The notes under the pieces: generated by a model
Told to the model about the DNA's origin: nothing
Databases searched by the model: none
Seen by the model: the letters and a program-made list of their open reading frames with translations, nothing else
From: Alistipes sp.
GTDB lineage: Bacteria > Bacteroidota > Bacteroidia > Bacteroidales > Rikenellaceae
Direction of reading: 5' to 3'
Assembly: GCA_017630455.1 (NCBI GenBank)
Contig: JAGBVG010000006.1
Coordinates: forward strand, 26,586 to 90,585
Length of the DNA stretch: 64,000 nt
Made by a program: the position numbers and the translations under genes
Part shown: one piece after another, positions 1-64,000 of the stretch
How the letters are laid out: each line of letters begins with the position of its first letter
How positions within the stretch are numbered: position 1 is the stretch's first letter

Positions 1-632
1 ATAAGGCCACGGTCGGCATTTGGAGAGTCGGCGTTTACCAAGACATCGAGGAGGCTGTTATCCTCGCCATCGGCAAACGGAGCATCTACAGAGATGTGGC
101 GACCCGCAACGCGCAGTGTATCAGTAACCTTCTCCTTTGGAATCTCAAGCTCTGTAGCAAGCTCCTCGGCTGATGGAGTACGCTCGTGCTCCTGCTCGAA
201 ACGTGCAAAGGCCTTGTTGATCTTGTTGAGTGAGCCTACCTGGTTTAGTGGCAGACGCACGATACGCGACTGCTCGGCGAGAGCCTGAAGGATAGACTGA
301 CGAATCCACCATACGGCGTATGAGATAAACTTAAAACCACGAGTCTCGTCGAACTTCTCGGCAGCCTTGATAAGGCCGAGGTTACCCTCGTTGATAAGGT
401 CTGGAAGGCTGAGTCCCTGATTCTGGTACTGCTTCGCCACAGATACCACGAAGCGGAGGTTAGCCTTTGTAAGGCGCTCCAACGCCTCCTGGTCACCCTT
501 GCGGATTCGTTGCGCGAGTTCTACCTCCTCCTCAACAGATATGAGCTCCTCCTTACCAATCTCCTGAAGATACTTATCCAACGACGCACTTTCGCGGTTG
601 GTGATCGACTTAGTAATTTTTAATTGACGCAT
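1..632 (-). CDS. rpoD: RNA polymerase primary sigma factor RpoD (3' end outside window)
   Basis: Reading from the ATG at 630-632 the protein begins [20 protein letters not shown] and continues through conserved region 1.2, region 2 ([17 protein letters not shown], then [18 protein letters not shown], then the -10 recognition helix around [15 protein letters not shown]) and region 3 up to [17 protein letters not shown]. The ORF is open at the window edge, so region 4 (-35 recognition) is not seen. It lacks a long acidic region 1.1, as is known for the short Bacteroidota primary sigma factor that reads TTTG/TAnnTTTG promoters; promoters of exactly that type occur throughout this window. It is transcribed divergently from era. 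Identity is very clear; only the C-terminus is missing. Confidence 0.96.
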
Positions 633-765
633 AAAAATCTATTTCTTCTTACAACTTCTATTCCTTATTTTTGCCTTATATACGTACTTTGGTTCATATT
701 TGTTTCATCACACCCCACATTTTTTTATCATAGAGCACAAACTATGGAAATAATCTTATATTTTA

Positions 766-798
766 TTGCTTTTATATCACCAAAAATTGCTAACTTTG
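766..798 (+). promoter_or_regulatory. Promoter of era
   Basis: TAACTTTG at 791-798 matches the Bacteroidota -7 element TAnnTTTG, with TTG at 766-768 as a possible -33 element (22 bp spacing). The implied start near 805 gives a leader of about 45 nt before the era ATG. Confidence 0.6.
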
Positions 799-850
799 CG
801 GAATATAGTAGTAATACTACTACTAAGCACTAATTAAAACATTACTAATT

Positions 851-1735
851 ATGGCACATCGCAGTGGCTTTGTAAATATCATCGGCAACCCCAACGTGGG
901 AAAATCGACACTGATGAACCAGCTCGTGGGCGAGCGTCTCTCGATTATCACATCCAAGGCACAGACCACACGTCACCGCATTATGGGTATCGTGAATGGC
1001 GACGACTTCCAGATCGTATACTCCGACACGCCGGGTATCCTGAAGCCTAACTACAAACTCCAGGAGAAGATGATGAAGTTTGTGCGTGGCGCAATCACCG
1101 ATGCCGATGTGCTACTCTATGTCACCGACACCGTGGAGGATAGCGACCGCTCGGCAGAGATCATCGAGAAGGTAAACCTCTCGGGAGTGCCTACGATTGT
1201 GGTTATCAACAAGGTGGACCTCACAACACCTGAGAAGCTCACAGCTCTCGTCGAGAAGTGGCAGGCACTGCTGCCTAACGCCATCATAGCCCCATGCTCG
1301 GCAAAGGAGAAGTTCAACATCGAGGGTGTGTTCAACCTCATCTTGGAGCGTCTGCCCGAGGGTGAGGCCTTCTACCCCAAGGATACGCTTACGGATAAGA
1401 CCCTGCGCTTCTTCGCCTCGGAAATCATCCGCGAGAAGATACTCCTCAACTACGACAAGGAGATCCCATACTCGTGTGAGATTGCCATCGAGAGCTACAA
1501 GGAGGAGCCTACCATAGACCGCATCTCGGCAACCATTTTCGTGGCACGCTCATCACAGAAGGGCATCGTCATAGGCCACAAGGGCGAGAAGCTGAAGCGT
1601 GTGGGACAGCAGGCACGCATCGACCTTGAGGAGTTCCTCGGCAAGAAGGTATTTCTCGAGCTCTATGTTAAGGTGCAGGAGGATTGGCGTAACAACGACG
1701 GCCAGCTCCGCAGATTCGGCTACGAACTCGAATAG
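851..1735 (+). CDS. era: GTPase Era
   Basis: 294 aa, the usual length for Era, a GTPase that binds the 3' end of 16S rRNA and helps 30S subunit maturation. The G1/P-loop GNPNVGKS is at residues 12-19, G3 is DTPG (in YSDTPGILKP), G4 is NKVD and the G5-like SAK follows (APCSAKEKF). The C-terminal type II KH domain carries GIVIGHKGEKLKRVG. The start ATG at 851 places the P-loop at its normal distance from the N-terminus. A TPR protein gene follows after 36 bp with no terminator seen between, so the two may be co-transcribed. No anomalies. Confidence 0.97.
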   Translation: MAHRSGFVNIIGNPNVGKSTLMNQLVGERLSIITSKAQTTRHRIMGIVNGDDFQIVYSDTPGILKPNYKLQEKMMKFVRGAITDADVLLYVTDTVEDSDRSAEIIEKVNLSGVPTIVVINKVDLTTPEKLTALVEKWQALLPNAIIAPCSAKEKFNIEGVFNLILERLPEGEAFYPKDTLTDKTLRFFASEIIREKILLNYDKEIPYSCEIAIESYKEEPTIDRISATIFVARSSQKGIVIGHKGEKLKRVGQQARIDLEEFLGKKVFLELYVKVQEDWRNNDGQLRRFGYELE

Positions 1736-1771
1736 AATAATAAAACTCGGCGAGGGTCGTTTGTAGGTAGT

Positions 1772-3784
1772 ATGAGAAGAATAGTTGCCATCATAGCACT
1801 GCTTATCGTGGTTGTCGCGCTCCCACAGAGGGGTACGGCACAATACAACCGTAGCTATATCTACTGGGTGGGACAGCAGTGTATGATCAACAACGACTAC
1901 CGCGAGGCTATAGATGTCCTAAATGTCCTGCTGCGTCACGACGAGAAGGACTTTGACGCCTACTTTCTGCGTGGCATCGCCAAGTATAATATGGACGACC
2001 TCCTTGGTGCGGATGCCGATTTCTCGACAGCCGTAACCCTCAACCCTGTGTTTACGGGGGCGTTCTACTATCGCGCCATAACACGCACACGCCTGGGCAA
2101 CTACGACGACGCTCTCAACGACTTCCAGCAAGCTATAGAGCTGCGTCCCGACCTCCCCGACCCCTACTACAGCCGTGGCGTAACACGACTTCTAAATCAG
2201 CAGTTTGGCCTCGCGATAGAGGATTTCGACAAGTATATCCGCTATGAGAAGCGACACGTGGCTGCCTACATAAATCGCGGCACAAGTTACCTCTATTTGA
2301 AGGATACGGCAAAGGCCTACGAGAACTTCAACCTCGCCATACGCACCAACCGCGAAGACCCCGACGCATACAACCGTCGTGGCTCGCTCTTTATGGATGA
2401 GCGTCGCTACGAGGAGGCACGCGGCGACTTCGATATGGCCGTAGAGTGCGACAGCGCATACCTCCCTGGCTACTTCAACCGCGCGCTTGTGAACAACTAC
2501 CTCCACCGTCCTATGGCGTCGCTGGCCGATTTCGACAAGGTGATAGCCCTCGACTCCACAAACTCGCTCGGATACTTCAACCGCGCCATAGTCCGCTCCG
2601 AAATTGGCGACTACAACCACGCACTCGAGGATTTCAATCAGGTGGCGACATACTCGCCCGACAACGTACTTGTATACTACAACCGTGCGATGCTCCACAC
2701 ACGCCTCGGTAACTTCGACGCTGCGATAGAAGACTACAGCAAGGCCATAGAGCTATACCCCGACTTTGCAAATGCCTACTTGGGTCGCAGTGTGCTTCGC
2801 CGTTCGCAGCGCGATGTGAAGGGTGCGGAGAGCGACGAGCGTACCGCACAGCGTAAGATTGCGGAGTATCGCAAGCGTCTGAAAGACTCCACATACTCGA
2901 TATATGCCGACACGGCGCAACGCTTCGACAAGCTCCTGAGCTTCGAGAGCCGCCTCCTCGAGAGAAACTTCGAGCGTATAGCATCCTCGGTAAATCAGGC
3001 GGGTGACGACGGCCTGACGCTGATACCTATGTTCCGCTTCACGCTTATGAGCGAGGATAGCGTTGCAGTGGATAGCCGCAGCAAGCGTTTCGCGACACAG
3101 CGCGTCAAGGACTTTATAACCAAGATCGACAACCCTCTACTGCAGCTCGATTGTCGCACCTCGAACATCGAGCCAGACTCACTCATAGCCATCGACAAGC
3201 TCCTCAAGGAGCGTATGCACACCGCCGAAACCAAGGAGTGGACACTGCTCTTTGAGCGCGGTATAAGTCAGGCACTTATAAAGCAGTATACCAATGCTGT
3301 GAACACCCTCACGGAGGCTATACACCTCAACCCGTCAAACCCATTCCTATACATCAACCGCGCTACGACACGCGCCGAGATGATAGACTTTATATCCTCT
3401 ATCGACAACAGCTACCAGACCATAACCCTCGACTCCGACCCTGCGAAACGTCTGCACAACACAGGCTCGCGAACATACAGCTATGACGAGGCTATCGAGG
3501 ATGTAAACAAGGCTATAAAGCTATACCCCGACTTTGCCGAGGCGTACTACAACCGTGCCAACCTGATGGCCATCTCGGGCAAGCTCCCAGAGGCCTACGA
3601 GGACTATACGCGAGCTATAGAGTTAGAGCCAAATATGGGCGAGGCGTACTACAACCGTGGTCTGGTGCAGATATTTATGAAGGATACGCGCAAGGGGTGT
3701 ATGGATCTGTCGAAGGCTGGCGAGTTGGGAATCATCTCGGCATACGACATCCTCAAGCAGTTCCGCATTGCGGAGCACAACTAA
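1772..3784 (+). CDS. Exported tetratricopeptide-repeat protein
   Basis: 670 aa. An N-terminal hydrophobic signal (RRIVAIIALLIVVVALPQ, cleavage likely after GTAQ near residue 24) is followed by a run of TPR units along most of the length. The repeat theme is visible as AYYNRA/AYLGRS/GYFNRA followed by G(D/N)YDxAxxDF and AIELxPD. Two TPR blocks (about residues 25-370 and 490-660) are separated by a less repetitive 120-residue stretch around SSVNQAGDDGLTLIPMFRF. Such periplasmic TPR proteins act as protein-interaction scaffolds; no specific partner can be named. It lies 36 bp after era and 43 bp before an MFS gene. Function unknown beyond the fold. Confidence 0.85.
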   Translation: MRRIVAIIALLIVVVALPQRGTAQYNRSYIYWVGQQCMINNDYREAIDVLNVLLRHDEKDFDAYFLRGIAKYNMDDLLGADADFSTAVTLNPVFTGAFYYRAITRTRLGNYDDALNDFQQAIELRPDLPDPYYSRGVTRLLNQQFGLAIEDFDKYIRYEKRHVAAYINRGTSYLYLKDTAKAYENFNLAIRTNREDPDAYNRRGSLFMDERRYEEARGDFDMAVECDSAYLPGYFNRALVNNYLHRPMASLADFDKVIALDSTNSLGYFNRAIVRSEIGDYNHALEDFNQVATYSPDNVLVYYNRAMLHTRLGNFDAAIEDYSKAIELYPDFANAYLGRSVLRRSQRDVKGAESDERTAQRKIAEYRKRLKDSTYSIYADTAQRFDKLLSFESRLLERNFERIASSVNQAGDDGLTLIPMFRFTLMSEDSVAVDSRSKRFATQRVKDFITKIDNPLLQLDCRTSNIEPDSLIAIDKLLKERMHTAETKEWTLLFERGISQALIKQYTNAVNTLTEAIHLNPSNPFLYINRATTRAEMIDFISSIDNSYQTITLDSDPAKRLHNTGSRTYSYDEAIEDVNKAIKLYPDFAEAYYNRANLMAISGKLPEAYEDYTRAIELEPNMGEAYYNRGLVQIFMKDTRKGCMDLSKAGELGIISAYDILKQFRIAEHN

Positions 3785-3827
3785 CCGACTAATCAAACTA
3801 TTTAATAACCAATAAATTTAAGTAATT

Positions 3828-5186
3828 ATGACTCAAACAATTCATCGCAAACTTAACGACTCGGCGTTTGCTCGCTGGACAGCGTTGATCCTCATCTCGT
3901 TGATGATGTTCTTCGCATATATGTTCGTCGATATGCTCTCGCCACTCAAGGAGCTCCTTGACACAACACTCAACTGGAACAGCACCACATTCGGTACCTA
4001 CGCTGCTTCGGAGTACTTCCTCAACGTATTCTGCTTCTTCCTCATCTTCGCAGGTGTGATTCTCGATAAGATGGGTATTCGCTTTACAGGTCTTCTCTCA
4101 GCATCGTTGATGGTTATCGGTGCGTGCATCAAGTTCTACGCTATGAGCGAGTGGTTCGTAGGCACAGGCCTCGAGGCTTGGTTGAACTCTTGGTGGGTAG
4201 AGCTCCCAGGCTCTGCTAAGTTGGCTTGCTTCGGCTTTATGATCTTTGGTTGCGGCTGCGAGATGGCAGGTACTACAGTATCGAAGTCTATCGCTAAGTG
4301 GTTCAAGGGCAAGGAGATGGCTATGGCTATGGGCTTGGAGATGTCTATCGCACGTTTGGGCGTATTCGCAGCTATGTGGCTCTCACCTATGGTATCTAAC
4401 GCCTTCAACACATCGGTATCTGCACCTGTGGCATTCGGCGCTGTGTTGTTGATGATTGGTCTTATCTTCTACTTTGTATTCGTGCTTATGGATCGTAAGC
4501 TCGATGCTCAGCTTGAGGCTTGCGGCGAGTTGGAGAAGGAGGCTTCAGAGGAGGAGTTCAAGTTCAGCGACCTCGGCAAGATCTTCACAAGCAAAATGTT
4601 CTGGTTGGTGGCACTTCTCTGCGTGTTGTACTACTCTGCTATCTTCCCATTCCAGCGCTACGCTCCAGACTTCTTGGATAAGACTCTCGCAATTACTAAC
4701 GGTGCACAGCTCTTCAGCTGCTTCCCTATCCTTGCTATGTGTCTCACACCATTCCTCGGTGCGTTCATCGACCGTAAGGGTAAGGCTGCGTCGATGCTTA
4801 TGATTGGCTCACTCATTATGATTGCTTGCCACTTGAGCTTCGCATTCTTGTTGCCTATGTTCCCATCTAAGGTTTTGGCAGTGACTATCATCGCCATCCT
4901 CGGTGTATCATTCTCATTGGTACCTGCTGCGTTGTGGCCTTCAGTACCAAAGATTATCGACGAGCGTATCCTTGGCTCGGCATACTGCGTAATCTTCTGG
5001 ATTCAGAACTGGGGCTTGTTGCTCGTACCTGTGGTAATCGGTAAGGTTTTGGATGCTACAGGCGGCTACACAATGCCTATGGTCATCTTCTCATCATTCG
5101 GCGTTGTTGCACTCTTCATCGGTATGTTGCTCAAGCGCGAGGATAAGAAGAAGGGTTACGGTATGGAGTTACCAAACATCAAGTAA
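3828..5186 (+). CDS. Major facilitator superfamily transporter
   Basis: 452 aa inner-membrane protein with about 12 hydrophobic segments, from LILISLMMFFAYMFVDML near the N-terminus to VVALFIGMLL near the C-terminus. An MFS loop 2-3 type motif is recognisable in the first half (VILDKMGIRFTG) and repeated in the second half (AFIDRKGKAASM), the inverted two-fold layout of the superfamily. An acidic cytoplasmic loop (ELEKEASEEEFKFSDLGK) separates the halves. Substrate not recognisable; the general pattern recalls the broad group annotated as MFS/NNP-like or MFSD1-like carriers. Codons are biased to GCT/GGC/TTG, different from era and the TPR gene, which may reflect higher expression. A strong terminator follows. 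Confidence 0.85.
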   Translation: MTQTIHRKLNDSAFARWTALILISLMMFFAYMFVDMLSPLKELLDTTLNWNSTTFGTYAASEYFLNVFCFFLIFAGVILDKMGIRFTGLLSASLMVIGACIKFYAMSEWFVGTGLEAWLNSWWVELPGSAKLACFGFMIFGCGCEMAGTTVSKSIAKWFKGKEMAMAMGLEMSIARLGVFAAMWLSPMVSNAFNTSVSAPVAFGAVLLMIGLIFYFVFVLMDRKLDAQLEACGELEKEASEEEFKFSDLGKIFTSKMFWLVALLCVLYYSAIFPFQRYAPDFLDKTLAITNGAQLFSCFPILAMCLTPFLGAFIDRKGKAASMLMIGSLIMIACHLSFAFLLPMFPSKVLAVTIIAILGVSFSLVPAALWPSVPKIIDERILGSAYCVIFWIQNWGLLLVPVVIGKVLDATGGYTMPMVIFSSFGVVALFIGMLLKREDKKKGYGMELPNIK

Positions 5187-5212
5187 CGATACCTTTTATT
5201 AATATAGCGGAT

Positions 5213-5245
5213 AAAGTGCTTCGGTCTCCCGAGGCACTTTTTTTT
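5213..5245 (+). terminator. Intrinsic terminator after the MFS gene
   Basis: AAAGTGCTTCGG (5213-5224) pairs with CCGAGGCACTTT (5229-5240) around a TCTC loop, one G-T wobble, followed by an unbroken T run to 5245. Confidence 0.9.
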
Positions 5246-5305
5246 ACGTTGACGGGCGCACAAGATACCTACAGTATTAGCCTCGTCACAAAAACCACCC
5301 TCTCG

Positions 5306-5605
5306 AGTGATGAAATCTTAATACTTTTTACTATATTTGGCGTCATAATGACGCATTCACTGCAAGAGCGTCATCACAAATCTCAACGTCTCAAGTGATG
5401 AAATCTTAATACTTTTTACTATATTTGGCGTCATAATGACGCATTTTCACTGCAAGAGCGTCATCACAAATCTCAACGTCTCAAGTGATGAAATCTTAAT
5501 ACTTTTTACTATATTTGGCGTCATAATGACGCATTCACTGCAAGAGCGTCATCACAAATCTCAACGTCTCAAGTGATGGAATCTTAATACTTTTTACTAT
5601 ATTTG
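5306..5605 (+). repeat. Tandem promoter-bearing repeat array (3 units plus a partial fourth)
   Basis: Units begin at AGTGATG at 5306, 5394, 5484 and 5572 (periods 88, 90 and 88 bp). They are almost identical apart from a 2-base insertion in unit 2 (TTTTCAC for TTCAC) and single changes (CGAG/CAAG, GATGAAA/GATGGAA). Every unit contains TATATTTG, a consensus -7 element, at 5332-5339, 5420-5427, 5510-5517 and 5598-5605. In the first three it is followed at once by the palindrome GCGTCATAATGACGC (5340-5354 and equivalents). TCATCAC and GTGATGA in each unit form another inverted pair 17 nt apart. The fourth copy stops at the -7 box, four bases before the glycosyltransferase ATG. Confidence 0.93.
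5598..5605 (+). promoter_or_regulatory. Proximal promoter copy of the glycosyltransferase gene
   Basis: TATATTTG lies only 4 nt before the ATG at 5610. With Bacteroidota spacing the start would fall at or next to the ATG, giving a leaderless message. The three upstream copies would give leaders of about 90, 180 and 270 nt. Confidence 0.6.
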
Positions 5606-5609
5606 TAAT

Positions 5610-6503
5610 ATGATTCGTCTTTCGCTGATAATTGCCACGTATAACCGTGCAGAACAACTGATGGTGACACTACGCTCCGTTGCTGCGCAGAGTGCCCCAG
5701 CATCGCTGTGGGAGTGTATCGTCGTGGACAACAACTCCTCAGACAACACTCGCAACCGCATTGCGGCGTTTCAGGGTGAGCACCCACATCTCAACATCCG
5801 CTACTGTTTCGAGGGTGAGCAGGGACTATCCGCAGCACGTAACGCCGGCATACGCCGTGCCGAGGGAGATATCATTGCCTTCATAGACGACGATGAGCGC
5901 ATAGTGCCCGATTTCATAACAGCATACATAGAACTCTTTGACACTCAGTCGGATGCTATGTCCGCAGGAGGTAAGATTATCGCGGAGTATCCCACAGGGC
6001 GACCACGCTGGATATCGCGCTACACGGAGCAGCCCATCGCCAACCCTATGGACTTTGGCGAGGTTGTTGCACCATTCCCCAAGGGTCGCATCCCCGGGGG
6101 CGGAAATATGGCAATGCGTAGGGAGGTTTTTGAGCGCATAGGGCTCTTCGACACCACGTTAGGACGCACGGGAAAGCGACTCCTCGGTGGCGAGGAGAGC
6201 GACCTCTTTGAGCGTATGGCCAGCGCGGGTATGTCGTGCTACTACGTTCCTCGCGCTGTGATGTATCACATCATCCCTGCCGAGAAGCTCACCGCGGAGT
6301 ACTTCGACCGTCTGGCGTATAACATAGGACTCAGCCAGCGTCGCCGCGCGGAGTTGCACAACCGCATCGGTGCGCTCTACATCGGCGAGATCGTGAAGTG
6401 GTGCGCAACTATTGCACTGTGTCTGGTGCACCGCCCTGCGCAGTCACGCTACCTTGTGAAGTTGCGCCGAGGGATAACGAGAGGAATAGTTAGGAATGAG
6501 TAG
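5610..6503 (+). CDS. Family 2 glycosyltransferase
   Basis: 297 aa. The N-terminus RLSLIIATYNRAEQL is the nucleotide-sugar-binding start of a GT-A fold GT2 enzyme, so the ATG at 5610 must be right although it has no leader or Shine-Dalgarno. The metal/donor motif is IAFIDDDERIVPDF (about residues 90-103). GGGNMAMRREVFERIGLFD and GGEESDLFERM are the usual acceptor-side and catalytic-base (ED-like) motifs. A hydrophobic stretch near the C-terminus (IVKWCATIALCLVHRP) may associate with the membrane. Donor and acceptor are unknown; a role in surface glycan or protein glycosylation is likely. The last codons (RNE-stop) lie in a dispersed AT-rich repeat motif shared with other gene ends here. It stands alone between two terminator/promoter regions. 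Confidence 0.9.
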   Translation: MIRLSLIIATYNRAEQLMVTLRSVAAQSAPASLWECIVVDNNSSDNTRNRIAAFQGEHPHLNIRYCFEGEQGLSAARNAGIRRAEGDIIAFIDDDERIVPDFITAYIELFDTQSDAMSAGGKIIAEYPTGRPRWISRYTEQPIANPMDFGEVVAPFPKGRIPGGGNMAMRREVFERIGLFDTTLGRTGKRLLGGEESDLFERMASAGMSCYYVPRAVMYHIIPAEKLTAEYFDRLAYNIGLSQRRRAELHNRIGALYIGEIVKWCATIALCLVHRPAQSRYLVKLRRGITRGIVRNE

Positions 6504-6523
6504 TATTTTCTCTGCACAAACTA

Positions 6524-6553
6524 TTGCAATATCACTATTTTTTCGTATATTTG
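6524..6553 (+). promoter_or_regulatory. Promoter of first BACON lipoprotein
   Basis: TTG at 6524-6526 and TATATTTG at 6546-6553, spacing 19 bp. The leader before the ATG at 6583 is about 25 nt. Confidence 0.8.
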
Positions 6554-6582
6554 TCTTAGGAAACTAAAAAAATCTATAAACT

Positions 6583-8676
6583 ATGAAAAAGCTATTTTAC
6601 TTATTGCTAGCGTTGCCTATGATGTTGGCGGCGTGTACAGAAAAACCTGAGCCTGCACCTGCTCCTACTCCAGATGAGAAGAGCTATGAGCTCAGCATCA
6701 CATCAGCCCTCGAGATGAATTTTGAGGCAGAGGGTGGCAATGGCGTTATCACCTACGAGCTTAAGGAGGTAACACGCGCATCTCAGCCACAGCCAAAGGT
6801 CGCAGCTACCTGCGAAGCAGAGTGGGTTTCTGACGTTACTGTCGCTGAGAATATCACATTTGTTGTTGCAGCTAACGAGGGTGCAGCACGTGACACTAAG
6901 GTTGTTGTTACTTATGGCGAGCAGTCATTCGAGGTTGCTGTTAAGCAGGTAGCAAAGGGCGAGCAGCCAGAGCCAGAGCCAGAGTACGTTATGGAGGCAG
7001 AGTTTGCTGCTGCTATGCGTATTCCAAGCGAAGAGGCAGATATTGCAGACAACGCTTTCGCAATCATCTTCGTGGATGACGCTGAGAATAAAGAGCTTGG
7101 CATCGTAGTTACTGGTGCTGAGGAGGATACAGTATTGAAGGCTGGTGAGTACACCATCGACTTTGCTGAGATGAGCGTTTACGAGCCAGAGGCTGAGTAT
7201 GAGTTCGTATCTGGTGATGTTACCGTAGGTCTCGAGGGCGATATCTACTCTTTCGACATCGTATTGGCTGACGCTGAGGAGGCTCTCTACCACTTCACTT
7301 ACGAGGGTGTTGTGCTCGATATGGAGCCTGCTGAGAAGCCTGAGCCACAGGATTTCAACCCTGTGAAGGTTGAGGCATATCGCGCTGATAGTTGGGATCT
7401 CGGTAACTTCGAGTTGGACCTCTACATCAACGATGAGTTGTACCACGCATTGGATATGCAGGATATGATCAACCCTAACGATGGTCACCTCACTGCTGGC
7501 GTATACTCTATGGCTGAGGGCTCTATCACCGAGTGGTCAAACTTTGTGTGGGACCTCGAGACTGGCGAGGGTGCTTATGTTGTAGATGCAGAGATAGCAC
7601 TCTCACACAACGATGATGGCACATCTACAATCGTAGGTTTCATTGAGTCTGAGTATGGTGACCACCTCGATATCGACTGGACTGGTGTTGTTGCTGGCTT
7701 CGTATTTGGTGGCGCTACTCCAGAGCCTCCAACCCCAGGTGAGGGCTTCGACTTCACCGCTCCTTACTTCGCTTGCGAGTATTATTCAGCAGGCTCTATG
7801 GGTACTCCTGCGAATAACTACTACATCATCCTCTCTGATGATGAGGCTTGCAACACTCAGAACCCAGCGAACGATGCTACATACGTTATGTTGGACCTCT
7901 ACTCTGCTTTGGAGCAGGCCTCTTTGCCTATCGGCACATATACTTTCGACGCTAACGACTCTGGTGAGGATGGCACATTAGGCTGCTACTACTCATCCGT
8001 TATGGTTATGGTTGATGGCGTACCATCTCCTTGGTTTGGCATCGCTGGCGGTACCGTAACAGTTACCGAGGGTAAGATCTACGCAGAACTCGTTCGCGAG
8101 GATAACGGCGACACAGTAACCGTAACATACGAGGGTGACCTCACATTCGGTAATGGCGGTGGCTCAGAAGGTGGCATCGAGGGTGACGTAGAACTCAACG
8201 TTACTGGTGCTGGCATCCACGCAGAGTATTATATGGACTACTATGACGTAGGCTCTGACAACTGGTGGATTACAGTATACGAGGATGACGCTAATATGAG
8301 CGGCGTATACCTCCAGTTCGACATCCTTTCAAGCGTATACGCTGATGACTGGCGTGGTGAGTACATCTCTCTCAATGAGGCTTCTGCATACGACTACACA
8401 TTCGTCCCTGGTGAGGTATCGGGTGGTTACTTGACTGGCTCTTGGTATGCTATCTTGGACAATGGTGACCTCACAGATACATCTGCAGCACTCGTAAGTG
8501 GCACTGTAGAGTTCGTCTTCAACGAGGATGGCTCAAAGAGTGTAGTTCTCGACTGTGTTGACAACGCTGGTAACAAGATTACTGGTACTGTGACAGGTAC
8601 TCTTTCTGCTGAGACCCTATCTGCAAGCGTTAAGAGAAACCATATCCCTGTAAAGCGTAGTATGGTGGTTCGCTAA
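6583..8676 (+). CDS. BACON-domain surface lipoprotein, 697 aa
   Basis: Signal peptide KKLFYLLLALPMMLAAC gives a lipobox ending at Cys18, then a Glu/Pro linker. Residues about 36-122 form a BACON domain (Ig-like; MNFEAEGGNGVITYEL ... CEAEWVSDVTV ... ANEGAARDTKVVVTYG). The rest is four or five repeating beta modules of 110-135 residues, recognisable by GEYTIDF/GTYTFDAND, YYIILSDDEA and (V/T)TYEGDLTFG. The mature part is very acidic. The last ~14 residues (KRNHIPVKRSMVVR) are strongly basic, which is odd beside the rest. BACON domains are common in Bacteroidota surface and glycan-binding proteins; no catalytic residues are seen. It is the first of three related genes in a row, with its own promoter and terminator. 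Confidence 0.85.
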   Translation: MKKLFYLLLALPMMLAACTEKPEPAPAPTPDEKSYELSITSALEMNFEAEGGNGVITYELKEVTRASQPQPKVAATCEAEWVSDVTVAENITFVVAANEGAARDTKVVVTYGEQSFEVAVKQVAKGEQPEPEPEYVMEAEFAAAMRIPSEEADIADNAFAIIFVDDAENKELGIVVTGAEEDTVLKAGEYTIDFAEMSVYEPEAEYEFVSGDVTVGLEGDIYSFDIVLADAEEALYHFTYEGVVLDMEPAEKPEPQDFNPVKVEAYRADSWDLGNFELDLYINDELYHALDMQDMINPNDGHLTAGVYSMAEGSITEWSNFVWDLETGEGAYVVDAEIALSHNDDGTSTIVGFIESEYGDHLDIDWTGVVAGFVFGGATPEPPTPGEGFDFTAPYFACEYYSAGSMGTPANNYYIILSDDEACNTQNPANDATYVMLDLYSALEQASLPIGTYTFDANDSGEDGTLGCYYSSVMVMVDGVPSPWFGIAGGTVTVTEGKIYAELVREDNGDTVTVTYEGDLTFGNGGGSEGGIEGDVELNVTGAGIHAEYYMDYYDVGSDNWWITVYEDDANMSGVYLQFDILSSVYADDWRGEYISLNEASAYDYTFVPGEVSGGYLTGSWYAILDNGDLTDTSAALVSGTVEFVFNEDGSKSVVLDCVDNAGNKITGTVTGTLSAETLSASVKRNHIPVKRSMVVR

Positions 8677-8697
8677 CCAACAGCTTTAATTATTGCA

Positions 8698-8726
8698 AAG
8701 CGACTTCCTCGGGGGTCGCTTTTTTA
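8698..8726 (+). terminator. Intrinsic terminator
   Basis: AAAGCGAC pairs with GTCGCTTT around a GC-rich loop, followed by a T run, 22 bp after the stop codon of the first BACON gene. Confidence 0.88.
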
Positions 8727-8760
8727 ATTAGTAATTACTAATTACTCATTCCTCATTAAT
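8725..8760 (+). repeat. Dispersed AT-rich motif (ATTAGTAATTACTAATTACTCATT type)
   Basis: A partly palindromic motif that recurs with small changes at 10034-10065, 46095-46125 and, shortened, at 6488-6503. Each copy sits at a gene's 3' end. Confidence 0.6.
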
Positions 8761-8791
8761 TTTGGCATTCCAAATTATTGTTGTATATTTG
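8761..8791 (+). promoter_or_regulatory. Promoter of second BACON lipoprotein
   Basis: TTTG at 8761-8764, 19 bp, then TATATTTG at 8784-8791: a full consensus Bacteroidota promoter. Confidence 0.85.
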
Positions 8792-8838
8792 CACGAATAT
8801 TTGTCTATAACAACACTAAAATTTATAAATTTTAAACT

Positions 8839-10035
8839 ATGAAGAAATTTTTGGCGCTTGTAGCGCTTGTAGCAGTTGCCCTCACGGCGTGTGACAAGGG
8901 CAGCACAGAGCAAACCTTCACCTCGACTATCGAGCTCTATTCAAATGAGGTAGTCATAGCCAAGGGCGGTGGCGAGAAGATTGTGGAGTTTAAACTCAAT
9001 AATGGTCAGGGTGGCAAGGTTACTGCCGAGGCTGACGCAGAGTGGCTCGAGGCACGTGTGGAGTTCAATGCCGAGGTTGTGATCACAGCCCAGGCTAACG
9101 AGGGTGACGCTCGCGAGGCTAAGGTTACGGTGAAATATCAGGGCGCTAAGGATGCTGTAATCACCGTGAAGCAGAAGGCTGGCAATGTAGAGTTTGACGA
9201 GGAGTTCGCTGCAAAGCGCTTCGAGGGTCAGTATTTCGGCTCTGGAAACTACTTCGTGACACTCTCGGACATCGGTCTTGCGAAGGATGGTAGTCACAAG
9301 GCTAACGGCACATACTACATCTTCGACTTCTACGGTAACACTCCAAGCGACGAGGAGTACCCTATGTTGCCTAACGGCACTTACACCTTCGACGCTGCGA
9401 ACACCGGTGCTAACGGCACATTCTCGGATGAGAATAGTTGGTATGGTGTAACCAACGCTGCGGGAGAGTATGCTACGGCAAGAAGCTACAAAACAGCTAC
9501 TGTAACCGTTGAGGATGGCGTGTTTGAGGCACTCATAGAGTTCAACAATGGCGAGGTACACCGTGTGGTGTATGAGGGTGACCTCACAGCGGTACTCGAC
9601 GACACTACGCTCTCGGCAGATACCACAATCGCCATCGAGGGTGCGGAGATTGTCGCTACGAACTATGGTGACTTGTACGAGGTAGGTATGCAGAACTGGT
9701 ACATCGAGGTTAAGAAGGATGACAAGGTTATCTTGCTCGACGTCTTCTCGGCATCTACGACAGACCCATCGGGCGTATACCAGGTGTTGTCGGGTGCGGA
9801 GTATGCCAATAAGTTCATCCCAGGATTTATGGATGGCAGCGAGCTTGTAGGAGCGTGGTATGGCTCTGTCTCTAACGGTAAGTTCAAGGTTATCGCGCCT
9901 ATGGTAGACGGCGTTATAAAGATTGAGGTCTTGGGCAACACCGCGACTATAGACTTCGGCGTATGGGACGATGGTGGTAACCTCATCGACGGCTCTGCAT
10001 CAGGAGCATATAGCGTTGGCAAGGCGGAGGAATAA
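8839..10035 (+). CDS. BACON-domain surface lipoprotein, 398 aa
   Basis: Signal peptide with lipobox VAVALTAC (Cys18). A BACON-type domain spans about residues 25-112 (SNEVVIAKGGGEKIVEFKLN ... AEWLEARVEF ... ANEGDAREAKVTVKYQG). Two beta modules follow that match the last two modules of the preceding gene product: YFVTLSDIGL ... LPNGTYTFDAANTGANGTF, and EIVATNYGDLYEVGMQNWY with GSWYG-like VGAWYGSVSNG. The two genes are therefore paralogues of different module number. It has its own consensus promoter and the third paralogue follows after 67 bp. Substrate or ligand unknown. Confidence 0.85.
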   Translation: MKKFLALVALVAVALTACDKGSTEQTFTSTIELYSNEVVIAKGGGEKIVEFKLNNGQGGKVTAEADAEWLEARVEFNAEVVITAQANEGDAREAKVTVKYQGAKDAVITVKQKAGNVEFDEEFAAKRFEGQYFGSGNYFVTLSDIGLAKDGSHKANGTYYIFDFYGNTPSDEEYPMLPNGTYTFDAANTGANGTFSDENSWYGVTNAAGEYATARSYKTATVTVEDGVFEALIEFNNGEVHRVVYEGDLTAVLDDTTLSADTTIAIEGAEIVATNYGDLYEVGMQNWYIEVKKDDKVILLDVFSASTTDPSGVYQVLSGAEYANKFIPGFMDGSELVGAWYGSVSNGKFKVIAPMVDGVIKIEVLGNTATIDFGVWDDGGNLIDGSASGAYSVGKAEE

Positions 10036-10065
10036 TTAGGAATTACTAATTACTCACTACTCACT
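10034..10065 (+). repeat. Dispersed AT-rich motif, second copy
   Basis: ATTAGGAATTACTAATTACT followed by CACTACTCACT, beginning at the stop codon of the 398-aa BACON gene; similar to the copy at 8725-8760. Confidence 0.55.
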
Positions 10066-10102
10066 GAACACAATATCACATTATAAACCTAAATAAACTA
10101 TT

Positions 10103-11821
10103 ATGAAAAAGTTATTTTTCTTGTTGTTCGCGTTGCCACTTTTCGCAGCGTGTACAGAGACAGGCAATGAGCCTGAGCCACAGCCTCAGCCAGAGCCTGA
10201 GAAGAAGGCTCAGTTGATCCTCACATCAAATGAGGTTATGAACTTCAACGCCGAGGGCGGCCAGGGTCTTATCGACTACACCCTTGTGAATGCTAAGGAG
10301 GGCGTAGAGTTCGCTTCTGAGTGCGAGGCCGACTGGATCTCAGACTTCGTATTCGGCGAGGACATCACCTTCGTTGTTGCTGAGAACGAGGGCGAGGCTC
10401 GTGAGGCACAGATTGTTATCACCTATGCTGAGGCATCTATGGAGGTAACCGTAAAGCAGGCTGCAAAGACCGAGGAGCCAGAGCCAACGGCTCCTATTAT
10501 CGTCATCTCATCGGAGAATCCTATGGAGTTCGACATGAACGGTGGTATCGGTACTATCGAGTACACTATCGAGAACCCTATCGCTGGCGTATCACTCACT
10601 GCTAAGGCTGACGCAGCTTGGATTGCACAGACCACAGTTCAGGCTGAGAAGATTATCTTCCAGGTGTTGGCAAACGAGGTTGAGGAGGCTCGCGAGGGTA
10701 AGATTACCTTGACCTATGGTATGCTCGAGCCAGTGGAGGTTATCGTGAAGCAGGCAGCATATGCTGCTCCAGCTCCTGTATTCACCTTTGACCCTGCAAC
10801 TTTGGAGGTAAGCTTTGAGGGTGGCGCACAGAGCGTTGCTTACACTATCGAGAACGCTATCGAGGGTGCAGAGGTTGTTGCTACTTGCGAGGCAGCGTGG
10901 GTATCTAACCTCGTTGCTACTAATGGCACTTTGACCTTCGATGTAGCTGCTAACGAGGAGTCACTCCGTCAGGCTATCATCGTTTTGACTTATGGCGACT
11001 ATGCGTTTGAGTACGTCGTTAAGCAGCTTCCTGCAAACTACAACCCAGGTTTGAACTACCTCGCATTCACAGTTGTGGAGGCTTGGGCAGACCTCAAGGA
11101 GGGTGGTAACGTATGGAACGTAACATTCGTTGAGCACGACGAGCTTTTGGGTGATATGCAGACTGTTATCAGCTTCTACATTGAGGAGGCTAACGTTCAC
11201 AGCCTTGTTTCAGGCACATACACTACTGCCGAGGGTACTATCTTGCTTAACAATGCATCACGCAACGGCTACTCTACTTACCGTGCTAACGCATCGTTGG
11301 CAACTGATATCTCAGATGCATCGTTTGTTGTTGCAGTAGATACTGAGACTCAGACTATCTCGTTCGACGGCTCGTTCCAGGCTGGTAACGACATTGTAGC
11401 CTTGAGCTACACAGGCGCAGTACGTGGTATGGACCTTTCAGGTAACACATCTAACGAGGTTAACTGCACAGAGTGGAAGCGTTTCGACAAGAACTATCAG
11501 GATGCTACCGAGTGTATCTTCACTGGTAGATCATCAGACAACGCATTGGAGATTATGTTCCACATCCAGCACTCTGGTGGCACTAAGGTTATCCCTGCAG
11601 GTACTTACGAGGTAGCACCATTCGAGCCACAGGGTGATGTATTGGCAGACACTTCAACTGTTACCTATAACTCTGTAAAGGATTCGTTCGCGTCTGGTTC
11701 TATCACAGTTACTCACCTCCGTGGTATGTACAACTTCGAGTTCGAGATCGTTGATACTCTCGGTCGTCGTTTCACTGGCAACTATACTGGTGAGCTCGGC
11801 AATGGTGGTACAAACCCATAA
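10103..11821 (+). CDS. Triple-BACON surface lipoprotein, 572 aa
   Basis: The signal peptide KKLFFLLFALPLFAAC (Cys17) is nearly the same as that of the gene at 6583. A Glu-Pro-Gln linker leads to three consecutive BACON domains at about 38-124, 132-217 and 225-311. Each has the pattern F-x-GGxGxxxYTxxNA, then C/A-x-A-x-WI/VS, then F-x-V-A-x-NE-x-xREAxIxxTYG, ending VKQ. A C-terminal part of about 255 residues contains two modules like those in the two preceding proteins (GTYTTAEGTILLNN; GTKVIPAGTYEVAPF). No enzyme motif is visible. Duplication within and between these three genes is the obvious origin of the cluster. Whether it shares a transcript with the preceding gene is unclear; no terminator or clear promoter was seen between them. 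Confidence 0.86.
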   Translation: MKKLFFLLFALPLFAACTETGNEPEPQPQPEPEKKAQLILTSNEVMNFNAEGGQGLIDYTLVNAKEGVEFASECEADWISDFVFGEDITFVVAENEGEAREAQIVITYAEASMEVTVKQAAKTEEPEPTAPIIVISSENPMEFDMNGGIGTIEYTIENPIAGVSLTAKADAAWIAQTTVQAEKIIFQVLANEVEEAREGKITLTYGMLEPVEVIVKQAAYAAPAPVFTFDPATLEVSFEGGAQSVAYTIENAIEGAEVVATCEAAWVSNLVATNGTLTFDVAANEESLRQAIIVLTYGDYAFEYVVKQLPANYNPGLNYLAFTVVEAWADLKEGGNVWNVTFVEHDELLGDMQTVISFYIEEANVHSLVSGTYTTAEGTILLNNASRNGYSTYRANASLATDISDASFVVAVDTETQTISFDGSFQAGNDIVALSYTGAVRGMDLSGNTSNEVNCTEWKRFDKNYQDATECIFTGRSSDNALEIMFHIQHSGGTKVIPAGTYEVAPFEPQGDVLADTSTVTYNSVKDSFASGSITVTHLRGMYNFEFEIVDTLGRRFTGNYTGELGNGGTNP

Positions 11822-11868
11822 TCGGCCATTGTAAGGCAATTTCGCGGCTCTGTGGCCGTGAACAAAAC

Positions 11869-11903
11869 GAGGTGTGCTCCGTAGTGGGCACACCTCTTTC
11901 TTT
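11869..11903 (+). terminator. Intrinsic terminator after the BACON cluster
   Basis: GAGGTGTGC (11869-11877) pairs perfectly with GCACACCTC (11888-11896), followed by TTTCTTTTG. Confidence 0.9.
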
Positions 11904-12012
11904 TGTTGTATGGGGGGGGTAAGGAGTTTAGGGAGGATAGGGAGGTTAAGGAGCGAGAGGGATAAAAGTTGTTGCGCGCGATTATAAGACGTTCGGTAGC
12001 GAGAGGGAATTT
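11904..12012. other. Purine-rich intergenic stretch
   Basis: The plus strand here is dominated by G and A (a run of eight or more G near 11910, then AGGAG/GGGAGGATAGGGAGG-like words). No gene, promoter or hairpin explains it. It fills the rest of the 314-bp gap between the third BACON gene and guaA, apart from the terminator and the structured element. Confidence 0.5.
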
Positions 12013-12129
12013 ATTGTCAGAGTGGTACAGATGTGGCGCTGACACGAAAAAGCCACCGATGGGTAGTACTTGACGTACGTCCCATTGGTGGCGTTGACTG
12101 AAGCGTCACAGATGTGCCGCTATCACAAT
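12013..12129 (-). other. Structured 3' element, copy 1 (after guaA)
   Basis: Read on the minus strand it starts with GTGATA 9 nt after the guaA stop codon. Its core hairpin is GCCACCAATGGG (12092-12081) against CCCATCGGTGGC (12063-12052), capped by GTAC-loop-GTAC and followed by five T. An outer arm, ATTGTGATAGCGG against CCACTCTGACAAT, closes the whole element with mismatches. The same architecture recurs after guaB and rny. Part of it may act as a terminator; the conserved outer arm and apex are more than a terminator needs. Confidence 0.75.
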
Positions 12130-12135
12130 AAATTA

Positions 12136-13665
12136 TTATTCCCACTCAATTGTTGCTGGTGGCTTTGAGGAGATGTCGTAGACTACGCGGTTGACGCCTC
12201 GTACCTTGTTGATAATCTCATTCGATAGACGTGCCAAAATCTCATATGGGATATGTACCCAATCGGCAGTCATACCATCGGTAGACTGTACAGCACGGAG
12301 AGCTACGCAACGCTCGTATGTACGCTCATCACCCATAACACCTACCGACTGAACAGGCAACAAGATAGCGCCTGCCTGCCAAATCTTATCGTACCAGCCT
12401 GTCTCGCGGAGGATGTCGAGGTAAATCTTGTCGACGTTCTGCAAAATCTCTACCTTCTCGCGGGTAATCTCACCAAGAATACGGATGGCAAGACCTGGAC
12501 CTGGGAATGGATGACGGTTGATAAGGCGGTCGCTCATACCCATAGAACGGCCTACGCGGCGTACCTCGTCCTTGAACAAAAGACGCAATGGCTCAACAAC
12601 CTTAAGGCCCATCTTCTCTGGAAGACCACCTACGTTATGGTGCGACTTGATGACTACGGCTGTGCCGTTAACCTGCGCTGACTCAACAACATCTGGGTAG
12701 ATAGTACCCTGACCGAGCCACTTAACGCCCTGCAACTTCTTAGCCTCCTGCTCGAAGACCTCCACGAAGTCGCGACCGATAATCTTACGCTTGGTCTCTG
12801 GGTCGGTGACGCCAGCCAAGTCGCCAAGGAACTTCTCCGAAGCATCTACGCCCTTAACATTTAGGCCAAGGCCACGGTAAGAGTCGATAACCTCCGCGAA
12901 CTCATCCTTACGCAAAAGACCCGAGTCAACGAAGATACAGTACAAATTCTCGCCGATAGCCTTGTGCAACAACATCGCAGCAACAGAAGAGTCTACGCCA
13001 CCCGAGAGACCAAGGACAACCTTGTCGTCGCCCAACTTCTCGCGCAACTCCTTAACGGTGCTCTCCACGAAACTATCTGGAGTCCAATCGCCCTTGCAGC
13101 CACAGATGCCCTTCACGAAGTTCTCAATCATTGTGAAGCCCTCCTCAGAGTGGTAAACCTCAGGATGGAACTGGATACCCCAAGTCTGCTCGCCCGCGAT
13201 GCGGTAAGCAGCGCACGCCACATCCTCGGTAGAGGCGATGATGTCGTAACCCTCGGGGATGGTGGTGATGGTGTCGCCGTGGCTCATCCACACCTGTGAT
13301 GATGGTGAGAGACGCTGCATAAGTTCGTCGTCAGCCTTAACGACGCGCATCTGCGCACGGCCATACTCTCTACTTGGTGATGCCTCGACCTTGCCACCGA
13401 AGAAGTGAGCGAGGTACTGCGCACCATAGCATACGCCAAGGAGCGGCATCTTACCCTTGATAGCCTCGAGGTTGAAGCGTGGAGCACCCTCCTCGCGCAC
13501 CGAACGTGGTGAACCAGAGAGAATAACGCCGCGCACCGACTCATCGAGTGTTGGTGGGTTGTTGAATGGGTGAATCTCGCAATATACCATCATCTCACGA
13601 ATGCGTCGTGCGATGAGCTGGGTGTACTGCGACCCAAAGTCTATGATTATAATCTTATCTGTCAT
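12136..13665 (-). CDS. guaA: GMP synthase (glutamine-hydrolysing)
   Basis: 509 aa. Converts XMP to GMP using glutamine and ATP. The N-terminal class I glutamine amidotransferase domain has the nucleophile Cys79 in [12 protein letters not shown] and the His-Glu pair in [14 protein letters not shown]. The ATP pyrophosphatase P-loop is [13 protein letters not shown] (about residue 217-229). The C-terminal dimerisation/XMP-binding domain ends in the expected KPPATIEWE. It lies downstream of guaB on the same strand with a 159-bp gap that contains a copy of the structured element, so the two genes may be separate transcripts or linked by read-through. Full length, no anomalies. Confidence 0.97.
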
Positions 13666-13703
13666 ATAATGTTATAAATTATCTTTCTTATCCCGACCGT
13701 TTG

Positions 13704-13818
13704 GTGTCAGAATGGGTTAGATGCAACGCTCGGCAAAATTGACTACGATGGGCTGTACTTAGGCGTACTGCCCATTGTAGGCATATTTTGTTAGCGGCAG
13801 CAGATGACCCATTATCAC
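13704..13818 (-). other. Structured 3' element, copy 2 (after guaB)
   Basis: Begins GTGATA 6 nt after the guaB stop codon. The core hairpin is GCCTACAATGGGC against GCCCATCGTAGTC with the apex AGTACGCCTAAGTACA. The outer arm is AATGGGT (next to GTGAT) against ACCCATT (next to CTGACAC). Relative to the other copies, two core base pairs have changed on both sides (AC/GT to TA/TA), so pairing is kept. Confidence 0.75.
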
Positions 13819-13824
13819 GCCAAA

Positions 13825-15297
13825 CTACTCGCCTCGTGAGTAGTTAGGTGTCTCCGAAGTGATGGTGATGTCGTGAGGGTGATTCTCCGTAACACCGCTC
13901 GAGGTGATGCGGATGAAACGCGCAGTCTGCAATGTATCGATATCCTTAGCACCACAGTAGCCCATACCCGCACGGAGACCTCCTACCAACTGATATACCG
14001 TCTCGGCAAGCTTACCCTTGAAAGGTACGCGACCCACGATACCCTCTGGAACGAGCTTCATAACATTCACCTCGCCCTTCTGGAAGTAACGATCCGCAGA
14101 ACCAGCCTTCATAGCGTCGATAGAGCCCATACCACGGTAAGCCTTGAACTTACGACCATTATATATAATAGTCTCGCCTGGCGACTCCTCGGTGCCGGCA
14201 AACATAGAGCCCACCATAACGCAGTTACCACCAGCAGCCAATGCCTTAACGATATCGCCAGAGTAACGAAGACCACCATCGGCAATGATAGGCACACCAG
14301 CCTTCTTAGCCTCGGTACTTGCAGCGTAGATAGCCGACAACTGAGGAACGCCAACACCCGCGATGATACGTGTGGTGCAGATAGAGCCAGGGCCGATACC
14401 CACCTTGATGCCATCCGCGCCATTCTCGCAGAGGTACTTTGCAGCCTCGGCAGTGGCGATGTTACCACACACAACGTCGAGGTGTGGATATGTAGCCTTG
14501 ATCTTCTTCAACAAATCGACAACGCCCTTTGTGTGGCCGTGTGCTGAGTCGAGAACCACGGCGTCCACCTCCTCAGCAACAAGAGCTGCCACGCGGTCCA
14601 TAGCGTCTGGGGTGATGCCGATACCCGCAGCTACACGCAAACGGCCCTTAGCATCCTTGCACGCCATAGGGTTATCCTTGAGCTTTGTGATGTCGCGGTA
14701 GGTGATGAGACCCACGAGTTTGCCGTCGTTATCCACTACCGGTAGCTTCTCGATCTTGTTTGCGAGCAACACCTCAGCAGCGCTCTTGAGGTCGGTCTCG
14801 TGTGTTGTCACGATATTCTCCTTGGTCATCACCTCCTCAATCTTGCGCTCCATATCGCTCTGGAAGCGGAGATCGCGGTTTGTGACGATACCAATGAGGT
14901 AACCCTTCTCGTCAACAACAGGGATACCACCAATCTTATTCTCCTGCATAAGGTTGAGCGCATCGCCCACGGTGTTATCCTTGAGGATTGTCACAGGGTC
15001 GTAAATCATACCGCTCTCGGCACGCTTCACACGGCGCACGTGGGCTGCCTGTGCTGCGATGGACATATTCTTGTGGATAACGCCGATACCACCCTCACGC
15101 GCCAAAGCGATAGCGAGCGTAGCCTCAGTAACGGTATCCATAGCCGCCGAGACGATAGGTATGTTCAAAGTGATGTTTCGAGAGAATCGAGCGACTGTCG
15201 ACACCTCGCGAGGCAAAACCTCAGAGTAGGCTGGTACGAGCAACACATCATCAAATGTGAGACCTGTTGGCAGTACCCTTTCATCAATAAATGACAT
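13825..15297 (-). CDS. guaB: IMP dehydrogenase
   Basis: 490 aa, the usual length. Oxidises IMP to XMP with NAD+, the rate-limiting step of GMP synthesis. The TIM barrel opens with [18 protein letters not shown] tandem CBS (Bateman) domain occupies about residues 95-205 ([20 protein letters not shown], then [19 protein letters not shown]). The catalytic loop is [11 protein letters not shown] with Cys307. The product feeds guaA directly downstream. A -7 element on the minus strand at 15337-15344 gives a leader of about 35 nt. No anomalies. Confidence 0.97.
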
Positions 15298-15336
15298 ATC
15301 AGGTAAATTTTAGGTATTACATTTTTTTGTTGCCTA

Positions 15337-15367
15337 CAAAAGTAATGAAAATTTCTGAGAAGTACAA
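15337..15367 (-). promoter_or_regulatory. Promoter of guaB
   Basis: On the minus strand TACTTTTG (complement of 15337-15344) matches TAnnTTTG, with TTG at 15365-15367 about 20 bp upstream. Confidence 0.7.
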
Positions 15368-15419
15368 CAGCTAAATAAAAAAAAGTACGATTTAGAGTCT
15401 GTGGTTAAATATTGCCCCT

Positions 15420-15441
15420 GGTAAAATTAAATTATTTTACC
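15420..15441. promoter_or_regulatory. Palindrome between guaB and the coiled-coil gene
   Basis: GGTAAAAT-TAAATT-ATTTTACC is an 8-bp inverted repeat just upstream of the -33 region of the plus-strand promoter. It could be an operator or simply part of an AT-rich hairpin. Confidence 0.4.
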
Positions 15442-15447
15442 TCAGCA

Positions 15448-15479
15448 CTTGATAAATGGGCTTTCATATTGTATATTTG
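15448..15479 (+). promoter_or_regulatory. Promoter of the small coiled-coil membrane protein
   Basis: CTTG at 15448-15451 and TATATTTG at 15472-15479, spacing 20 bp. It fixes the start codon at 15501 because an upstream in-frame ATG at 15456 would precede the transcription start. Confidence 0.75.
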
Positions 15480-15500
15480 TACAATAAAGTTAAATTATTT

Positions 15501-16121
15501 ATGAGACAATTTTTTACTATTCTGATTGCTTTTGCGTCACTTATACTTATGTTGCTTGGCAACAACGCCCTACGCAACGAGAATCAACGACTGATGGCGA
15601 ACAACGAGGCACTGCAGAGCGAGATGAAGCTCTACCGCACACGCCTCGGCAAGTCGGCGGCATCTGTGGCAGAGCTACGCCTGACACTCTCAGAGCTGCG
15701 CGACAGGCACGCTGATGCCCTGTGCGAGATAGAGTCTATGGAGCTGAAGCTGCGCCGCGTGAAGAGCTATGCCGAGAGCGTTGCACGCACAACGATTGTC
15801 GAGACATTACACCTTGAGCCACAGCGTGATACTGCCATACTCAATGACGGCATTGCCACCACCCCACTGCGCTGGAGCGTAGACTACCACGACGGGCATA
15901 TCGCAATCTCGGGTGAGGTGTGGCGCGACACCTTGAGCCTTAACATCGAAAGCATCGACACACTGCGACAAGTGGTGCATCGCATCCCGCGCCGCTTCCT
16001 TGGCATACCTTACGGCACGAAGTATCTGCGCCAGGAGATAACATCTTCAAATCCACACACCACGCTAATTTACAGCGAGTATATAACGATAGATAGACGA
16101 ATAGGAAACAAAAAATGGTAG
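15501..16121 (+). CDS. Small membrane-anchored coiled-coil protein (DUF6549-like)
   Basis: 206 aa from the ATG at 15501. The N-terminus MRQFFTILIAFASLILMLLG is a single transmembrane anchor. A coiled coil follows (about residues 25-95, heptad-like LRNENQRLMANNEALQSEM ... LRLTLSELRDRHADALCEIE). The C-terminal ~110 residues form a small beta-rich domain (HIAISGEVWRDTLSLNIES). This layout resembles short one-TM proteins found in Bacteroidales mobile elements and chromosomes and annotated as DUF6549; the assignment is from memory and tentative. It stands alone with its own promoter. Function unknown. Confidence 0.7.
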   Translation: MRQFFTILIAFASLILMLLGNNALRNENQRLMANNEALQSEMKLYRTRLGKSAASVAELRLTLSELRDRHADALCEIESMELKLRRVKSYAESVARTTIVETLHLEPQRDTAILNDGIATTPLRWSVDYHDGHIAISGEVWRDTLSLNIESIDTLRQVVHRIPRRFLGIPYGTKYLRQEITSSNPHTTLIYSEYITIDRRIGNKKW

Positions 16122-16141
16122 TAGGTACAACCTACTACCAT
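16115..16141 (-). terminator. Terminator of the pot operon (convergent)
   Basis: ATGGTAGTAGGT (16115-16126) pairs perfectly with ACCTACTACCAT (16130-16141) around a 3-nt loop. On the minus strand a T run follows, so it terminates the leftward pot/porin transcript. It overlaps the stop codon of the plus-strand gene. Confidence 0.85.
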
Positions 16142-16163
16142 TCATCACTCAAACGTCTCGCGA

Positions 16164-17012
16164 TTAGAACGAGAAGCCGGCCTTAAGCAATGCGTAATGG
16201 CGGTTTGTGGTAGGGTTATAGGTATAGCCCAACTCCACAGGTATGGTCACCTTATCAACCTCGAAGTCGCGCGTAAGAACAAGACTCAAATTCGTAACAT
16301 TGAAGCCCTTAGGCTGATTATCAAAGTCCAAAGTATAGGCACCATCAACCATCTTACGTGGTCCTGCCATCCAGAACGGACCTGTCCAAGGCGCAGCACC
16401 TGCAATGATCTCCATATCAAGCACATCGCCGAAAGGCTGTGTGTAGCCCACCTCAAAGTATGATGAGAAGGCACGCTTGCCATTAGGCAGGCGGTCCGCA
16501 GCGTGGAGGAAGGTGGTTGCCCAGTGCAGACGCAAGCGGTCAAAAAATGTGTAATCTATGGTAGCCGTGAGGTTATGCGCCTCCTTGTCGAAGAAACTCT
16601 GCGCGCCAAAGTCTGGACCCGCACCGCAGAAGACATCGTAGATAGTCACAGAGAGGTTCTCGTGGTCGAAGCCGAGGAACATATCAAATTCCTTGTAATC
16701 GCTTAGGAGCGAGGCATTTCCCCAGAGGTTAATATAGAACTTACCGTAGCCGAGGGTAAGCGATGGCTGGAACGATGGGTCGAACATATTACCCGTATAC
16801 GACTGGTCGTAACCGCGCCACATATAGTTCGATGCGAGGTCGAAGCCCGCCTCCCACCAGAACGCCCACTCGTCATCCTCCTCGTGGTCGCAGCAGCACT
16901 CCTCTGAGCAATCCATAAGTGGGTTAACACTCTGTGAAACAGCCTCTGGCTGAGCAGCATACAACGGCAACGACACGCAAAGCGCAAGTACAAAAGCAAA
17001 TATTTTCTTCAT
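16164..17012 (-). CDS. Outer-membrane beta-barrel protein, TorF-like putative porin
   Basis: 282 aa. Signal peptide KKIFAFVLALCVSLPLYA. The mature start has an unusual CSEECCCDHEEDDE segment (four Cys, one His and seven acidic residues). The rest alternates hydrophobic/polar strands with aromatic girdles (WWEAGFDLASNYMWRGYDQS; FYINLWGNASLL; LRLHWATTFLH) and ends in the barrel signature GFSF with terminal Phe. The ASNYMWRG start is typical of the TorF/Gcw_chp family of putative porins. It is the last gene of the potABCD operon: 48 bp after potD, no promoter-like sequence between, and a terminator just after it. Inference: it may be the outer-membrane channel for polyamines. Structural class confident, substrate not. 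Confidence 0.75.
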   Translation of the reverse strand: MKKIFAFVLALCVSLPLYAAQPEAVSQSVNPLMDCSEECCCDHEEDDEWAFWWEAGFDLASNYMWRGYDQSYTGNMFDPSFQPSLTLGYGKFYINLWGNASLLSDYKEFDMFLGFDHENLSVTIYDVFCGAGPDFGAQSFFDKEAHNLTATIDYTFFDRLRLHWATTFLHAADRLPNGKRAFSSYFEVGYTQPFGDVLDMEIIAGAAPWTGPFWMAGPRKMVDGAYTLDFDNQPKGFNVTNLSLVLTRDFEVDKVTIPVELGYTYNPTTNRHYALLKAGFSF

Positions 17013-17060
17013 TTTCGTCTCTTTATTTTAATTAAGGTTTAGGAATAATAATTAGATTGA

Positions 17061-18473
17061 TTATTTCTTTGCGTGGTGGTGACGACGCTTGCGGAGCTTC
17101 ATCTTCTTGCGATAGTTATCCACCTTGCGCCACACACCCCACACGAGCAATGCGCTGAAAAACAGGATAATACCAATGAGCATACCTGCAGAGAGGTTAT
17201 CACCCTTCACACGCGACCACATCTCGAGCATCTTATCCGTGCGGTCACCCGAATCGTGCATAACACCCGAGCGCGCAATGACACTCATATCGGGATAAAG
17301 CACCGGATCAGCAACCACAGCCTCGGAGCCTTCGATAGGCGTACCATCCTCATTTACAAAGAAGTAGCTCAAGTCGCAGACCTCAGGCTCGGAGTAACAC
17401 AACTCCTCCAACGAGTCGTAGACCTCCTGCGTAGCAACGACACTCACGTAGCCCGTAGCATCCATATTTCGGATGGCATTCTCGGGCATACACATATAGT
17501 CGATGAAGTAGCGCGCAGCACGCAGATTACGCGCATATTTAGGGATTACCCAGCCGTCGAACCAGACGATACTACCCTCCTTAGGCACCTCATAGCCGAG
17601 CTCTACATCCACCTCGCTCGCCTCGTCGATAGCCCATACTGCATCGCCGCTCCACATAAGGTTTATCCACGCCTTCTCCTGCGTCATCATCTCCTTACCG
17701 AAGTCGGCCTCCCAGCCTGCAACAAGCTCCTTCATACGTTTCAAGTAGCTCTCAACCAATGCAATAGACTCATCCGAAGAGTCATACATAAGCTCGTGAA
17801 TGGTATCTATATCGAGACACTCTTCCTCGCCCAAAGTGCCGTTTTCGCGCGCCTCGAGAGTCTTGGCATATATAAGCATCGGCGAATATACATCGCGGAA
17901 AGCATCCTTCACAAAGATCTTATCCTGAAGCCTCTGGTCGAACATCAGAGCCCACGACTGCGCCTCCTCCTTGGTTACGTACGCCTTGTTGTAGAGGATT
18001 CCCGTAGTACCCCACATATATCCCACAGCATAGTCGTTGGGGTCGACACCCTCGGGAGCCTCCAAGAGCGAGAACTGCTCCTTGATGTAGGGCGAGATGC
18101 AGCCGAAGTAGTTGATGTCGCGCTCCGCCATCTCAGCCTCAAACTCTGGAGTGAGGATCGGCAACACCATCTCGTTGCGCATCATACGCTCGATGATATA
18201 CTCCGACGGACATACTACATCGAAATCGGCCTGACCGTTCTCGATTTTCGCGAGCATAACCTCATTGATATCAAAGGTTTGGTAGATAATCTCCACCTCC
18301 TCGCCAGTCTGCTCGTAGTACCACTCCTCGAACTCCACAAGGAGATCCTCATCGATGTAATCGCCCCAGTTGTAGACCTTGAGGATATGGCTGCGACCGT
18401 CGTCACATCCCATCATAGCCACAGCGACAACCATCATCGCCACGCTACGCACTATATTATATAAGTATCGCAT
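17061..18473 (-). CDS. potD: Spermidine/putrescine-binding protein PotD with a C-terminal membrane anchor
   Basis: 470 aa. Binds polyamine in the periplasm and delivers it to PotBC. The N-terminus has a lipobox-like signal (MMVVAVAMMGC) followed by the family signature ILKVYNWGDYIDEDLL. The family continues through QTFDINEVMLAKIENGQADFD, VGYMWGTTGILYN, INLMWSGDAVW and VWFDGWVIP. It is about 120 residues longer than E. coli PotD. The extension carries a transmembrane helix (AGMLIGIILFFSALLVWGVW) and a Lys/Arg/His-rich cytoplasmic tail (KKMKLRKRRHHHAKK), so the protein seems tethered at both ends. The start codon overlaps the potC stop (TAATG), indicating translational coupling. Confidence 0.92.
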   Translation of the reverse strand: MRYLYNIVRSVAMMVVAVAMMGCDDGRSHILKVYNWGDYIDEDLLVEFEEWYYEQTGEEVEIIYQTFDINEVMLAKIENGQADFDVVCPSEYIIERMMRNEMVLPILTPEFEAEMAERDINYFGCISPYIKEQFSLLEAPEGVDPNDYAVGYMWGTTGILYNKAYVTKEEAQSWALMFDQRLQDKIFVKDAFRDVYSPMLIYAKTLEARENGTLGEEECLDIDTIHELMYDSSDESIALVESYLKRMKELVAGWEADFGKEMMTQEKAWINLMWSGDAVWAIDEASEVDVELGYEVPKEGSIVWFDGWVIPKYARNLRAARYFIDYMCMPENAIRNMDATGYVSVVATQEVYDSLEELCYSEPEVCDLSYFFVNEDGTPIEGSEAVVADPVLYPDMSVIARSGVMHDSGDRTDKMLEMWSRVKGDNLSAGMLIGIILFFSALLVWGVWRKVDNYRKKMKLRKRRHHHAKK

Positions 18474-19300
18474 TATCGTCTTGCGGTTTTAGGGTTTATC
18501 TTCTGCGCCTCCTCAGCCTGACGTGCCTGACGTCGTGCACGGATGTTCACAACAACCAAGAGCACCAACACCACTACCAAGATTATGGTCGACAAGGCTC
18601 TAAGTTCCGGTGTGAGACCACCCTTTCGCGCATCTGCATAGATATACGTAGAGAGAGTCTCGAGGCCGTTAGTACCGTTGGTGAAGATCGTAACAGCAAA
18701 GTCGTCGATCGAGAGCGTGAACGCAAGGATAAAGCCCGAGATCATACCTGGACGAATCTCAGGGATGATAACCCTGCGCATAGCCTGCATAGGCGTAGCA
18801 CCGAGGTCGAGTGCCGCCTCGTAGATATTGGGGTTCATCTGCATCAAGCGCGGCATAACGCTGAGCACCACGTATGGCGTACAAAATGTTATATGCGCGA
18901 GGATCACAGTGGCATAACCCTGTGTGATGCCCAACGAGATAAACAGCAAAAAGAGTGAGATACCAGTGATGATATCCGGATTGAGAATCGGAATGTTATT
19001 CACGAAGTTCACAGCCTTACGCTTACCATAGCGCAAGTCGTTGATACCTATGGCTGCAACAGTACCGAGGAGTGTCGACACCGTAGCCGCCACAAAGGCT
19101 ATGAGAAACGTATTCTGGATGGCATCAATGAGCGAATTGTTGACACCGCCCGAGAATAGCGACTCGTACAACTCTGTAGAGAATCCTGTCCAGTTTCCGA
19201 GCACCTTAGACTCTGTGAACGAGAATATTGCGATAATCACAATCGGTGCATAGAGCATCACGAGCAGTAGCACCAAGTAAAGATGTGATAGCTTTCTCAT
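18473..19300 (-). CDS. potC: Polyamine ABC transporter permease PotC
   Basis: 275 aa, about six transmembrane segments (LVLLLVMLYAPIVIIAIFSF first, IILVVVLVLLVVVNI last). The ABC permease EAA loop is YEAALDLGATPMQAMRRVIIPEIRPG. Forms the inner-membrane channel with PotB. The stop codon overlaps the potD start by one base; potB ends 9 bp upstream. The C-terminal tail is basic (RRQARQAEEAQKINPKTARR). Order and spacing make this clearly the second permease. Confidence 0.94.
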   Translation of the reverse strand: MRKLSHLYLVLLLVMLYAPIVIIAIFSFTESKVLGNWTGFSTELYESLFSGGVNNSLIDAIQNTFLIAFVAATVSTLLGTVAAIGINDLRYGKRKAVNFVNNIPILNPDIITGISLFLLFISLGITQGYATVILAHITFCTPYVVLSVMPRLMQMNPNIYEAALDLGATPMQAMRRVIIPEIRPGMISGFILAFTLSIDDFAVTIFTNGTNGLETLSTYIYADARKGGLTPELRALSTIILVVVLVLLVVVNIRARRQARQAEEAQKINPKTARR

Positions 19301-19309
19301 ACGCGCGCG

Positions 19310-20110
19310 TTATAAAATTGTGGCATCGCCTGTGCCCTCGTCCGACGTAGCATCCGTGAAGAGCGAGGTGATACCTATGATTATCAACATAATAAGCGAC
19401 AACGCCGCACCATAGTGCCACATACCGTTGTTGATATTTTCCTGAATCGTAGTACCAAAGAGCTTGATGTTGTTCATCGTGAGCAGCTCCGCAATAGCAA
19501 AGGTCGAGATCGTAGGCATAAAGACCATCATAATGCCACTCACGATACCCGGCATCGACAGCGGAAATACCACACGTCCAAAGACCTGACGCGGCGTAGC
19601 ACCAAGATCCTCGGCAGCCTCGATAAGCGAGGGATCCATCTTCTGCAGCACGTTGTAGATAGGGTAAATCATAAACGGCAGGAAGTTGTAGACCATACCG
19701 AATATTAGCGCACCCTCACCCAGCGGCAGACGCAGGAAGTCGAACAACGCCACAGTAGCCAGCGTACGCACCAACACGTTAATCCACATAGGCAGGATGA
19801 AGAGCATCACCACCAACCTTGCATTCGAGGGCTTCAGCTTCGAGAGCACGTATGCCGCAGGATAGCCCAATACCAAGCATATAATAGTGGTAATCAGCGC
19901 AATACCTATAGAGTATATAAACGTATTTGCCGCTTCGGGCTGGTTGATGAATCGCACGAAGTTCTCCATCGAGAAACCACCGCTCTTCGACTGAAAAGCG
20001 TAGAACATAATCAGCAACAGAGGCATAACGATGAAGATTGCCATAAAGATGACATACGGCAAACTCCACACACGCCTACGCGCCAAGAGTTTCGAAATTC
20101 GCTGTCTCAT
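19310..20110 (-). CDS. potB: Polyamine ABC transporter permease PotB
   Basis: 266 aa with about six transmembrane segments (PYVIFMAIFIVMPLLLIMFYAF first). The EAA loop is LIEAAEDLGATPRQVFGRVVFPLSMPG, the site that docks on the PotA ATPase. Lies 3 bp after potA and 9 bp before potC. Length and motif spacing are normal for the family. Confidence 0.94.
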   Translation of the reverse strand: MRQRISKLLARRRVWSLPYVIFMAIFIVMPLLLIMFYAFQSKSGGFSMENFVRFINQPEAANTFIYSIGIALITTIICLVLGYPAAYVLSKLKPSNARLVVMLFILPMWINVLVRTLATVALFDFLRLPLGEGALIFGMVYNFLPFMIYPIYNVLQKMDPSLIEAAEDLGATPRQVFGRVVFPLSMPGIVSGIMMVFMPTISTFAIAELLTMNNIKLFGTTIQENINNGMWHYGAALSLIMLIIIGITSLFTDATSDEGTGDATIL

Positions 20111-20113
20111 AGG

Positions 20114-21499
20114 CTACTTTATCTCCTTGACAGTTATGTTATTAGGCGCAATCTTGATACCTACCTCATCCAGATCCTCCCACACATCGTGCGTATCGAC
20201 ATAGATAGCCTCACCCTCGTCGGTGTGCACAGTGAGGTGGTAGTGATCACCCTTGTAGAGGATGAAGCGAATAGTACCCCACGACTCACCATCATCGGGA
20301 TCGTCGGTAAGCTCCACAGCCGAAAAGCCGAACGACACATTCACCTTCGCACCCGGCTCAATGCCCTGCACCTCCTTACACTCGAAGGTCTCGCCGAGCA
20401 TCTCGACGTGTGTGGCATCCACGAGACGACCCTCGACATTATTCTCGGTACGTTCCTTACGCATAACGTGGATATCGGCAGGCTTGATCATCATACCCAC
20501 CTCGCTACCAACTTCGAAGGCATTATAATCCTGAATCATAATCTCATAGCCATCTGGTGTCTCCACAAACATTTCATAGTGTACACCCTTGAACGTGCAG
20601 CTCTTAACCCTGCCTGAGAACATCGCAGCCTCGGCATTGCGGATGATATACACATCCTCGGGGCGGATGACAACATCCACCTCCACATTCTCGCCGAAGC
20701 CCTCGTCGATACACTCAAACTCCTTATCCATAAACTTCACCACGCGGTCGCGCACCATCACAGCATTGATGATGTTGCTCTCGCCAATGAAGTCCGCCAC
20801 AAAGGCGTTGCAAGGCTCGTTGTATATATCTGTCGGAGTTCCAATCTGCTGAATCTTACCCTCGTTCATAACAACGATGGTATCCGAAAGTGTCAATGCC
20901 TCCTCCTGGTCGTGGGTCACATATACGAATGTGATGCCAAGGGTGCGGTGCATCTCCTTGAGCTCCATCTGCATATCCTTACGCATCTTGAGGTCGAGAG
21001 CCGCCAAAGGCTCGTCGAGGAGCAACACCTGAGGACGATTGACAATGGCGCGTGCGATAGCCACACGCTGCTGCTGACCTCCCGAGAGCGACTGCACATC
21101 GCGATGCTCATAGTCGGTCATACCCACCATTTTAAGTGCGCGCTTCACCCTCTGTTCTATCTCCTTCTTATCGACCTTCTGCAACTTCAGACCGAAGGCG
21201 ATATTGTCGTAGACATTGTAATTTGGGAATAGCGCATAACGCTGAAATACGGTATTTACAGGACGAAGGTGCGGTGGCACACCTGTCATCCTCTCACCAC
21301 CAATAAGAATCTCGCCTGATGTGGCAGAATTGAATCCTGCAAGCAAACGAAGAAGTGTGGTCTTGCCACAACCCGAAGGGCCGAGAATCGTGAGAAACTC
21401 ACCCTTACGTACTTTCAAACTAACATCATTAAGCACCACCTTATCGGGGAACGACTTGGTGATATTCGAAATCTCGATGATGTAATCAGAGTTCACCAT
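20114..21499 (-). CDS. potA: Polyamine ABC transporter ATP-binding protein PotA
   Basis: 461 aa from the ATG at 21497-21499 ([20 protein letters not shown]). A longer reading frame begins at 21595, but those 32 residues look non-coding and start at the promoter -7 box, so they are rejected. Walker [10 protein letters not shown] (residues 40-48), Q-loop [13 protein letters not shown] signature [13 protein letters not shown], Walker [13 protein letters not shown] and switch His in [13 protein letters not shown] are all intact. The C-terminal part (from about residue 240) holds two TOBE-type beta segments ([31 protein letters not shown]), longer than in E. coli PotA (378 aa). First gene of the operon potA-B-C-D-porin. 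Confidence 0.95.
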
Positions 21500-21592
21500 T
21501 AAGCAAAAAAGTGTATTAGTAGTTACTAAAATATCAACCCTCCCGCGCGCTGTCGACACACAATTGTGTTCCCATACGGAGAGTTTTCGGGA

Positions 21593-21600
21593 CAAAGATA
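21593..21600 (-). promoter_or_regulatory. Promoter -7 element of the pot operon
   Basis: TATCTTTG on the minus strand. The implied start near 21586 gives a leader of about 85 nt before potA. It is back to back with the aminopeptidase promoter. Confidence 0.65.
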
Positions 21601-21621
21601 GAAAAATTACGATAAATTTCG

Positions 21622-21629
21622 TATATTTG
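21622..21629 (+). promoter_or_regulatory. Promoter -7 element of the M1 aminopeptidase gene
   Basis: TATATTTG; the implied start is near 21635, which excludes the in-frame start at 21629 and favours ATG at 21653 or 21662. Confidence 0.7.
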
Positions 21630-21661
21630 TGGATATAAATTCACTTTTTTTGATGATTATT

Positions 21662-24184
21662 ATGAGACTACGAAGCATAACTTTCGCCTTGTTAGCAATT
21701 GCAGCTACGCTGTCGGGGTGCTGCCATAACTCCAACAACGAGATTCTGAGCGGCGTGGACTACACCCTTGCCACCCAGCGCAAGGCAGACATCTCCGACG
21801 TCCGCTACGACATCAACTTCCTAATCCCCAGAGTATTAACCGAATCCGTACTCTGCGATATAGAGATCCGTTTCTCGCTCCACGAGCCTTGCGACGTGCT
21901 CCTCGACTTCCGCGATACGGAGCGCATAACAGAGATAATTTTCAAGGAGATCTCACACTCCGAGCAGTGGCAGTCGTGGCTCCGCAACGAGCATATCGTA
22001 ATACCTCGCGAGATGGTCACCGCAGGAGAAAACGCCATAAGGATACGCACATCGGTCAGCGACCAGTCGCTAAACCGCAACGAGGAGTACCTCTACACGC
22101 TCCTTGTCCCCGATCGTGCACGCACCCTCTTCCCCTGCTTCGACCAGCCCGATATGAAGGCTACATACACCCTCTCGCTCACCCTACCCGAGGAGTGGAC
22201 AGCCGTATCCAACACCTCTATTACAGGTAGCGCCACATCAGAAGAGGGCTATCAAGTGATTGAGTTCGCCCCCACCGAGCCACTCTCGACATACCTATTC
22301 TCGTTCGTTGCTGGCAAGCTCGACAGCACCACCTACGACGATGGCACACACCGCTTTACGGCCTACTACCGCGAGACCGACCCCAAGCGCATCGCGCAGC
22401 TCGACACCATATTTAAGGAGGTGAAATATTCGCTCGAATGGCTCGAGGAGTACACAGGCATCAAATACCCCTTTGGCAAGTACGACTTCATAATGTTGCC
22501 TGGATTCCAGTATGGCGGTATGGAGCACACGGGAGCTACGCTCTACAACGCCGGGCAGATGTTCCTCGGCGAGAATCCGACCCTCGATGAGCTGCTACGC
22601 CGCTCGTCGGTCATTGCACACGAGACTGCACATATGTGGTTCGGCGACTATGTCACTATGCGCTGGTTCGACGATGTATGGACCAAGGAGGTCTTTGCCA
22701 ACTACTTCGCGGCGCGCATCGTGGAGCCACTCTACCCCACCATCGACCACCGCCTGAGCCGCCTGAAGAGCTACACCATATCCGCACTCTCGGAGGATCG
22801 CACCGCTGGCTCCACACCTATACGCCAAGAGCTTGACAATCTGCAAAATGCAGGACTCATCTACGGCCGTATTATCTACAACAAAGCTCCTATTGTGATG
22901 GACAAGATTGTGGAAATTATGGGCGACGAGGCATACCAAAATGGCATCCGCGACTATCTCCGCACCTTCGCATACGGCAACGCCACGTGGCCCGAACTCA
23001 TAGAGATCCTCGACCGCTACACCGATGCTGACCTCCGCACATTCAGCGAGGTGTGGGTACACAGCAACGCCATACCTATTGTGGAGTGTTCGTCAAAGGA
23101 TAACCTCCTCATACTCAAGCAGCGCGACCCACGAAGTAGAGGTCTTCTATGGCCGCAACACCTCACCATACGCGTGGTATACGACGACAGCACCACCGAG
23201 GATGTAAACATCGCCATCGAGGCTGCTCGCACAACCCTCGGGCTACGCAAGCCTATAGCCTACATCATCCCTAACATTTGCGGTCGCGGCTACGGACTAT
23301 TCACCATCCCGGAGCAGAACATCGCGTGGCTTATGACACAGCTTCCCGACCTCGGCGATGACCTTGCTCGCGAGGCTACATTGGTCAATCTCCACGAACT
23401 ATACAAGTGGGGATATATCAATAAGAATCAGTGGCTTGCGACGCTTACCGACGCTCTTACCAAGGAGCACAACTACCTCATTGCCTCGACGATTTGCGAC
23501 TACCTATCTGAGCCTGTTGCGACACTCAAGGCACGCGAAATAGAGGAGCGACTTTGGCATATCGCAACCACACACCCCCTCACCTCGCTGCGCCGCAAGC
23601 TGATTACCACACTCGCACACGCCCACACCGCCCCAGCTGTCACCGAGGCCCTCTACACCCTCTGGCAGGCTAATGGCGCAACGTGGCTCTCGGAGCAGGA
23701 GCAGTTTACCACGCTCAGCGATGACGACGCTATGACCTTGGCTTACGAGCTGGCACTGCGTATGCCCGAGCTTCAGGCGGAGATCATAACCACACAGCGC
23801 GCACGCATCACCAACCCCGACCGTCTACGCGAATTTGACTATATTTCTCGCGGCACAGCCCCCGACACCGCCACACGCGACGCACTCTTTGCCGAGCTTC
23901 TCACCTCCGAGGCACGCCGCACCGAGCCGTGGGCTGCAGCGCTGCTGAAACTCCTTAATCACCACACCCGCGAGGCTGAGGCACTGAAATATATACTTCC
24001 TGGTCTTGAGGAGCTTACCGAGGTGCAGCGCACGGGCGACATCTTCTTCCCTTCGAACTGGTGCAAAGCTCTCCTTGGCAACCACCACAGCCCCGAGGCA
24101 CGTGCCATCGTGGAGCGTTTCCTCGCCGACAACCCCGACTACTCACCGCTGCTGCGCTCCAAGATTCTCCAGGCGTTGGAGTAG
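21662..24184 (+). CDS. M1-family zinc aminopeptidase, lipoprotein
   Basis: 840 aa from ATG 21662 (an alternative ATG is at 21653). Signal peptide and lipobox LSGC place Cys20 as the lipidated residue. The exopeptidase motif is GGMEHTG (GAMEN equivalent). The zinc site is HETAH-X18-E with His320, Glu321, His324 and Glu343 (HETAHMWFGD ... WTKEVFANYFA). The catalytic Tyr region follows (LIYGRIIYNKAPIVM). The C-terminal half is a helical ERAP1_C-like domain. It removes N-terminal residues from peptides, probably in the periplasm or at the cell surface, fitting peptide use by gut Bacteroidales. It stands alone, divergent from pot. Confidence 0.93.
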   Translation: MRLRSITFALLAIAATLSGCCHNSNNEILSGVDYTLATQRKADISDVRYDINFLIPRVLTESVLCDIEIRFSLHEPCDVLLDFRDTERITEIIFKEISHSEQWQSWLRNEHIVIPREMVTAGENAIRIRTSVSDQSLNRNEEYLYTLLVPDRARTLFPCFDQPDMKATYTLSLTLPEEWTAVSNTSITGSATSEEGYQVIEFAPTEPLSTYLFSFVAGKLDSTTYDDGTHRFTAYYRETDPKRIAQLDTIFKEVKYSLEWLEEYTGIKYPFGKYDFIMLPGFQYGGMEHTGATLYNAGQMFLGENPTLDELLRRSSVIAHETAHMWFGDYVTMRWFDDVWTKEVFANYFAARIVEPLYPTIDHRLSRLKSYTISALSEDRTAGSTPIRQELDNLQNAGLIYGRIIYNKAPIVMDKIVEIMGDEAYQNGIRDYLRTFAYGNATWPELIEILDRYTDADLRTFSEVWVHSNAIPIVECSSKDNLLILKQRDPRSRGLLWPQHLTIRVVYDDSTTEDVNIAIEAARTTLGLRKPIAYIIPNICGRGYGLFTIPEQNIAWLMTQLPDLGDDLAREATLVNLHELYKWGYINKNQWLATLTDALTKEHNYLIASTICDYLSEPVATLKAREIEERLWHIATTHPLTSLRRKLITTLAHAHTAPAVTEALYTLWQANGATWLSEQEQFTTLSDDDAMTLAYELALRMPELQAEIITTQRARITNPDRLREFDYISRGTAPDTATRDALFAELLTSEARRTEPWAAALLKLLNHHTREAEALKYILPGLEELTEVQRTGDIFFPSNWCKALLGNHHSPEARAIVERFLADNPDYSPLLRSKILQALE

Positions 24185-24204
24185 CGACAGATACTACAAA
24201 CAAC

Positions 24205-24232
24205 AAGGGCCTCACCACTCGGTGAAGCCCTT
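24205..24232. terminator. Terminator between converging genes
   Basis: AAGGGCCTCACC pairs with GGTGAAGCCCTT around ACTC (one mismatch-type wobble). It separates the aminopeptidase from the leftward nfn genes. Confidence 0.8.
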
Positions 24233-24254
24233 ATTAGTTATATAGGTGTATCAA

Positions 24255-25646
24255 TTACAAACCCTTGATATACTCATCAATAGCTTTAGCCGCCTTACGT
24301 CCCGCTCCCATCGCAAGAATTACTGTCGCAGCACCTGTAACAGCATCACCACCAGCAAATACTCCTGGGCGTGATGTAGCACCTACCTCCGATGCCTCGA
24401 TACAACCACGACGGTTGATGTTCAAGCCCGACGTTGTAGAGGCGATAAGAGGATTTGGCGATGTACCGAGAGCCATAATCACTACGTCGCAATCGATGGT
24501 GAAGTCCGAGCCTGCCTTCTCCTGTGGTGAGCGACGACCCGAAGCATCAGGCTCGCCAAGCTCCATCTCCACGCAGTTGATACCCTTCACCCAGCCATCC
24601 TCAGTGCCGAGGATATGCGTAGGGTTGGTGAGCATACGGAACTCGATGCCCTCCTCCTTGGCGTGGTGCACCTCCTCCTTACGTGCAGGAAGCTCCGCCT
24701 CGCCACGACGGTAGACGATAACAGCCTCAGCACCAAGACGCTTTGCAGTACGCACAGCATCCATAGCCACGTTACCACCACCCACGACAACAACCTTGCG
24801 ACCTACGTAGACAGGCGTATCGTTATGCTCAGGATCCCAAGCACCCATAAGGTTTACACGTGTAAGGAACTCATTTGCCGAGAGCACACCATTGAGGTTT
24901 TCGCCCTCGATACCCATAAAGCGTGGCAGACCAGCTCCCGAGCCTACGAAAACAGCGTCGTAGCCCTCCTCGTCGAGGAGTGAGTCGATGGTCATAGTGC
25001 GACCGATGATAACATCTGTCTCGAACTTCACGCCGAGCTTCTTAACCTCGTCGATCTCACGTGCCACAACACGATTCTTAGGCAAACGGAACTCAGGAAT
25101 ACCGTATGACAACACGCCACCTAAGCGGTGCAACGCCTCGAAAACATCGACCTTATAGCCCATCTTTGCCAAGTCACTGGCGCACGCCAAGCCTGCAGGA
25201 CCACTACCTACAACAGCCACACGGCGACCATTAGGTTCTATCACCACGCCCTCGACCTCTGCCGAGTGGTCCAAAGCCCAGTCACCTACAAAGCGCTCCA
25301 ACTTACCGATAGCCACAGGCTCGCCCTTGATACCGAGCACACACGAGCCCTCGCACTGCGACTCCTGAGGACATACACGACCGCAGATAGATGGCAATGA
25401 GCTATCCTTGTGGATTGCATCGGCAGCAGCACGAATATCACCCTCGGTGAGGTGGTGGATAAACTCTGGAATGCTGATATTCACAGGACAAGCTGCCACA
25501 CAGCGTGGATTCTTACAATTCAAGCATCGTGAAGCCTCCAACAAAGCCTCCTCCCAGTTGTAACCATAGCATACCTCCTCAAAATTTGTGGCACGCACCT
25601 TTGGATCTTGTTCGCGCACTGGGACGCGTGGTATCTTATTCGCCAT
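24255..25646 (-). CDS. nfnB: NADPH-dependent glutamate synthase-like / ferredoxin:NADP+ oxidoreductase large subunit
   Basis: 463 aa. The N-terminal part has two Cys-rich [4Fe-4S] motifs (CLNCKNPRCVAACP; CGRVCPQESQCEGSC). A two-dinucleotide-fold flavoprotein follows with the FAD motif VAVVGSGPAGLACASDLAKMG and the NADPH motif VVVVGGGNVAMDAVRTAKRLG. It belongs to the GltD/SudA/NfnB family. Alone it could be read as the glutamate synthase small chain, but it overlaps by 11 bp an upstream gene for the matching FAD/[2Fe-2S] partner. That pairing marks an NfnAB-type complex (electron transfer between NADPH, NADH and ferredoxin). No gltB is present here. Confidence 0.9.
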   Translation of the reverse strand: MANKIPRVPVREQDPKVRATNFEEVCYGYNWEEALLEASRCLNCKNPRCVAACPVNISIPEFIHHLTEGDIRAAADAIHKDSSLPSICGRVCPQESQCEGSCVLGIKGEPVAIGKLERFVGDWALDHSAEVEGVVIEPNGRRVAVVGSGPAGLACASDLAKMGYKVDVFEALHRLGGVLSYGIPEFRLPKNRVVAREIDEVKKLGVKFETDVIIGRTMTIDSLLDEEGYDAVFVGSGAGLPRFMGIEGENLNGVLSANEFLTRVNLMGAWDPEHNDTPVYVGRKVVVVGGGNVAMDAVRTAKRLGAEAVIVYRRGEAELPARKEEVHHAKEEGIEFRMLTNPTHILGTEDGWVKGINCVEMELGEPDASGRRSPQEKAGSDFTIDCDVVIMALGTSPNPLIASTTSGLNINRRGCIEASEVGATSRPGVFAGGDAVTGAATVILAMGAGRKAAKAIDEYIKGL

Positions 25647-26502
25647 AACACTTGCAATCTTTATGTTCGTGATTCTCTACTGCAGTTCTCTCCTGTGTGC
25701 GGTACATAGCCTGACGACGCATAGCCTCGTCGAAGTCCACCTGGTGACCATCGAACTCTGGGCCGTCAACACACGTAAAGAGTGTCTTACCACCTACCGA
25801 TACGCGGCAAGCGCCACACATACCCGTGCCATCCACCATCAAGGCGTTGAGCGACACGGTAGTCTGGAGACCCCAAGGCTTGGTAGTGAGACATACGAAT
25901 TTCATCATAATCATAGGGCCGATGCAGATACACTCGTCGTACTTCTTACCCTGCTTCACAACAAGCTCCTCGAGGAGACCTGTAACCATACCCTTGTAGC
26001 CCTCCGAGCCATCGTCGGTTGCGATGTGTACGTTGGCAATCTTGCGCATCTCCTCGATGTAGATGAGCATATTCTTACTCTTAGCGCCGATGATAACATC
26101 ACACTCCACGCCCTGCTCGTGCAGCCACTTCACCTGTGGGTAGACTGGTGCAGTACCTACACCACCCGCCACGAAGATATACTTACGAGCCTTGAGCTCC
26201 TCCTTAGGCATATTTACGAACTCCGATGGGCGGCCCAATGGGCCTGCGAAATCGGCCAACGCCTCACCAACCTCCAAAGCACAAATCTTCTTGGTAGAGA
26301 AACCGATGGTCTGTGTAACGATTGTTACCGTACCCGCCTCGACATCATAGTCGGCAATGGTGAGAGGAATACGCTCACCACCCTCGTTGGTACGAACAAT
26401 GACAAACTGTCCTGGCTTTGCAGAACGTGCAACACGCTCAGCGGCAATCTTCATCTCATAGATATTTTCTGCCAACTTGCGTTTTTCTACAATTTTAAAC
26501 AT
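25636..26502 (-). CDS. nfnA: Ferredoxin-NADP reductase-type FAD/[2Fe-2S] subunit
   Basis: 288 aa. An FNR-like FAD-binding barrel (KPGQFVIVRTNEGGERIPLTIAD) is followed by an NAD-binding domain (FVAGGVGTAPVYPQVKWL). The C-terminal [2Fe-2S] motif is CGACRVSVGGKTLFTCVDGPEFDG (CxxC-x11-C). This is the arrangement of NfnA/SudB and of the dihydroorotate dehydrogenase electron-transfer subunit PyrK. The C-terminal tail is His/Cys-rich (ENHEHKDCKCYGE) and its coding end overlaps the nfnB start. No pyrD is adjacent, which favours Nfn over PyrK. Known family members bifurcate electrons from NADPH to ferredoxin and NAD+; that activity is inferred here. Confidence 0.88.
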   Translation of the reverse strand: MFKIVEKRKLAENIYEMKIAAERVARSAKPGQFVIVRTNEGGERIPLTIADYDVEAGTVTIVTQTIGFSTKKICALEVGEALADFAGPLGRPSEFVNMPKEELKARKYIFVAGGVGTAPVYPQVKWLHEQGVECDVIIGAKSKNMLIYIEEMRKIANVHIATDDGSEGYKGMVTGLLEELVVKQGKKYDECICIGPMIMMKFVCLTTKPWGLQTTVSLNALMVDGTGMCGACRVSVGGKTLFTCVDGPEFDGHQVDFDEAMRRQAMYRTQERTAVENHEHKDCKCYGE

Positions 26503-26570
26503 CTTTTTAGTTTATCTTTTTAGTTGTATATTGTCTGTGTCCTCTGTTTGCATCCCTTGCTACGCATCCC

Positions 26571-27668
26571 CTACCACGCAGGTATCGCCGTGACCTTTAC
26601 GGTTAGCATCGGGCGCAACGGGTCGGAGGTTATGATGCGTATGCGTGCGGTAAACAGCTCGTCGGGATTCGCTATCTTACTACAATCCAGAGTGATAGTA
26701 ACGTTAGAGGTTACCCCTTTTGCGAGGCTTACGCCACCCCTCAGATCACAGGAAATAGCAGCATCGGAGCACTCCACACTGCGAACTTCAAGCACGGCAT
26801 CTCCCACGTTTTTTAGCTCCAGACCCTGAGTAAGCAAATCATTAGGGCCATTTACCTCCCCAAATTTAATAATATTTTTTGAAATTTCGCCTCTCGGAGC
26901 AGAAATATCCGTCGTTGCATCGAAATTATCTATGGCTATAGCCTCCGCAGTGAGCATATATCGCGACTGCTCGCCACCAACTATCACACGCAATTGATCG
27001 CTCAGCGTGCCATAGATAGCCTCACCATCGGGTAGCGAATAGCGCAATAGTATGCTTCCCGAAGCCCCAGGAGCCACGACACACGGATACTCCACCGTAA
27101 GCATCCCCGAGTTCACCTCGCTCCTCATCTCGAGCGTCAGCTCACCAGCCGAGGTATTGACATACTCTATGCGCTCCTCCGCCTCGCACCCCTGCATAAG
27201 ATAGCCGAAGGCTCGCGACGTGGTACGTAGGCGCAACCCTCCACCCATATCAAATGGATAGATCTCCTCCACACTGCGCTCACGAGGCTCTACATACCCC
27301 ACAACCGTCAGGCGCGTGGCGACATCACACCCCCGCTCCTTGACCCATACATCCTTCTCGACACGCCCCGGGCGGTTCAGAGGGTCAAACGTGACGCCGA
27401 TCTGCACCTTAGCACCGGGAGCTATAGCCTCGCGCGGATACTCCGCCGTGGTGCAGCCGCACGAGACCACAACATCATCTATATATATAGGTGCGCAACC
27501 TCGATTTATCGCCTCTACGTATCTCGTCACGCTGCCACCATCCTCCTTCACAATACCAATATCTATGGTTGTGGAGGGAAAATGCAACGCCGCTCCCCCA
27601 TTTTGAGCCACACAAAGTGCCGAAAATGCAAGGAAAATCAGAGAAACTATGTATTTTTTCAACCTCAT
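26571..27668 (-). CDS. DUF1573-type exported protein
   Basis: 365 aa. Signal peptide KKYIVSLIFLAFSALCVA. Three Ig-like (ASPM/HYDIN/DUF1573-type) domains follow. The first is the classic DUF1573 form: STTIDIGIVKEDGGSVTRYVEAINRGCAPIYIDDVVVSCGCTTAEYPREAIAPG, with the conserved SCGCT. The later two carry EYVNTSAGELTLEMRSEV and ELKNVGDAVLEVRSVECS. These proteins are common and poorly understood in Bacteroidota. It has its own -7 element at 27695-27702. The nfn genes start 68 bp downstream on the same strand with no clear terminator, so they may receive read-through. Confidence 0.8.
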   Translation of the reverse strand: MRLKKYIVSLIFLAFSALCVAQNGGAALHFPSTTIDIGIVKEDGGSVTRYVEAINRGCAPIYIDDVVVSCGCTTAEYPREAIAPGAKVQIGVTFDPLNRPGRVEKDVWVKERGCDVATRLTVVGYVEPRERSVEEIYPFDMGGGLRLRTTSRAFGYLMQGCEAEERIEYVNTSAGELTLEMRSEVNSGMLTVEYPCVVAPGASGSILLRYSLPDGEAIYGTLSDQLRVIVGGEQSRYMLTAEAIAIDNFDATTDISAPRGEISKNIIKFGEVNGPNDLLTQGLELKNVGDAVLEVRSVECSDAAISCDLRGGVSLAKGVTSNVTITLDCSKIANPDELFTARIRIITSDPLRPMLTVKVTAIPAW

Positions 27669-27694
27669 AACAAAACACTCACTCAGTGATTTTA

Positions 27695-27702
27695 CAAAGA
27701 TA
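27695..27702 (-). promoter_or_regulatory. Promoter -7 element of the DUF1573 gene
   Basis: TATCTTTG on the minus strand, 26 bp upstream of the ATG. Confidence 0.65.
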
Positions 27703-27832
27703 CTGCTTTTTTCCTAAAAAACACACAAAAAAAGTGCGACTTTTCACTACCACGTAAACCACTACTATTCAATATTTTAAACAACACCTCTCAAAAAAAG
27801 TAAAAAAAAGTTTGATTTTTTTTGCGAAAAAA

Positions 27833-27863
27833 TTTGCAGATTAAAAAAAATGGTGTACCTTTG
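27833..27863 (+). promoter_or_regulatory. Promoter of the tRNA-Asn/tRNA-Val unit
   Basis: TTTG at 27833-27836, 19 bp, then TACCTTTG at 27856-27863: full consensus. Confidence 0.85.
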
Positions 27864-27900
27864 CACTCGCAATCGAAAAGATAACGGTTCTTTCAAAAAT

Positions 27901-27974
27901 GCCTGAATAGCTCAGTTGGTTAGAGCACATGACTGTTAATCATGGGGTCCTAGGTTCAAGTCCTTGTTCAGGCG
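27901..27974 (+). tRNA. tRNA-Asn (anticodon GTT)
   Basis: 74 nt. Acceptor stem GCCTGAA/TTCAGGC, D arm GCTC/GAGC, anticodon stem-loop CATGA-CTGTTAA-TCATG, T loop TTCAAGT. No CCA is encoded. About 125 bp separate it from the first tRNA-Val; that spacer shows no further RNA gene. Confidence 0.95.
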
Positions 27975-28099
27975 CTAAGTGCGAGCGACGTACAAACGAA
28001 GGTGCGATAAGCTGAGGTTCGCAGTCTTGCTTCAGAGATGATGCCAAGACTCTTAAGGAACTTATCATAAACACCAACGGTCGCAAGCATTAAAAAATC

Positions 28100-28174
28100 G
28101 GGAGTTTAGCTCAGCTGGTTCAGAGCATCTGCCTTACAAGCAGAGGGTCGGCGGTTCGAATCCGTCAACTCCCA
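28100..28174 (+). tRNA. tRNA-Val (anticodon TAC), copy 1
   Basis: 75 nt. Acceptor GGGAGTT/AACTCCC, anticodon stem-loop CTGC-CTTACAA-GCAG, T loop TTCGAAT. Likely co-transcribed with tRNA-Asn; a terminator follows. Confidence 0.95.
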
Positions 28175-28181
28175 CTACCAT

Positions 28182-28214
28182 AAGCTACTTGATGATTCGA
28201 GTAGCTTTTTTGTT
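28182..28214 (+). terminator. Terminator after tRNA-Val copy 1
   Basis: AAGCTACT (28182-28189) pairs with AGTAGCTT (28200-28207), then T6. Confidence 0.85.
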
Positions 28215-28288
28215 TTATATACCCGAGGTGTATCCTCCCCGCTCCACCTTTCGAGAAATATAAATGAGCATTATATTCTGTCGGAAAG

Positions 28289-28319
28289 TTTGGAAATTAA
28301 AAAATAATTCTTATCTTTG
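28289..28319 (+). promoter_or_regulatory. Promoter of tRNA-Val copy 2
   Basis: TTTG at 28289-28292, 19 bp, TATCTTTG at 28312-28319. Confidence 0.85.
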
Positions 28320-28339
28320 CACCCGCAAAACCAAAGAGA

Positions 28340-28414
28340 GGGAGTTTAGCTCAGCTGGTTCAGAGCATCTGCCTTACAAGCAGAGGGTCGGCGGTTCGAA
28401 TCCGTCAACTCCCA
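28340..28414 (+). tRNA. tRNA-Val (anticodon TAC), copy 2
   Basis: Identical in all 75 positions to copy 1, with a separate promoter and a terminator built on the same AAGCTACT stem. Confidence 0.95.
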
Positions 28415-28420
28415 CACCAA

Positions 28421-28448
28421 AAGCTACTTGAAATCAAGTAGCTTTTTT
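28421..28448 (+). terminator. Terminator after tRNA-Val copy 2
   Basis: AAGCTACTTG (28421-28430) pairs perfectly with CAAGTAGCTT (28435-28444), followed by a T run. Confidence 0.87.
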
Positions 28449-28455
28449 ATTTGTC

Positions 28456-28569
28456 GTTATAAGGCAGACATCTACTGCAGCTCGGCAAAAATGCCACCGA
28501 TGGGTAGTACTATGCGTACGTCCCATTGGTGGCATTTTTTGTTAGGGGCAGCAATCGACCCCTTATCAC
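28456..28569 (-). other. Structured 3' element, copy 3 (after rny)
   Basis: Begins GTGATA 6 nt after the rny stop codon. Core hairpin ATGCCACCAATGGG against CCCATCGGTGGCAT with apex GTACGCATAGTAC and a following T5. The outer arm GTGATAAGG pairs with CCTTATAAC (8 of 9 positions), a different sequence but the same geometry as copies 1 and 2. Confidence 0.75.
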
Positions 28570-28575
28570 AAGAAA

Positions 28576-30105
28576 TTACTTGGCGTAGGATACTGATCTC
28601 GTCTCGCGAATAACGGTAATCTTCACCTGACCAGGGTATGTCATCTCATCCTGGATCTTCTTTGCTATGTCGTGTGACAATGCCTCAGACTCCTGATCCG
28701 AGAGCTTGTCGGCACCTACGATAACGCGCAACTCACGACCCGCCTGGATGGCGTATGTCTTGATAACACCAGGGTAAGAGAGTGCAATGCCCTCCATCTC
28801 CTTAAGACGCTTGATATACGACTCCACAACCTCGCGGCGAGCACCAGGACGCGCACCCGAGATAGCATCACACACCTGGATGATAGGCGCTATGAGCGAT
28901 GTCATCTCTATCTCGTCGTGGTGAGCACCGATGGCGTTGCATACATCAGGCTTCTCCTTATACTTCTCGGCGAGCTTCATACCGATAATTGCGTGTGGCA
29001 ACTCTGGCTCATCATCAGGCACCTTACCGATATCGTGCAAGAGACCTGCGCGGCGAGCAGCCTTGGGGTTAAGACCCAGCTCCGCAGCCATAATACCTGC
29101 GAGGTTTGCGGTCTCGCGAGCGTGCTGCAAGAGGTTCTGGCCATACGACGAGCGGTACTTCATCTTACCGATGAGACGTATCAACTCTGGGTGCAAGCCG
29201 TGGATACCAAGATCGATTGTAGTACGCTTACCAACCTCGATGATCTCCTCCTCGATCTGCTTCTTGACCTTGGCAACGACCTCCTCGATACGTGCAGGGT
29301 GGATACGGCCGTCGGTAACAAGCTGGTGCAGAGCAAGACGCGCAATCTCACGACGTACAGGATCGAAGCCCGAGAGGATGATAGCCTCAGGGGTGTCGTC
29401 GACGATAATCTCGATACCTGTTGCCGCCTCCAAGGCGCGGATGTTACGACCCTCACGGCCGATGATGCGACCCTTAACCTCATCCGACTCGATGTTGAAT
29501 ACCGTAACGGCATTCTCGATAGCTGTCTCCGTTGCTACGCGCTGGATGGATGCCACCACAATGCGCTTCGCCTCCTTGGTTGCCGAGAGTTTAGCCTCCT
29601 CGATTGTCTCTGCCACGAATGCCGCAGCCTCAGCCTTAGCCTCGCTCTTCATATTCTCTACAAGGATACCCTTTGCCTCCTCAGAGCTCATACCCGAGAT
29701 CTGCTCAAGACGCTCATTCTGAGCACGTACAGCTGCCGAGAGCTCCTCGTTACGCACTGCAGACTCCTGAATCTGTGTGTCGAGCTGTGCTTTGCGCTTG
29801 TCGCACTCCGCCATCTTGCGCTCCAACTCACGCTCCTTGTTCTGGAGGTTATTCTCGAGCTGCTTAGCGCGCTGCTCACTCTGCTGCAACTTCTGGTTAC
29901 GCTCATTCACCTGGCGATCGTGGTCGCTCTTAAGCTGAATAAACTTCTCCTTAGCCTGCAACATCTTCTCCTTCTTTATCATTTCGCCGTCAGCCTCAGC
30001 CTTGTGCAGTATTGCCTTGGCACGTGCGTGCGCCCCGAAATATGCGAGGAAGCCACCTACCACAGCACCTACTATTACACCGACGATTATCCAAATAAAT
30101 TCCAT
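28576..30105 (-). CDS. rny: Ribonuclease Y
   Basis: 509 aa membrane-bound endoribonuclease that initiates mRNA decay. N-terminal transmembrane helix ([21 protein letters not shown]), then a long coiled coil to about residue 195 ([21 protein letters not shown]). The KH domain carries [19 protein letters not shown]. The HD phosphohydrolase domain carries the metal motif LLHDIGKV and the downstream AIGAHHDE. Length and domain order are standard. Gene order coiled-coil protein-zapA-(RNA gene)-rny on the same strand. A structured 3' element begins 6 nt after the stop. Confidence 0.96.
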
Positions 30106-30162
30106 AATCTAAATAAGAGGTATAATGTTATTTTAAGGTTAATAATTAGTTTTCGTATAAAT

Positions 30163-30365
30163 AAAAAAATCCCGCACAATCCCTTAATCGTTTGACGAAT
30201 CCGCAGATAAGTCATAGGTGGGGCTCCGAGGTTCGCAACAGTCCACTGGTGGAAAAATCCACACCACGAATGGTTGAGGCCTTGTTTTGAAACATTACTC
30301 GAGAGTTGTCCCAATGTTTTTTAGTTTGTACAGTTCGCAAATCACATAAGGAAACTATGCGGGAT
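30163..30365 (-). ncRNA. ssrS: Candidate 6S RNA
   Basis: In the 360-bp gap between zapA and rny, a ~200-nt segment opens with ATCCCGCATAG and closes with GTGCGGGAT followed by T7. The ends therefore pair over at least eight bases (ATCCCGCA/TGCGGGAT) and a rho-independent end is present. Inside are further partial pairings (for example GTGGATTTTTCCAC and the purine/pyrimidine arms around GCGAAC). A long RNA with paired ends and an open centre directly downstream of zapA is the known setting of 6S RNA, which sequesters RNA polymerase holoenzyme. No convincing ORF is present. The exact 5' end is uncertain. Based on context and end pairing, not on a covariance-model search. Confidence 0.7.
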
Positions 30366-30465
30366 ATATCATATTCAAAGAACGTTACTGCCACATACTC
30401 TTGCCCGCATTCTGGGCTGCGATGCTATGTTTCGCTGCTGTTACGACAAATATCGCGCCAGCGAG

Positions 30466-30756
30466 CTACTCCTTGACATATCTGCGTATGCGCTGCTCTA
30501 TCTTTTCCAATTCCTGGATATCCTGATCGCCAAGCGATGTCTGATGCTCTGTTGCCAGTGCAATCATAGAGTATCGAAAAGCCGCCATTGCCACACGATC
30601 CTGAGCATCGAGCTTTGGTATGCGTGTATACTCCGAGATCTTCTCGTTGAGACGCTTCGCGGCAACACGATACAACTCCTCCTTGGTTGCATCGATGGTC
30701 ATAGGATAGTTGCGTCCAGCTATCGTGATGTTTATCTTTACCTTTCCGTCTGCCAT
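30466..30756 (-). CDS. zapA: Cell division protein ZapA
   Basis: 96 aa. ZapA binds and cross-links FtsZ filaments at the septum. The N-terminal beta domain contains KVKINITIAGRNYPMTIDATKEELYRVAAKRLNEKI; the C-terminal part is the coiled-coil dimerisation helix (ALATEHQTSLGDQDIQELEKIEQRIRRYV). Length is normal. Upstream on the same strand is a second small coiled-coil gene, separated by a long purine-rich leader; downstream is the candidate 6S RNA and rny. No own promoter was seen, so it probably depends on the promoter at 31357. Confidence 0.92.
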   Translation of the reverse strand: MADGKVKINITIAGRNYPMTIDATKEELYRVAAKRLNEKISEYTRIPKLDAQDRVAMAAFRYSMIALATEHQTSLGDQDIQELEKIEQRIRRYVKE

Positions 30757-31013
30757 CTTCGTTGCCTGCGTTTGCTTGTTATTATTCCAGGTCCCTCGCT
30801 GCTCTCGCCTCCACTCGCTACCACTCTCCTATCCATCTCCCCACATTCCATCTTTCACACACTCTCGTCGTTTTACTCATCTTCCATCGCCCCCACTCGA
30901 TCTTTCCACTCTCAAGTTCCCTTACTTTCCCACTTCATCTTCCTCACACTCCGCTCACACTCCGCTTTCATAACGCTATAGCACCTCACTCTCCAGCCCC
31001 GGGGTTGTACGAT
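30757..31013 (-). other. Purine-rich leader between the coiled-coil gene and zapA
   Basis: About 220 bp that on the coding (minus) strand is largely G and A, built from words such as GGAGTGTGAG, GAAAGATG and GGGGAGATGG. ORFs crossing it on either strand have low-complexity, non-protein-like translations. It is unlike the short spacers in most operons here. Confidence 0.55.
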
Positions 31014-31316
31014 TTATTGGGCCTCTTGGTGTTTTAGTGCGGCTATGCAGCGATCTACCTCCCGCAATAGAGTATTTATTCGCTGCTTCGCACGCTCCAC
31101 ATCACCTCCCGTAGCTCCAGCTATGGCCTGCGATAGGTCAGCACTCTTGAGCTTGACATCTAAGTCGCGCACCTGCTCCTCGAGCCTGCGCTTGTCCCGC
31201 AACAGCCTGTCGCGCTCCTCTGTGAGCTGCCTGCACCTCTGCGATATACGCTCGTGGTCAGCAATAAGCCTCTCCACCTCGCTACCCAGACGCTTTACAA
31301 TATCCTTCTCGGCCAT
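31014..31316 (-). CDS. Small coiled-coil protein upstream of zapA
   Basis: 100 aa, almost wholly helical coiled coil: RLIADHERISQRCRQLTEERDRLLRDKRRLEEQVRDLDVKLK, with a short Gly-containing break (AIAGATGGD) and a C-terminal helix. Its position at the head of the zapA unit suggests a division role comparable to ZapB, another small coiled-coil partner of ZapA, but no sequence signature proves this. A promoter lies 41 bp upstream. Conserved hypothetical. Confidence 0.7.
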   Translation of the reverse strand: MAEKDIVKRLGSEVERLIADHERISQRCRQLTEERDRLLRDKRRLEEQVRDLDVKLKSADLSQAIAGATGGDVERAKQRINTLLREVDRCIAALKHQEAQ

Positions 31317-31356
31317 ACGCTCTGCCCTTTGGGTGATGTTTTATTTTTTTGTTGGT

Positions 31357-31388
31357 CAAAGATAAGAAAAAAAATGTCTTTAACCAAA
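31357..31388 (-). promoter_or_regulatory. Promoter of the coiled-coil/zapA/rny unit
   Basis: On the minus strand TATCTTTG (complement of 31357-31364) with TTTG (31385-31388) 20 bp upstream. Confidence 0.8.
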
Positions 31389-31431
31389 CAAAATGGGTAA
31401 ATTGTGATAGAAATGTGATTATCCGCTGCAA

Positions 31432-32727
31432 CTATCGTAACTCAGCATATAAGTCGTAATCCTCGGCATCCGTCACCACAACGTCATAGTAGTGACCACG
31501 CAGGAGACGACGACCCTTGCTGTCGATTATAAGCTCCTGATCCACCTCTGGTGAGTCATACTCCGAGCGTCCGATGTAAAACTCTCCCTCGCGACGGTCA
31601 ATTATGACACGCATCGTAGAGCCTATGCGTCGTGCATTGTTCTCAAGCGATATACGCTCCTGAAGTCGCATAATAGTCTCCACACGCTGCTGCTTCACCT
31701 CCTCGGGGACATCATCCTTGAGACGTGTTGCCGAGTATGTACCCTCCTCCTCGGAGTAGGCGAATACTCCAAGACGGTCAAACTGCGTGTCGCGAACAAA
31801 CTCCTTCAACTCCTCGAAATCCTGCTCCGTCTCGCCAGGGTATCCTACGAGCAGCGTCGTGCGCAGAGCGATGTCAGGGATAGCCTTGCGAAGCTTGTTG
31901 ATAAGAGCTATAGCCTCAGCCTTGGTGTGACGACGCTTCATCGCCGTAAGCTGATTATCAGATATATGCTGGAACGGAATGTCGAGGTAGTTGCAAATCT
32001 TAGGCTCGCGCGCCATCACCTCTATCACCTCATCTGGGAAGTCGGTAGGATAGGCATAGTGGAGACGTATCCACTCTATCTTCTTAATTTGGCAGAGACG
32101 CTCGAGCAGCTCCGCTAACTTACGCTCGCCATAGATATCCACGCCGTAATATGTGGTATCCTGAGCTATGACCATCAACTCACGCACACCCTTCTCCGCC
32201 AGTGCCTCCGCCTCGGCAATAAGAGCCTCCATAGGCACCGAGGTGTGACGACCACGGATGAGAGGTATGGCGCAGTAGCCACACATCCAGTTACAGCCCT
32301 CCGAGATCTTGAGGTAGGCGTAGTGCGACGGTGTCGAGAGTTCGCGCTTTGTCTCATTCTCCTTGGCATACTTAGCTCCGAGACGCTCCACGATGCCTGC
32401 CCAGTCGTTGACACCGAAGAAGTCATCCACCTCTGGAAGCTCGGGGCGTAGCTCATCGGCATAACGCTGTGAGAGACATCCCACCACGAAAAGTTCCTCG
32501 ATCTTACCCTGCTCCTTAAGCTGTGCGGCACGCAGGATGGTATCTATAGACTCCTGCTTGGCATCGCCAATGAAGCCGCAGGTGTTTATCACCACCACAT
32601 CGGCATCGGTGCGGTCGCTGTCGAATACGATCTTATAATCCATCGCCGCGAGCTGCGCTGCGAGGTGCTCCGAGTCCACGGTGTTCTTCGAGCATCCGAG
32701 GGTTATGATATTGATTTTCCTTGCCAT
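31432..32727 (-). CDS. rimO: Ribosomal protein S12 methylthiotransferase RimO
   Basis: 431 aa. Radical-SAM enzyme that methylthiolates the conserved Asp of ribosomal protein S12. N-terminal MTTase domain with Cys12 in ITLGCSKNTVDSE and CGF/CLS cysteines (VINTCGFIGDAKQES; VVGCLSQRY). The radical-SAM motif is CNWMCGYC (CxxxCxxC). The C-terminal TRAM domain carries MRVIIDRREGEFYIGRSEYDSPEVD, the RimO type rather than MiaB. Last gene of the DUF2723-cysS-prfB-namZ-ftsY-rimO unit, 5 bp after ftsY. Confidence 0.96.
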   Translation of the reverse strand: MARKINIITLGCSKNTVDSEHLAAQLAAMDYKIVFDSDRTDADVVVINTCGFIGDAKQESIDTILRAAQLKEQGKIEELFVVGCLSQRYADELRPELPEVDDFFGVNDWAGIVERLGAKYAKENETKRELSTPSHYAYLKISEGCNWMCGYCAIPLIRGRHTSVPMEALIAEAEALAEKGVRELMVIAQDTTYYGVDIYGERKLAELLERLCQIKKIEWIRLHYAYPTDFPDEVIEVMAREPKICNYLDIPFQHISDNQLTAMKRRHTKAEAIALINKLRKAIPDIALRTTLLVGYPGETEQDFEELKEFVRDTQFDRLGVFAYSEEEGTYSATRLKDDVPEEVKQQRVETIMRLQERISLENNARRIGSTMRVIIDRREGEFYIGRSEYDSPEVDQELIIDSKGRRLLRGHYYDVVVTDAEDYDLYAELR

Positions 32728-32732
32728 AAGCT

Positions 32733-33965
32733 CTATTTTTTAGCATCTCCGAATAGCGCACGTACAAACTCCTTGCGGTCGAACATCTTGAGTTGATCGA
32801 TACCCTCGCCGATACCGATGTAACGCACAGGGATGTGGAATCTGTCGCTGATGCCGATCACCACACCACCCTTCGCCGTACCATCCAACTTGGTGATGGT
32901 GAGCGAGGTAACCTGCGTAGCCTCGGTAAACTGCTTCGCCTGCTCAAAGGCATTCTGTCCTGTAGAGCCATCGAGCACGAGCATCACCTCGTGTGGCGCG
33001 TCGGGGATAACCTTCGACATCACGTTGCGAATCTTCGTTAGCTCCTTCATAAGACCAACTTTATTGTGCAGACGGCCAGCGGTGTCGATAAGCACCACAT
33101 CCGCGCCATTTGCCACTGCCGAGCGCAGAGTGTCGTATGCCACCGAAGCTGGGTCGGAACCCATATCCTGACGCACCATAGTAGCTCCTGCACGCTCTGC
33201 CCATACCGCCAACTGGTCGATCGCCGCAGCACGGAACGTATCTGCAGCACCGATGTATACCTTACGTCCCGCGCGTGTGAGCTTCGCCGCGAGCTTACCA
33301 ATTGTGGTGGTCTTACCCGCGCCGTTGACACCCACAACCATCATCACGTATGGATAACCCTCCTTAACCTCGATGCCGAAGTCACGTGTTGAGCGGTGCG
33401 ACTCCTCCATAAGGATGGCGATCTCCTCACGAAGAATGTCGTTAAGCTCCGCGGTGTTCATATACTTATCGCGTGCCACACGTGCCTCTATAGCCTCGAT
33501 AATCTTCACCGTGGTCTCCACTCCCACATCCGAGGTTATAAGCACCTCCTCCAAGTCATCCAACACATCGGCATCCACCGTTGTACGACCCGCAATGGCG
33601 CGCTTCAGACGGCCGAAGAAACCCTCCTTAGTCTTTCCGAGACCCTCCTCCAACTCCTTACGCTCCTCCTCGATATTAGGCTCGTCATTCTCCTCTTCCT
33701 CTACTACAACCTGCTGTGGTTCAACAACCTGCGGTTTCCCCTCAACTACCTGCTGGGCAACCTGCTCTACAACCTGTAGTTTCTCCTCTGCGGTCTCTGG
33801 AGCAACCTGCTCTACAACTTGCGGCTTCACCTCTGCGACCTGCTCGGCGGGTATCTCGGCTGGCATTGCAGCGACAACCTCCTCCTTTGGCTCGGGCGTT
33901 ACCACCTTAGGTTCCTCAACCTTAGGCTCTGTCTTTTTACGTTTAAATAAGTCAAAAAATCCCAT
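32733..33965 (-). CDS. ftsY: Signal recognition particle receptor FtsY
   Basis: 410 aa. Receptor that brings SRP-ribosome complexes to the Sec translocon. The N-terminal A domain (to about residue 105) is acidic with an imperfect internal repeat of VVEQVA and KPQVVE units. The NG GTPase follows: P-loop GVNGAGKTTTIGKLAAKL, DTAGRLHNK, and TKLDGTAKGG near the end. The repeat in the A domain probably arose by slippage; this region is variable in the family. 22 bp after namZ and 5 bp before rimO. Confidence 0.96.
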   Translation of the reverse strand: MGFFDLFKRKKTEPKVEEPKVVTPEPKEEVVAAMPAEIPAEQVAEVKPQVVEQVAPETAEEKLQVVEQVAQQVVEGKPQVVEPQQVVVEEEENDEPNIEEERKELEEGLGKTKEGFFGRLKRAIAGRTTVDADVLDDLEEVLITSDVGVETTVKIIEAIEARVARDKYMNTAELNDILREEIAILMEESHRSTRDFGIEVKEGYPYVMMVVGVNGAGKTTTIGKLAAKLTRAGRKVYIGAADTFRAAAIDQLAVWAERAGATMVRQDMGSDPASVAYDTLRSAVANGADVVLIDTAGRLHNKVGLMKELTKIRNVMSKVIPDAPHEVMLVLDGSTGQNAFEQAKQFTEATQVTSLTITKLDGTAKGGVVIGISDRFHIPVRYIGIGEGIDQLKMFDRKEFVRALFGDAKK

Positions 33966-33987
33966 AACTTTATCTGTTTATTTGTTT

Positions 33988-35145
33988 CTATTCGTTGTAT
34001 ATCAAATATTTACGTCTCAGCACCTTATACCCCTCGACATCCTCTGCCCAACGCTCACTAATCTCCCGAGCGGTGCAGCCCTGCTTAATCATCTCGCGCA
34101 CCCACCCTACGCCGATAAGCTTCTCGAACATCGGCTTAAAGAAGGCATCGCCCATATCCAAGTCGCGGTAGGCATCAATGACATAGTCGAGGTTTACACC
34201 CTCACGCCATATCTCCTCCACGGGCTTATCGCGCAGGTCCTCGCCATAGCACCTTTCGTCCATAAATGGAGGTTCTGACGCCGCAGCAACAGAGCAAGGC
34301 GTAAACGAGAACTCTCGCGCCTCCATCGCGGGGTGGCCATAAATCTCAAACGGAGCATCTGTGCCACGTCCCACACTCACCACCGTACCCTCAAAGAGAC
34401 ATAACGAGGGATAGAGGTATATGGAGTGCTGCGTGGTGAGGTTTGGCGACGGCGCAACGGGCAAAATATAGTGTGTCTGGTGGTCGTAGTTGCGGCACTT
34501 CACCACTGTGACATCTGCCCTCTTTGTCCACCCCTCGCCCATAGCCATAAGGGCTATCTCACCCATTGTGAGGCCGTGCACTACAGGCACGGGGATATGT
34601 CCCACGCCCGACTTATAGCGCATATCGAGGATAGGTCCGTCGACATAGTGTCCATTGGGATTAGGTCTATCGAGGATGATTACCTCGCGCGCGGAGTCGG
34701 CACACGCATCTATCATCCTGAGCATAGATATATAATATGTATAGAACCTCAACCCCACATCCTGCATATCGACAACAAGCACGTCGAACGAGCGCATCGC
34801 CGAGTCCGAGGGGCGCTTCGTATTTCCATTATAGAGCGAGAGAATGGGGATTCCGGTCTTGGCATCCACATCATCCTTGACATCGTATCCCGCCTCCACA
34901 GCACCACGAAAGCCGTGCTCCGGGGCGAAGATTCCCACGATGTTAACACCCTCGCGGTGAAGCATATCCACAATATGCTCCTCTGCGCTATACATCGCCG
35001 TGTGGTTCACCAGCAGCGCCACACGCCTATCCTTCAGAAGTGGCATATAGGCTTCGGTATCGGTAGCACCCACAAGCACGCCCTCTGCCACTGCCATCAT
35101 CGGCAGCAGCACCACAACGAGGAGTATGTATAGCCGTCGTAGCAT
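33988..35145 (-). CDS. namZ: Exo-beta-N-acetylmuramidase NamZ (DUF1343, GH171)
   Basis: 385 aa. Signal peptide LRRLYILLVVVLLPMMAVAEG. The mature protein has the DUF1343 blocks VALLVNHTAMYS, IFAPEHGFRG, SLYNGNTKRPSDSAM, DVLVVDMQDVGLRFYTYYISM and ILDRPNPNGHYVDGPIL, in order and at normal spacing. The family releases terminal N-acetylmuramic acid from peptidoglycan fragments, so a cell-wall recycling role in the periplasm is likely. It sits between prfB (9 bp) and ftsY (22 bp). The symbol follows the characterised family member; the specific activity is inferred. Confidence 0.85.
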   Translation of the reverse strand: MLRRLYILLVVVLLPMMAVAEGVLVGATDTEAYMPLLKDRRVALLVNHTAMYSAEEHIVDMLHREGVNIVGIFAPEHGFRGAVEAGYDVKDDVDAKTGIPILSLYNGNTKRPSDSAMRSFDVLVVDMQDVGLRFYTYYISMLRMIDACADSAREVIILDRPNPNGHYVDGPILDMRYKSGVGHIPVPVVHGLTMGEIALMAMGEGWTKRADVTVVKCRNYDHQTHYILPVAPSPNLTTQHSIYLYPSLCLFEGTVVSVGRGTDAPFEIYGHPAMEAREFSFTPCSVAAASEPPFMDERCYGEDLRDKPVEEIWREGVNLDYVIDAYRDLDMGDAFFKPMFEKLIGVGWVREMIKQGCTAREISERWAEDVEGYKVLRRKYLIYNE

Positions 35146-35154
35146 CGTAAAAGT

Positions 35155-36255
35155 TTAGTAGTTAAGTAGATACTCCTTAATGAAGCCATCCAGATCGCCA
35201 TCCATCACCGCATCAACATTCGAAGTTTGGTATCCCGTACGGTGATCCTTAACACGCCTGTCGTCGAAGACATAGCTGCGAATCTGCGAGCCCCACTCTA
35301 TTCGTTTCTTCGTAGCCTCGAGTGCCTGCTGCGTCGCCATACGCTTATCCAACTCCCTCTGATAGAGCTTCGAGCGCAGGATGCGCATAGCATTCTCGCG
35401 GTTGTTGAGCTGCGAGCGCGTCTCCATATTCTCGATGAGGAACTCCACAGGCTCGCCCGTATCGGCATCCTTGCCGTGGTAGCGCAGACGCACCGCAGTC
35501 TCCACCTTATTGACGTTCTGACCTCCCGCGCCACTTGCTCTAAACGTATCCCACTCGATATCCGCGGGCGAGATGTTGATCTCGATGGTATCGTCTACCG
35601 CAGGGGAGATGAAGACCGACGCAAAGGTTGTCTGACGCTTGTTGTTGGCATTGAACGGCGAGAGGCGCACCATACGATGTACACCACACTCCGAGCGCAG
35701 ATAGCCGTAGGCATACTCACCCTCAAACTCCAAGGTGCAGGACTTAACACCCACCTCGTCACCAGCCTGGTAGGCCACAACCTTGACATTGTAGCCGTGA
35801 GCCTCGCCCCAGCGCGTATACATACGCATCAGCATCTGTGCCCAGTCCAACGCCTCCGTGCCTCCAGCACCAGCGTTTATGTCCATAATCGCACCGAGCC
35901 TATCCTCCTTACCCGAGAGCATCTGCTGCAGCTCCAACTTCTCGACAAGTTGCTGTGCCGCGGCATACTGTGCCTCGGCCTCCTCCTCGGTGATGACACC
36001 CTCGGCAACGAAGTCGGGGATAAGCGCAAGGTCCTCCACGGCACGACACATCGCAGCATAGTCGTCGAGGATGGCCTTTATATCTGCCACCCTCTTCAGC
36101 TGCTGACGCGCCTTGTCGGGATTATCCCAAAAGTTTGGCTCCTCGGTACGCTCCTGCTCATTGCGGAGGTCTATCTCTCGCTGCTCGATGTCGATAGCCT
36201 CGGCAAGTTTCGCGCGGCGCACCTCGAGGTCGTTTATCTGGTCTGTGTTAACCAT
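35155..36255 (-). CDS. prfB: Peptide chain release factor 2
   Basis: 366 aa. Reads UGA/UAA stop codons. The RF2-specific SPF tripeptide is in MVRLSPFNANNKRQTTF and the catalytic GGQ in SGAGGQNVNKVETAVR. Unlike many bacterial prfB genes, the frame is continuous from the ATG: the region aligned with E. coli LRGYL-stop-DYDAKKE reads LAEAIDIEQRE with no internal TGA. The autoregulatory +1 frameshift is therefore absent. 3 bp after cysS, 9 bp before namZ. Confidence 0.96.
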   Translation of the reverse strand: MVNTDQINDLEVRRAKLAEAIDIEQREIDLRNEQERTEEPNFWDNPDKARQQLKRVADIKAILDDYAAMCRAVEDLALIPDFVAEGVITEEEAEAQYAAAQQLVEKLELQQMLSGKEDRLGAIMDINAGAGGTEALDWAQMLMRMYTRWGEAHGYNVKVVAYQAGDEVGVKSCTLEFEGEYAYGYLRSECGVHRMVRLSPFNANNKRQTTFASVFISPAVDDTIEINISPADIEWDTFRASGAGGQNVNKVETAVRLRYHGKDADTGEPVEFLIENMETRSQLNNRENAMRILRSKLYQRELDKRMATQQALEATKKRIEWGSQIRSYVFDDRRVKDHRTGYQTSNVDAVMDGDLDGFIKEYLLNY

Positions 36256-36258
36256 ACA

Positions 36259-37728
36259 TTACTCAATTTCCCAATCAAAGCCATCCTTGCGGTCCTTAAC
36301 GCGGATGCCAATGGCTGTGAGATTATCACGGATCTTGTCGGATGTAGCCCAGTCCTTGTTTGCCTTAGCCTCCATACGCATTGTGAGGAGCATATCAACA
36401 AGAGGCGACACCATATCCTTGCCACCAGCCTCGGCAGCCTTCTCGTTGCGAAGACCAAGGATGTCGAAGACGTAGCGGTTAAAGGTAGCCCTCAAGGTCT
36501 CGAGATCCTCGGCGGTGAAGCTCTGCTGACCCTCGACAGCCTGGTTGATGATACGCACCCAGTCGAAGAGCGCAGAGATAACCATAGGCGAGTTGATATC
36601 GTCGGCCATAGCCTCGGCGCAGCGACGCTCAAGCTCCTTAACATCGGATGTAGAGGTGGCTGCAGGCTTCAACTTCGCGAGAGCCTCAACACCCTTCATA
36701 AGACGGTCGAGACCCTTCTCGGCAGCCTGGAGGGCATCGTTCGAGAAGTCGAGCGTAGAGCGGTAGTGAGCCTGAAGCACGAAGAAGCGGATGGTCATAG
36801 GTGTGTATGCCTGCTCGAGGAGCGGGTGGTTACCTGTGAAGAGCTGCTCGAGGGTGATGAAGTTACCGAGCGACTTACCCATCTTCTGTCCGTTGATAGT
36901 AATCATATTATTGTGCACCCAGTAGCGTGCCGAGTCCTTACCCATAGCGGCTGTAGACTGCGCAATCTCACACTCGTGGTGTGGGAACATAAGGTCCATA
37001 CCGCCACCGTGGATATCAAACTGCTCACCGAGATATTTTGTGCTCATCGCCGTACACTCCATATGCCAACCTGGGAAGCCGTCGCTCCAAGGTGATGGCC
37101 AGCGCATAATATGCTCTGGTGAGGCCTTCTTCCAGAGGGCAAAGTCATAGGAGTGCTGCTTGTCGCTCTGACCATCGAGCTCGCGGGTGTTTGTCACGAT
37201 ATCGTCGAGGTTACGACCCGAGAGACGACCATAGTTGTAGTCGCGGTTATACTTCTCAACATCGAAGTAGATAGAGCCGTTAGACTCATAGGCATAGCCA
37301 GCATCGAGGATGCGCTTTACCATCTCAATCTGCTCGATGATATGTCCCGAGGCGTGTGGCTCGATAGATGGGCTCTTAACGCCAAGCTCGCGCATAGCGT
37401 CGTGGTAACGCTCGGTGTAGTAGTGCGCAATCTCCATAGGCTCGAGCTGCTCGAGGCGCGCCTTCTTAGCAATCTTATCCTCGCCATCGTCGGCATCCTG
37501 CTCGAGGTGACCTACGTCGGTGATGTTACGCACGTAGCGTACCTTGTAGCCCAGCGACTGCAGGTAGCGGAACAAGAGGTCGAAGGTCACAGCAGGACGT
37601 GCGTGACCGAGGTGCGGATCGCCATAAACTGTAGGGCCGCAAACATACATTCCCACGTGCTCGGGGTTGATAGGCTCAAACGTCTCCTTGCGGCGTGAGA
37701 GCGTATTGTACAATACAATCTTTTCCAT
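36259..37728 (-). CDS. cysS: Cysteinyl-tRNA synthetase
   Basis: 489 aa class I synthetase. Zinc/cysteine-binding Cys in [19 protein letters not shown], which includes the HIGH-type motif HLGH. Further zinc ligands in [10 protein letters not shown] and [11 protein letters not shown]. The KMSKS motif reads KMGKSLGN (Ser to Gly in the third position, a common variant). The C-terminal DALR and anticodon-binding domains end in [13 protein letters not shown]. Lies 19 bp after the DUF2723 gene and 3 bp before prfB. Confidence 0.96.
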
Positions 37729-37747
37729 TGTTTTCTATATTTTTTGT

Positions 37748-40700
37748 TTATATCTTTCCGTAAATCGTAAGTATCTCGTATGCCGCATCGCTCGAGAGGA
37801 ACTCCTCAGCATCGTAGAGATATGGTGCAGCGACATCCTCACCACCCTCATAGCGACCTGCAGGCAGCGAGCTGTAGATCTCATAGAGGTTACAGATATG
37901 GCCCTCGACAAGTGCCATACGCGGGTCGTTGGCATCCTCGGGTGTGAGACGCTTAACAGCTGCGAGGTAGTCGACAACAAGCTGGTCGAAGTTCAGTGGA
38001 TTCTCCACCAATGGATTCTCCGCATCGCCATTTGCCACCCAATCGAAGCTACCGGCAAGCATCTGGCTGGTGCTGAGGGTCTCGACAATATCGAGGAGCT
38101 TGTTGTAGAGCTCATCGCTGATGGCAAAGGTGAAGCTGTCGTAGGTGGCATACTGAAGGTAGTAGTTTACCCACTCGCCGCGACTCTTGATATACTCCGC
38201 AGCGAGCACATCGCCCTTGCGATAGTTCTCCTCGGCACGTGCAAAGGCCTCGTCACTCGAGAAGAGCAGCGCATTGACCTCGCTAAGGTTCAGACCGCGA
38301 TGTATGGCCGTAGCCTGACGCTCCGCCGCAGCATCCGACAGAGCATAGAAGTAGGCAAAGTTATCGCCCTCGTGGGTTATCTCCACCTCTATGTCGAGCA
38401 TATCGTTGAGCATCGCCACAGCCTTCTCCAAGTCGAGTGTTGCAAGACCGAGGTAGTGGTTGGCGATGGTATAGTAGCCGCGGATATATGGCTGGGTGTT
38501 GCTATGCGAGTATCCCAACTTCCTCAGTGGCAGAACCTCCATACCCCTGTCGAGGAGAGCCTCGGCACGCAAGACATCCTCGCTGTCTCCGTTACGGAGA
38601 TACTCCGACGCTACACGAGCAAAGTTCTCGCGACCACGCGCCGCAGAGAGGTTGTAGCGGAAGAAGTAATCCACCAAGACATCCTCGTCGGCGATATTTC
38701 CGAAGTAGAGAGGCTCCACGCTCTCGTCGTTACCCATAAATACTGGGTATAATTTGTCGGCATCTATCATACCTGCCTCGCTACCCGAGCGGTATGGCGT
38801 GCGGATAGGCACAAAGGTATAGCAGTAGCCATCGAAACGCGCATAGTCCACAATGCCATAATCCTTCATAAGGTGCGCCTGGGTGAAGGAAATAGGGCGT
38901 TTCCACTCGAAATTAGCAAAGAGGTCGAGCATCATAAGGTGGTCACGCTTGAGCATACTATTACCCGCAAGCGAGAGTTTTATCTCGTGCTCCACACGCT
39001 CCAGATCCTCCGCATCGATGATACCCGCCTCTACAGCCGCAACACCATCCACAGGGATGATATAGCTATTGGCAGCAAGGATATAATCCGAGTTCACACC
39101 ATCGAAGTGGCTATCGACCTGTGGGTTGAGACGTCCTACGACCATATAATCCTCAGCGCGCTGCATAACTGGGATTGTCTCACCCTCGGCAAGAAGCCTC
39201 ATACGTCCGTCGTTGATGACAAGCGTCATAGGCTCATCGGAGATAAAGAGGCGAATGGCATCCTTCAACAGTATGTCGTATGCAGCAATGGCATCGTTAT
39301 AGCTCCAGTACTCATCAATAATCTCGTAATCGGCGATAAAATCCTCGTTCGAGACAATGGCATCGAAGATATTTCGCGACACTACATACGGCACATAGAC
39401 CTCATAGAAGGCATCCGATGCTGTATCGCCGCTGTCGATAAACTTCTGGAGCATAGGCTCATACTTATCCAAAACATTCTGAGCCTCGTTAAGATACTTC
39501 GACACCTCGGCGTATGTACCCATAAGGCGTTGTGCCCTGCCTCGGGCATCCTGATAGGAGATATCGTAGTAACTCTCACCCTCGATACGTCGGCGTGCCT
39601 CACGCAACTTGCGAGCCTTAGCATTATCGAGCACACTCACCACATCGGTAACAAGCACCCAGTCATTCACGAAGCTATACTTCGAAGATGGGATGGTAAA
39701 TGGCACTGCTGCAGCGTCGTTGGCCGCGATCTTCATCTCGTCGACATACCACTCACCACCGAGATACGACGAGTTCATAACACGCACATCCTTGCGCACG
39801 CCCTCCACCTCCTGGCAATACCACAGTGGGAAGGTGTCGTTATCGCCATAGTTGATGATGATGGCGTTCTTAGGCGCGGTATTGAGGTAGTTGCGACCTA
39901 TGTCACGCGCCATATATCGTCCCGAGCGGTCGTGGTCATCCCAGTTCTCCGCAGCAAGCACCACAGGGACACTCGCCGTGAGCAGCAGCGTGACAACAGC
40001 CGCCACAACACCACTGCGCTGCGGATTTATCTTTCGCATAAGGCTGAGGATGATATCCCCGACAGCCAAGACTCCGAGACCTAACCAGATGGAGAAGGCA
40101 TAGAAGGCTCCGGCATATACATAATCTCGCTCACGAGGCTCATCGGGCGCAGTATTGAAGTATACCACCAGCGCGATACCCATCATACCGAACAGCAGCA
40201 GCACCACGAAGAAGTTGCGCCAGTCGTTGTTGAGTTGATAGATAAGACCCAACAAGCCCAGCAGCAGCGGCAGGAAGAAGTAGGTGTTATGCGCCGGATT
40301 ATTCGCCATATCCGAAGGCAGTGCCGTACGCGCACCAACATACAACTCATCGATAAAATCTATACCCGAAAGCCATCCACCGTGCATATAAATGCGGTTG
40401 TCGACATCGGCCTTGAGCTGCTCGTCATCCTGGCGACCAACGAAGTTCCACATAAAGTAACGCCAGAACATATCGCCCATCTGGTAGCTGAGGAAGTAGT
40501 TGAGGTTCTCTGCCGCAGTAGGCTCATACCATACTCCACCCTCGCCATCATCCACGCGCACCGAGGCGTGACCATCCCTCTTTGCCACCCAGTTAGCATC
40601 GTAGCTGTCGCGGCGCGAGTAGTGCCACATACGTGGGAAGAGGCGCATAGCCTCATCGGGATAGAGGTAGCCATCGAAAAAGGCACGCTCCTCGTAGAGT

Positions 40701-41890
40701 CCCGTTTCGGGATTGAGCCACATAACGCTCTTCTCCTTGAAGTCGCCCGTTGGGAGATACTCATCGTCGGACATAACATCGGGGTTCTTCACCACCAAAG
40801 CCTTGGGCAGCGCCGAGTAATATGGACCGCGCAACAGCGGGCGGGCGCCATACTGATCACGGTTCAGGAGGCTGAGCAGCATATGAGGGTTCGACGGATT
40901 GTTCGAGTTCATAGGCGGATTTGCCGTAGCACGGATCGAAACCGAGGCGTATGAACTGAAGCCAATCAATATCACCAACACCGCCATAGCCACGCCATTA
41001 AGCACCCTGTAGCCCTTGCGGTGTGTGAACATAACCGCAACACCCAGAAGCGCGAACACCGCAACGACAAAGAGTATCATACCGCTATTGACAGGCATAC
41101 CGAGCCTATTCACAGCAAAGGTGTCGACCGCAGCACCGAGCGCCACAGTATAAGGGATGATGATGCCGTTTATAGTGCCGAGAATAAGGAGCGACACCAC
41201 AAGGGCAATAGCGATCTTCGCGACATAGTCCCACGCTGTGCGATACTCATAGCGGCGGAAGAACCATATCATAACCAACGCCGGAATAGTCAGCAGGTTG
41301 AGGATATGCACACCTATCGAGAGACCCATCAGGTAAGCGATGAGGATTATCCAGCGCATAGAGGTGGCGCGGTGGGCATTCTCCTCCCACTTGAGCATCA
41401 GCCACACAACAAGCGCCGTGAACATCGACGACATAGCGTAGACCTCACCCTCGACAGCCGAGAACCAGAAGGTATCGGTGTAGGCATACGACAGCGCGCC
41501 GACAGCTCCCGCACCGAGTATAAGCGCCATACGACTCAGCGACATAGCCTCGCCATCATCACGTGTAGTGACGCGGCGCGCGAGGTGGGTAATGGTCCAA
41601 AAGAGGAAGAGGATGCAGAATCCCGATGCAATGCCGTTCATAGCGTTGATCATCATCGGCACACTCTCCGCCGACGGTGCAAACATCGAGGCTATGCGTG
41701 CTAACATCATAAAGAGTGGCGCTCCGGGCGGGTGACCCACCTCGAGCTTATACGATGTTGCGATAAACTCACTGCAGTCCCACAAACTTGCTGTAGGTTC
41801 TATAGTGAGCATATAGGATGCTGTGGCGATAAAAAACACCATCCATCCCACAATATTGTTCCAGCGTTTAAATTTATTCATTTCGTTCAT
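37748..41890 (-). CDS. Large DUF2723 membrane protein (PMT-like)
   Basis: 1380 aa from the ATG at 41888-41890; a further ATG at 41881 is possible. A longer frame to 42004 begins upstream of the -7 box at 41917 and is rejected. Residues about 1-650 contain 10-13 transmembrane segments with the DUF2723 motif YMLTIEPTASLWDCSEFIATSYKLEVGHPPGAPLF, related to protein O-mannosyltransferase-like GT-C enzymes. The soluble C-terminal half (about 700 residues) contains helical, TPR-like stretches. Family members are linked to glycan transfer in Bacteroidota, but no donor or acceptor can be named. First gene of a housekeeping operon (cysS, prfB, namZ, ftsY, rimO). Confidence 0.85.
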   Translation of the reverse strand: MNEMNKFKRWNNIVGWMVFFIATASYMLTIEPTASLWDCSEFIATSYKLEVGHPPGAPLFMMLARIASMFAPSAESVPMMINAMNGIASGFCILFLFWTITHLARRVTTRDDGEAMSLSRMALILGAGAVGALSYAYTDTFWFSAVEGEVYAMSSMFTALVVWLMLKWEENAHRATSMRWIILIAYLMGLSIGVHILNLLTIPALVMIWFFRRYEYRTAWDYVAKIAIALVVSLLILGTINGIIIPYTVALGAAVDTFAVNRLGMPVNSGMILFVVAVFALLGVAVMFTHRKGYRVLNGVAMAVLVILIGFSSYASVSIRATANPPMNSNNPSNPHMLLSLLNRDQYGARPLLRGPYYSALPKALVVKNPDVMSDDEYLPTGDFKEKSVMWLNPETGLYEERAFFDGYLYPDEAMRLFPRMWHYSRRDSYDANWVAKRDGHASVRVDDGEGGVWYEPTAAENLNYFLSYQMGDMFWRYFMWNFVGRQDDEQLKADVDNRIYMHGGWLSGIDFIDELYVGARTALPSDMANNPAHNTYFFLPLLLGLLGLIYQLNNDWRNFFVVLLLFGMMGIALVVYFNTAPDEPRERDYVYAGAFYAFSIWLGLGVLAVGDIILSLMRKINPQRSGVVAAVVTLLLTASVPVVLAAENWDDHDRSGRYMARDIGRNYLNTAPKNAIIINYGDNDTFPLWYCQEVEGVRKDVRVMNSSYLGGEWYVDEMKIAANDAAAVPFTIPSSKYSFVNDWVLVTDVVSVLDNAKARKLREARRRIEGESYYDISYQDARGRAQRLMGTYAEVSKYLNEAQNVLDKYEPMLQKFIDSGDTASDAFYEVYVPYVVSRNIFDAIVSNEDFIADYEIIDEYWSYNDAIAAYDILLKDAIRLFISDEPMTLVINDGRMRLLAEGETIPVMQRAEDYMVVGRLNPQVDSHFDGVNSDYILAANSYIIPVDGVAAVEAGIIDAEDLERVEHEIKLSLAGNSMLKRDHLMMLDLFANFEWKRPISFTQAHLMKDYGIVDYARFDGYCYTFVPIRTPYRSGSEAGMIDADKLYPVFMGNDESVEPLYFGNIADEDVLVDYFFRYNLSAARGRENFARVASEYLRNGDSEDVLRAEALLDRGMEVLPLRKLGYSHSNTQPYIRGYYTIANHYLGLATLDLEKAVAMLNDMLDIEVEITHEGDNFAYFYALSDAAAERQATAIHRGLNLSEVNALLFSSDEAFARAEENYRKGDVLAAEYIKSRGEWVNYYLQYATYDSFTFAISDELYNKLLDIVETLSTSQMLAGSFDWVANGDAENPLVENPLNFDQLVVDYLAAVKRLTPEDANDPRMALVEGHICNLYEIYSSLPAGRYEGGEDVAAPYLYDAEEFLSSDAAYEILTIYGKI

Positions 41891-41916
41891 AAGTATCGTA
41901 AACTCTTTAAAACTCG

Positions 41917-41924
41917 CAAATATA
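41917..41924 (-). promoter_or_regulatory. Promoter -7 element of the DUF2723-cysS-rimO unit
   Basis: TATATTTG on the minus strand, about 27 bp upstream of the chosen start codon. From here to 42265 I see no gene: the DNA is C/A-rich on the plus strand. Confidence 0.7.
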
Positions 41925-42265
41925 ATAATATTTGCCCGATAAACGAAGCGAATGTCGAAATATTTTCTTTTGGCGCAACATTCTCGCGAAAATAGAGAGC
42001 TCAAAATCGCAGCGCATTAAGTTGTCTTTTACTCCAAATATTATTCTTTTTCAGAACTCCAAAAAAACCACATTTTTTCACCCCGCCGCGCACCCCGCAA
42101 AAAGCATCGTCGGCGTAGCATCGCCACACGCACAACTCACTGCTACAACGCACTTTTCGCTCCGCCCCGACACACTCCGACCACCCCACAGATACCTTTA
42201 TTATATTATACCCGCGCGGAGCAGAGAAAAGCGCCACTACATTTTTTTTGAAAATTCTCTGCAAA

Positions 42266-42299
42266 TTTGTTGGAGTTTGTCCGAAAGTTGCTATATTTG
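42266..42299 (+). promoter_or_regulatory. Distal promoter (P1) upstream of the GLUG lipoprotein
   Basis: TTTG at 42266-42269 and TATATTTG at 42292-42299, spacing 22 bp. It would give a leader of about 175 nt. Confidence 0.6.
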
Positions 42300-42366
42300 C
42301 AATTGGAAAGCAAGCTAATCAATAGCTATTAAATAGATATTTTTTAAATTATTGCAACACGTAACT

Positions 42367-42402
42367 CACACTGCAATAGGCGTTAGCGCCTACGGTTGTG
42401 TG
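42367..42402 (+). promoter_or_regulatory. Hairpin in the P1 leader
   Basis: TAGGCG-TTAG-CGCCTA (42377-42392) is a perfect 6-bp stem; CACAC (42367-42371) and GTGTG (42398-42402) extend it across an internal loop. Confidence 0.5.
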
Positions 42403-42424
42403 TTTACGCGTGGCGATAAAACGT

Positions 42425-42432
42425 TATATTTG
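42425..42432 (+). promoter_or_regulatory. Proximal promoter (P2) of the GLUG lipoprotein
   Basis: TATATTTG, 47 bp upstream of the ATG. Confidence 0.7.
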
Positions 42433-42479
42433 AGCAAGATAAAACACCAAATATTAACTTTTTTTTATTAACAAACACT

Positions 42480-45400
42480 ATGAAAGCAAGATTTTTTTCA
42501 TTGTTGGCAATGGTGCTATGTTTAGCATCGTGCCAGAAGGATGTTGACGGCTTGGACGTCAACGTCGGTGGTGACACCGCTACCATTAGCGTTGTCCTTC
42601 CAGAGAATGCTATCACACGTGCTGCCGACACAGACAGCGCAGCAAGTGGATTGGCAAACGAGGTAGGCGAGGAGTTGACTGTTACTCTCTACATCTTCGA
42701 TGAGAACGGCAAGCCATCACAGCAGCCTTACACTGCAGACCTTACAGAGGGTCAGCTTCAGGCAAACTTCGAGGTACGCCTTGTTCCTGATCGCCACTAC
42801 ACATTCGTAGCTTGGGCTGGTCAGAAGAGCGCTGAGACTTTGTTTACACTTGGCGTTCCTGCACAGAACAACTGGACTATTACACTCAACGACTGGGCTG
42901 CAATGAACGAGCAGCGTGACGCATTCACTGGCATCTACAGCACAGCAAAGGAGAAGGAGGGTAAGCCATTCACAAGCTCATCTGACATCACTCTTAACCT
43001 TACACGTCCATTCGCTAAGTTGCGCGTTGTAACTACTGATATGGAGTGGCTCAACAACACCAACATTACTCCTGCATACGCAGAGGTTACTTACGAGTCT
43101 GAGCTTCCATCATCATTCAACGCTTACTCTGAGGCTATCGGTACTGATGTGTTCACTAAGAAGGTACATCAGACATTTGAGATCAAGGATTATACTAAGG
43201 ATGCTGAGGATAAGATGACTCTCTTCACCGACTATATCCTTGTTCCAGAGTCTCGTAACGTTAAGTTCACTTTGACTGTTTTCGAGGCAAACGAGAATGG
43301 CACTGGTAAGGGCAAGGAGATCGAGTCTACATCATTTGTAACCGACATCTTCGTTGAGCGCAACCACTTGACTACTATCGAGGGTGATATCCTTACTGAT
43401 GGCAACAACATCACTGTAACTGTTGAGGAGGATTTTGCAAATGCTCAGAATCCTAACGACAAGCCTTACTACATCGAGTACAAGGAGGCTGGTTCTGCAC
43501 AGGCACTTGCTGAGATTATCAACGACCTCAACGAATCTACAACCAACGAGCAGACTCACATCTCTTTGACTGGCGATATCGACATCGACGCTCTTCTCAA
43601 TGCTGGTACTTTGTCTACACGTGCTTCTGAGAAGACTTATGGTCTCCAGATCGCAAACGGTAAGGTTGTTGAGATTGATCTTAACGGCTGCACAATTTCT
43701 GGTACAGATGAGATTACTAAGAGCTATGCTTTGTTCGAGGTTTGTCCAGGTGCTAAGTTCACTATCAGCGACTCAAAAGGCAATGGTAAAATTCAGTTGT
43801 CTTCAACCCAAAATCGTGGCTGGAACGCTTTCTCTTCTGTTATCTCAGTTCAGCGTTCTGAGTTTGTTTTGAACGGCGGTACAATCGAGCACCTTGGTGG
43901 TACTGATATGGCTTATGGTATTGATGTTCTCACAAATACAGGTACTGAGAATGCTAAGGCGACTATCAATGGCGGTACTATTAAGACTCCTTATCGTGCA
44001 ATTCGTCAGTTCCTCAATAGCACTAAGGCTCTTAATGAGCTAATTGTTAATGGTGGTGAGATTCTTAGCACTAATGGCAACAGGGCTATTTGGATGCAGA
44101 GTGCTAATAAAAGCGTAAATCCTGGTAAGCTTGTTGTTGCTGATAATGCTAAGATTGGCGATGTAATGATTTCTGGTGCCGATGCGCCACAGATTGCTAT
44201 TGAGGCATCTGTTGCTAAGGCTGCTCTTCAGAATGATTCACAGGTGATTCTTTCAGGCGTTCCTGCTGGTTACGATGTTGTTGAGAAGAATGGCAACTTG
44301 GTACTTGAGTACGGTATTGTTGAGAATGGCAACGAGGTAACTATCCTCAACGCAGGTGGTCTTAAGTTGTTGGCTGCTAAGGTAAATGCAGGTGATACAT
44401 TCGAGGGTAAGACTGTTAAGCTTGGCGCTAACATCGACCTTAACAACGAGAACTGGACTCCTATCGGTTATTGGACAACATTTAACGGTACTTTCGATGG
44501 TCAGAACCACACAATCTCTAACCTTAAGCACCACGGTACTGAGGAGGATTGCTATGTAGGTTTGTTCGGTTACACTGAGAATGCTACTATCAAGAATCTT
44601 ACAATCAACAACGTAGACCTTAAGCTTGTTGCTAATGCTTCTTGGGCTGGTGGTCATATGGGTGCTCTTGTTGGTAACATCGAGGGTGAGACTGTTATCG
44701 AGAACATTAAGGTTACTGGTGATGTAAAGATTGATGGTAACAAGGAGATGGCAGGTGCTGGTCGTATCGGTGGCGTTGTAGGTGGTAACGTAGCTAAGGT
44801 TTCATTCAAGAACGTTGTGGTTGACGCTAACGCTGGTAGCTTCGTACAGGGTAACACCTCAATCGGTGGTATCGCAGGTCAAATTCAGCAGGTAACTACA
44901 TTCGTGAATTGCTCTGCAAATATCGATGTAACTGCTCAGCAGTTCTACGCTGGTGGTATCGTTGGTCTTGCTTATCAAAATACTTCATTCACAAACTGTG
45001 TTACATCAGGTAAGGTAAGCGTTCTTGCTGGTCGCGAGGGTAACAATAACGACCTTTACCGTGTTGGTGCTATCGCAGGTGGTTGGGATGATCACGAGAA
45101 TTTGACTTTGGTACTTGAGGGTTGTTCAACGACTTGTGAGTTGTTTGGTGCTTCTGCTGATGGCAGAACTGCTACTGCATTTGACTGCGCTGGCTACGTT
45201 GGTCGTGGTTACTCTGCAGTTGTAGGCGCAAAGGTATCTGTAAATGGTACAGTTTACGAGTACGCAGGTGAGGGTGTTTACAAGATTGGTGACTCTTATG
45301 TAGTTAACACTGGTGATGCTTTGGTTGCAGCTCTCGCACAGAAGTACAATGTAACTTTCGGTCGCGATCTTAAGATTGACCCTGCAAATATGAGCAACGC

Positions 45401-45944
45401 TTATGGTAAGACTGGCGTTTTGGTATACAATGGTCAGACTATCGATGGTGCTGGTTACAAACTTGATGTAAAGGGTGCTGGTGGTACTTGGGATTCTGGT
45501 ATCTGCACTTCTGGTGGTCTTATCAAGAACATCTGGGTAACTGGCTCATTCCGTGGTGTATTTGTTAAGGGTGCAACCCACGTTGAGAAGGTAGTTTTGG
45601 ATAATGTTCGTATTGAGGGTACTACTTACACTATCAGCATTGATCAGGCAAGTGGTCAGGGTCTCGAGGCTACTAACTCTATCTTCCGCGGTTGGACTTC
45701 ATATGCTGCTACTATCGGTAATGTTAAGTTCGATAGTTGTACATTTGGCGCAGGTAACGGTTACAACTTCAGTCGTCCATACGCTCCAACTGAGTATGTA
45801 AACTGTACTTTCGAGGCGGGCCATCAGATGGATCCTCGTGCTGCAGTTACTTTCGAGAACTGTACTATCGGTGGTGTTGCTTTGACTGCTGAGAACCTTG
45901 CAACTTTGGTTACAAGCAACATTGCAAACGCATCTGTAAAGTAA
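42480..45944 (+). CDS. Large fimbrillin-like lipoprotein with GLUG-type repeats
   Basis: 1154 aa. Lipobox LCLASC (Cys18). Residues about 30-310 resemble type V pilus subunits/DUF6562 proteins (ATISVVLPENAITRAAD, LTVTLYIFDENG, DRHYTFVAWAG, LTRPFAKLRVVT), including a Thr-Arg site at residue 47 where pilus subunits are cleaved. The rest looks like a right-handed beta-helix: INGGTIKTPYRAI and VNGGEILSTNG units, then GLUG-type units (GTFDGQNHTISNLKH, YVGLFGYTENATIKNLTI, GGHMGALVGN, GRIGGVVGGN, SIGGIAGQI). The 3' half is rich in GGT, GCT, ACT and CTT codons, unlike its neighbours. Likely a surface adhesin; ligand unknown. Monocistronic, with terminator. Confidence 0.8.
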   Translation: MKARFFSLLAMVLCLASCQKDVDGLDVNVGGDTATISVVLPENAITRAADTDSAASGLANEVGEELTVTLYIFDENGKPSQQPYTADLTEGQLQANFEVRLVPDRHYTFVAWAGQKSAETLFTLGVPAQNNWTITLNDWAAMNEQRDAFTGIYSTAKEKEGKPFTSSSDITLNLTRPFAKLRVVTTDMEWLNNTNITPAYAEVTYESELPSSFNAYSEAIGTDVFTKKVHQTFEIKDYTKDAEDKMTLFTDYILVPESRNVKFTLTVFEANENGTGKGKEIESTSFVTDIFVERNHLTTIEGDILTDGNNITVTVEEDFANAQNPNDKPYYIEYKEAGSAQALAEIINDLNESTTNEQTHISLTGDIDIDALLNAGTLSTRASEKTYGLQIANGKVVEIDLNGCTISGTDEITKSYALFEVCPGAKFTISDSKGNGKIQLSSTQNRGWNAFSSVISVQRSEFVLNGGTIEHLGGTDMAYGIDVLTNTGTENAKATINGGTIKTPYRAIRQFLNSTKALNELIVNGGEILSTNGNRAIWMQSANKSVNPGKLVVADNAKIGDVMISGADAPQIAIEASVAKAALQNDSQVILSGVPAGYDVVEKNGNLVLEYGIVENGNEVTILNAGGLKLLAAKVNAGDTFEGKTVKLGANIDLNNENWTPIGYWTTFNGTFDGQNHTISNLKHHGTEEDCYVGLFGYTENATIKNLTINNVDLKLVANASWAGGHMGALVGNIEGETVIENIKVTGDVKIDGNKEMAGAGRIGGVVGGNVAKVSFKNVVVDANAGSFVQGNTSIGGIAGQIQQVTTFVNCSANIDVTAQQFYAGGIVGLAYQNTSFTNCVTSGKVSVLAGREGNNNDLYRVGAIAGGWDDHENLTLVLEGCSTTCELFGASADGRTATAFDCAGYVGRGYSAVVGAKVSVNGTVYEYAGEGVYKIGDSYVVNTGDALVAALAQKYNVTFGRDLKIDPANMSNAYGKTGVLVYNGQTIDGAGYKLDVKGAGGTWDSGICTSGGLIKNIWVTGSFRGVFVKGATHVEKVVLDNVRIEGTTYTISIDQASGQGLEATNSIFRGWTSYAATIGNVKFDSCTFGAGNGYNFSRPYAPTEYVNCTFEAGHQMDPRAAVTFENCTIGGVALTAENLATLVTSNIANASVK

Positions 45945-45966
45945 TTCATTGAAGTGCAAATACTTC

Positions 45967-46004
45967 AAGGCGCTCGGCTTCGGTCGGGCGCTTTTCTTTT
46001 TTTT
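45967..46004 (+). terminator. Terminator with UUCG tetraloop
   Basis: A stem from AAGGCGCTCGGC to GTCGGGCGCTTT closed by a C(TTCG)G loop, followed by a long T run. Confidence 0.88.
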
Positions 46005-46044
46005 GGAGATATAAAATGAAAAGTGAAAGGTGAAAAGTTGGGAG

Positions 46045-46125
46045 ATTCTTCGGCGTCACTCAGAATGACATCGTCGCCCATCAGGGCGACCATATTACTC
46101 ATTACTAATTAACTCATTACTCATT
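46045..46125. repeat. Dispersed intergenic repeats (CATTCTGAGTGACG type and ATTAGTAATGAG type)
   Basis: The minus strand reads GTCATTCTGAGTGACGCCGA then AGAATCTCC, a word familiar from scattered intergenic repeats in Bacteroidota and other phyla. Next to it GTCGCCC (46073-46079) and GGGCGAC (46084-46090) form a hairpin. The AT-rich motif at 46095-46125 overlaps the 3' end of queG. Confidence 0.6.
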
Positions 46126-47033
46126 GGAAACGTGATGTTCCCCTTGATCCGCGCGAGGCCCGCGCGGGGCATAGCGGTGTCGCCAGCAAGGGCCGTAAAC
46201 TCTGCGTCGCTCATAGCGAGCCACGCCGCAGCGTCGAGAGCCGTAGGGTCGAAGAGCGGATCGAAGAGTGGGTTGCGGTGCTCCGCGGCGTGACGGTTGA
46301 AGGGGCAGACGCTCTGGCACGCATCGCAGCCATAGATCCAGCCGTCGAGGGTTATAGCCTCCTGTGAGCCCTCGCGCTCGATGGTGCGGCACGAGATGCA
46401 GCGGTGGGTGTTGATAGTCCTATCCTCCGAAATCGCACCATTGGGGCACGCCTCCATACAGCGGAGGCACGTACCACAGCCCACGCCCGACATAGGGGTA
46501 TCGTAGGCATCAGTATCCTCGCTGATAAAGAGCTCGCCGAGGTGCATCATAGAGCCGAGATACGGATTGACAACCAACGAGTTACGACCGATCCACCCGA
46601 ATCCTGCGCGCACGGCGAGACTCTTCTCCGCCACGGGGGCAGAGTCGGTAAAGGCACGAAAACGTATCTCGGGAGCTGACTCCTTGAGACGCTCGGCGAC
46701 GCGCTGAAGCATAGCCTTGATGGTCACGTGGTAGTCGCGCGCGAGGGCATACGAGGCAATCTTAGTGCGGCAATCTGCGGCATACCCGCGACCGTATGGC
46801 GACAGGTACGAAACAGCACACACCACAACAGTGCGGCATCCCTCGACAAGAAGCGCAGGATCGAAGCGTTTTTCGACATTGCGTTCGAGGTAGGAGAGCG
46901 TAGAGTGAGAGCCACGCAACAGCCACTCGTTAAACCTATTACGCTCATCAGCCATAGCCTCCGCAGGCACAACACCCACAAGGTCGAAACCCTCCTCCAA
47001 GGCGGCGTTTATAATGACATTTCGCAGTATCAT
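46095..47033 (-). CDS. queG: Epoxyqueuosine reductase QueG
   Basis: 312 aa. Cobalamin- and Fe-S-dependent enzyme for the last step of queuosine synthesis in tRNA. The N-terminal domain has VVVCAVSYLSPYG and the catalytic-Asp region RAFTDSAPVAEKSLAVRAGFGWIGRNSLV. Two [4Fe-4S] motifs follow: CGTCLRCMEACPNGAI and CDACQSVCPFN, with CISC between. It is shorter than E. coli QueG (379 aa) because the C-terminal HEAT region is missing, as is common in Bacteroidota. The final residues SNELISNE are encoded by a dispersed AT-rich repeat. Divergent from the acyl-CoA synthetase gene. Confidence 0.93.
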   Translation of the reverse strand: MILRNVIINAALEEGFDLVGVVPAEAMADERNRFNEWLLRGSHSTLSYLERNVEKRFDPALLVEGCRTVVVCAVSYLSPYGRGYAADCRTKIASYALARDYHVTIKAMLQRVAERLKESAPEIRFRAFTDSAPVAEKSLAVRAGFGWIGRNSLVVNPYLGSMMHLGELFISEDTDAYDTPMSGVGCGTCLRCMEACPNGAISEDRTINTHRCISCRTIEREGSQEAITLDGWIYGCDACQSVCPFNRHAAEHRNPLFDPLFDPTALDAAAWLAMSDAEFTALAGDTAMPRAGLARIKGNITFPMSNELISNE

Positions 47034-47050
47034 TGAAAATTATTTTATGG

Positions 47051-47058
47051 CAAAATTA
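47051..47058 (-). promoter_or_regulatory. Promoter -7 element of queG
   Basis: TAATTTTG on the minus strand, 17 bp upstream of the ATG. No clear -33 element. Confidence 0.5.
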
Positions 47059-47130
47059 GCAAATTTTAATAAATTATTGGTATCTTGCACTCGATTTGTA
47101 TATTCTATCGATTACCTAAACATTCAAATT

Positions 47131-48780
47131 ATGACATTTAACACTCTTTATGAGATAGTTAAGCACAGTGTCGAGAAGTTCGCAAACCGCATCGCATTCT
47201 CAATGATTGGCGGCGAGGATGTCTCATACAAGGAGGTTGGCGAGCGTGTGGAGAAGGTGCAGGATATGCTCCTCAATGCCGGCGTGGGCGCGGGCGACAA
47301 GGTGGCAATCCTCAGCAGCAGTATGCCCAACTGGGGCGTATCCTACTTCGCCGTGACATCTGCAGGTATGGTCGCAGTGCCTATTCTCCCCGACTTCACA
47401 GGCGCTGAGCTCGACCTTATCATCGAACATTCGGAGGCTAAGGCTATCCTCGTGTCGGATAAGCTATACACCAAGCTCTCGAAGAACACTATCGAGAAGA
47501 TGAACATCGTGATCCGCACCAAGGGTCTCAACATCATCTCGCAGCGTGTGGAGGAGAGAGCCGAGGCAAAGATCCCTCAGCCAGAGGATCTCGCCGTTAT
47601 CATCTACACTTCGGGAACTACATCGAAGCCTAAGGGTGTGATGCTCTCGCACTACAACATCGCAGCGCAGACGACAATCATCCCGCCGCTGTTCGACTAC
47701 AACGAGGAGGATGTATTGCTCTCGATCCTGCCCCTTGCGCACACCTACGAGTGTACGCTCGGTATGATTTACCCATTCTCGCGCGGCGCACGCATCCACT
47801 ACCTCGACCGTCCGCCTACCGCAGCGGCGCTTATGCCAGCGTTGGCAACGATACGCCCTACGGTTATCGCGTCGGTACCTCTTATTATGGAGAAGATCTA
47901 CCGCAGCAAGGTGCTTCCTACGTTCCAGAAGAATGCTATGATGCGCAAGCTCTACAGCTGGGACTGGTCGCGTAAGTTGCTGCATAAGGTTGCAGGCGGC
48001 AAGCTCAAAAAGCTCTTTGGCGGCCGTATGCGCTTTTTTGCCATCGGTGGTGCGAAGTTCGACTCGGATGCTGAGCGTTTCTTGCACGAGGGCGGCTTCC
48101 CATACGGTATCGGCTATGGCCTTACTGAGACTGCCCCACTTCTCGCGGGTGCTGTGACAAGTATGACACGCATAGGCTCTACAGGTCCTGCGTTGCCAGC
48201 GGTGCAGATACGCCTCGACAACATCAACCCTGAGACCAAACAGGGCGAGATTGTGGCTAAGACGCCTTGCTGTATGATGGGCTACTACAAGAACGAAGCT
48301 GCTACACGCGAGGCCTTCACCGAGGATGGATGGTTCCGCACCGGAGACCTCGGCTACATCTCGGAGGATGGCTGGATCTACATCAAGGGTCGCTTGAAGA
48401 ATATGATCGTTGGACCTTCGGGCGAGAATATCTACCCTGAGGATATCGAGGAGGTACTCAACAGCAACCGCTTTGTTGCCGAGTCGGTAGTTACTGAGGA
48501 GGATGGCAAGCTCATAGCCTTGGTACACTTCGACACCACAGCGTTGGAGGAGGCCTACGACGAGTTCAAGCACAAGGTTGCGGTGAATGCCGAGCAGGCA
48601 CAGCTGAAGATGGAGGAGATCAAGCGCGAGGTACTTGAGTATGTAAACTCGAAGGTTAACCGCTTCTCGAAGATTACGAAGGTCGTAGACAACGAGGGCG
48701 AGTTTGAGAAGACCCCTACGAAGAAGATCCGTCGCTACAACCTCCTTAACAAGAAGAAGGATAAGAAGAGTGATAAGTAA
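47131..48780 (+). CDS. AMP-dependent long-chain fatty-acid-CoA ligase
   Basis: 549 aa from the ATG at 47131 (MTFNTLYEIVKHSVEKFANR). A longer frame from 47014 overlaps queG's 5' end and is rejected. Adenylate-forming motifs: A3 P-loop VIIYTSGTTSKPKGVMLSH, A5 GYGLTETAPLL, A7 GWFRTGDLGYI and A8 YIKGRLKNMIVGPSGENIYPEDIEE. The C-terminal catalytic Lys lies in EFEKTPTKKIRR. Activates fatty acids to acyl-CoA at the inner face of the membrane. The family (FadD/FAA1-like) is clear; chain length is not predictable. A weak TATCTTG at 47081 may be its promoter. Confidence 0.92.
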   Translation: MTFNTLYEIVKHSVEKFANRIAFSMIGGEDVSYKEVGERVEKVQDMLLNAGVGAGDKVAILSSSMPNWGVSYFAVTSAGMVAVPILPDFTGAELDLIIEHSEAKAILVSDKLYTKLSKNTIEKMNIVIRTKGLNIISQRVEERAEAKIPQPEDLAVIIYTSGTTSKPKGVMLSHYNIAAQTTIIPPLFDYNEEDVLLSILPLAHTYECTLGMIYPFSRGARIHYLDRPPTAAALMPALATIRPTVIASVPLIMEKIYRSKVLPTFQKNAMMRKLYSWDWSRKLLHKVAGGKLKKLFGGRMRFFAIGGAKFDSDAERFLHEGGFPYGIGYGLTETAPLLAGAVTSMTRIGSTGPALPAVQIRLDNINPETKQGEIVAKTPCCMMGYYKNEAATREAFTEDGWFRTGDLGYISEDGWIYIKGRLKNMIVGPSGENIYPEDIEEVLNSNRFVAESVVTEEDGKLIALVHFDTTALEEAYDEFKHKVAVNAEQAQLKMEEIKREVLEYVNSKVNRFSKITKVVDNEGEFEKTPTKKIRRYNLLNKKKDKKSDK

Positions 48781-48798
48781 CTCTGTACCAAATACGAT

Positions 48799-48834
48799 AA
48801 AATATCCCGAAAGCCAAAACTTTCGGGATATTTT
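48799..48834. terminator. Strong bidirectional terminator
   Basis: AAAATATCCCGAAAG pairs perfectly over 15 bp with CTTTCGGGATATTTT around CCAAAA. It serves the ligase gene and the converging small gene. Confidence 0.92.
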
Positions 48835-48851
48835 ATATTGGTATATGCTCT

Positions 48852-49058
48852 CTAATATTCTATCCTCTTGCGGTTACGCCAAATGTAGAGCAAAAGTAAC
48901 ACACCACCGAGAATACCCACTCCAGCACCCACCAAAGTGTCGTAGCGAGAGTCCGACTGGGAATTAAACAACACATAGAGGAACAGCACAACGGTCATAG
49001 CCGTTATTGCAACGGATAATCCGAAAAAAATCCTATTTGCCACTCTGCGGGGGATCAT
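48852..49058 (-). CDS. Small two-helix membrane protein
   Basis: 68 aa. Two transmembrane segments (IFFGLSVAITAMTVVLFLYVLF and LVGAGVGILGGVLLLLYIW) joined by a short polar loop (NSQSDSRYD), with a basic C-terminus (RNRKRIEY). It is 24 bp downstream of the last pilus gene on the same strand, so it could be the end of that transcript, and it ends next to a strong terminator. Not recognised; function unknown. Confidence 0.65.
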   Translation of the reverse strand: MIPRRVANRIFFGLSVAITAMTVVLFLYVLFNSQSDSRYDTLVGAGVGILGGVLLLLYIWRNRKRIEY

Positions 49059-49082
49059 AACCTTATCATAATAAAGTGTTTA

Positions 49083-52000
49083 CTACTGCAGCACCAATGT
49101 CTCGCCTCGCGAAACCATATTATATAGGGCATCGAGGCTGCTGATTGTCAAGCTATAACCCTTGCCACCGTGGATGTACGAGAGCTCGACCTCATCCTCC
49201 GTCCAGCTGAAGTCATACTCGGCGCGTAGGTTGAGCGTAAACCTTCCATCCTCAACAATATTCATCGAGCCAATACGCACTCCCGACTTCTTAACCGCGA
49301 AGCTCACAAACTCACCCTTTGAGATATCGAGCTGCTCTGCGCCATTGTTATACTGAATATCGCCTTCGATAAGTTGGTTCGAAATCTTGAAACGCTTTTC
49401 GAAGAACTCCACCTTCGCCATATCCGAATAGATAGCTATCTCTCCCGCGGTGGTGATGTCGTTGGTGATAAACGGAAGCGTCTTGCGCTCTCCATCCTGC
49501 GACACACCCGCCGTGCCATCCACCAACATAACACTCTGGCCGTTGCCTGTCATACGCTCCTTGTCGCGCGACGCATCGACAGTGTATACAAAGCGTCCTG
49601 CGATAGTTGGATGGGGCTTCAATTTAGCTGCCATCTCCTCGGTGAGGCGGCTATGGTCAATCTTAAGCATCGGAGCATCAATATATATATCGAACTCCGT
49701 ACCGAACGGATCTGCCGAGTGACCATCCGAACCCTCGAAGCTCGTGATCTCGAGGTTGATATCCACACTCTGATTTGGGAGATATGTCCACTCGAGATGA
49801 TCCACAGGGTCGGGAGCAGTGAGAGTCTCAGGTGTGGTATTCCACGTTCCCACTGGAGTACCACCAGCAATAGCTACCTGCGCCGCAAAACGGAACGGAC
49901 GGTAGGTTGCAAGCTCGAAGATAAACGAACGGTAGGTATTGCCCAAATAGGAGACATCGCTCTGGCCAGGTATTGCCGAGTAGCTATCTGGCTGGTTGGA
50001 TGCTATACGTATCACATCGTCGCTCTTTGCCACATTGGTCTTGAGATAGATGGAGTACTTTCCCTTATCCTCACCCTCCTTATCGTTGTTTACAGGCTTG
50101 AACATAAGCATACGGCCGTTTGTGCTCTGCTTCCAATACTCGTCGTCGATTTTATAGAAGCGGCAATCCCACTCCCAACCCTCCGAGAGCCCGAACATAT
50201 CGCGGTCGCTCTGAGAGGATAGCGAGTCGAGCGTGCGGTTGTAGATGAAAAACTCATCGTTCTCACCAGCGTTGATTCTACCTTGCGTATCGCTAAGGAG
50301 CATATCAATACGCACGGGAGCATTTACCTTACGCGGAACAAGCATATAGTAGATAGGCTCGTCGGTAACACCCGACACGCGCTGCTCGCTGAGGCCATCC
50401 ACTGAGATAGAGTTATGGTGCGAGACATATACAAACTCCTTGGTAACGGTCTCGAAGAACTCCGCCTCGAGCATTATGGTATCCTTCGCGCCATCCTCGT
50501 GCACCAAGACATTATGGAGGTAGATACGCTGCGTACCTGGCTCGGTGACGGTGTAGATATACTTGTATCCGATGCCGTTGTCGATGCCATACCACTGCTC
50601 CTCGCCCTCGCGAACCACAGGAAGCACACGGCCAGTGGTCTCGGTTCGCGCATCGAGGCTATTTACCGAGACATAGACATTAAACGGGAAGAACGGAAAG
50701 TTATCGGGAACGGTGAACTTGAGTGTCGCAAGCTCGCCAACATCGCCACCATAGATCTGTGTCGCCGCCCACACTGGAGTAAACTTCTGGGTCTTGATGA
50801 GCGTCACCTTGATGTTTCGGTGCAGACGTCCCTTCTTCACCACCACCGTACCCTCAAGCATAGGGTTATCGCCCATCTGCAGAAGCTGCAGCGTGATAGT
50901 TCCACGACCTGAGTTACCCGAATGTACGAATGTATGGTTTAGGGTGTGTGCCGCCACGCTATTGCCATCGAGCCAGCTCACCTCCGCCATATCCTGCTGC
51001 GTGAGGCTACCCTCGCTGCTTGTGATTGTATAGTGTAGCTGCAGCGCAGTTCCCGCCCTATCCTCGCCAAGGACAACACTTGTCTGGTCGACCGAGAGGG
51101 TGATGCCGCCAAACGACACCTCATCTACCCAGTCGGCAACAGCAACCCACACGTTGTTTGTCGCAGGTGACGACAACGCCTCCTCGAAGCTCTTGCTGCC
51201 GTATGTAAGCTCGCCGATGATGCTGAGCTTGTAGTGGTGGTTGCGACGAATCATAAGCTGCTCGCCACTCTCATCGATAATCATAACGCGGTAATAGAGC
51301 TCCTCGCTGCCACCCGCAGGCTTGCCACGCAGGATAACGCTCACAGGGTCGTGGAGGCTGTTCTCGTGCTCGAAGAGATACTCCTCGGTGCGGCTATATA
51401 CATCCGTAACATCTGTGAGCTTCTCGAGTCTCGAAGGAAGGGTTACGTAATCATCTCCCGGCCAGATAAAATCCTCCGGCTGCTCGTTGTTAACCACCGG
51501 GAAGCGATTGTCAGGGTGGTAAGGGGCTGTAGTACCAAAGGCATTGGTATTGCACACCACAAAACCCGTGATATCGACAAAGCCATTAGTCGTGCCATTC
51601 TCGAGGCTTATCTTGGCCTGATTTCGGATGAGTCTTATGCCCTCGCCACCATTTGCTGCTGCGAGCTGCTGCTGGTGTCCTGCGCTATTGTCGAAGACGA
51701 AGCGCGACCAATAGATGATCATTCCCGAAGCTCCGACCATATCATCCTGAATCTCATCCTCGGTACGATTTAGGAACATATCAGCATCCAAGAGGTTTGG
51801 GTTCTGGTTGGCAACAAAGTGGATGATGCGTGTCTCGGCAGGTATCACAGCCTTGTATGTTCCCGAGAGCGATGGAGTCTCGACCACAGGGTTGAGCGTT
51901 GCCGCAACGTGGGTGATATACAACCCGAAATCGTTGAAGCAGAAGAGGATCATATTCTGCACATCGACACCATCGGGATCCACAGCGCGCACCGCAACCT

Positions 52001-52154
52001 CGGTCATAATGGGGGCATTGGCCGAGAACTCCACCTCCACCCACCCCTCAGGAGTGTTACTATGCTCGGGGGCTACCACATCGATATTCTGCTTACAGGC
52101 GGCAAAAAACATCACCGCAACAGTCGCAACTATATATGAAATTCTTTTAATCAT
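49083..52154 (-). CDS. Type V pilus accessory/tip lipoprotein, 1023 aa
   Basis: Lipobox MFFAAC (Cys20). The N-terminal domain is fimbrillin-like (VEVEFSANAPIMTEVAVRAVDPDGVDVQNMILFCFNDFG) with a Val-Arg site at residue 56, close to where other subunits of this operon have Thr-Arg. The region around VAVADWVDEVSFGGITL marks the end of the pilin-like part. About 650 further residues form beta-sandwich repeats, as expected for a large tip adhesin of the FimE or Mfa5 position. Last and largest pilus gene, 50 bp after the 779-aa subunit gene. Ligand unknown; no von Willebrand domain noticed. Confidence 0.75.
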   Translation of the reverse strand: MIKRISYIVATVAVMFFAACKQNIDVVAPEHSNTPEGWVEVEFSANAPIMTEVAVRAVDPDGVDVQNMILFCFNDFGLYITHVAATLNPVVETPSLSGTYKAVIPAETRIIHFVANQNPNLLDADMFLNRTEDEIQDDMVGASGMIIYWSRFVFDNSAGHQQQLAAANGGEGIRLIRNQAKISLENGTTNGFVDITGFVVCNTNAFGTTAPYHPDNRFPVVNNEQPEDFIWPGDDYVTLPSRLEKLTDVTDVYSRTEEYLFEHENSLHDPVSVILRGKPAGGSEELYYRVMIIDESGEQLMIRRNHHYKLSIIGELTYGSKSFEEALSSPATNNVWVAVADWVDEVSFGGITLSVDQTSVVLGEDRAGTALQLHYTITSSEGSLTQQDMAEVSWLDGNSVAAHTLNHTFVHSGNSGRGTITLQLLQMGDNPMLEGTVVVKKGRLHRNIKVTLIKTQKFTPVWAATQIYGGDVGELATLKFTVPDNFPFFPFNVYVSVNSLDARTETTGRVLPVVREGEEQWYGIDNGIGYKYIYTVTEPGTQRIYLHNVLVHEDGAKDTIMLEAEFFETVTKEFVYVSHHNSISVDGLSEQRVSGVTDEPIYYMLVPRKVNAPVRIDMLLSDTQGRINAGENDEFFIYNRTLDSLSSQSDRDMFGLSEGWEWDCRFYKIDDEYWKQSTNGRMLMFKPVNNDKEGEDKGKYSIYLKTNVAKSDDVIRIASNQPDSYSAIPGQSDVSYLGNTYRSFIFELATYRPFRFAAQVAIAGGTPVGTWNTTPETLTAPDPVDHLEWTYLPNQSVDINLEITSFEGSDGHSADPFGTEFDIYIDAPMLKIDHSRLTEEMAAKLKPHPTIAGRFVYTVDASRDKERMTGNGQSVMLVDGTAGVSQDGERKTLPFITNDITTAGEIAIYSDMAKVEFFEKRFKISNQLIEGDIQYNNGAEQLDISKGEFVSFAVKKSGVRIGSMNIVEDGRFTLNLRAEYDFSWTEDEVELSYIHGGKGYSLTISSLDALYNMVSRGETLVLQ

Positions 52155-52204
52155 ATCTCAATAGGATTTGTTGTTCGTTGTCTCTAAATTCTCCTCATCT
52201 GGCT

Positions 52205-54544
52205 CTAATAGGCATCGCGCACGCAACGTATCGCCCACTGGCTGTAGCTGCCGTTATCTCCCGAGTTATCGGAGTTCTTGCGGTTGTAGACAAGACCCGA
52301 CGCAGACATATAGTAGTCGGCATTCAGGAGATAGTCTATGGCATCGGCACTCTCATTTGCCGTACCCTGCAAATCGATGATAATCTGCAGCTCCGCAGCG
52401 GTAGGAAGTCGCCAGTTGTCGTAGACATTACCCGCCTGATCCACCTCGGCGTAGTTGGCACAATGGTCGCGCGCCATAGCATAACGTCGCTCAGCAACCT
52501 CCTCCTCGGTGACATTACGACCAGTGTTGAAGGCATCACCATAGTTCTGAATATCGACCATACCGAGTCGCGATGCTGTCATAAACGACGGCGAGACAAG
52601 TGTTGCATTGTCAGCCTCCGAATCGGTGTAGTAGTAGTCAACATAGTCGTTAGTCACCTGTCGCGGAATGCCGAGTTTGTAGGTTGCCGACGTAGCCGTA
52701 AGACGAATGTGATACATACGTGCATTGCCTGGATCCTCGGAGGTGTTACCGTGCTGGGCGTGGTCATCCTGCTGGCTGCTCCATCTGTAATACTTGATGA
52801 CCGAGCGACCTCGGCGCGACTGATTGTCGGTGCTTGGATATGTAGACTGCACAACCTTCGATGACCAGAAGCCTCCCGAGCCACCCCAGTAGCTATTACC
52901 CGACGGCGGCGTGGTGAGATAGTCGTAGCTCCACGTTGCGGTGGCACGGTCGTAAGTATCCATACTCAGCGACACGATGCCATCACCCTCGTGGTAGTAG
53001 GTCGTAGGATCGGCACTGCTCTGGCGGAAATCCTCACGATAGGAGTAGTGACCAAGGATATTTACGATATATACCAGCGGATATTGCTCCACCTTGACAT
53101 ACTCCACCTGACCAGTTTGGTTAACCACCTTCAGCGTGAAGTAGCGAATGGTGTTGTTGGTAGGCAGATCGCTCGTAACGGTGATGTTGCCAGATATTGC
53201 GCCACTTAGGGCGCTACCCGCGATGTTATAAGCATCCACAGAGGTGATATCCTGCTGCACGCCAAACTTGTCGATAAAGTAGCAATCCTCTACGGTGATG
53301 GTCACAGGCGACGATGACGAGAAGAGCAACGACTCGGCATCTATGTCGGTGTTGTACATCTTCAGCTCATCGAGGTTCACCTTCAAATACTCGGGACCCT
53401 GCTCGCCACCGATTTCGACATTGCGCTCGCTCCACGGCAAGACGCTATACTTTAGGTCGCCAACCATAACTGGCTCTGAGAAGTCCTCAGCTCCTGGGGC
53501 GTGAACATTGGCCGTAACCTCGTAGTAGTGGTTGCGCTCGAACTTAAACTCCTTGGTAAGTGGCACCTGATAGTAGTTGTCGGGGTGTTCCACGGTGCTA
53601 CGCGCGCCATCCGTAATCGGATAGTAGTAGGCAGGAACATCCACCAGCAGGTTTGTAGCATAATCGAACGTGTCGGATGTCTCCCACAGATGGCTGTAGA
53701 CATATAGCGTAAGCTCCACGCCGATGATATTTCCCTCCGCATCGCGCAACCAACGGTAGTAGTTGCTCATAAGCTCGTGCGTAGTCTCGAGGTTCTCCTG
53801 CTGGCGCAAGATTCCGTCGTCGATGACGCGCGTCTGGAAGGGGGTGTTACGCATATAGTAACCAGGGGTAGAACCCGCGATAGCGTCGGTAAATTGTATG
53901 AGATCGCCAGTCATAAGCTTCACGACAACCTTCGCTGCCGCGCGACGCAACTTAACATTCAGAGTCACCACATCGCGAATCTGCGCCTCGGCAATAGTAA
54001 CCGCCGCAGCCGCTGAAGGCTCATTCTCGCCCATATAAGCCACACCGTCCATCAGGAAGTGCGACGGCGTGTTCTGAAGCCCTGTGGCTGTGAGGTGGAG
54101 GTTGTAATCCTGCTGCGTGAGGGCCATAAGGCTCTTCACGTTGGGCATATTCTGAGCAGCGAACACCGAAGCATCGGCGGTAGAGTTGGCAACCACATAT
54201 ACCCAATACTTCGCGCCAATCGCTATCTCGTCGAGATTTATACCCAGACGCACAGTGCCGTCGGGACCCGCCGTCGCAATACGCTCGTGGTAGAACCACG
54301 TCATACCCTCCTGATCGGCAGCATCGTTGAAGATTACCACATCGAGGTGCTTGATAGCATACTCGTGCGCCTCATCAGCCATATCCTCTGCACGAGTCTC
54401 GACGCCAAGCTCACCACCCCAAAGGCGAAGAACTATGGCGCGCTGGGCAGGGGTATCGACGCCGCTATGCTCCACGTCGCTATGACAGGCAACCGCAAAC
54501 ACCGCCATAAGCATAGCAACAATATATTTTGTGTATCTTTTCAT
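52205..54544 (-). CDS. Type V pilus accessory lipoprotein with FISUMP-like C-terminus, 779 aa
   Basis: Start taken as ATG 54542-54544 (MKRYTKYIVAMLMAVFAVAC, Cys20); ATG 54550 is an alternative. The Thr-Arg site is at residue 51 (LGVETRAED). FimD/DUF4906-type features: YAIKHLDVVIFND, KLRRAAAKVVVKL, LTLYVYSHLWETSD, FKFERNHYYEVTANV. The C-terminal ~110 residues (DNWRLPTAAELQIIIDLQG ... YYMSASGLVYN ... WAIRCVRD) resemble the FISUMP/DUF1566-type lectin-like fold seen at the end of many Bacteroidales surface proteins. Starts 17 bp after the 527-aa gene. Probably near the pilus tip. Confidence 0.77.
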   Translation of the reverse strand: MKRYTKYIVAMLMAVFAVACHSDVEHSGVDTPAQRAIVLRLWGGELGVETRAEDMADEAHEYAIKHLDVVIFNDAADQEGMTWFYHERIATAGPDGTVRLGINLDEIAIGAKYWVYVVANSTADASVFAAQNMPNVKSLMALTQQDYNLHLTATGLQNTPSHFLMDGVAYMGENEPSAAAAVTIAEAQIRDVVTLNVKLRRAAAKVVVKLMTGDLIQFTDAIAGSTPGYYMRNTPFQTRVIDDGILRQQENLETTHELMSNYYRWLRDAEGNIIGVELTLYVYSHLWETSDTFDYATNLLVDVPAYYYPITDGARSTVEHPDNYYQVPLTKEFKFERNHYYEVTANVHAPGAEDFSEPVMVGDLKYSVLPWSERNVEIGGEQGPEYLKVNLDELKMYNTDIDAESLLFSSSSPVTITVEDCYFIDKFGVQQDITSVDAYNIAGSALSGAISGNITVTSDLPTNNTIRYFTLKVVNQTGQVEYVKVEQYPLVYIVNILGHYSYREDFRQSSADPTTYYHEGDGIVSLSMDTYDRATATWSYDYLTTPPSGNSYWGGSGGFWSSKVVQSTYPSTDNQSRRGRSVIKYYRWSSQQDDHAQHGNTSEDPGNARMYHIRLTATSATYKLGIPRQVTNDYVDYYYTDSEADNATLVSPSFMTASRLGMVDIQNYGDAFNTGRNVTEEEVAERRYAMARDHCANYAEVDQAGNVYDNWRLPTAAELQIIIDLQGTANESADAIDYLLNADYYMSASGLVYNRKNSDNSGDNGSYSQWAIRCVRDAY

Positions 54545-54561
54545 AGCCATTAATCTCAATT

Positions 54562-56145
54562 TTAGTTAGACACCTGCTGGATGTCGATGATACGCACCTC
54601 GCTGCCGCTGTTTGGCCAAATGGTGTGCTCATCCTCGCCATTGATAAGCAGATAACGCGAACCTGCACCCATCCAATCCTGAGTATAGGTTATGCCGAAG
54701 CGGGCAACTCCCGTGTAGGTTGGGTCGATAGGTATAACCTTTATGTTGTACCATCCCGAGAATGCCACGAGCTTCGAGCCATCCTTCAACTCCGAAGCAT
54801 AGTCATCGGAATTTTCGGTGGTGTAGACCAACTCGTATGTCACGGCATCGATCTCCTTGTAGACACGTATCACACAGAGGTTGGATGCTGTACGCAGCGT
54901 TGGCAGCCATCGCTGGTCGATTGGCGATATGAGCTGGAACCAACAAGAGAATGCACCAGTCTCGTTTTCGATTTGCTCCGGGCTATTAGGCGATGTATAC
55001 CTCATCTCAGGACGCTCAGGATAGAGGTCGTTTGAGGCAGTGCCATCACGAGGTGCAGAATCTGGGAGCACAGGGTTGTGATAGTTTGGATAGTCGAAGT
55101 GCTGCACCCACTCCCAATTGTCGCTACGCTGCCAGTCGGCAACCTCGTAGTTCAGCTCCAAGCCTCCCGATGCTACCTTGGTGATGCGGAAGCGGTAGAT
55201 GGTATTTCGTGTGATGTTGTTAACCTCGCCCGTTGGTCTGCCACCGCTGTAACTCTTGAACTGCAGGGCATCGGCGAAGCTCATCGGCGTTCCACCATAA
55301 TTTACCGTCACCGAGAGTTTTGCCTCATACTCCGCGAAAAGAGCGTTGTCATACTCTGGAACATAGATAACAAACTTTCTGTCGGTCTCCACCTCACGAA
55401 GTGCGCAAGACTCAGCTGCTACAGAGCGGTGCTCACGGAAGCCTCCCGCGCGATCTATCCTCTTGGTATCCTGGGCACTACCCCACCCCATAGGCAACAC
55501 ATAGCCGCTGCGGTTGTAGTGATTGAGAGTGACATCCTCGAGAGTGCAACCTGACAACGCATCGTCTACAACAACCTCGATCTTCGCCACGGCACGAAGC
55601 AGCGATATCTCGCCAACGTTCTGCGACTGATTGTCGAGGAGTCCCGATAGGTCGACAGCCTTGACACCCCACATAGGAATCGCACCCGCGGTCATATCCA
55701 CATCCGCAAAGACGTAGTTCAAAGCATCGTTATCGCCCTCAGCACAGTTGGCATAGACCATAACCTTATAGTTGGTCTCCGAAGCGAGGTTATCGGTGAC
55801 ACTCTGTGGCAACTTGCCGCTAAACTGATAGCGTGTAGCCGCGTCGTTGATAGGCCAATATAGAAGCTCCTCGACATCTCCGAGGTGGGTATTATCGGTG
55901 GCGTAAATCGCAACACGCAGACTCTCCGGGAGGATTCTATTCTCGAACGAAGTGCCTATCTCATCCGTAGGCTCTGCATCACCCCACTCTGCACGTGTGG
56001 CATCCGGCGAGTCGATGGCCAACACAAAGTTCACATTGCGAGGCTCGCTCAGAGGCATACACTCTCCAAAATCGTATACACCACTACACGACACTGCAAC
56101 AAGAACTCCTATGGCCATTACTATTTTATTAAACTTATCTCTCAT
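54562..56145 (-). CDS. Type V pilus accessory lipoprotein, 527 aa (FimC position)
   Basis: Lipobox LVAVSC (Cys20), Thr-Arg site at residue 51 (SPDATRAEW). Pilin-like core: LRVAIYATDNTHLG, YKVMVYANCAEGDNDAL, ISLLRAVAKIEVVVDDAL, TIYRFRITKVASGG, LNYEVADWQ. A C-terminal beta domain of about 170 residues follows (FSCWFQLISPIDQRWLPTLR; LVAFSGWYNIKVIPID). It is third after the major fimbrillin, the place taken by fimC or mfa3 in Porphyromonas gingivalis loci. 20 bp after the anchor gene. Confidence 0.75.
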   Translation of the reverse strand: MRDKFNKIVMAIGVLVAVSCSGVYDFGECMPLSEPRNVNFVLAIDSPDATRAEWGDAEPTDEIGTSFENRILPESLRVAIYATDNTHLGDVEELLYWPINDAATRYQFSGKLPQSVTDNLASETNYKVMVYANCAEGDNDALNYVFADVDMTAGAIPMWGVKAVDLSGLLDNQSQNVGEISLLRAVAKIEVVVDDALSGCTLEDVTLNHYNRSGYVLPMGWGSAQDTKRIDRAGGFREHRSVAAESCALREVETDRKFVIYVPEYDNALFAEYEAKLSVTVNYGGTPMSFADALQFKSYSGGRPTGEVNNITRNTIYRFRITKVASGGLELNYEVADWQRSDNWEWVQHFDYPNYHNPVLPDSAPRDGTASNDLYPERPEMRYTSPNSPEQIENETGAFSCWFQLISPIDQRWLPTLRTASNLCVIRVYKEIDAVTYELVYTTENSDDYASELKDGSKLVAFSGWYNIKVIPIDPTYTGVARFGITYTQDWMGAGSRYLLINGEDEHTIWPNSGSEVRIIDIQQVSN

Positions 56146-56165
56146 AGCTCCAACGTTTTGGGTGG

Positions 56166-57194
56166 TTAGAGAATATCATTGTTAAGCACCACTCTCCACG
56201 AGTTGACAATAATCGAAGCCGATAGCCAGTCGCCATCCTCATCGAGGAAGAAGGTCATATTATACTCATCCTGACGATCGAGATACTCCTGATTCGACAT
56301 CTCGGCATTGTAGTTACCCTTAACAAGAAGTGCATAATCTGCCACAGGAATCGAGAGTACCCTCTCGTTCTCCTCCACATTCCAGATGGTGAGGATTGGG
56401 CTCTGGCCGTCGATCATACGGTTAAGTGTCATCTCGGCAACCACAACCGACACCTCATCTGCGCGTGTAGAGTTTGTGCCATAGTCGGGAGCTACATCCG
56501 CCGTACCCGAGAGGATGCTCCAAGGCTCGTAGCACACCTCATTGCCCGCGACAACAGCGTTATTGTAATCGAGGAGTCCGTTGTCGGCCGTAATCTCGAA
56601 ACGGAACTTCTCGGCGACGATGCTGTCGGACATCTGCTGCAACACGATACGCACCACGTTGGTATCCTTGACAAGCGACATAGTCTCGTTGTAGGTTCCA
56701 GGCTCGGCACTCACCTCCAAAGGCATAGCAGCGTGGAACAGCGGCTTCAAATCCTCCGATACGCTACCCTCTACGCTCTTCATACGCACCTGCATCTGCT
56801 GCATAGTGGTCTTACCCTCTACAACATCTGCCAACAGGTCAAACGACTCCTCGTTCTGGAGGCCTGCCCAAGCCAAGAGATTATAGCTACCCGCAGCGAG
56901 CTCCAATGGGATGGAGAACCCCTCCGCCGTGATGGCAGCCTCATCCGCCACAACCACACTCTCAACAAGCATATCCGAGGCATCGAAAACATATAACGCC
57001 ACAGACTTCACCTCCTTGGAGAAAGCATCGGCAAACTTCATATTGTAGTCGTACTTGAACGAAATGTTGTAGTAAGTACCACAATCGCCCTCACCCTCGT
57101 AGATGAAACCATCCTTGCAAGAGCTGGTCGAGAGTGCTATGAACAAAGTGGCCAGCATCATTCCCCACTTACCAAATTTAGCTTGGGTTTTCAT
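56166..57194 (-). CDS. FimB/Mfa2-family pilus anchor lipoprotein
   Basis: 342 aa. Lipobox STSSC (Cys26). Family features: DCGTYYNISFKYDYNMKFADAFSKEVKSVALYVFDASDMLV, LELAAGSYNLLAWAGL, FHAAMPLEV, DTNVVRIVLQQM, LTIWNVEENERVL, YNMTFFLDEDGDWLSASIIVNSWRVV. This is the Mfa2/FimB anchor that fixes the pilus to the outer membrane and limits its length. It lacks the Thr-Arg processing site near residue 50 found in the other subunits, as expected for a subunit that is not cleaved. Separated from the major fimbrillin gene by a 260-bp spacer with a strong hairpin. Confidence 0.88.
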   Translation of the reverse strand: MKTQAKFGKWGMMLATLFIALSTSSCKDGFIYEGEGDCGTYYNISFKYDYNMKFADAFSKEVKSVALYVFDASDMLVESVVVADEAAITAEGFSIPLELAAGSYNLLAWAGLQNEESFDLLADVVEGKTTMQQMQVRMKSVEGSVSEDLKPLFHAAMPLEVSAEPGTYNETMSLVKDTNVVRIVLQQMSDSIVAEKFRFEITADNGLLDYNNAVVAGNEVCYEPWSILSGTADVAPDYGTNSTRADEVSVVVAEMTLNRMIDGQSPILTIWNVEENERVLSIPVADYALLVKGNYNAEMSNQEYLDRQDEYNMTFFLDEDGDWLSASIIVNSWRVVLNNDIL

Positions 57195-57402
57195 TGTTTT
57201 ATAATTTTTATTGTTTTACTTATTATTTTCTCATTGCAGCGTGCCGTAACACACCGATATATATTGTTATACCTTACGGTATGTTATTTCAATTTTGGTG
57301 GAGAGTCCGACGGTTCATCTATACCCTACTCTCTGATGGGTTCACTCTTTGCACCGAAACCCAGGTGCGCTTCACAGAAGCCTCTACAAGGTTAATAAAT
57401 AA

Positions 57403-57435
57403 GGGGTCTGCCTAAGTCCACCCGAGGCAGACCCC
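57403..57435 (-). terminator. Hairpin/attenuator between major fimbrillin and anchor
   Basis: GGGGTCTGCCT (57403-57413) pairs perfectly over 11 bp with AGGCAGACCCC (57425-57435). On the minus strand it is followed by TTATTTATTAA rather than an unbroken T run, so partial termination is plausible. The rest of the spacer (57195-57402) holds weaker hairpins such as ATACC-GTAA-GGTAT and no ORF. Confidence 0.7.
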
Positions 57436-57454
57436 ATAATCCGATATAGTAAGT

Positions 57455-58975
57455 TTACTCGAGGGTTACCTCCTCAGATACCACACGCCAAGAGAGAACG
57501 TTGATCTCAGCCGAGATGTAGGTCTCCTTGTCGGTTGGCTTCACAGGCACTACCTCCTGAGCTGGGTCGTAAACAGGTGTTCCCAAGCCCTTAACGCCAT
57601 TAACTGTGATAGCATAGCTGTGGTTACGGATGATGCCATACTCGCCAATAGTACCATCAGAACCGAGGTGTTTAACATCGGCATAGTAGTATGTCATACC
57701 GCTCTTCCAGATCTTCGCTGGCTCAACCTTTGCCAACTCGGCATTTGCGTCAACAGCAGTGTAGTTAGCACCGTCGAACGAGTACCAGTTAGTAGTCTCA
57801 ACGCCATCGGCAAGCTGGAACTTAACCTCATAGCTCTCCGCGCCTGTCATACCCGCAACACACTTAATCTGAGAGTCGTCGATAGAGGTATAGGTGTCAA
57901 CACCGTCGAAGTGCATAAGCTTGTTCTTGAGCGTAGGAGCAACAGCCACCAACAGTGCCGACTCGCCAATGTACGATGTACCATACCACTGAGCGATCTC
58001 CAAAGCCTCGCCATTCTCACGCTGCAACTGTGCAGCTACGACATATGTGGCACGTGCGCCAACCTGCTCGCCGAGATACTCTACTGTAGCGTTGTTATTG
58101 GTAAGCTCGTTGAAAGAGATGTTCTTATCTACATCCGCAGCTACGCTCTTTGCTGCCCAGTATGAGCGGTAGTAAGGAGCATCGTTCCATACAAAGCCGA
58201 GAGTGGAGTCTGTCCACGATGGGTCGATGGTCTTGATGTAGTATGACTCGGTCTGGTTGCCGATAACGTTCCAGCCCAAAACCTTAGCCATAACCTTACC
58301 GCCATCAACCTCTGCGCCGGTGTCGAAAGCAGCATCACCTGCCGAGAGGTTCATCTTCGCCGTTACACGCTCCACGTAGATAGTCACAGGGTTTGCAAGA
58401 GCATTATCGGCTGTGGTCTGGAAGTTGTCGATAGTAAGCTCCGTAGCATCCACCTGCTGAGCGGCGGCGTTGGCATATACCGAGTTGGTCATAATGAAGT
58501 TCTTGCCATCTGTGTGACCCACGGTCTTGAGGTTATTCTTGAGGTCGTTGAGCGAGAGGCTCTGAGTACCCTTGTAGTTTACCACGGCAACAACCTTTGC
58601 AGGGAACTGACCCTTATACTTCTCAACAACAAGAACTGGGTTTGTCATAGACTCGATGTTTGGAGCCTGAGTGCCACCGTTATCCGCCACAGCGACGTTG
58701 TAGTAGTTGCCATTGGCGTTGATCGAAAAGGCGTTGCCCGCCGAATCGAAGAAGTAGAACGTAGCCTCGGTTACAGCCTGCTCGTCGGCAGTGCCATCTT
58801 CATATACGCCACCCTCCACACGTGTCACATCCTCGGCAGCCTTGAGGTTGAGAGCGATATAGCCCTTATCAGCGCTGATATCAGCTGGAGTAGTGTTCTG
58901 AGAGACCTCATCCTTCTCCGAGCAAGCCACCATACCGATAGCCGCAAGAGCTAAAAAGAAATACTTAGCATTCAT
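57455..58975 (-). CDS. Major fimbrillin, Mfa1/FimA type
   Basis: 506 aa. Lipobox GMVAC (Cys18). A processing site Thr51-Arg52 (AEDVTR, then VEGG) lies after the first beta strand (GYIALNLKA), as in P. gingivalis Mfa1. Pilin features: TEATFYFFDSAGN, PAKVVAVVNYKG, YVERVTAKMNLSAG, NHSYAITVNGVKGLGTPVYDP. The C-terminal donor strand is EINVLSWRVVSEEVTLE, typical of Mfa1-type major subunits. Exported as a lipoprotein; removal of the N-terminal strand opens a groove that accepts the next subunit's C-terminal strand. Third gene of the operon, followed by a hairpin that would favour high expression over the downstream genes. Confidence 0.87.
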   Translation of the reverse strand: MNAKYFFLALAAIGMVACSEKDEVSQNTTPADISADKGYIALNLKAAEDVTRVEGGVYEDGTADEQAVTEATFYFFDSAGNAFSINANGNYYNVAVADNGGTQAPNIESMTNPVLVVEKYKGQFPAKVVAVVNYKGTQSLSLNDLKNNLKTVGHTDGKNFIMTNSVYANAAAQQVDATELTIDNFQTTADNALANPVTIYVERVTAKMNLSAGDAAFDTGAEVDGGKVMAKVLGWNVIGNQTESYYIKTIDPSWTDSTLGFVWNDAPYYRSYWAAKSVAADVDKNISFNELTNNNATVEYLGEQVGARATYVVAAQLQRENGEALEIAQWYGTSYIGESALLVAVAPTLKNKLMHFDGVDTYTSIDDSQIKCVAGMTGAESYEVKFQLADGVETTNWYSFDGANYTAVDANAELAKVEPAKIWKSGMTYYYADVKHLGSDGTIGEYGIIRNHSYAITVNGVKGLGTPVYDPAQEVVPVKPTDKETYISAEINVLSWRVVSEEVTLE

Positions 58976-59028
58976 AGTTTTAAAGTTTAATTGGTTAAAT
59001 ATTTTTATCGTAATTCATTATATTTCTG

Positions 59029-60471
59029 TTATTTATTTCGGTTGCTCGACACCTTCCAATGGTTCTGGATGCCCTCGATTGTTGCTGCAGCCTCAGCCAC
59101 GCCACGACGCTTAGCCTCCTCGAGATAAGGCGTAGCAGCCTCGTAATCCTCGCGCAACACCTCCAATACACCGCGAGCATACGCAGCCTCTGGGGTATCG
59201 CCGACCTTAGCGAGATAGCGCAACGCACGGTCGTAATCTCCCTTAGACATCGCCGAGTTAGCAGCATTGAGGTTGGCAGTTGCGTCGTGAGGATACATTC
59301 TTACGGCAATCTCCCACAACTCGTTGAGCTGCTCGCTTCCTGGCTCGTAGGTCTGAGCAAGGGCGTAGAACTCATCAAACGAGAGCTTCTGCGGCGCAGT
59401 GTTCATAATCTCCTCAATCTCCTGGGTCGAGGTGTAGTGGCGCACCGTATACTCGATCACATAATCGGAGTGGCGCAACGCAGGGTAGCACTCCTTATGC
59501 AGCTGCTGGTAATCCTCTGGCCAGTTTGAGTGGATCCACCACTCCTTGTTATCGGGATCGCGGTTGGAGCGAATCGCCGCTAAGATCTCCTCCTTATGCT
59601 TGAGGTTCGACGCTGCGACATATCGCTCGAGGCCTACCCAATCCTCCGCCTCGTAGCTGGTGGTGATGAAGCCCTCCTCGAAGTTGTAGAGACCCTCCAC
59701 ATATCGCTTCAAAGCCTCGGTACGACCCTTCGCGAGACGCTCGTTGTTGGAATAAGGGCTCTCAGGCGATGCGAAGCCCTTGATGTGTATCGCCTCTATG
59801 GTGACATCGCTGTCGTTGCGTACAGAGTCGATGGTGGATGTGATCTTTGCAAGCTCGCGGACATTATCGCGATAGTCGGGATAGATATCGGTCTGGCTCA
59901 CAGGGAAGTCGACAAATGCCGAACCTCTGAGAATGTAGAGCTTCTCGGTGGTAACGTCGTCGGTCTTGGCATAGAGCATCTGCGGCTGGTAAGGCTTGGC
60001 AGGGAAACAGTCGACAAGGAGACCAGTCTGCTGGGCTGCAGTCTCGCCTGCGCAACCGCAATCCTCGCGCTCGAAGACCAACTGACAACCATCCATCCAC
60101 TCCTCGAAAGGCACTACGGCGCGGTAGTTCATCTTACCAGGGTTGTCATTACTGCGGAACGCAAGATCATCACCAGAGGTAGGGATTTTATCGGCGTTAC
60201 GCTCGTAGTAGATGTGGCGATTGCGACCATAGAGACCAATAGATCGAAGCTCGCAGCTCAAGGTATCACGCACGATATGAGGTGTGAGGATCACGGCCTG
60301 AGTGGAGCGGACATCGAGCTGACTGAGATCCAGGTCCATATCCACAATGATATAGTTACCGCTGCGCTCCATAGTGTAACCCTCAATGGTCACACCATCT
60401 ACTACGCTCTGAGCAAAGGCTGCTGGCACGACGCCCAGCATAGCTATTATTATAGTATAAATGCGTTTCAT
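59029..60471 (-). CDS. DUF3868 protein with OmpA-like and TPR-like parts
   Basis: 480 aa from ATG 60469-60471 (MKRIYTIIIAMLGVVPAAFAQ, a signal peptide). The N-terminal ~150 residues are the DUF3868 domain (VTIEGYTMERSGNYIIVDMDLDLS; AVILTPHIV). The middle (about 215-265) has an OmpA-type peptidoglycan-binding motif (IHIKGFASPESPYSNNERLAKGRTEALKRY). The C-terminus has helical repeats (ATANLNAANSAMSKGDYDRALRYL). Such genes regularly precede fimbrillin genes in Bacteroidales, paired with DUF3575, and probably link pilus export to the cell wall. Lies 12 bp after the DUF3575 gene and 53 bp before the major fimbrillin gene. Confidence 0.85.
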   Translation of the reverse strand: MKRIYTIIIAMLGVVPAAFAQSVVDGVTIEGYTMERSGNYIIVDMDLDLSQLDVRSTQAVILTPHIVRDTLSCELRSIGLYGRNRHIYYERNADKIPTSGDDLAFRSNDNPGKMNYRAVVPFEEWMDGCQLVFEREDCGCAGETAAQQTGLLVDCFPAKPYQPQMLYAKTDDVTTEKLYILRGSAFVDFPVSQTDIYPDYRDNVRELAKITSTIDSVRNDSDVTIEAIHIKGFASPESPYSNNERLAKGRTEALKRYVEGLYNFEEGFITTSYEAEDWVGLERYVAASNLKHKEEILAAIRSNRDPDNKEWWIHSNWPEDYQQLHKECYPALRHSDYVIEYTVRHYTSTQEIEEIMNTAPQKLSFDEFYALAQTYEPGSEQLNELWEIAVRMYPHDATANLNAANSAMSKGDYDRALRYLAKVGDTPEAAYARGVLEVLREDYEAATPYLEEAKRRGVAEAAATIEGIQNHWKVSSNRNK

Positions 60472-60483
60472 CGTCACAATCTG

Positions 60484-61074
60484 TTAAAATAGGTAAACCA
60501 AATTTATTGCAGTCTTTGTAAGACCTACGTAGTGGTGGGTATCCTCTCCTACGCGGCGGCCACAACCTGCACACTCGAAGATATCGTAGCCCGTATAGAT
60601 GTAACCCACACCAATCTCAAACTCAAGGTTCCAGTGCTTGCCCAACATAAGCGCGTAGCCATACGCCACACCCGCACCTATACCATAACCCTGAAAACGC
60701 TTATTGCTAAGCTGCGAGAAGTCGGTGCCGAGGAATCGAAAGTTGTTCTCCAAGCCGCCGATATTGAACTGACCACCGAGGGCGTGGAAGCCGAGGAAGT
60801 GGCGAGAAAATCTGTCGCAGAACCAGTAGCGAGCCTCGGGCTGCACAAGCCAATGCTTCCAACGTTGCGTCTCGTGGAGATTCCACGCGTTGAGGTTGCC
60901 CGAGAGATCTAAAGTCCACTTCGGTGCAAGACCCACTTCGACGCCGAGGTTTACGGTTGCCGATACATCATATAGCACATTTGTCTTGATGGCTACATCC
61001 TGCGCCTTGGCACTCGTCGCCGAAAGCAAGATGCCAAAAAGCAGAGGTATTAAAAACTTTAGCTTCATAACCAT
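60484..61074 (-). CDS. DUF3575 outer-membrane beta-barrel protein
   Basis: 196 aa (an ATG at 61068 is equally possible). Signal peptide KFLIPLLFGILLSATSAKA. The mature protein has DUF3575 blocks: VAIKTNVLYDVSATVNLGVEVGL, WTLDLSGNLNAWN, HWLVQPEARYWFCDRFSRHFLGFHALGGQFNIGG, KHWNLEFEIGVGYIYTGYDIFECAGCGRRVG, ending in the barrel-like AINLVYLF. Two Cys in CAGC may form a disulfide. First gene of the pilus operon, followed by its usual DUF3868 partner. Probably an outer-membrane assembly component. Confidence 0.85.
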   Translation of the reverse strand: MVMKLKFLIPLLFGILLSATSAKAQDVAIKTNVLYDVSATVNLGVEVGLAPKWTLDLSGNLNAWNLHETQRWKHWLVQPEARYWFCDRFSRHFLGFHALGGQFNIGGLENNFRFLGTDFSQLSNKRFQGYGIGAGVAYGYALMLGKHWNLEFEIGVGYIYTGYDIFECAGCGRRVGEDTHHYVGLTKTAINLVYLF

Positions 61075-61196
61075 TATAATATTTAGTTTTATTTAATTTA
61101 TTTGCTCTGTTTGCCACCCGAAACCTACCCTCCAGCGAGGCATTGCGATAGCCGTTCTCGGCGTTAAAGCGATTTGTGGTTTTCGGTTCTTCGATG

Positions 61197-61204
61197 CAAA
61201 ATTA
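61197..61204 (-). promoter_or_regulatory. Promoter -7 element of the pilus operon
   Basis: TAATTTTG on the minus strand; the implied leader is about 115 nt. The 346-bp gap to the AraC-type gene has no ORF. It contains AT-rich words and GGTAAAA repeated near 61317 and 61348 that could be regulator sites. Confidence 0.5.
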
Positions 61205-61355
61205 AGTTCAAGAGTATGCGCTGTAAAATCTTGCACTAACATTTATATTTCACCGCAAAAACTACCCGTACAAGCGCAATTTTTTACATCTGCACAAAAA
61301 AAAGTGGCTACAAACAGGTAAAATTTATGCCTACACAATAACTACTGGGTAAAAA

Positions 61356-61388
61356 TTGATACGTTCACAAAAATTATAATTATCTTTG
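61356..61388 (+). promoter_or_regulatory. Promoter of the AraC-type regulator
   Basis: TTG at 61356-61358 and TATCTTTG at 61381-61388, spacing 22 bp, 32 bp before the ATG. Confidence 0.7.
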
Positions 61389-61420
61389 TACTTCCAAACA
61401 AGAGAAGAAAACAACACGAT

Positions 61421-62509
61421 ATGCAATTAGGATTATACCATCTGTTCAATTTCGGATTTGCACTGATATTTACGATTCTCGGCATACTGATCTACACCGT
61501 GCATATGCCCCGTGAGTCGGAGTACAACGGCTACCGCAAATCGAGATATACCCTCGGCGTAGGATTCGTGGTGATGTCGCTATATTGCATATTCCGACTG
61601 CTGATCAAACAGGATATGCACTCGTTCTTCGATTTCTGGATCCTGATCGAGATATCGTTGCTCTTCTCGTGGCTTAACTACACCGCATTCCTATATCTCA
61701 TAAAGACCGAGCATAGAATACGCCACCACTTCATTGTCGATGGCTTGATACCACTAGGGCTGATGACGCTGCTGGGCATAGGAGGCTTAATCTATCCCGA
61801 GGCTCAAGAGTGGATAAGCACGCTCTTCGGCGTGATATTTATTGGCAAATGCGCCTGGATGTTCTATACGTGCGAGAGGGAGTGGCACAAGGTGAAAAAC
61901 GACTTGGAGAACAACTATGATAATAGCCCCAATATCGTGTGGATGCGACGATTGGTATGGCTGACGCTGCTTCTGTCGGTATGTACGCTTATGTCGTGGT
62001 ATATCCCAGCACTGCAGATGTTCTATGCCACAAGCGGACCTATAGTCCACACCTATATGGTGCTTATGATGGTCAACTACGACCCTCGCAAGATTTGTGA
62101 GATGCGCGACGACAACGCCCCTGCGGAGCCTGCAGCAGCGAAACCCGCACCCGTGTCGAGTAACATCGTTTTGCAACTCGAGCCTAAAATTCAGCAATGG
62201 ATAAACGACAAGAGATTCTGCGAGGCGAACCTCACGATTAAGGATGTGGCGACAGAGATAGGCACAAACCATAGCTACCTGTCGCGCTACCTTAACAACC
62301 ACCTCAATGTGTCGTTCCAGGTGTGGCTCAACACACTGCGCATAGAGGAGAGTAAGCACCTTCTCGCGACAGAGAACATATCCATAGAGGAGGTCGGCGC
62401 GCGTGTCGGTATCCCTCTAAGCTACAACTACTCACGATGGTTTAAGACCATAGTAGGCGAGACCCCACTGAAATACCGCCAGCACCTGAATAAGGCAGGA
62501 GATAGGTAA
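61421..62509 (+). CDS. Membrane-bound AraC-family transcription regulator
   Basis: 362 aa. The N-terminal half has about six transmembrane segments (LFNFGFALIFTILGILIYTV; LGVGFVVMSLYCIFRLL; LIPLGLMTLLGIGGLIY; LFGVIFIGKCAWMFY; LTLLLSVCTLMSWYI). A proline/alanine linker (APAEPAAAKPAPVSS) leads to a C-terminal AraC DNA-binding domain of about 110 residues with two helix-turn-helix motifs (LTIKDVATEIGTNHSYLSRYLNNHL and ISIEEVGARVGIPLSYNYSRWFKTIVGETPLKYRQ). Inference: it senses a membrane or envelope cue and controls the divergent pilus operon. The 3' end of the gene, with the stop codon, lies in the first of two 39-bp tandem repeats. Confidence 0.85.
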   Translation: MQLGLYHLFNFGFALIFTILGILIYTVHMPRESEYNGYRKSRYTLGVGFVVMSLYCIFRLLIKQDMHSFFDFWILIEISLLFSWLNYTAFLYLIKTEHRIRHHFIVDGLIPLGLMTLLGIGGLIYPEAQEWISTLFGVIFIGKCAWMFYTCEREWHKVKNDLENNYDNSPNIVWMRRLVWLTLLLSVCTLMSWYIPALQMFYATSGPIVHTYMVLMMVNYDPRKICEMRDDNAPAEPAAAKPAPVSSNIVLQLEPKIQQWINDKRFCEANLTIKDVATEIGTNHSYLSRYLNNHLNVSFQVWLNTLRIEESKHLLATENISIEEVGARVGIPLSYNYSRWFKTIVGETPLKYRQHLNKAGDR

Positions 62510-62569
62510 TCCAAGATTTGACAAACCTCAAAGGCCGGAGATAGATAATCGAAGATTTGACAAACCTCA
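62492..62569 (+). repeat. Two 39-bp tandem repeats across the end of the araC-type gene
   Basis: Units start at 62492 and 62531 and share GGAGATAG, TAATC, AAGATTTGACAAACCTCAAA with four base differences. A few bases of a third unit follow. The TAA stop codon is inside the first unit. Confidence 0.8.
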
Positions 62570-62660
62570 AAGGCTCAATGCCGAGTGCTGTTAGGTTACT
62601 CCCTCGCGCTTCTTGATTTAGAGGTCGATCGTCAGTCCAACCCAACACTACATAAAAAAA

Positions 62661-62699
62661 GGTAATGATGCAAAAAGCGGCGCTTTTTGCATCATTACC
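62661..62699. terminator. Long perfect inverted repeat, probable terminator
   Basis: GGTAATGATGCAAAAAGC (62661-62678) pairs over 18 bp with GCTTTTTGCATCATTACC (62682-62699). A-run before, A-run after. Serves the AraC-type gene or both strands; an insertion-element remnant is less likely. Confidence 0.6.
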
Positions 62700-62708
62700 A
62701 CAAAAAAA

Positions 62709-62736
62709 CAAGTGACACCCAAAGGCATCACTTGTC
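62709..62736 (-). terminator. Terminator of the displaced tRNA-Thr
   Basis: On the minus strand ACAAGTGA pairs with TCACTTGT, followed by T7. It lies directly downstream of the tRNA 3' fragment, as a native tRNA terminator would. Confidence 0.75.
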
Positions 62737-62744
62737 ATTCTCTG

Positions 62745-62787
62745 AGCTGTTGATCAGGCTTGAACTGACGACCTCTTCCTTACCAAA
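62745..62787 (-). pseudogene. 3' fragment of tRNA-Thr (GGT): putative attachment site
   Basis: The minus strand reads TTTGGTAAGGAAG (anticodon loop with GGT and 3' anticodon stem), AGGTC (variable loop), GTCAG-TTCAAGC-CTGAT (T arm) and CAACAGC-T (acceptor 3' strand). The sequence before the loop (GTTTGC) cannot form the 5' anticodon stem, and no D arm or 5' acceptor strand is present. So the tRNA identity begins at the anticodon loop. This is what an integrase-mediated insertion in a tRNA gene leaves at one end. The AT-rich DNA to the right (62788-62980) has no gene. Confidence 0.75.
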
Positions 62788-62980
62788 GCAAACAATTCTT
62801 TTAATATATAACTAATTAAATATAAATTAGATACAAAGTTTATAATAAATAATTTACTCTGCTATTTACTCTGTTTTAGAAAGTGTTCTATGGATTAGAT
62901 TTTAATTAAGTTTTGATTTATATATTATATTGATTATCAGGATTATAAATCTATTTTAATGGCTCTGACAGGTACATTGG

Positions 62981-63913
62981 TTATATACCTGTCCCCACCT
63001 CAACAAGTGATATGTGTTCTCCCGTCTGCTTGTCGCGGAAGTATATCATTCTATCAGCACTGTCGATGAACATTGCCAAGCGGAACTCCTCGGAGTTCAA
63101 GAGGTTAAGGATGTTGCAATGCTCGCCACTGTCGCCAATAAGCCTCTCGCCGTAGCGACCAATGAACTCGCGTACATTGGTGCTGTGCATCACTACCTCA
63201 ACTCGGAACAACTTGCTGATGTCGTCCCAACCGAGCCACTCTTTCAATCGTTCTGCCTTGTGCGGGCTACTCTCGTTCAACTCTTGTGCCTTGTCGTAGA
63301 TGCGCATCTTCATATCGGTATCCTTCGCCTGACTGAAATAGAGCGTCGGCAACTTCGCCAACTTGGTGCGTGAACGGCTGTAATACTCCCCGTAGCCATC
63401 GAGCGTTTCATCATTCTTCACACGGCGACCATTAAGGATAAGGTCGTAGCGGTCGATGTCCTTAATCATACGGCGTACCTTGCCAATATAGTTATAGTCG
63501 CTATCGAACGCCAACTCCAACTCTGTGATGTTGTTGAAAGTCATCCCATAGAACTCGCAGACATACATCAGGTCGCAGATATGGTTAATCGGCTCGCCGT
63601 TGTACTGACGCATATAGATACGATAGAGAGCCGAGTTCTCGAACGAGAAGAACGCCTTGCCCTCGTACTTCGCGCTGTTGTGGAATGTGCCAAGGCGGTA
63701 GTAGCCACCTACATCGCGCACATCGAGCGTCGCTCTCATCATCTGCTCGTCCTCCTCGATGAATGTCAAAGTAAAGTCGTCCTCATCAAGTATTCTGACA
63801 CCGTTGTCAGTTAGTCGGGTGTAGCACTCCTTAAGGTTGGAGTATAGGTCTGTTGAAGCATATAAGCACACCCTCAACTTATCAATGCTTACAGTGTAAG
63901 TTATCTTCTTCAT
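62981..63913 (-). CDS. Putative replication initiation (Rep)-like protein of a mobile element
   Basis: 310 aa, soluble, no signal peptide. It begins MKKITYTVSIDKLRVCLYA. Visible blocks are LGTFHNSAKYEGKAFFSFEN, ITELELAFDSDYNYIGKVRRMI, LPTLYFSQAKDTDMKMRIYDKAQEL and FRVEVVMHSTNVREFI, which recall the Rep_trans/replication initiation factor group encoded by plasmids and integrative elements. That match is from memory and not certain. Position just inside a tRNA-based attachment site in AT-rich DNA supports a mobile-element origin. An 8-bp inverted repeat (GACAGGTA/TACCTGTC, 62967-62993) spans its stop codon. It may instead be an accessory protein of the same element. Confidence 0.5.
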   Translation of the reverse strand: MKKITYTVSIDKLRVCLYASTDLYSNLKECYTRLTDNGVRILDEDDFTLTFIEEDEQMMRATLDVRDVGGYYRLGTFHNSAKYEGKAFFSFENSALYRIYMRQYNGEPINHICDLMYVCEFYGMTFNNITELELAFDSDYNYIGKVRRMIKDIDRYDLILNGRRVKNDETLDGYGEYYSRSRTKLAKLPTLYFSQAKDTDMKMRIYDKAQELNESSPHKAERLKEWLGWDDISKLFRVEVVMHSTNVREFIGRYGERLIGDSGEHCNILNLLNSEEFRLAMFIDSADRMIYFRDKQTGEHISLVEVGTGI

Positions 63914-64000
63914 TGGTATACCGTTTCTTATAAATATAAGGTGTACCGCTAAAAAGTCAAGGGTATCGAGAGAAAAAGTGTTATCAAATAAAGGGTGTGG

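Follow-up and report, generated by a model that had tools for sequence, protein, structure and literature searches.

The three hairpins that stand directly behind guaA, guaB and rny in an Alistipes genome are probably copies of a many-copy, non-coding, miniature mobile palindromic repeat of about 128 bp, which belongs to Alistipes-like Rikenellaceae. The window, that is the whole stretch of 64,000 nucleotides that was analysed, contains three imperfect palindromes of about this length, each starting at the stop codon of one of the three genes (Table 1). The sequences show that elements of this family have been copied between loci, gained and replaced, that they keep one orientation and are biased in the strand that folds, and that older copies have given way at the same position to unlike ones, with right halves left behind. 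Because dozens of copies stand behind varied genes, the element is not a regulatory device dedicated to guanine-nucleotide genes.

Table 1. Positions in the window of the three elements, their inner hairpins and their host genes.
Feature	Position	Strand	Remarks
Copy 1	12008..12135	- (host-gene strand)	R1 123.8 bits on +
Copy 1, inner hairpin	12052..12092	+	apex GTAC-TTGAC-GTAC; conserved G-U pair G12058-T12086; CTTTTTC next on - strand
guaA, host gene of copy 1	12136..13665	-	NF000848, GMP synthase
Copy 2	13698..13827	- (host-gene strand)	R1 125.4 bits on +
Copy 2, inner hairpin	13743..13780	+	wobble G13747-T13776
guaB, host gene of copy 2	13825..15297	-	TIGR01302, IMP dehydrogenase
Copy 3	28448..28578	- (host-gene strand)	R1 95.1 bits on +
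Copy 3, inner hairpin	28493..28533	+	wobble G28499-T28527; A-run before, T-run after, on both strands
rny, host gene of copy 3	28576..30105	-	TIGR03319, RNase Y

The original prediction, made from the letters of the window, had placed a GTGATA 9, 6 and 6 nt from the three stop codons and had described an inner hairpin, an apex of the form GTAC-N5/6-GTAC and an outer arm. The distances are correct and the described parts are present, in structures that for copies 1-3 fold on both strands better than all 200 dinucleotide shuffles (z -5.3 to -10.3); the gene names were upheld by the matches listed in Table 1. Compared with the proposed extent of about 115 bp, the model match is 5-9 nt longer on each side and runs to or into the stop codon. 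Copy 1, whose outermost arms are AATTTATTG/CAATAAATT, adjoins the guaA stop codon directly (TAA, then TAATTTATTGTGATA), copy 2, sited between guaB and guaA, overlaps the guaB stop codon (TAG TTTGGC GTGATA), and copy 3, with partly unpaired outer arms, overlaps that of rny (TAA TTTCTT GTGATA). The + strand is the better folding strand in copy 1 (-68.9 vs. -51.1 on the - strand) and in copy 2 (-64.9 vs. -50.0). Copy 3 is atypical: its gene-sense strand folds slightly better (-53.1 vs. -51.6), and it is the sole one among 16 copies to do so. Searched with our covariance model R1, the window gave exactly three places (E 2e-28 to 6e-21) and no others at E <= 10, which is no independent proof since copies 1-3 are among the 15 training sequences of R1. 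In the Rfam search of the window the gathering score was reached by three tRNAs only and by no family at copies 1-3, the best sub-threshold match of copy 1 having an E of 0.1. A tRNA-Asn gene and two tRNA-Val genes (27901-28415) converge on rny, and the last of them is followed by a hairpin and T-run that border copy 3.

The family is large in the source genome (2.0 Mb in 93 contigs, 90% complete, 7% contamination), where nucleotide searches at E <= 10 gave 16 matches for copy 1 and 29 for copy 3. Fifteen copies were aligned with MAFFT and folded with RNAalifold, which gave 42 pairs, 26 of them with changes on both sides, and R1 was built from these copies. At E <= 1 the model found 121 matches over the two strands of the source genome, which merged into 75 places; 71 of these were studied and four weak ones were left out. 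The copies elsewhere in the genome stand behind many unrelated genes, for which the names pgk, secA, infB, dnaN and lepA were read from protein ends, without a family search. The further copies sought by the covariance-model search that the original prediction had proposed were thus found, at the 75 places and in 96 of 250 Rikenellaceae genomes (E <= 1e-6), within 3 of 22 genera. R1 had no match in 16 genomes from other families of the order, and copy 1 had none in plasmid and phage records. Within the genus, 14 of the 24 other genomes had R1 matches and 10 had none, and six carried 62-84 among the matches listed, numbers that are neither exact nor copy numbers, as at most 84 candidates per genome were scored here, and at most 13 in the survey of the 250 genomes, and as the two strands of one palindrome may count twice. 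Among relatives with names, the closest are MAGs labelled 'Alistipes sp.' or Rikenellaceae, most of them from the guts of ruminants.

In an alignment of 90 distinct sequences, which was fitted to the model, 39 of the 42 pairs covary with changes on both sides and 96.6% of the cells are standard pairs; none of 500 shuffles attained any of the five measures. The outer helix, formed by the terminal inverted repeats, has nine pairs, eight of them changed on both sides, and is 98.4% paired. It must be noted that the counts given here for covariation, strand bias, stop position and debris come from related copies and are not independent events. In a model-free check the two arms of 85 copies were aligned with all mismatches scored alike, using 20 of the 24 guaA-locus hits (L104, L108, L114 and L116 were left out). 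Read antisense to the host gene, the mismatches were 414 G-T vs. 88 A-C and 409 G-A vs. 72 C-T, which, as the copies are related, cannot be turned into probabilities. Copy by copy, G-T exceeded A-C on the antisense strand in 77 of the 85, fell below it in three and tied in five, and the antisense strand was the better fold in 80 (mean -64.6 vs. -50.9 kcal/mol), with the reverse in five. The model pairs, in an alignment that leans to the modelled strand, include 297 G-U vs. 18 A-C cells. From this bias it follows that the conserved A-C mismatch of the original prediction, which was rightly located, is not a mismatch: with the + strand folded it is a G-U pair, present in 81 of the 90 sequences. 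The loop that carries AGAT in each arm is, on this strand, a tandem G-A/A-G. CGCT follows the right arm in 30 of 108 copies vs. a background of 11%, a weak enrichment.

The positions of the elements relative to stop codons, which might have proved random in the genome-wide search, are strongly non-random. The copy statistics are based on the 65 source-genome copies above 50 bits, reduced to 64 in the position count, which required a 470-nt flank on each side; from the relatives, 36 of the 37 best-scoring copies, hand-listed from 54 fetched loci, entered this count. Under a rule that asks for at least 150 open codons and a stop between -10 and +20 nt from the model start, the left end lay at a same-strand stop in 40/64 source-genome copies and in 25/36 copies from other genomes, the right end in 1/64 and 0/36. 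Neither end had a qualifying stop in 23/64 and 11/36, in some cases because the copy stands second in a tandem or the gene before it is short. In the commonest layout the stop codon forms the first three letters of the element end TAATTTnTTGTGATA, an offset seen in 39 of the 65 copies (36 of them TAA); overall the adjoining stop codon is TAA in 60 of the 65. At guaB the empty loci L113 and L106 and the filled locus L108 all have TAG, and the guaB stop codon predates the element.

Movement of the elements is indicated by near-identical copies at unlike places and by filled and empty sites. Identity reaches 98.5% between two source-genome copies on different contigs and 97.7% in another pair, compared with a median of 62.6%. 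These pairs have unlike flanks, and their identity breaks off close to where the palindrome ends, in one case beyond a shared 13-nt tail; a third pair stays alike across a tail and a further right half. The element at the 3' end of guaB is present in the source genome and in none of 26 other genomes of the genus, as judged by eye and with R1. This presence in just 1 of 27 genus genomes, with the other copies standing behind unrelated genes, leaves a link to GMP synthesis unsupported, and guanine-specific regulation was rejected. Among 26 named guaB-guaA spacers, L108 has an element in the same orientation and L115 a weak match; L108 is filled where L113 and L106 are empty at the same place, and in one pair, L108/L113, no clear target site duplication was seen by eye. 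The spacers of L110, L112 and L118 contain related palindromes that differ in their inner part and are oppositely oriented, two of them in L112. At the 3' end of rny, 4 of 30 loci match R1 (G000, G011, G017 and G022), and a left half was seen by eye in G041 (L219). The elements of L219 and, behind guaA, of L124 are interrupted by unrelated, insertion-sequence-like DNA, which in L219 sits at the apex.

Turnover is best followed at the guaA stop codon, where R1 matches at 24 of 30 named loci and the left end alone was seen by eye at three more (L118, cut by a contig end, L124 and L131). The remaining three (L106, L125 and L126) have other hairpins, by eye followed by T or lying in an AT-rich run. 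Compared pairwise, twenty guaA-locus elements share a median identity of 65.9%, although the GuaA proteins are 89-98% identical; the position stays occupied, but by unlike elements. By eye, right halves of other types lie downstream of the element at guaA loci: in L117 one type is followed by a right half resembling the one in L122, where the arrangement is reversed. When the 220-nt stretches downstream of 122 copies were compared with the family, 54 matched it, 28 as a right half only, 16 as whole tandem copies, one as a left half only, one on the antisense strand only and eight otherwise. Nine abutting pairs were found among the 71 source-genome places; C10:83541 runs counter to the trend, having retained a left half in front of a newer copy.

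Other repeats were met at these loci. The copies at L070, L184 and L186 (C15:3765, C53:52777 and C62:1214) lie within a larger shared repeat, with the flanks AACAAGGTTATTTTG... and ...AAAACTAACTCTTGTTATAC, that may represent a further palindromic family. The guaB-guaA spacers of L105 and L107 contain a short repeat, with runs of GTGAAAAGT and its inverse ACTTTTCAC, and a dispersed repeat (TGTCATCCTGAGCG...GGATCTCCTCG) occurs at several loci, among them L104 (near 3250-3450), L198 and L201.

A mobilising enzyme or a parent element was looked for in the genomes. The Y1 (RAYT/IS200) transposase PF01797 was detected in 5 of 14 control genomes and in none of 31 genus genomes, and a RAYT/REP system was rejected on this basis. 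The Y2 transposase PF04986 was found neither in the 31 genomes nor in any control. A search with the left-end pattern for a longer parent gave 29 places in the source genome vs. one for a control pattern; the only orphan left end read among the 29, C41:35580, runs into an unrelated hairpin, with no gene seen.

Two alternative readings involve the antisense strand. The elements could be a retroelement-like RNA, an antisense transcript ending in UUA that is reverse transcribed from its 3' end at TAA. Priming at TAA would fix the orientation and the left end, as the prevalence of TAA among adjoining stops would suggest, the far junctions, which vary and at which older sequence was lost, would be explained, and the G-U pairs of the antisense strand are RNA-like. 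This reading is nevertheless very unlikely in our view: reverse transcriptase (PF00078), present in 13 of the 31 genomes, is absent from G011, G017, G021 and G022 (MAGs 78-87% complete), which have 62-84 matches among those listed, and present in G002, G007, G014 and G023, which have no R1 matches. It does not track match numbers and is disfavoured as an obligatory partner; no antisense promoter was evident either, a sigma-70 scan of 11700-14000 giving results at chance level. The attC sites of integrons, too, are used as a folded bottom strand, stand behind stop codons and are imperfect hairpins of similar length, so that the position, the single orientation and the folded antisense strand of our elements would all fit. 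Unlike attC, the Alistipes elements have no cassettes, their host genes being resident core genes at conserved places, and no RYYYAAC/GTTRRRY ends were seen by eye in the alignment; integron integrase stayed below the cut-off in all 31 genomes, though also in all 14 controls. We give this interpretation hardly any credence.

Two other alternatives would assign the elements a function in the host transcript. That they are elaborated intrinsic terminators, kept for ending transcription and alike between loci through gene conversion, would agree with their position behind genes, with the other hairpins at the three element-free guaA loci, and with the T-run of at least 4 behind the inner hairpin, which 59 of 85 copies have on the gene strand and 51 of 85 on the other strand. 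However, a terminator needs no outer arm, covarying 128-nt fold or conserved apex, and it does not predict the antisense-strand wobbles, the near-identical copies at unrelated loci or, inside the guaB-guaA gene pair, the presence at guaB in a single genome; we consider it unlikely. A cis-acting regulatory RNA or processing site in the 3'-UTR of the host mRNA would account for the strong covariation and the fixed place behind stop codons, but the gene-sense strand, with its A-C and C-T mismatches, is the worse folder in nearly all copies, copy numbers are patchy (10 of 24 same-genus genomes have none) and the guaB copy is absent from relatives, which makes this quite improbable. Among the three readings offered originally, the strand bias of the wobbles thus speaks against a 3'-UTR regulatory RNA, and the mobile palindromic repeat is the one that is supported. 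REPs at most 15 nt from a stop codon are reported, in PMC12306157, to stall ribosomes, therefore a side effect of the elements on translation is possible.

How a mobile palindromic repeat would come to lie behind stop codons can be sketched as follows. Its recognised or moving form would be the folded single strand antisense to the host gene, on which a putative recombinase or transposase may read the G-A/A-G loop, the fixed G-U pair and the GTAC apex. New copies would join behind a stop codon, where TAA followed by TTT matches the element end TAATTT, and an incoming copy would take over the stop-proximal half of any older copy present. The inner hairpin with its A/T runs may end transcription, to judge from sequence features; the host gene would therefore keep a terminator and the insertion would be tolerated. 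A simple terminator scan, which was near chance overall (3 found vs. 1.8 expected), flagged a single site in copy 1 and nothing in copy 2. Among the 54 stop-adjacent copies with a classifiable neighbour, 31 have a downstream gene in the same direction, an arrangement that would be expected to be rarer, within operons, if the element were a strong terminator. We propose only tentatively, and with more doubt than confidence, that this is a mobile hairpin element of a new kind, homing to stop codons with near-nucleotide precision and renewing itself in place. It is a similarly speculative part of the proposal that the incoming copy might overwrite the stop-proximal half of the resident, often to about the apex, and that this would be driven by a putative enzyme recognising the antisense strand in its folded, single-stranded form, whether DNA or TAA-primed RNA.

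It is useful to compare the elements with the known repeats closest to them, YPAL, ERIC, RUP, RPE and tagged REPs. We regard them as a new family of the REP/YPAL/ERIC kind and assign them neither to REP nor, going by its description, to YPAL. De Gregorio's work of 2006 reportedly found that YPAL inserts close behind stop codons; YPAL also inserts into terminator-like sequences. YPAL/RU-2 of Yersinia is described as a palindromic repeat of about 168 bp that targets sites at dyad symmetry (PMC2229807), and it resembles our elements as a palindrome of 100-200 bp, confined to a lineage, with empty and filled sites. The same source describes inverted repeats within YPAL and duplications of 3-26 bp at its targets, whereas the arms of the Alistipes element reach the very ends and the one filled/empty pair gave no clear duplication. 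GTAG- and CGTC-tagged REPs, according to PMC3733652, are palindromes close to gene 3' ends (at most 20 bp away), as our elements are, and often supply the stop codon TAG, and the CGTC-tagged ones are described there as lacking a dedicated transposase. Stop-codon placement is thus not new in itself. REPs are, by that description, hairpins of 20-40 bp with an unpaired GTAG or CGTC tag, and the fold of about 128 nt, with no strong tag and CGCT only weak, is of another kind. ERIC, RUP, Correia/NEMIS and RPE are likewise small non-autonomous repeats, about 100-200 bp in length, and when transcribed they form long stem-loops (PMC2229807). Several of these have, as described there, TA termini and target duplications, and RPE occurs also inside genes; the Alistipes element differs in having mostly one orientation and its left end on the stop codon.

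A search of the open PMC literature, with preprints and most subscription papers outside it, recognised no description of this family. As far as that literature goes, the family, the covarying structure of about 128 nt with a clear strand and the one-sided replacement history are new. Short palindromic repeats behind genes are common, and this family bears on how the ones that lack a dedicated transposase move and why they are sited at stop codons. Its many copies per genome, many sequenced relatives, layered loci and readable strand make it possible to test which strand moves, what the target is and which enzyme acts. The results also caution against taking conserved, covarying hairpins downstream of housekeeping genes for regulatory RNAs as a matter of course.
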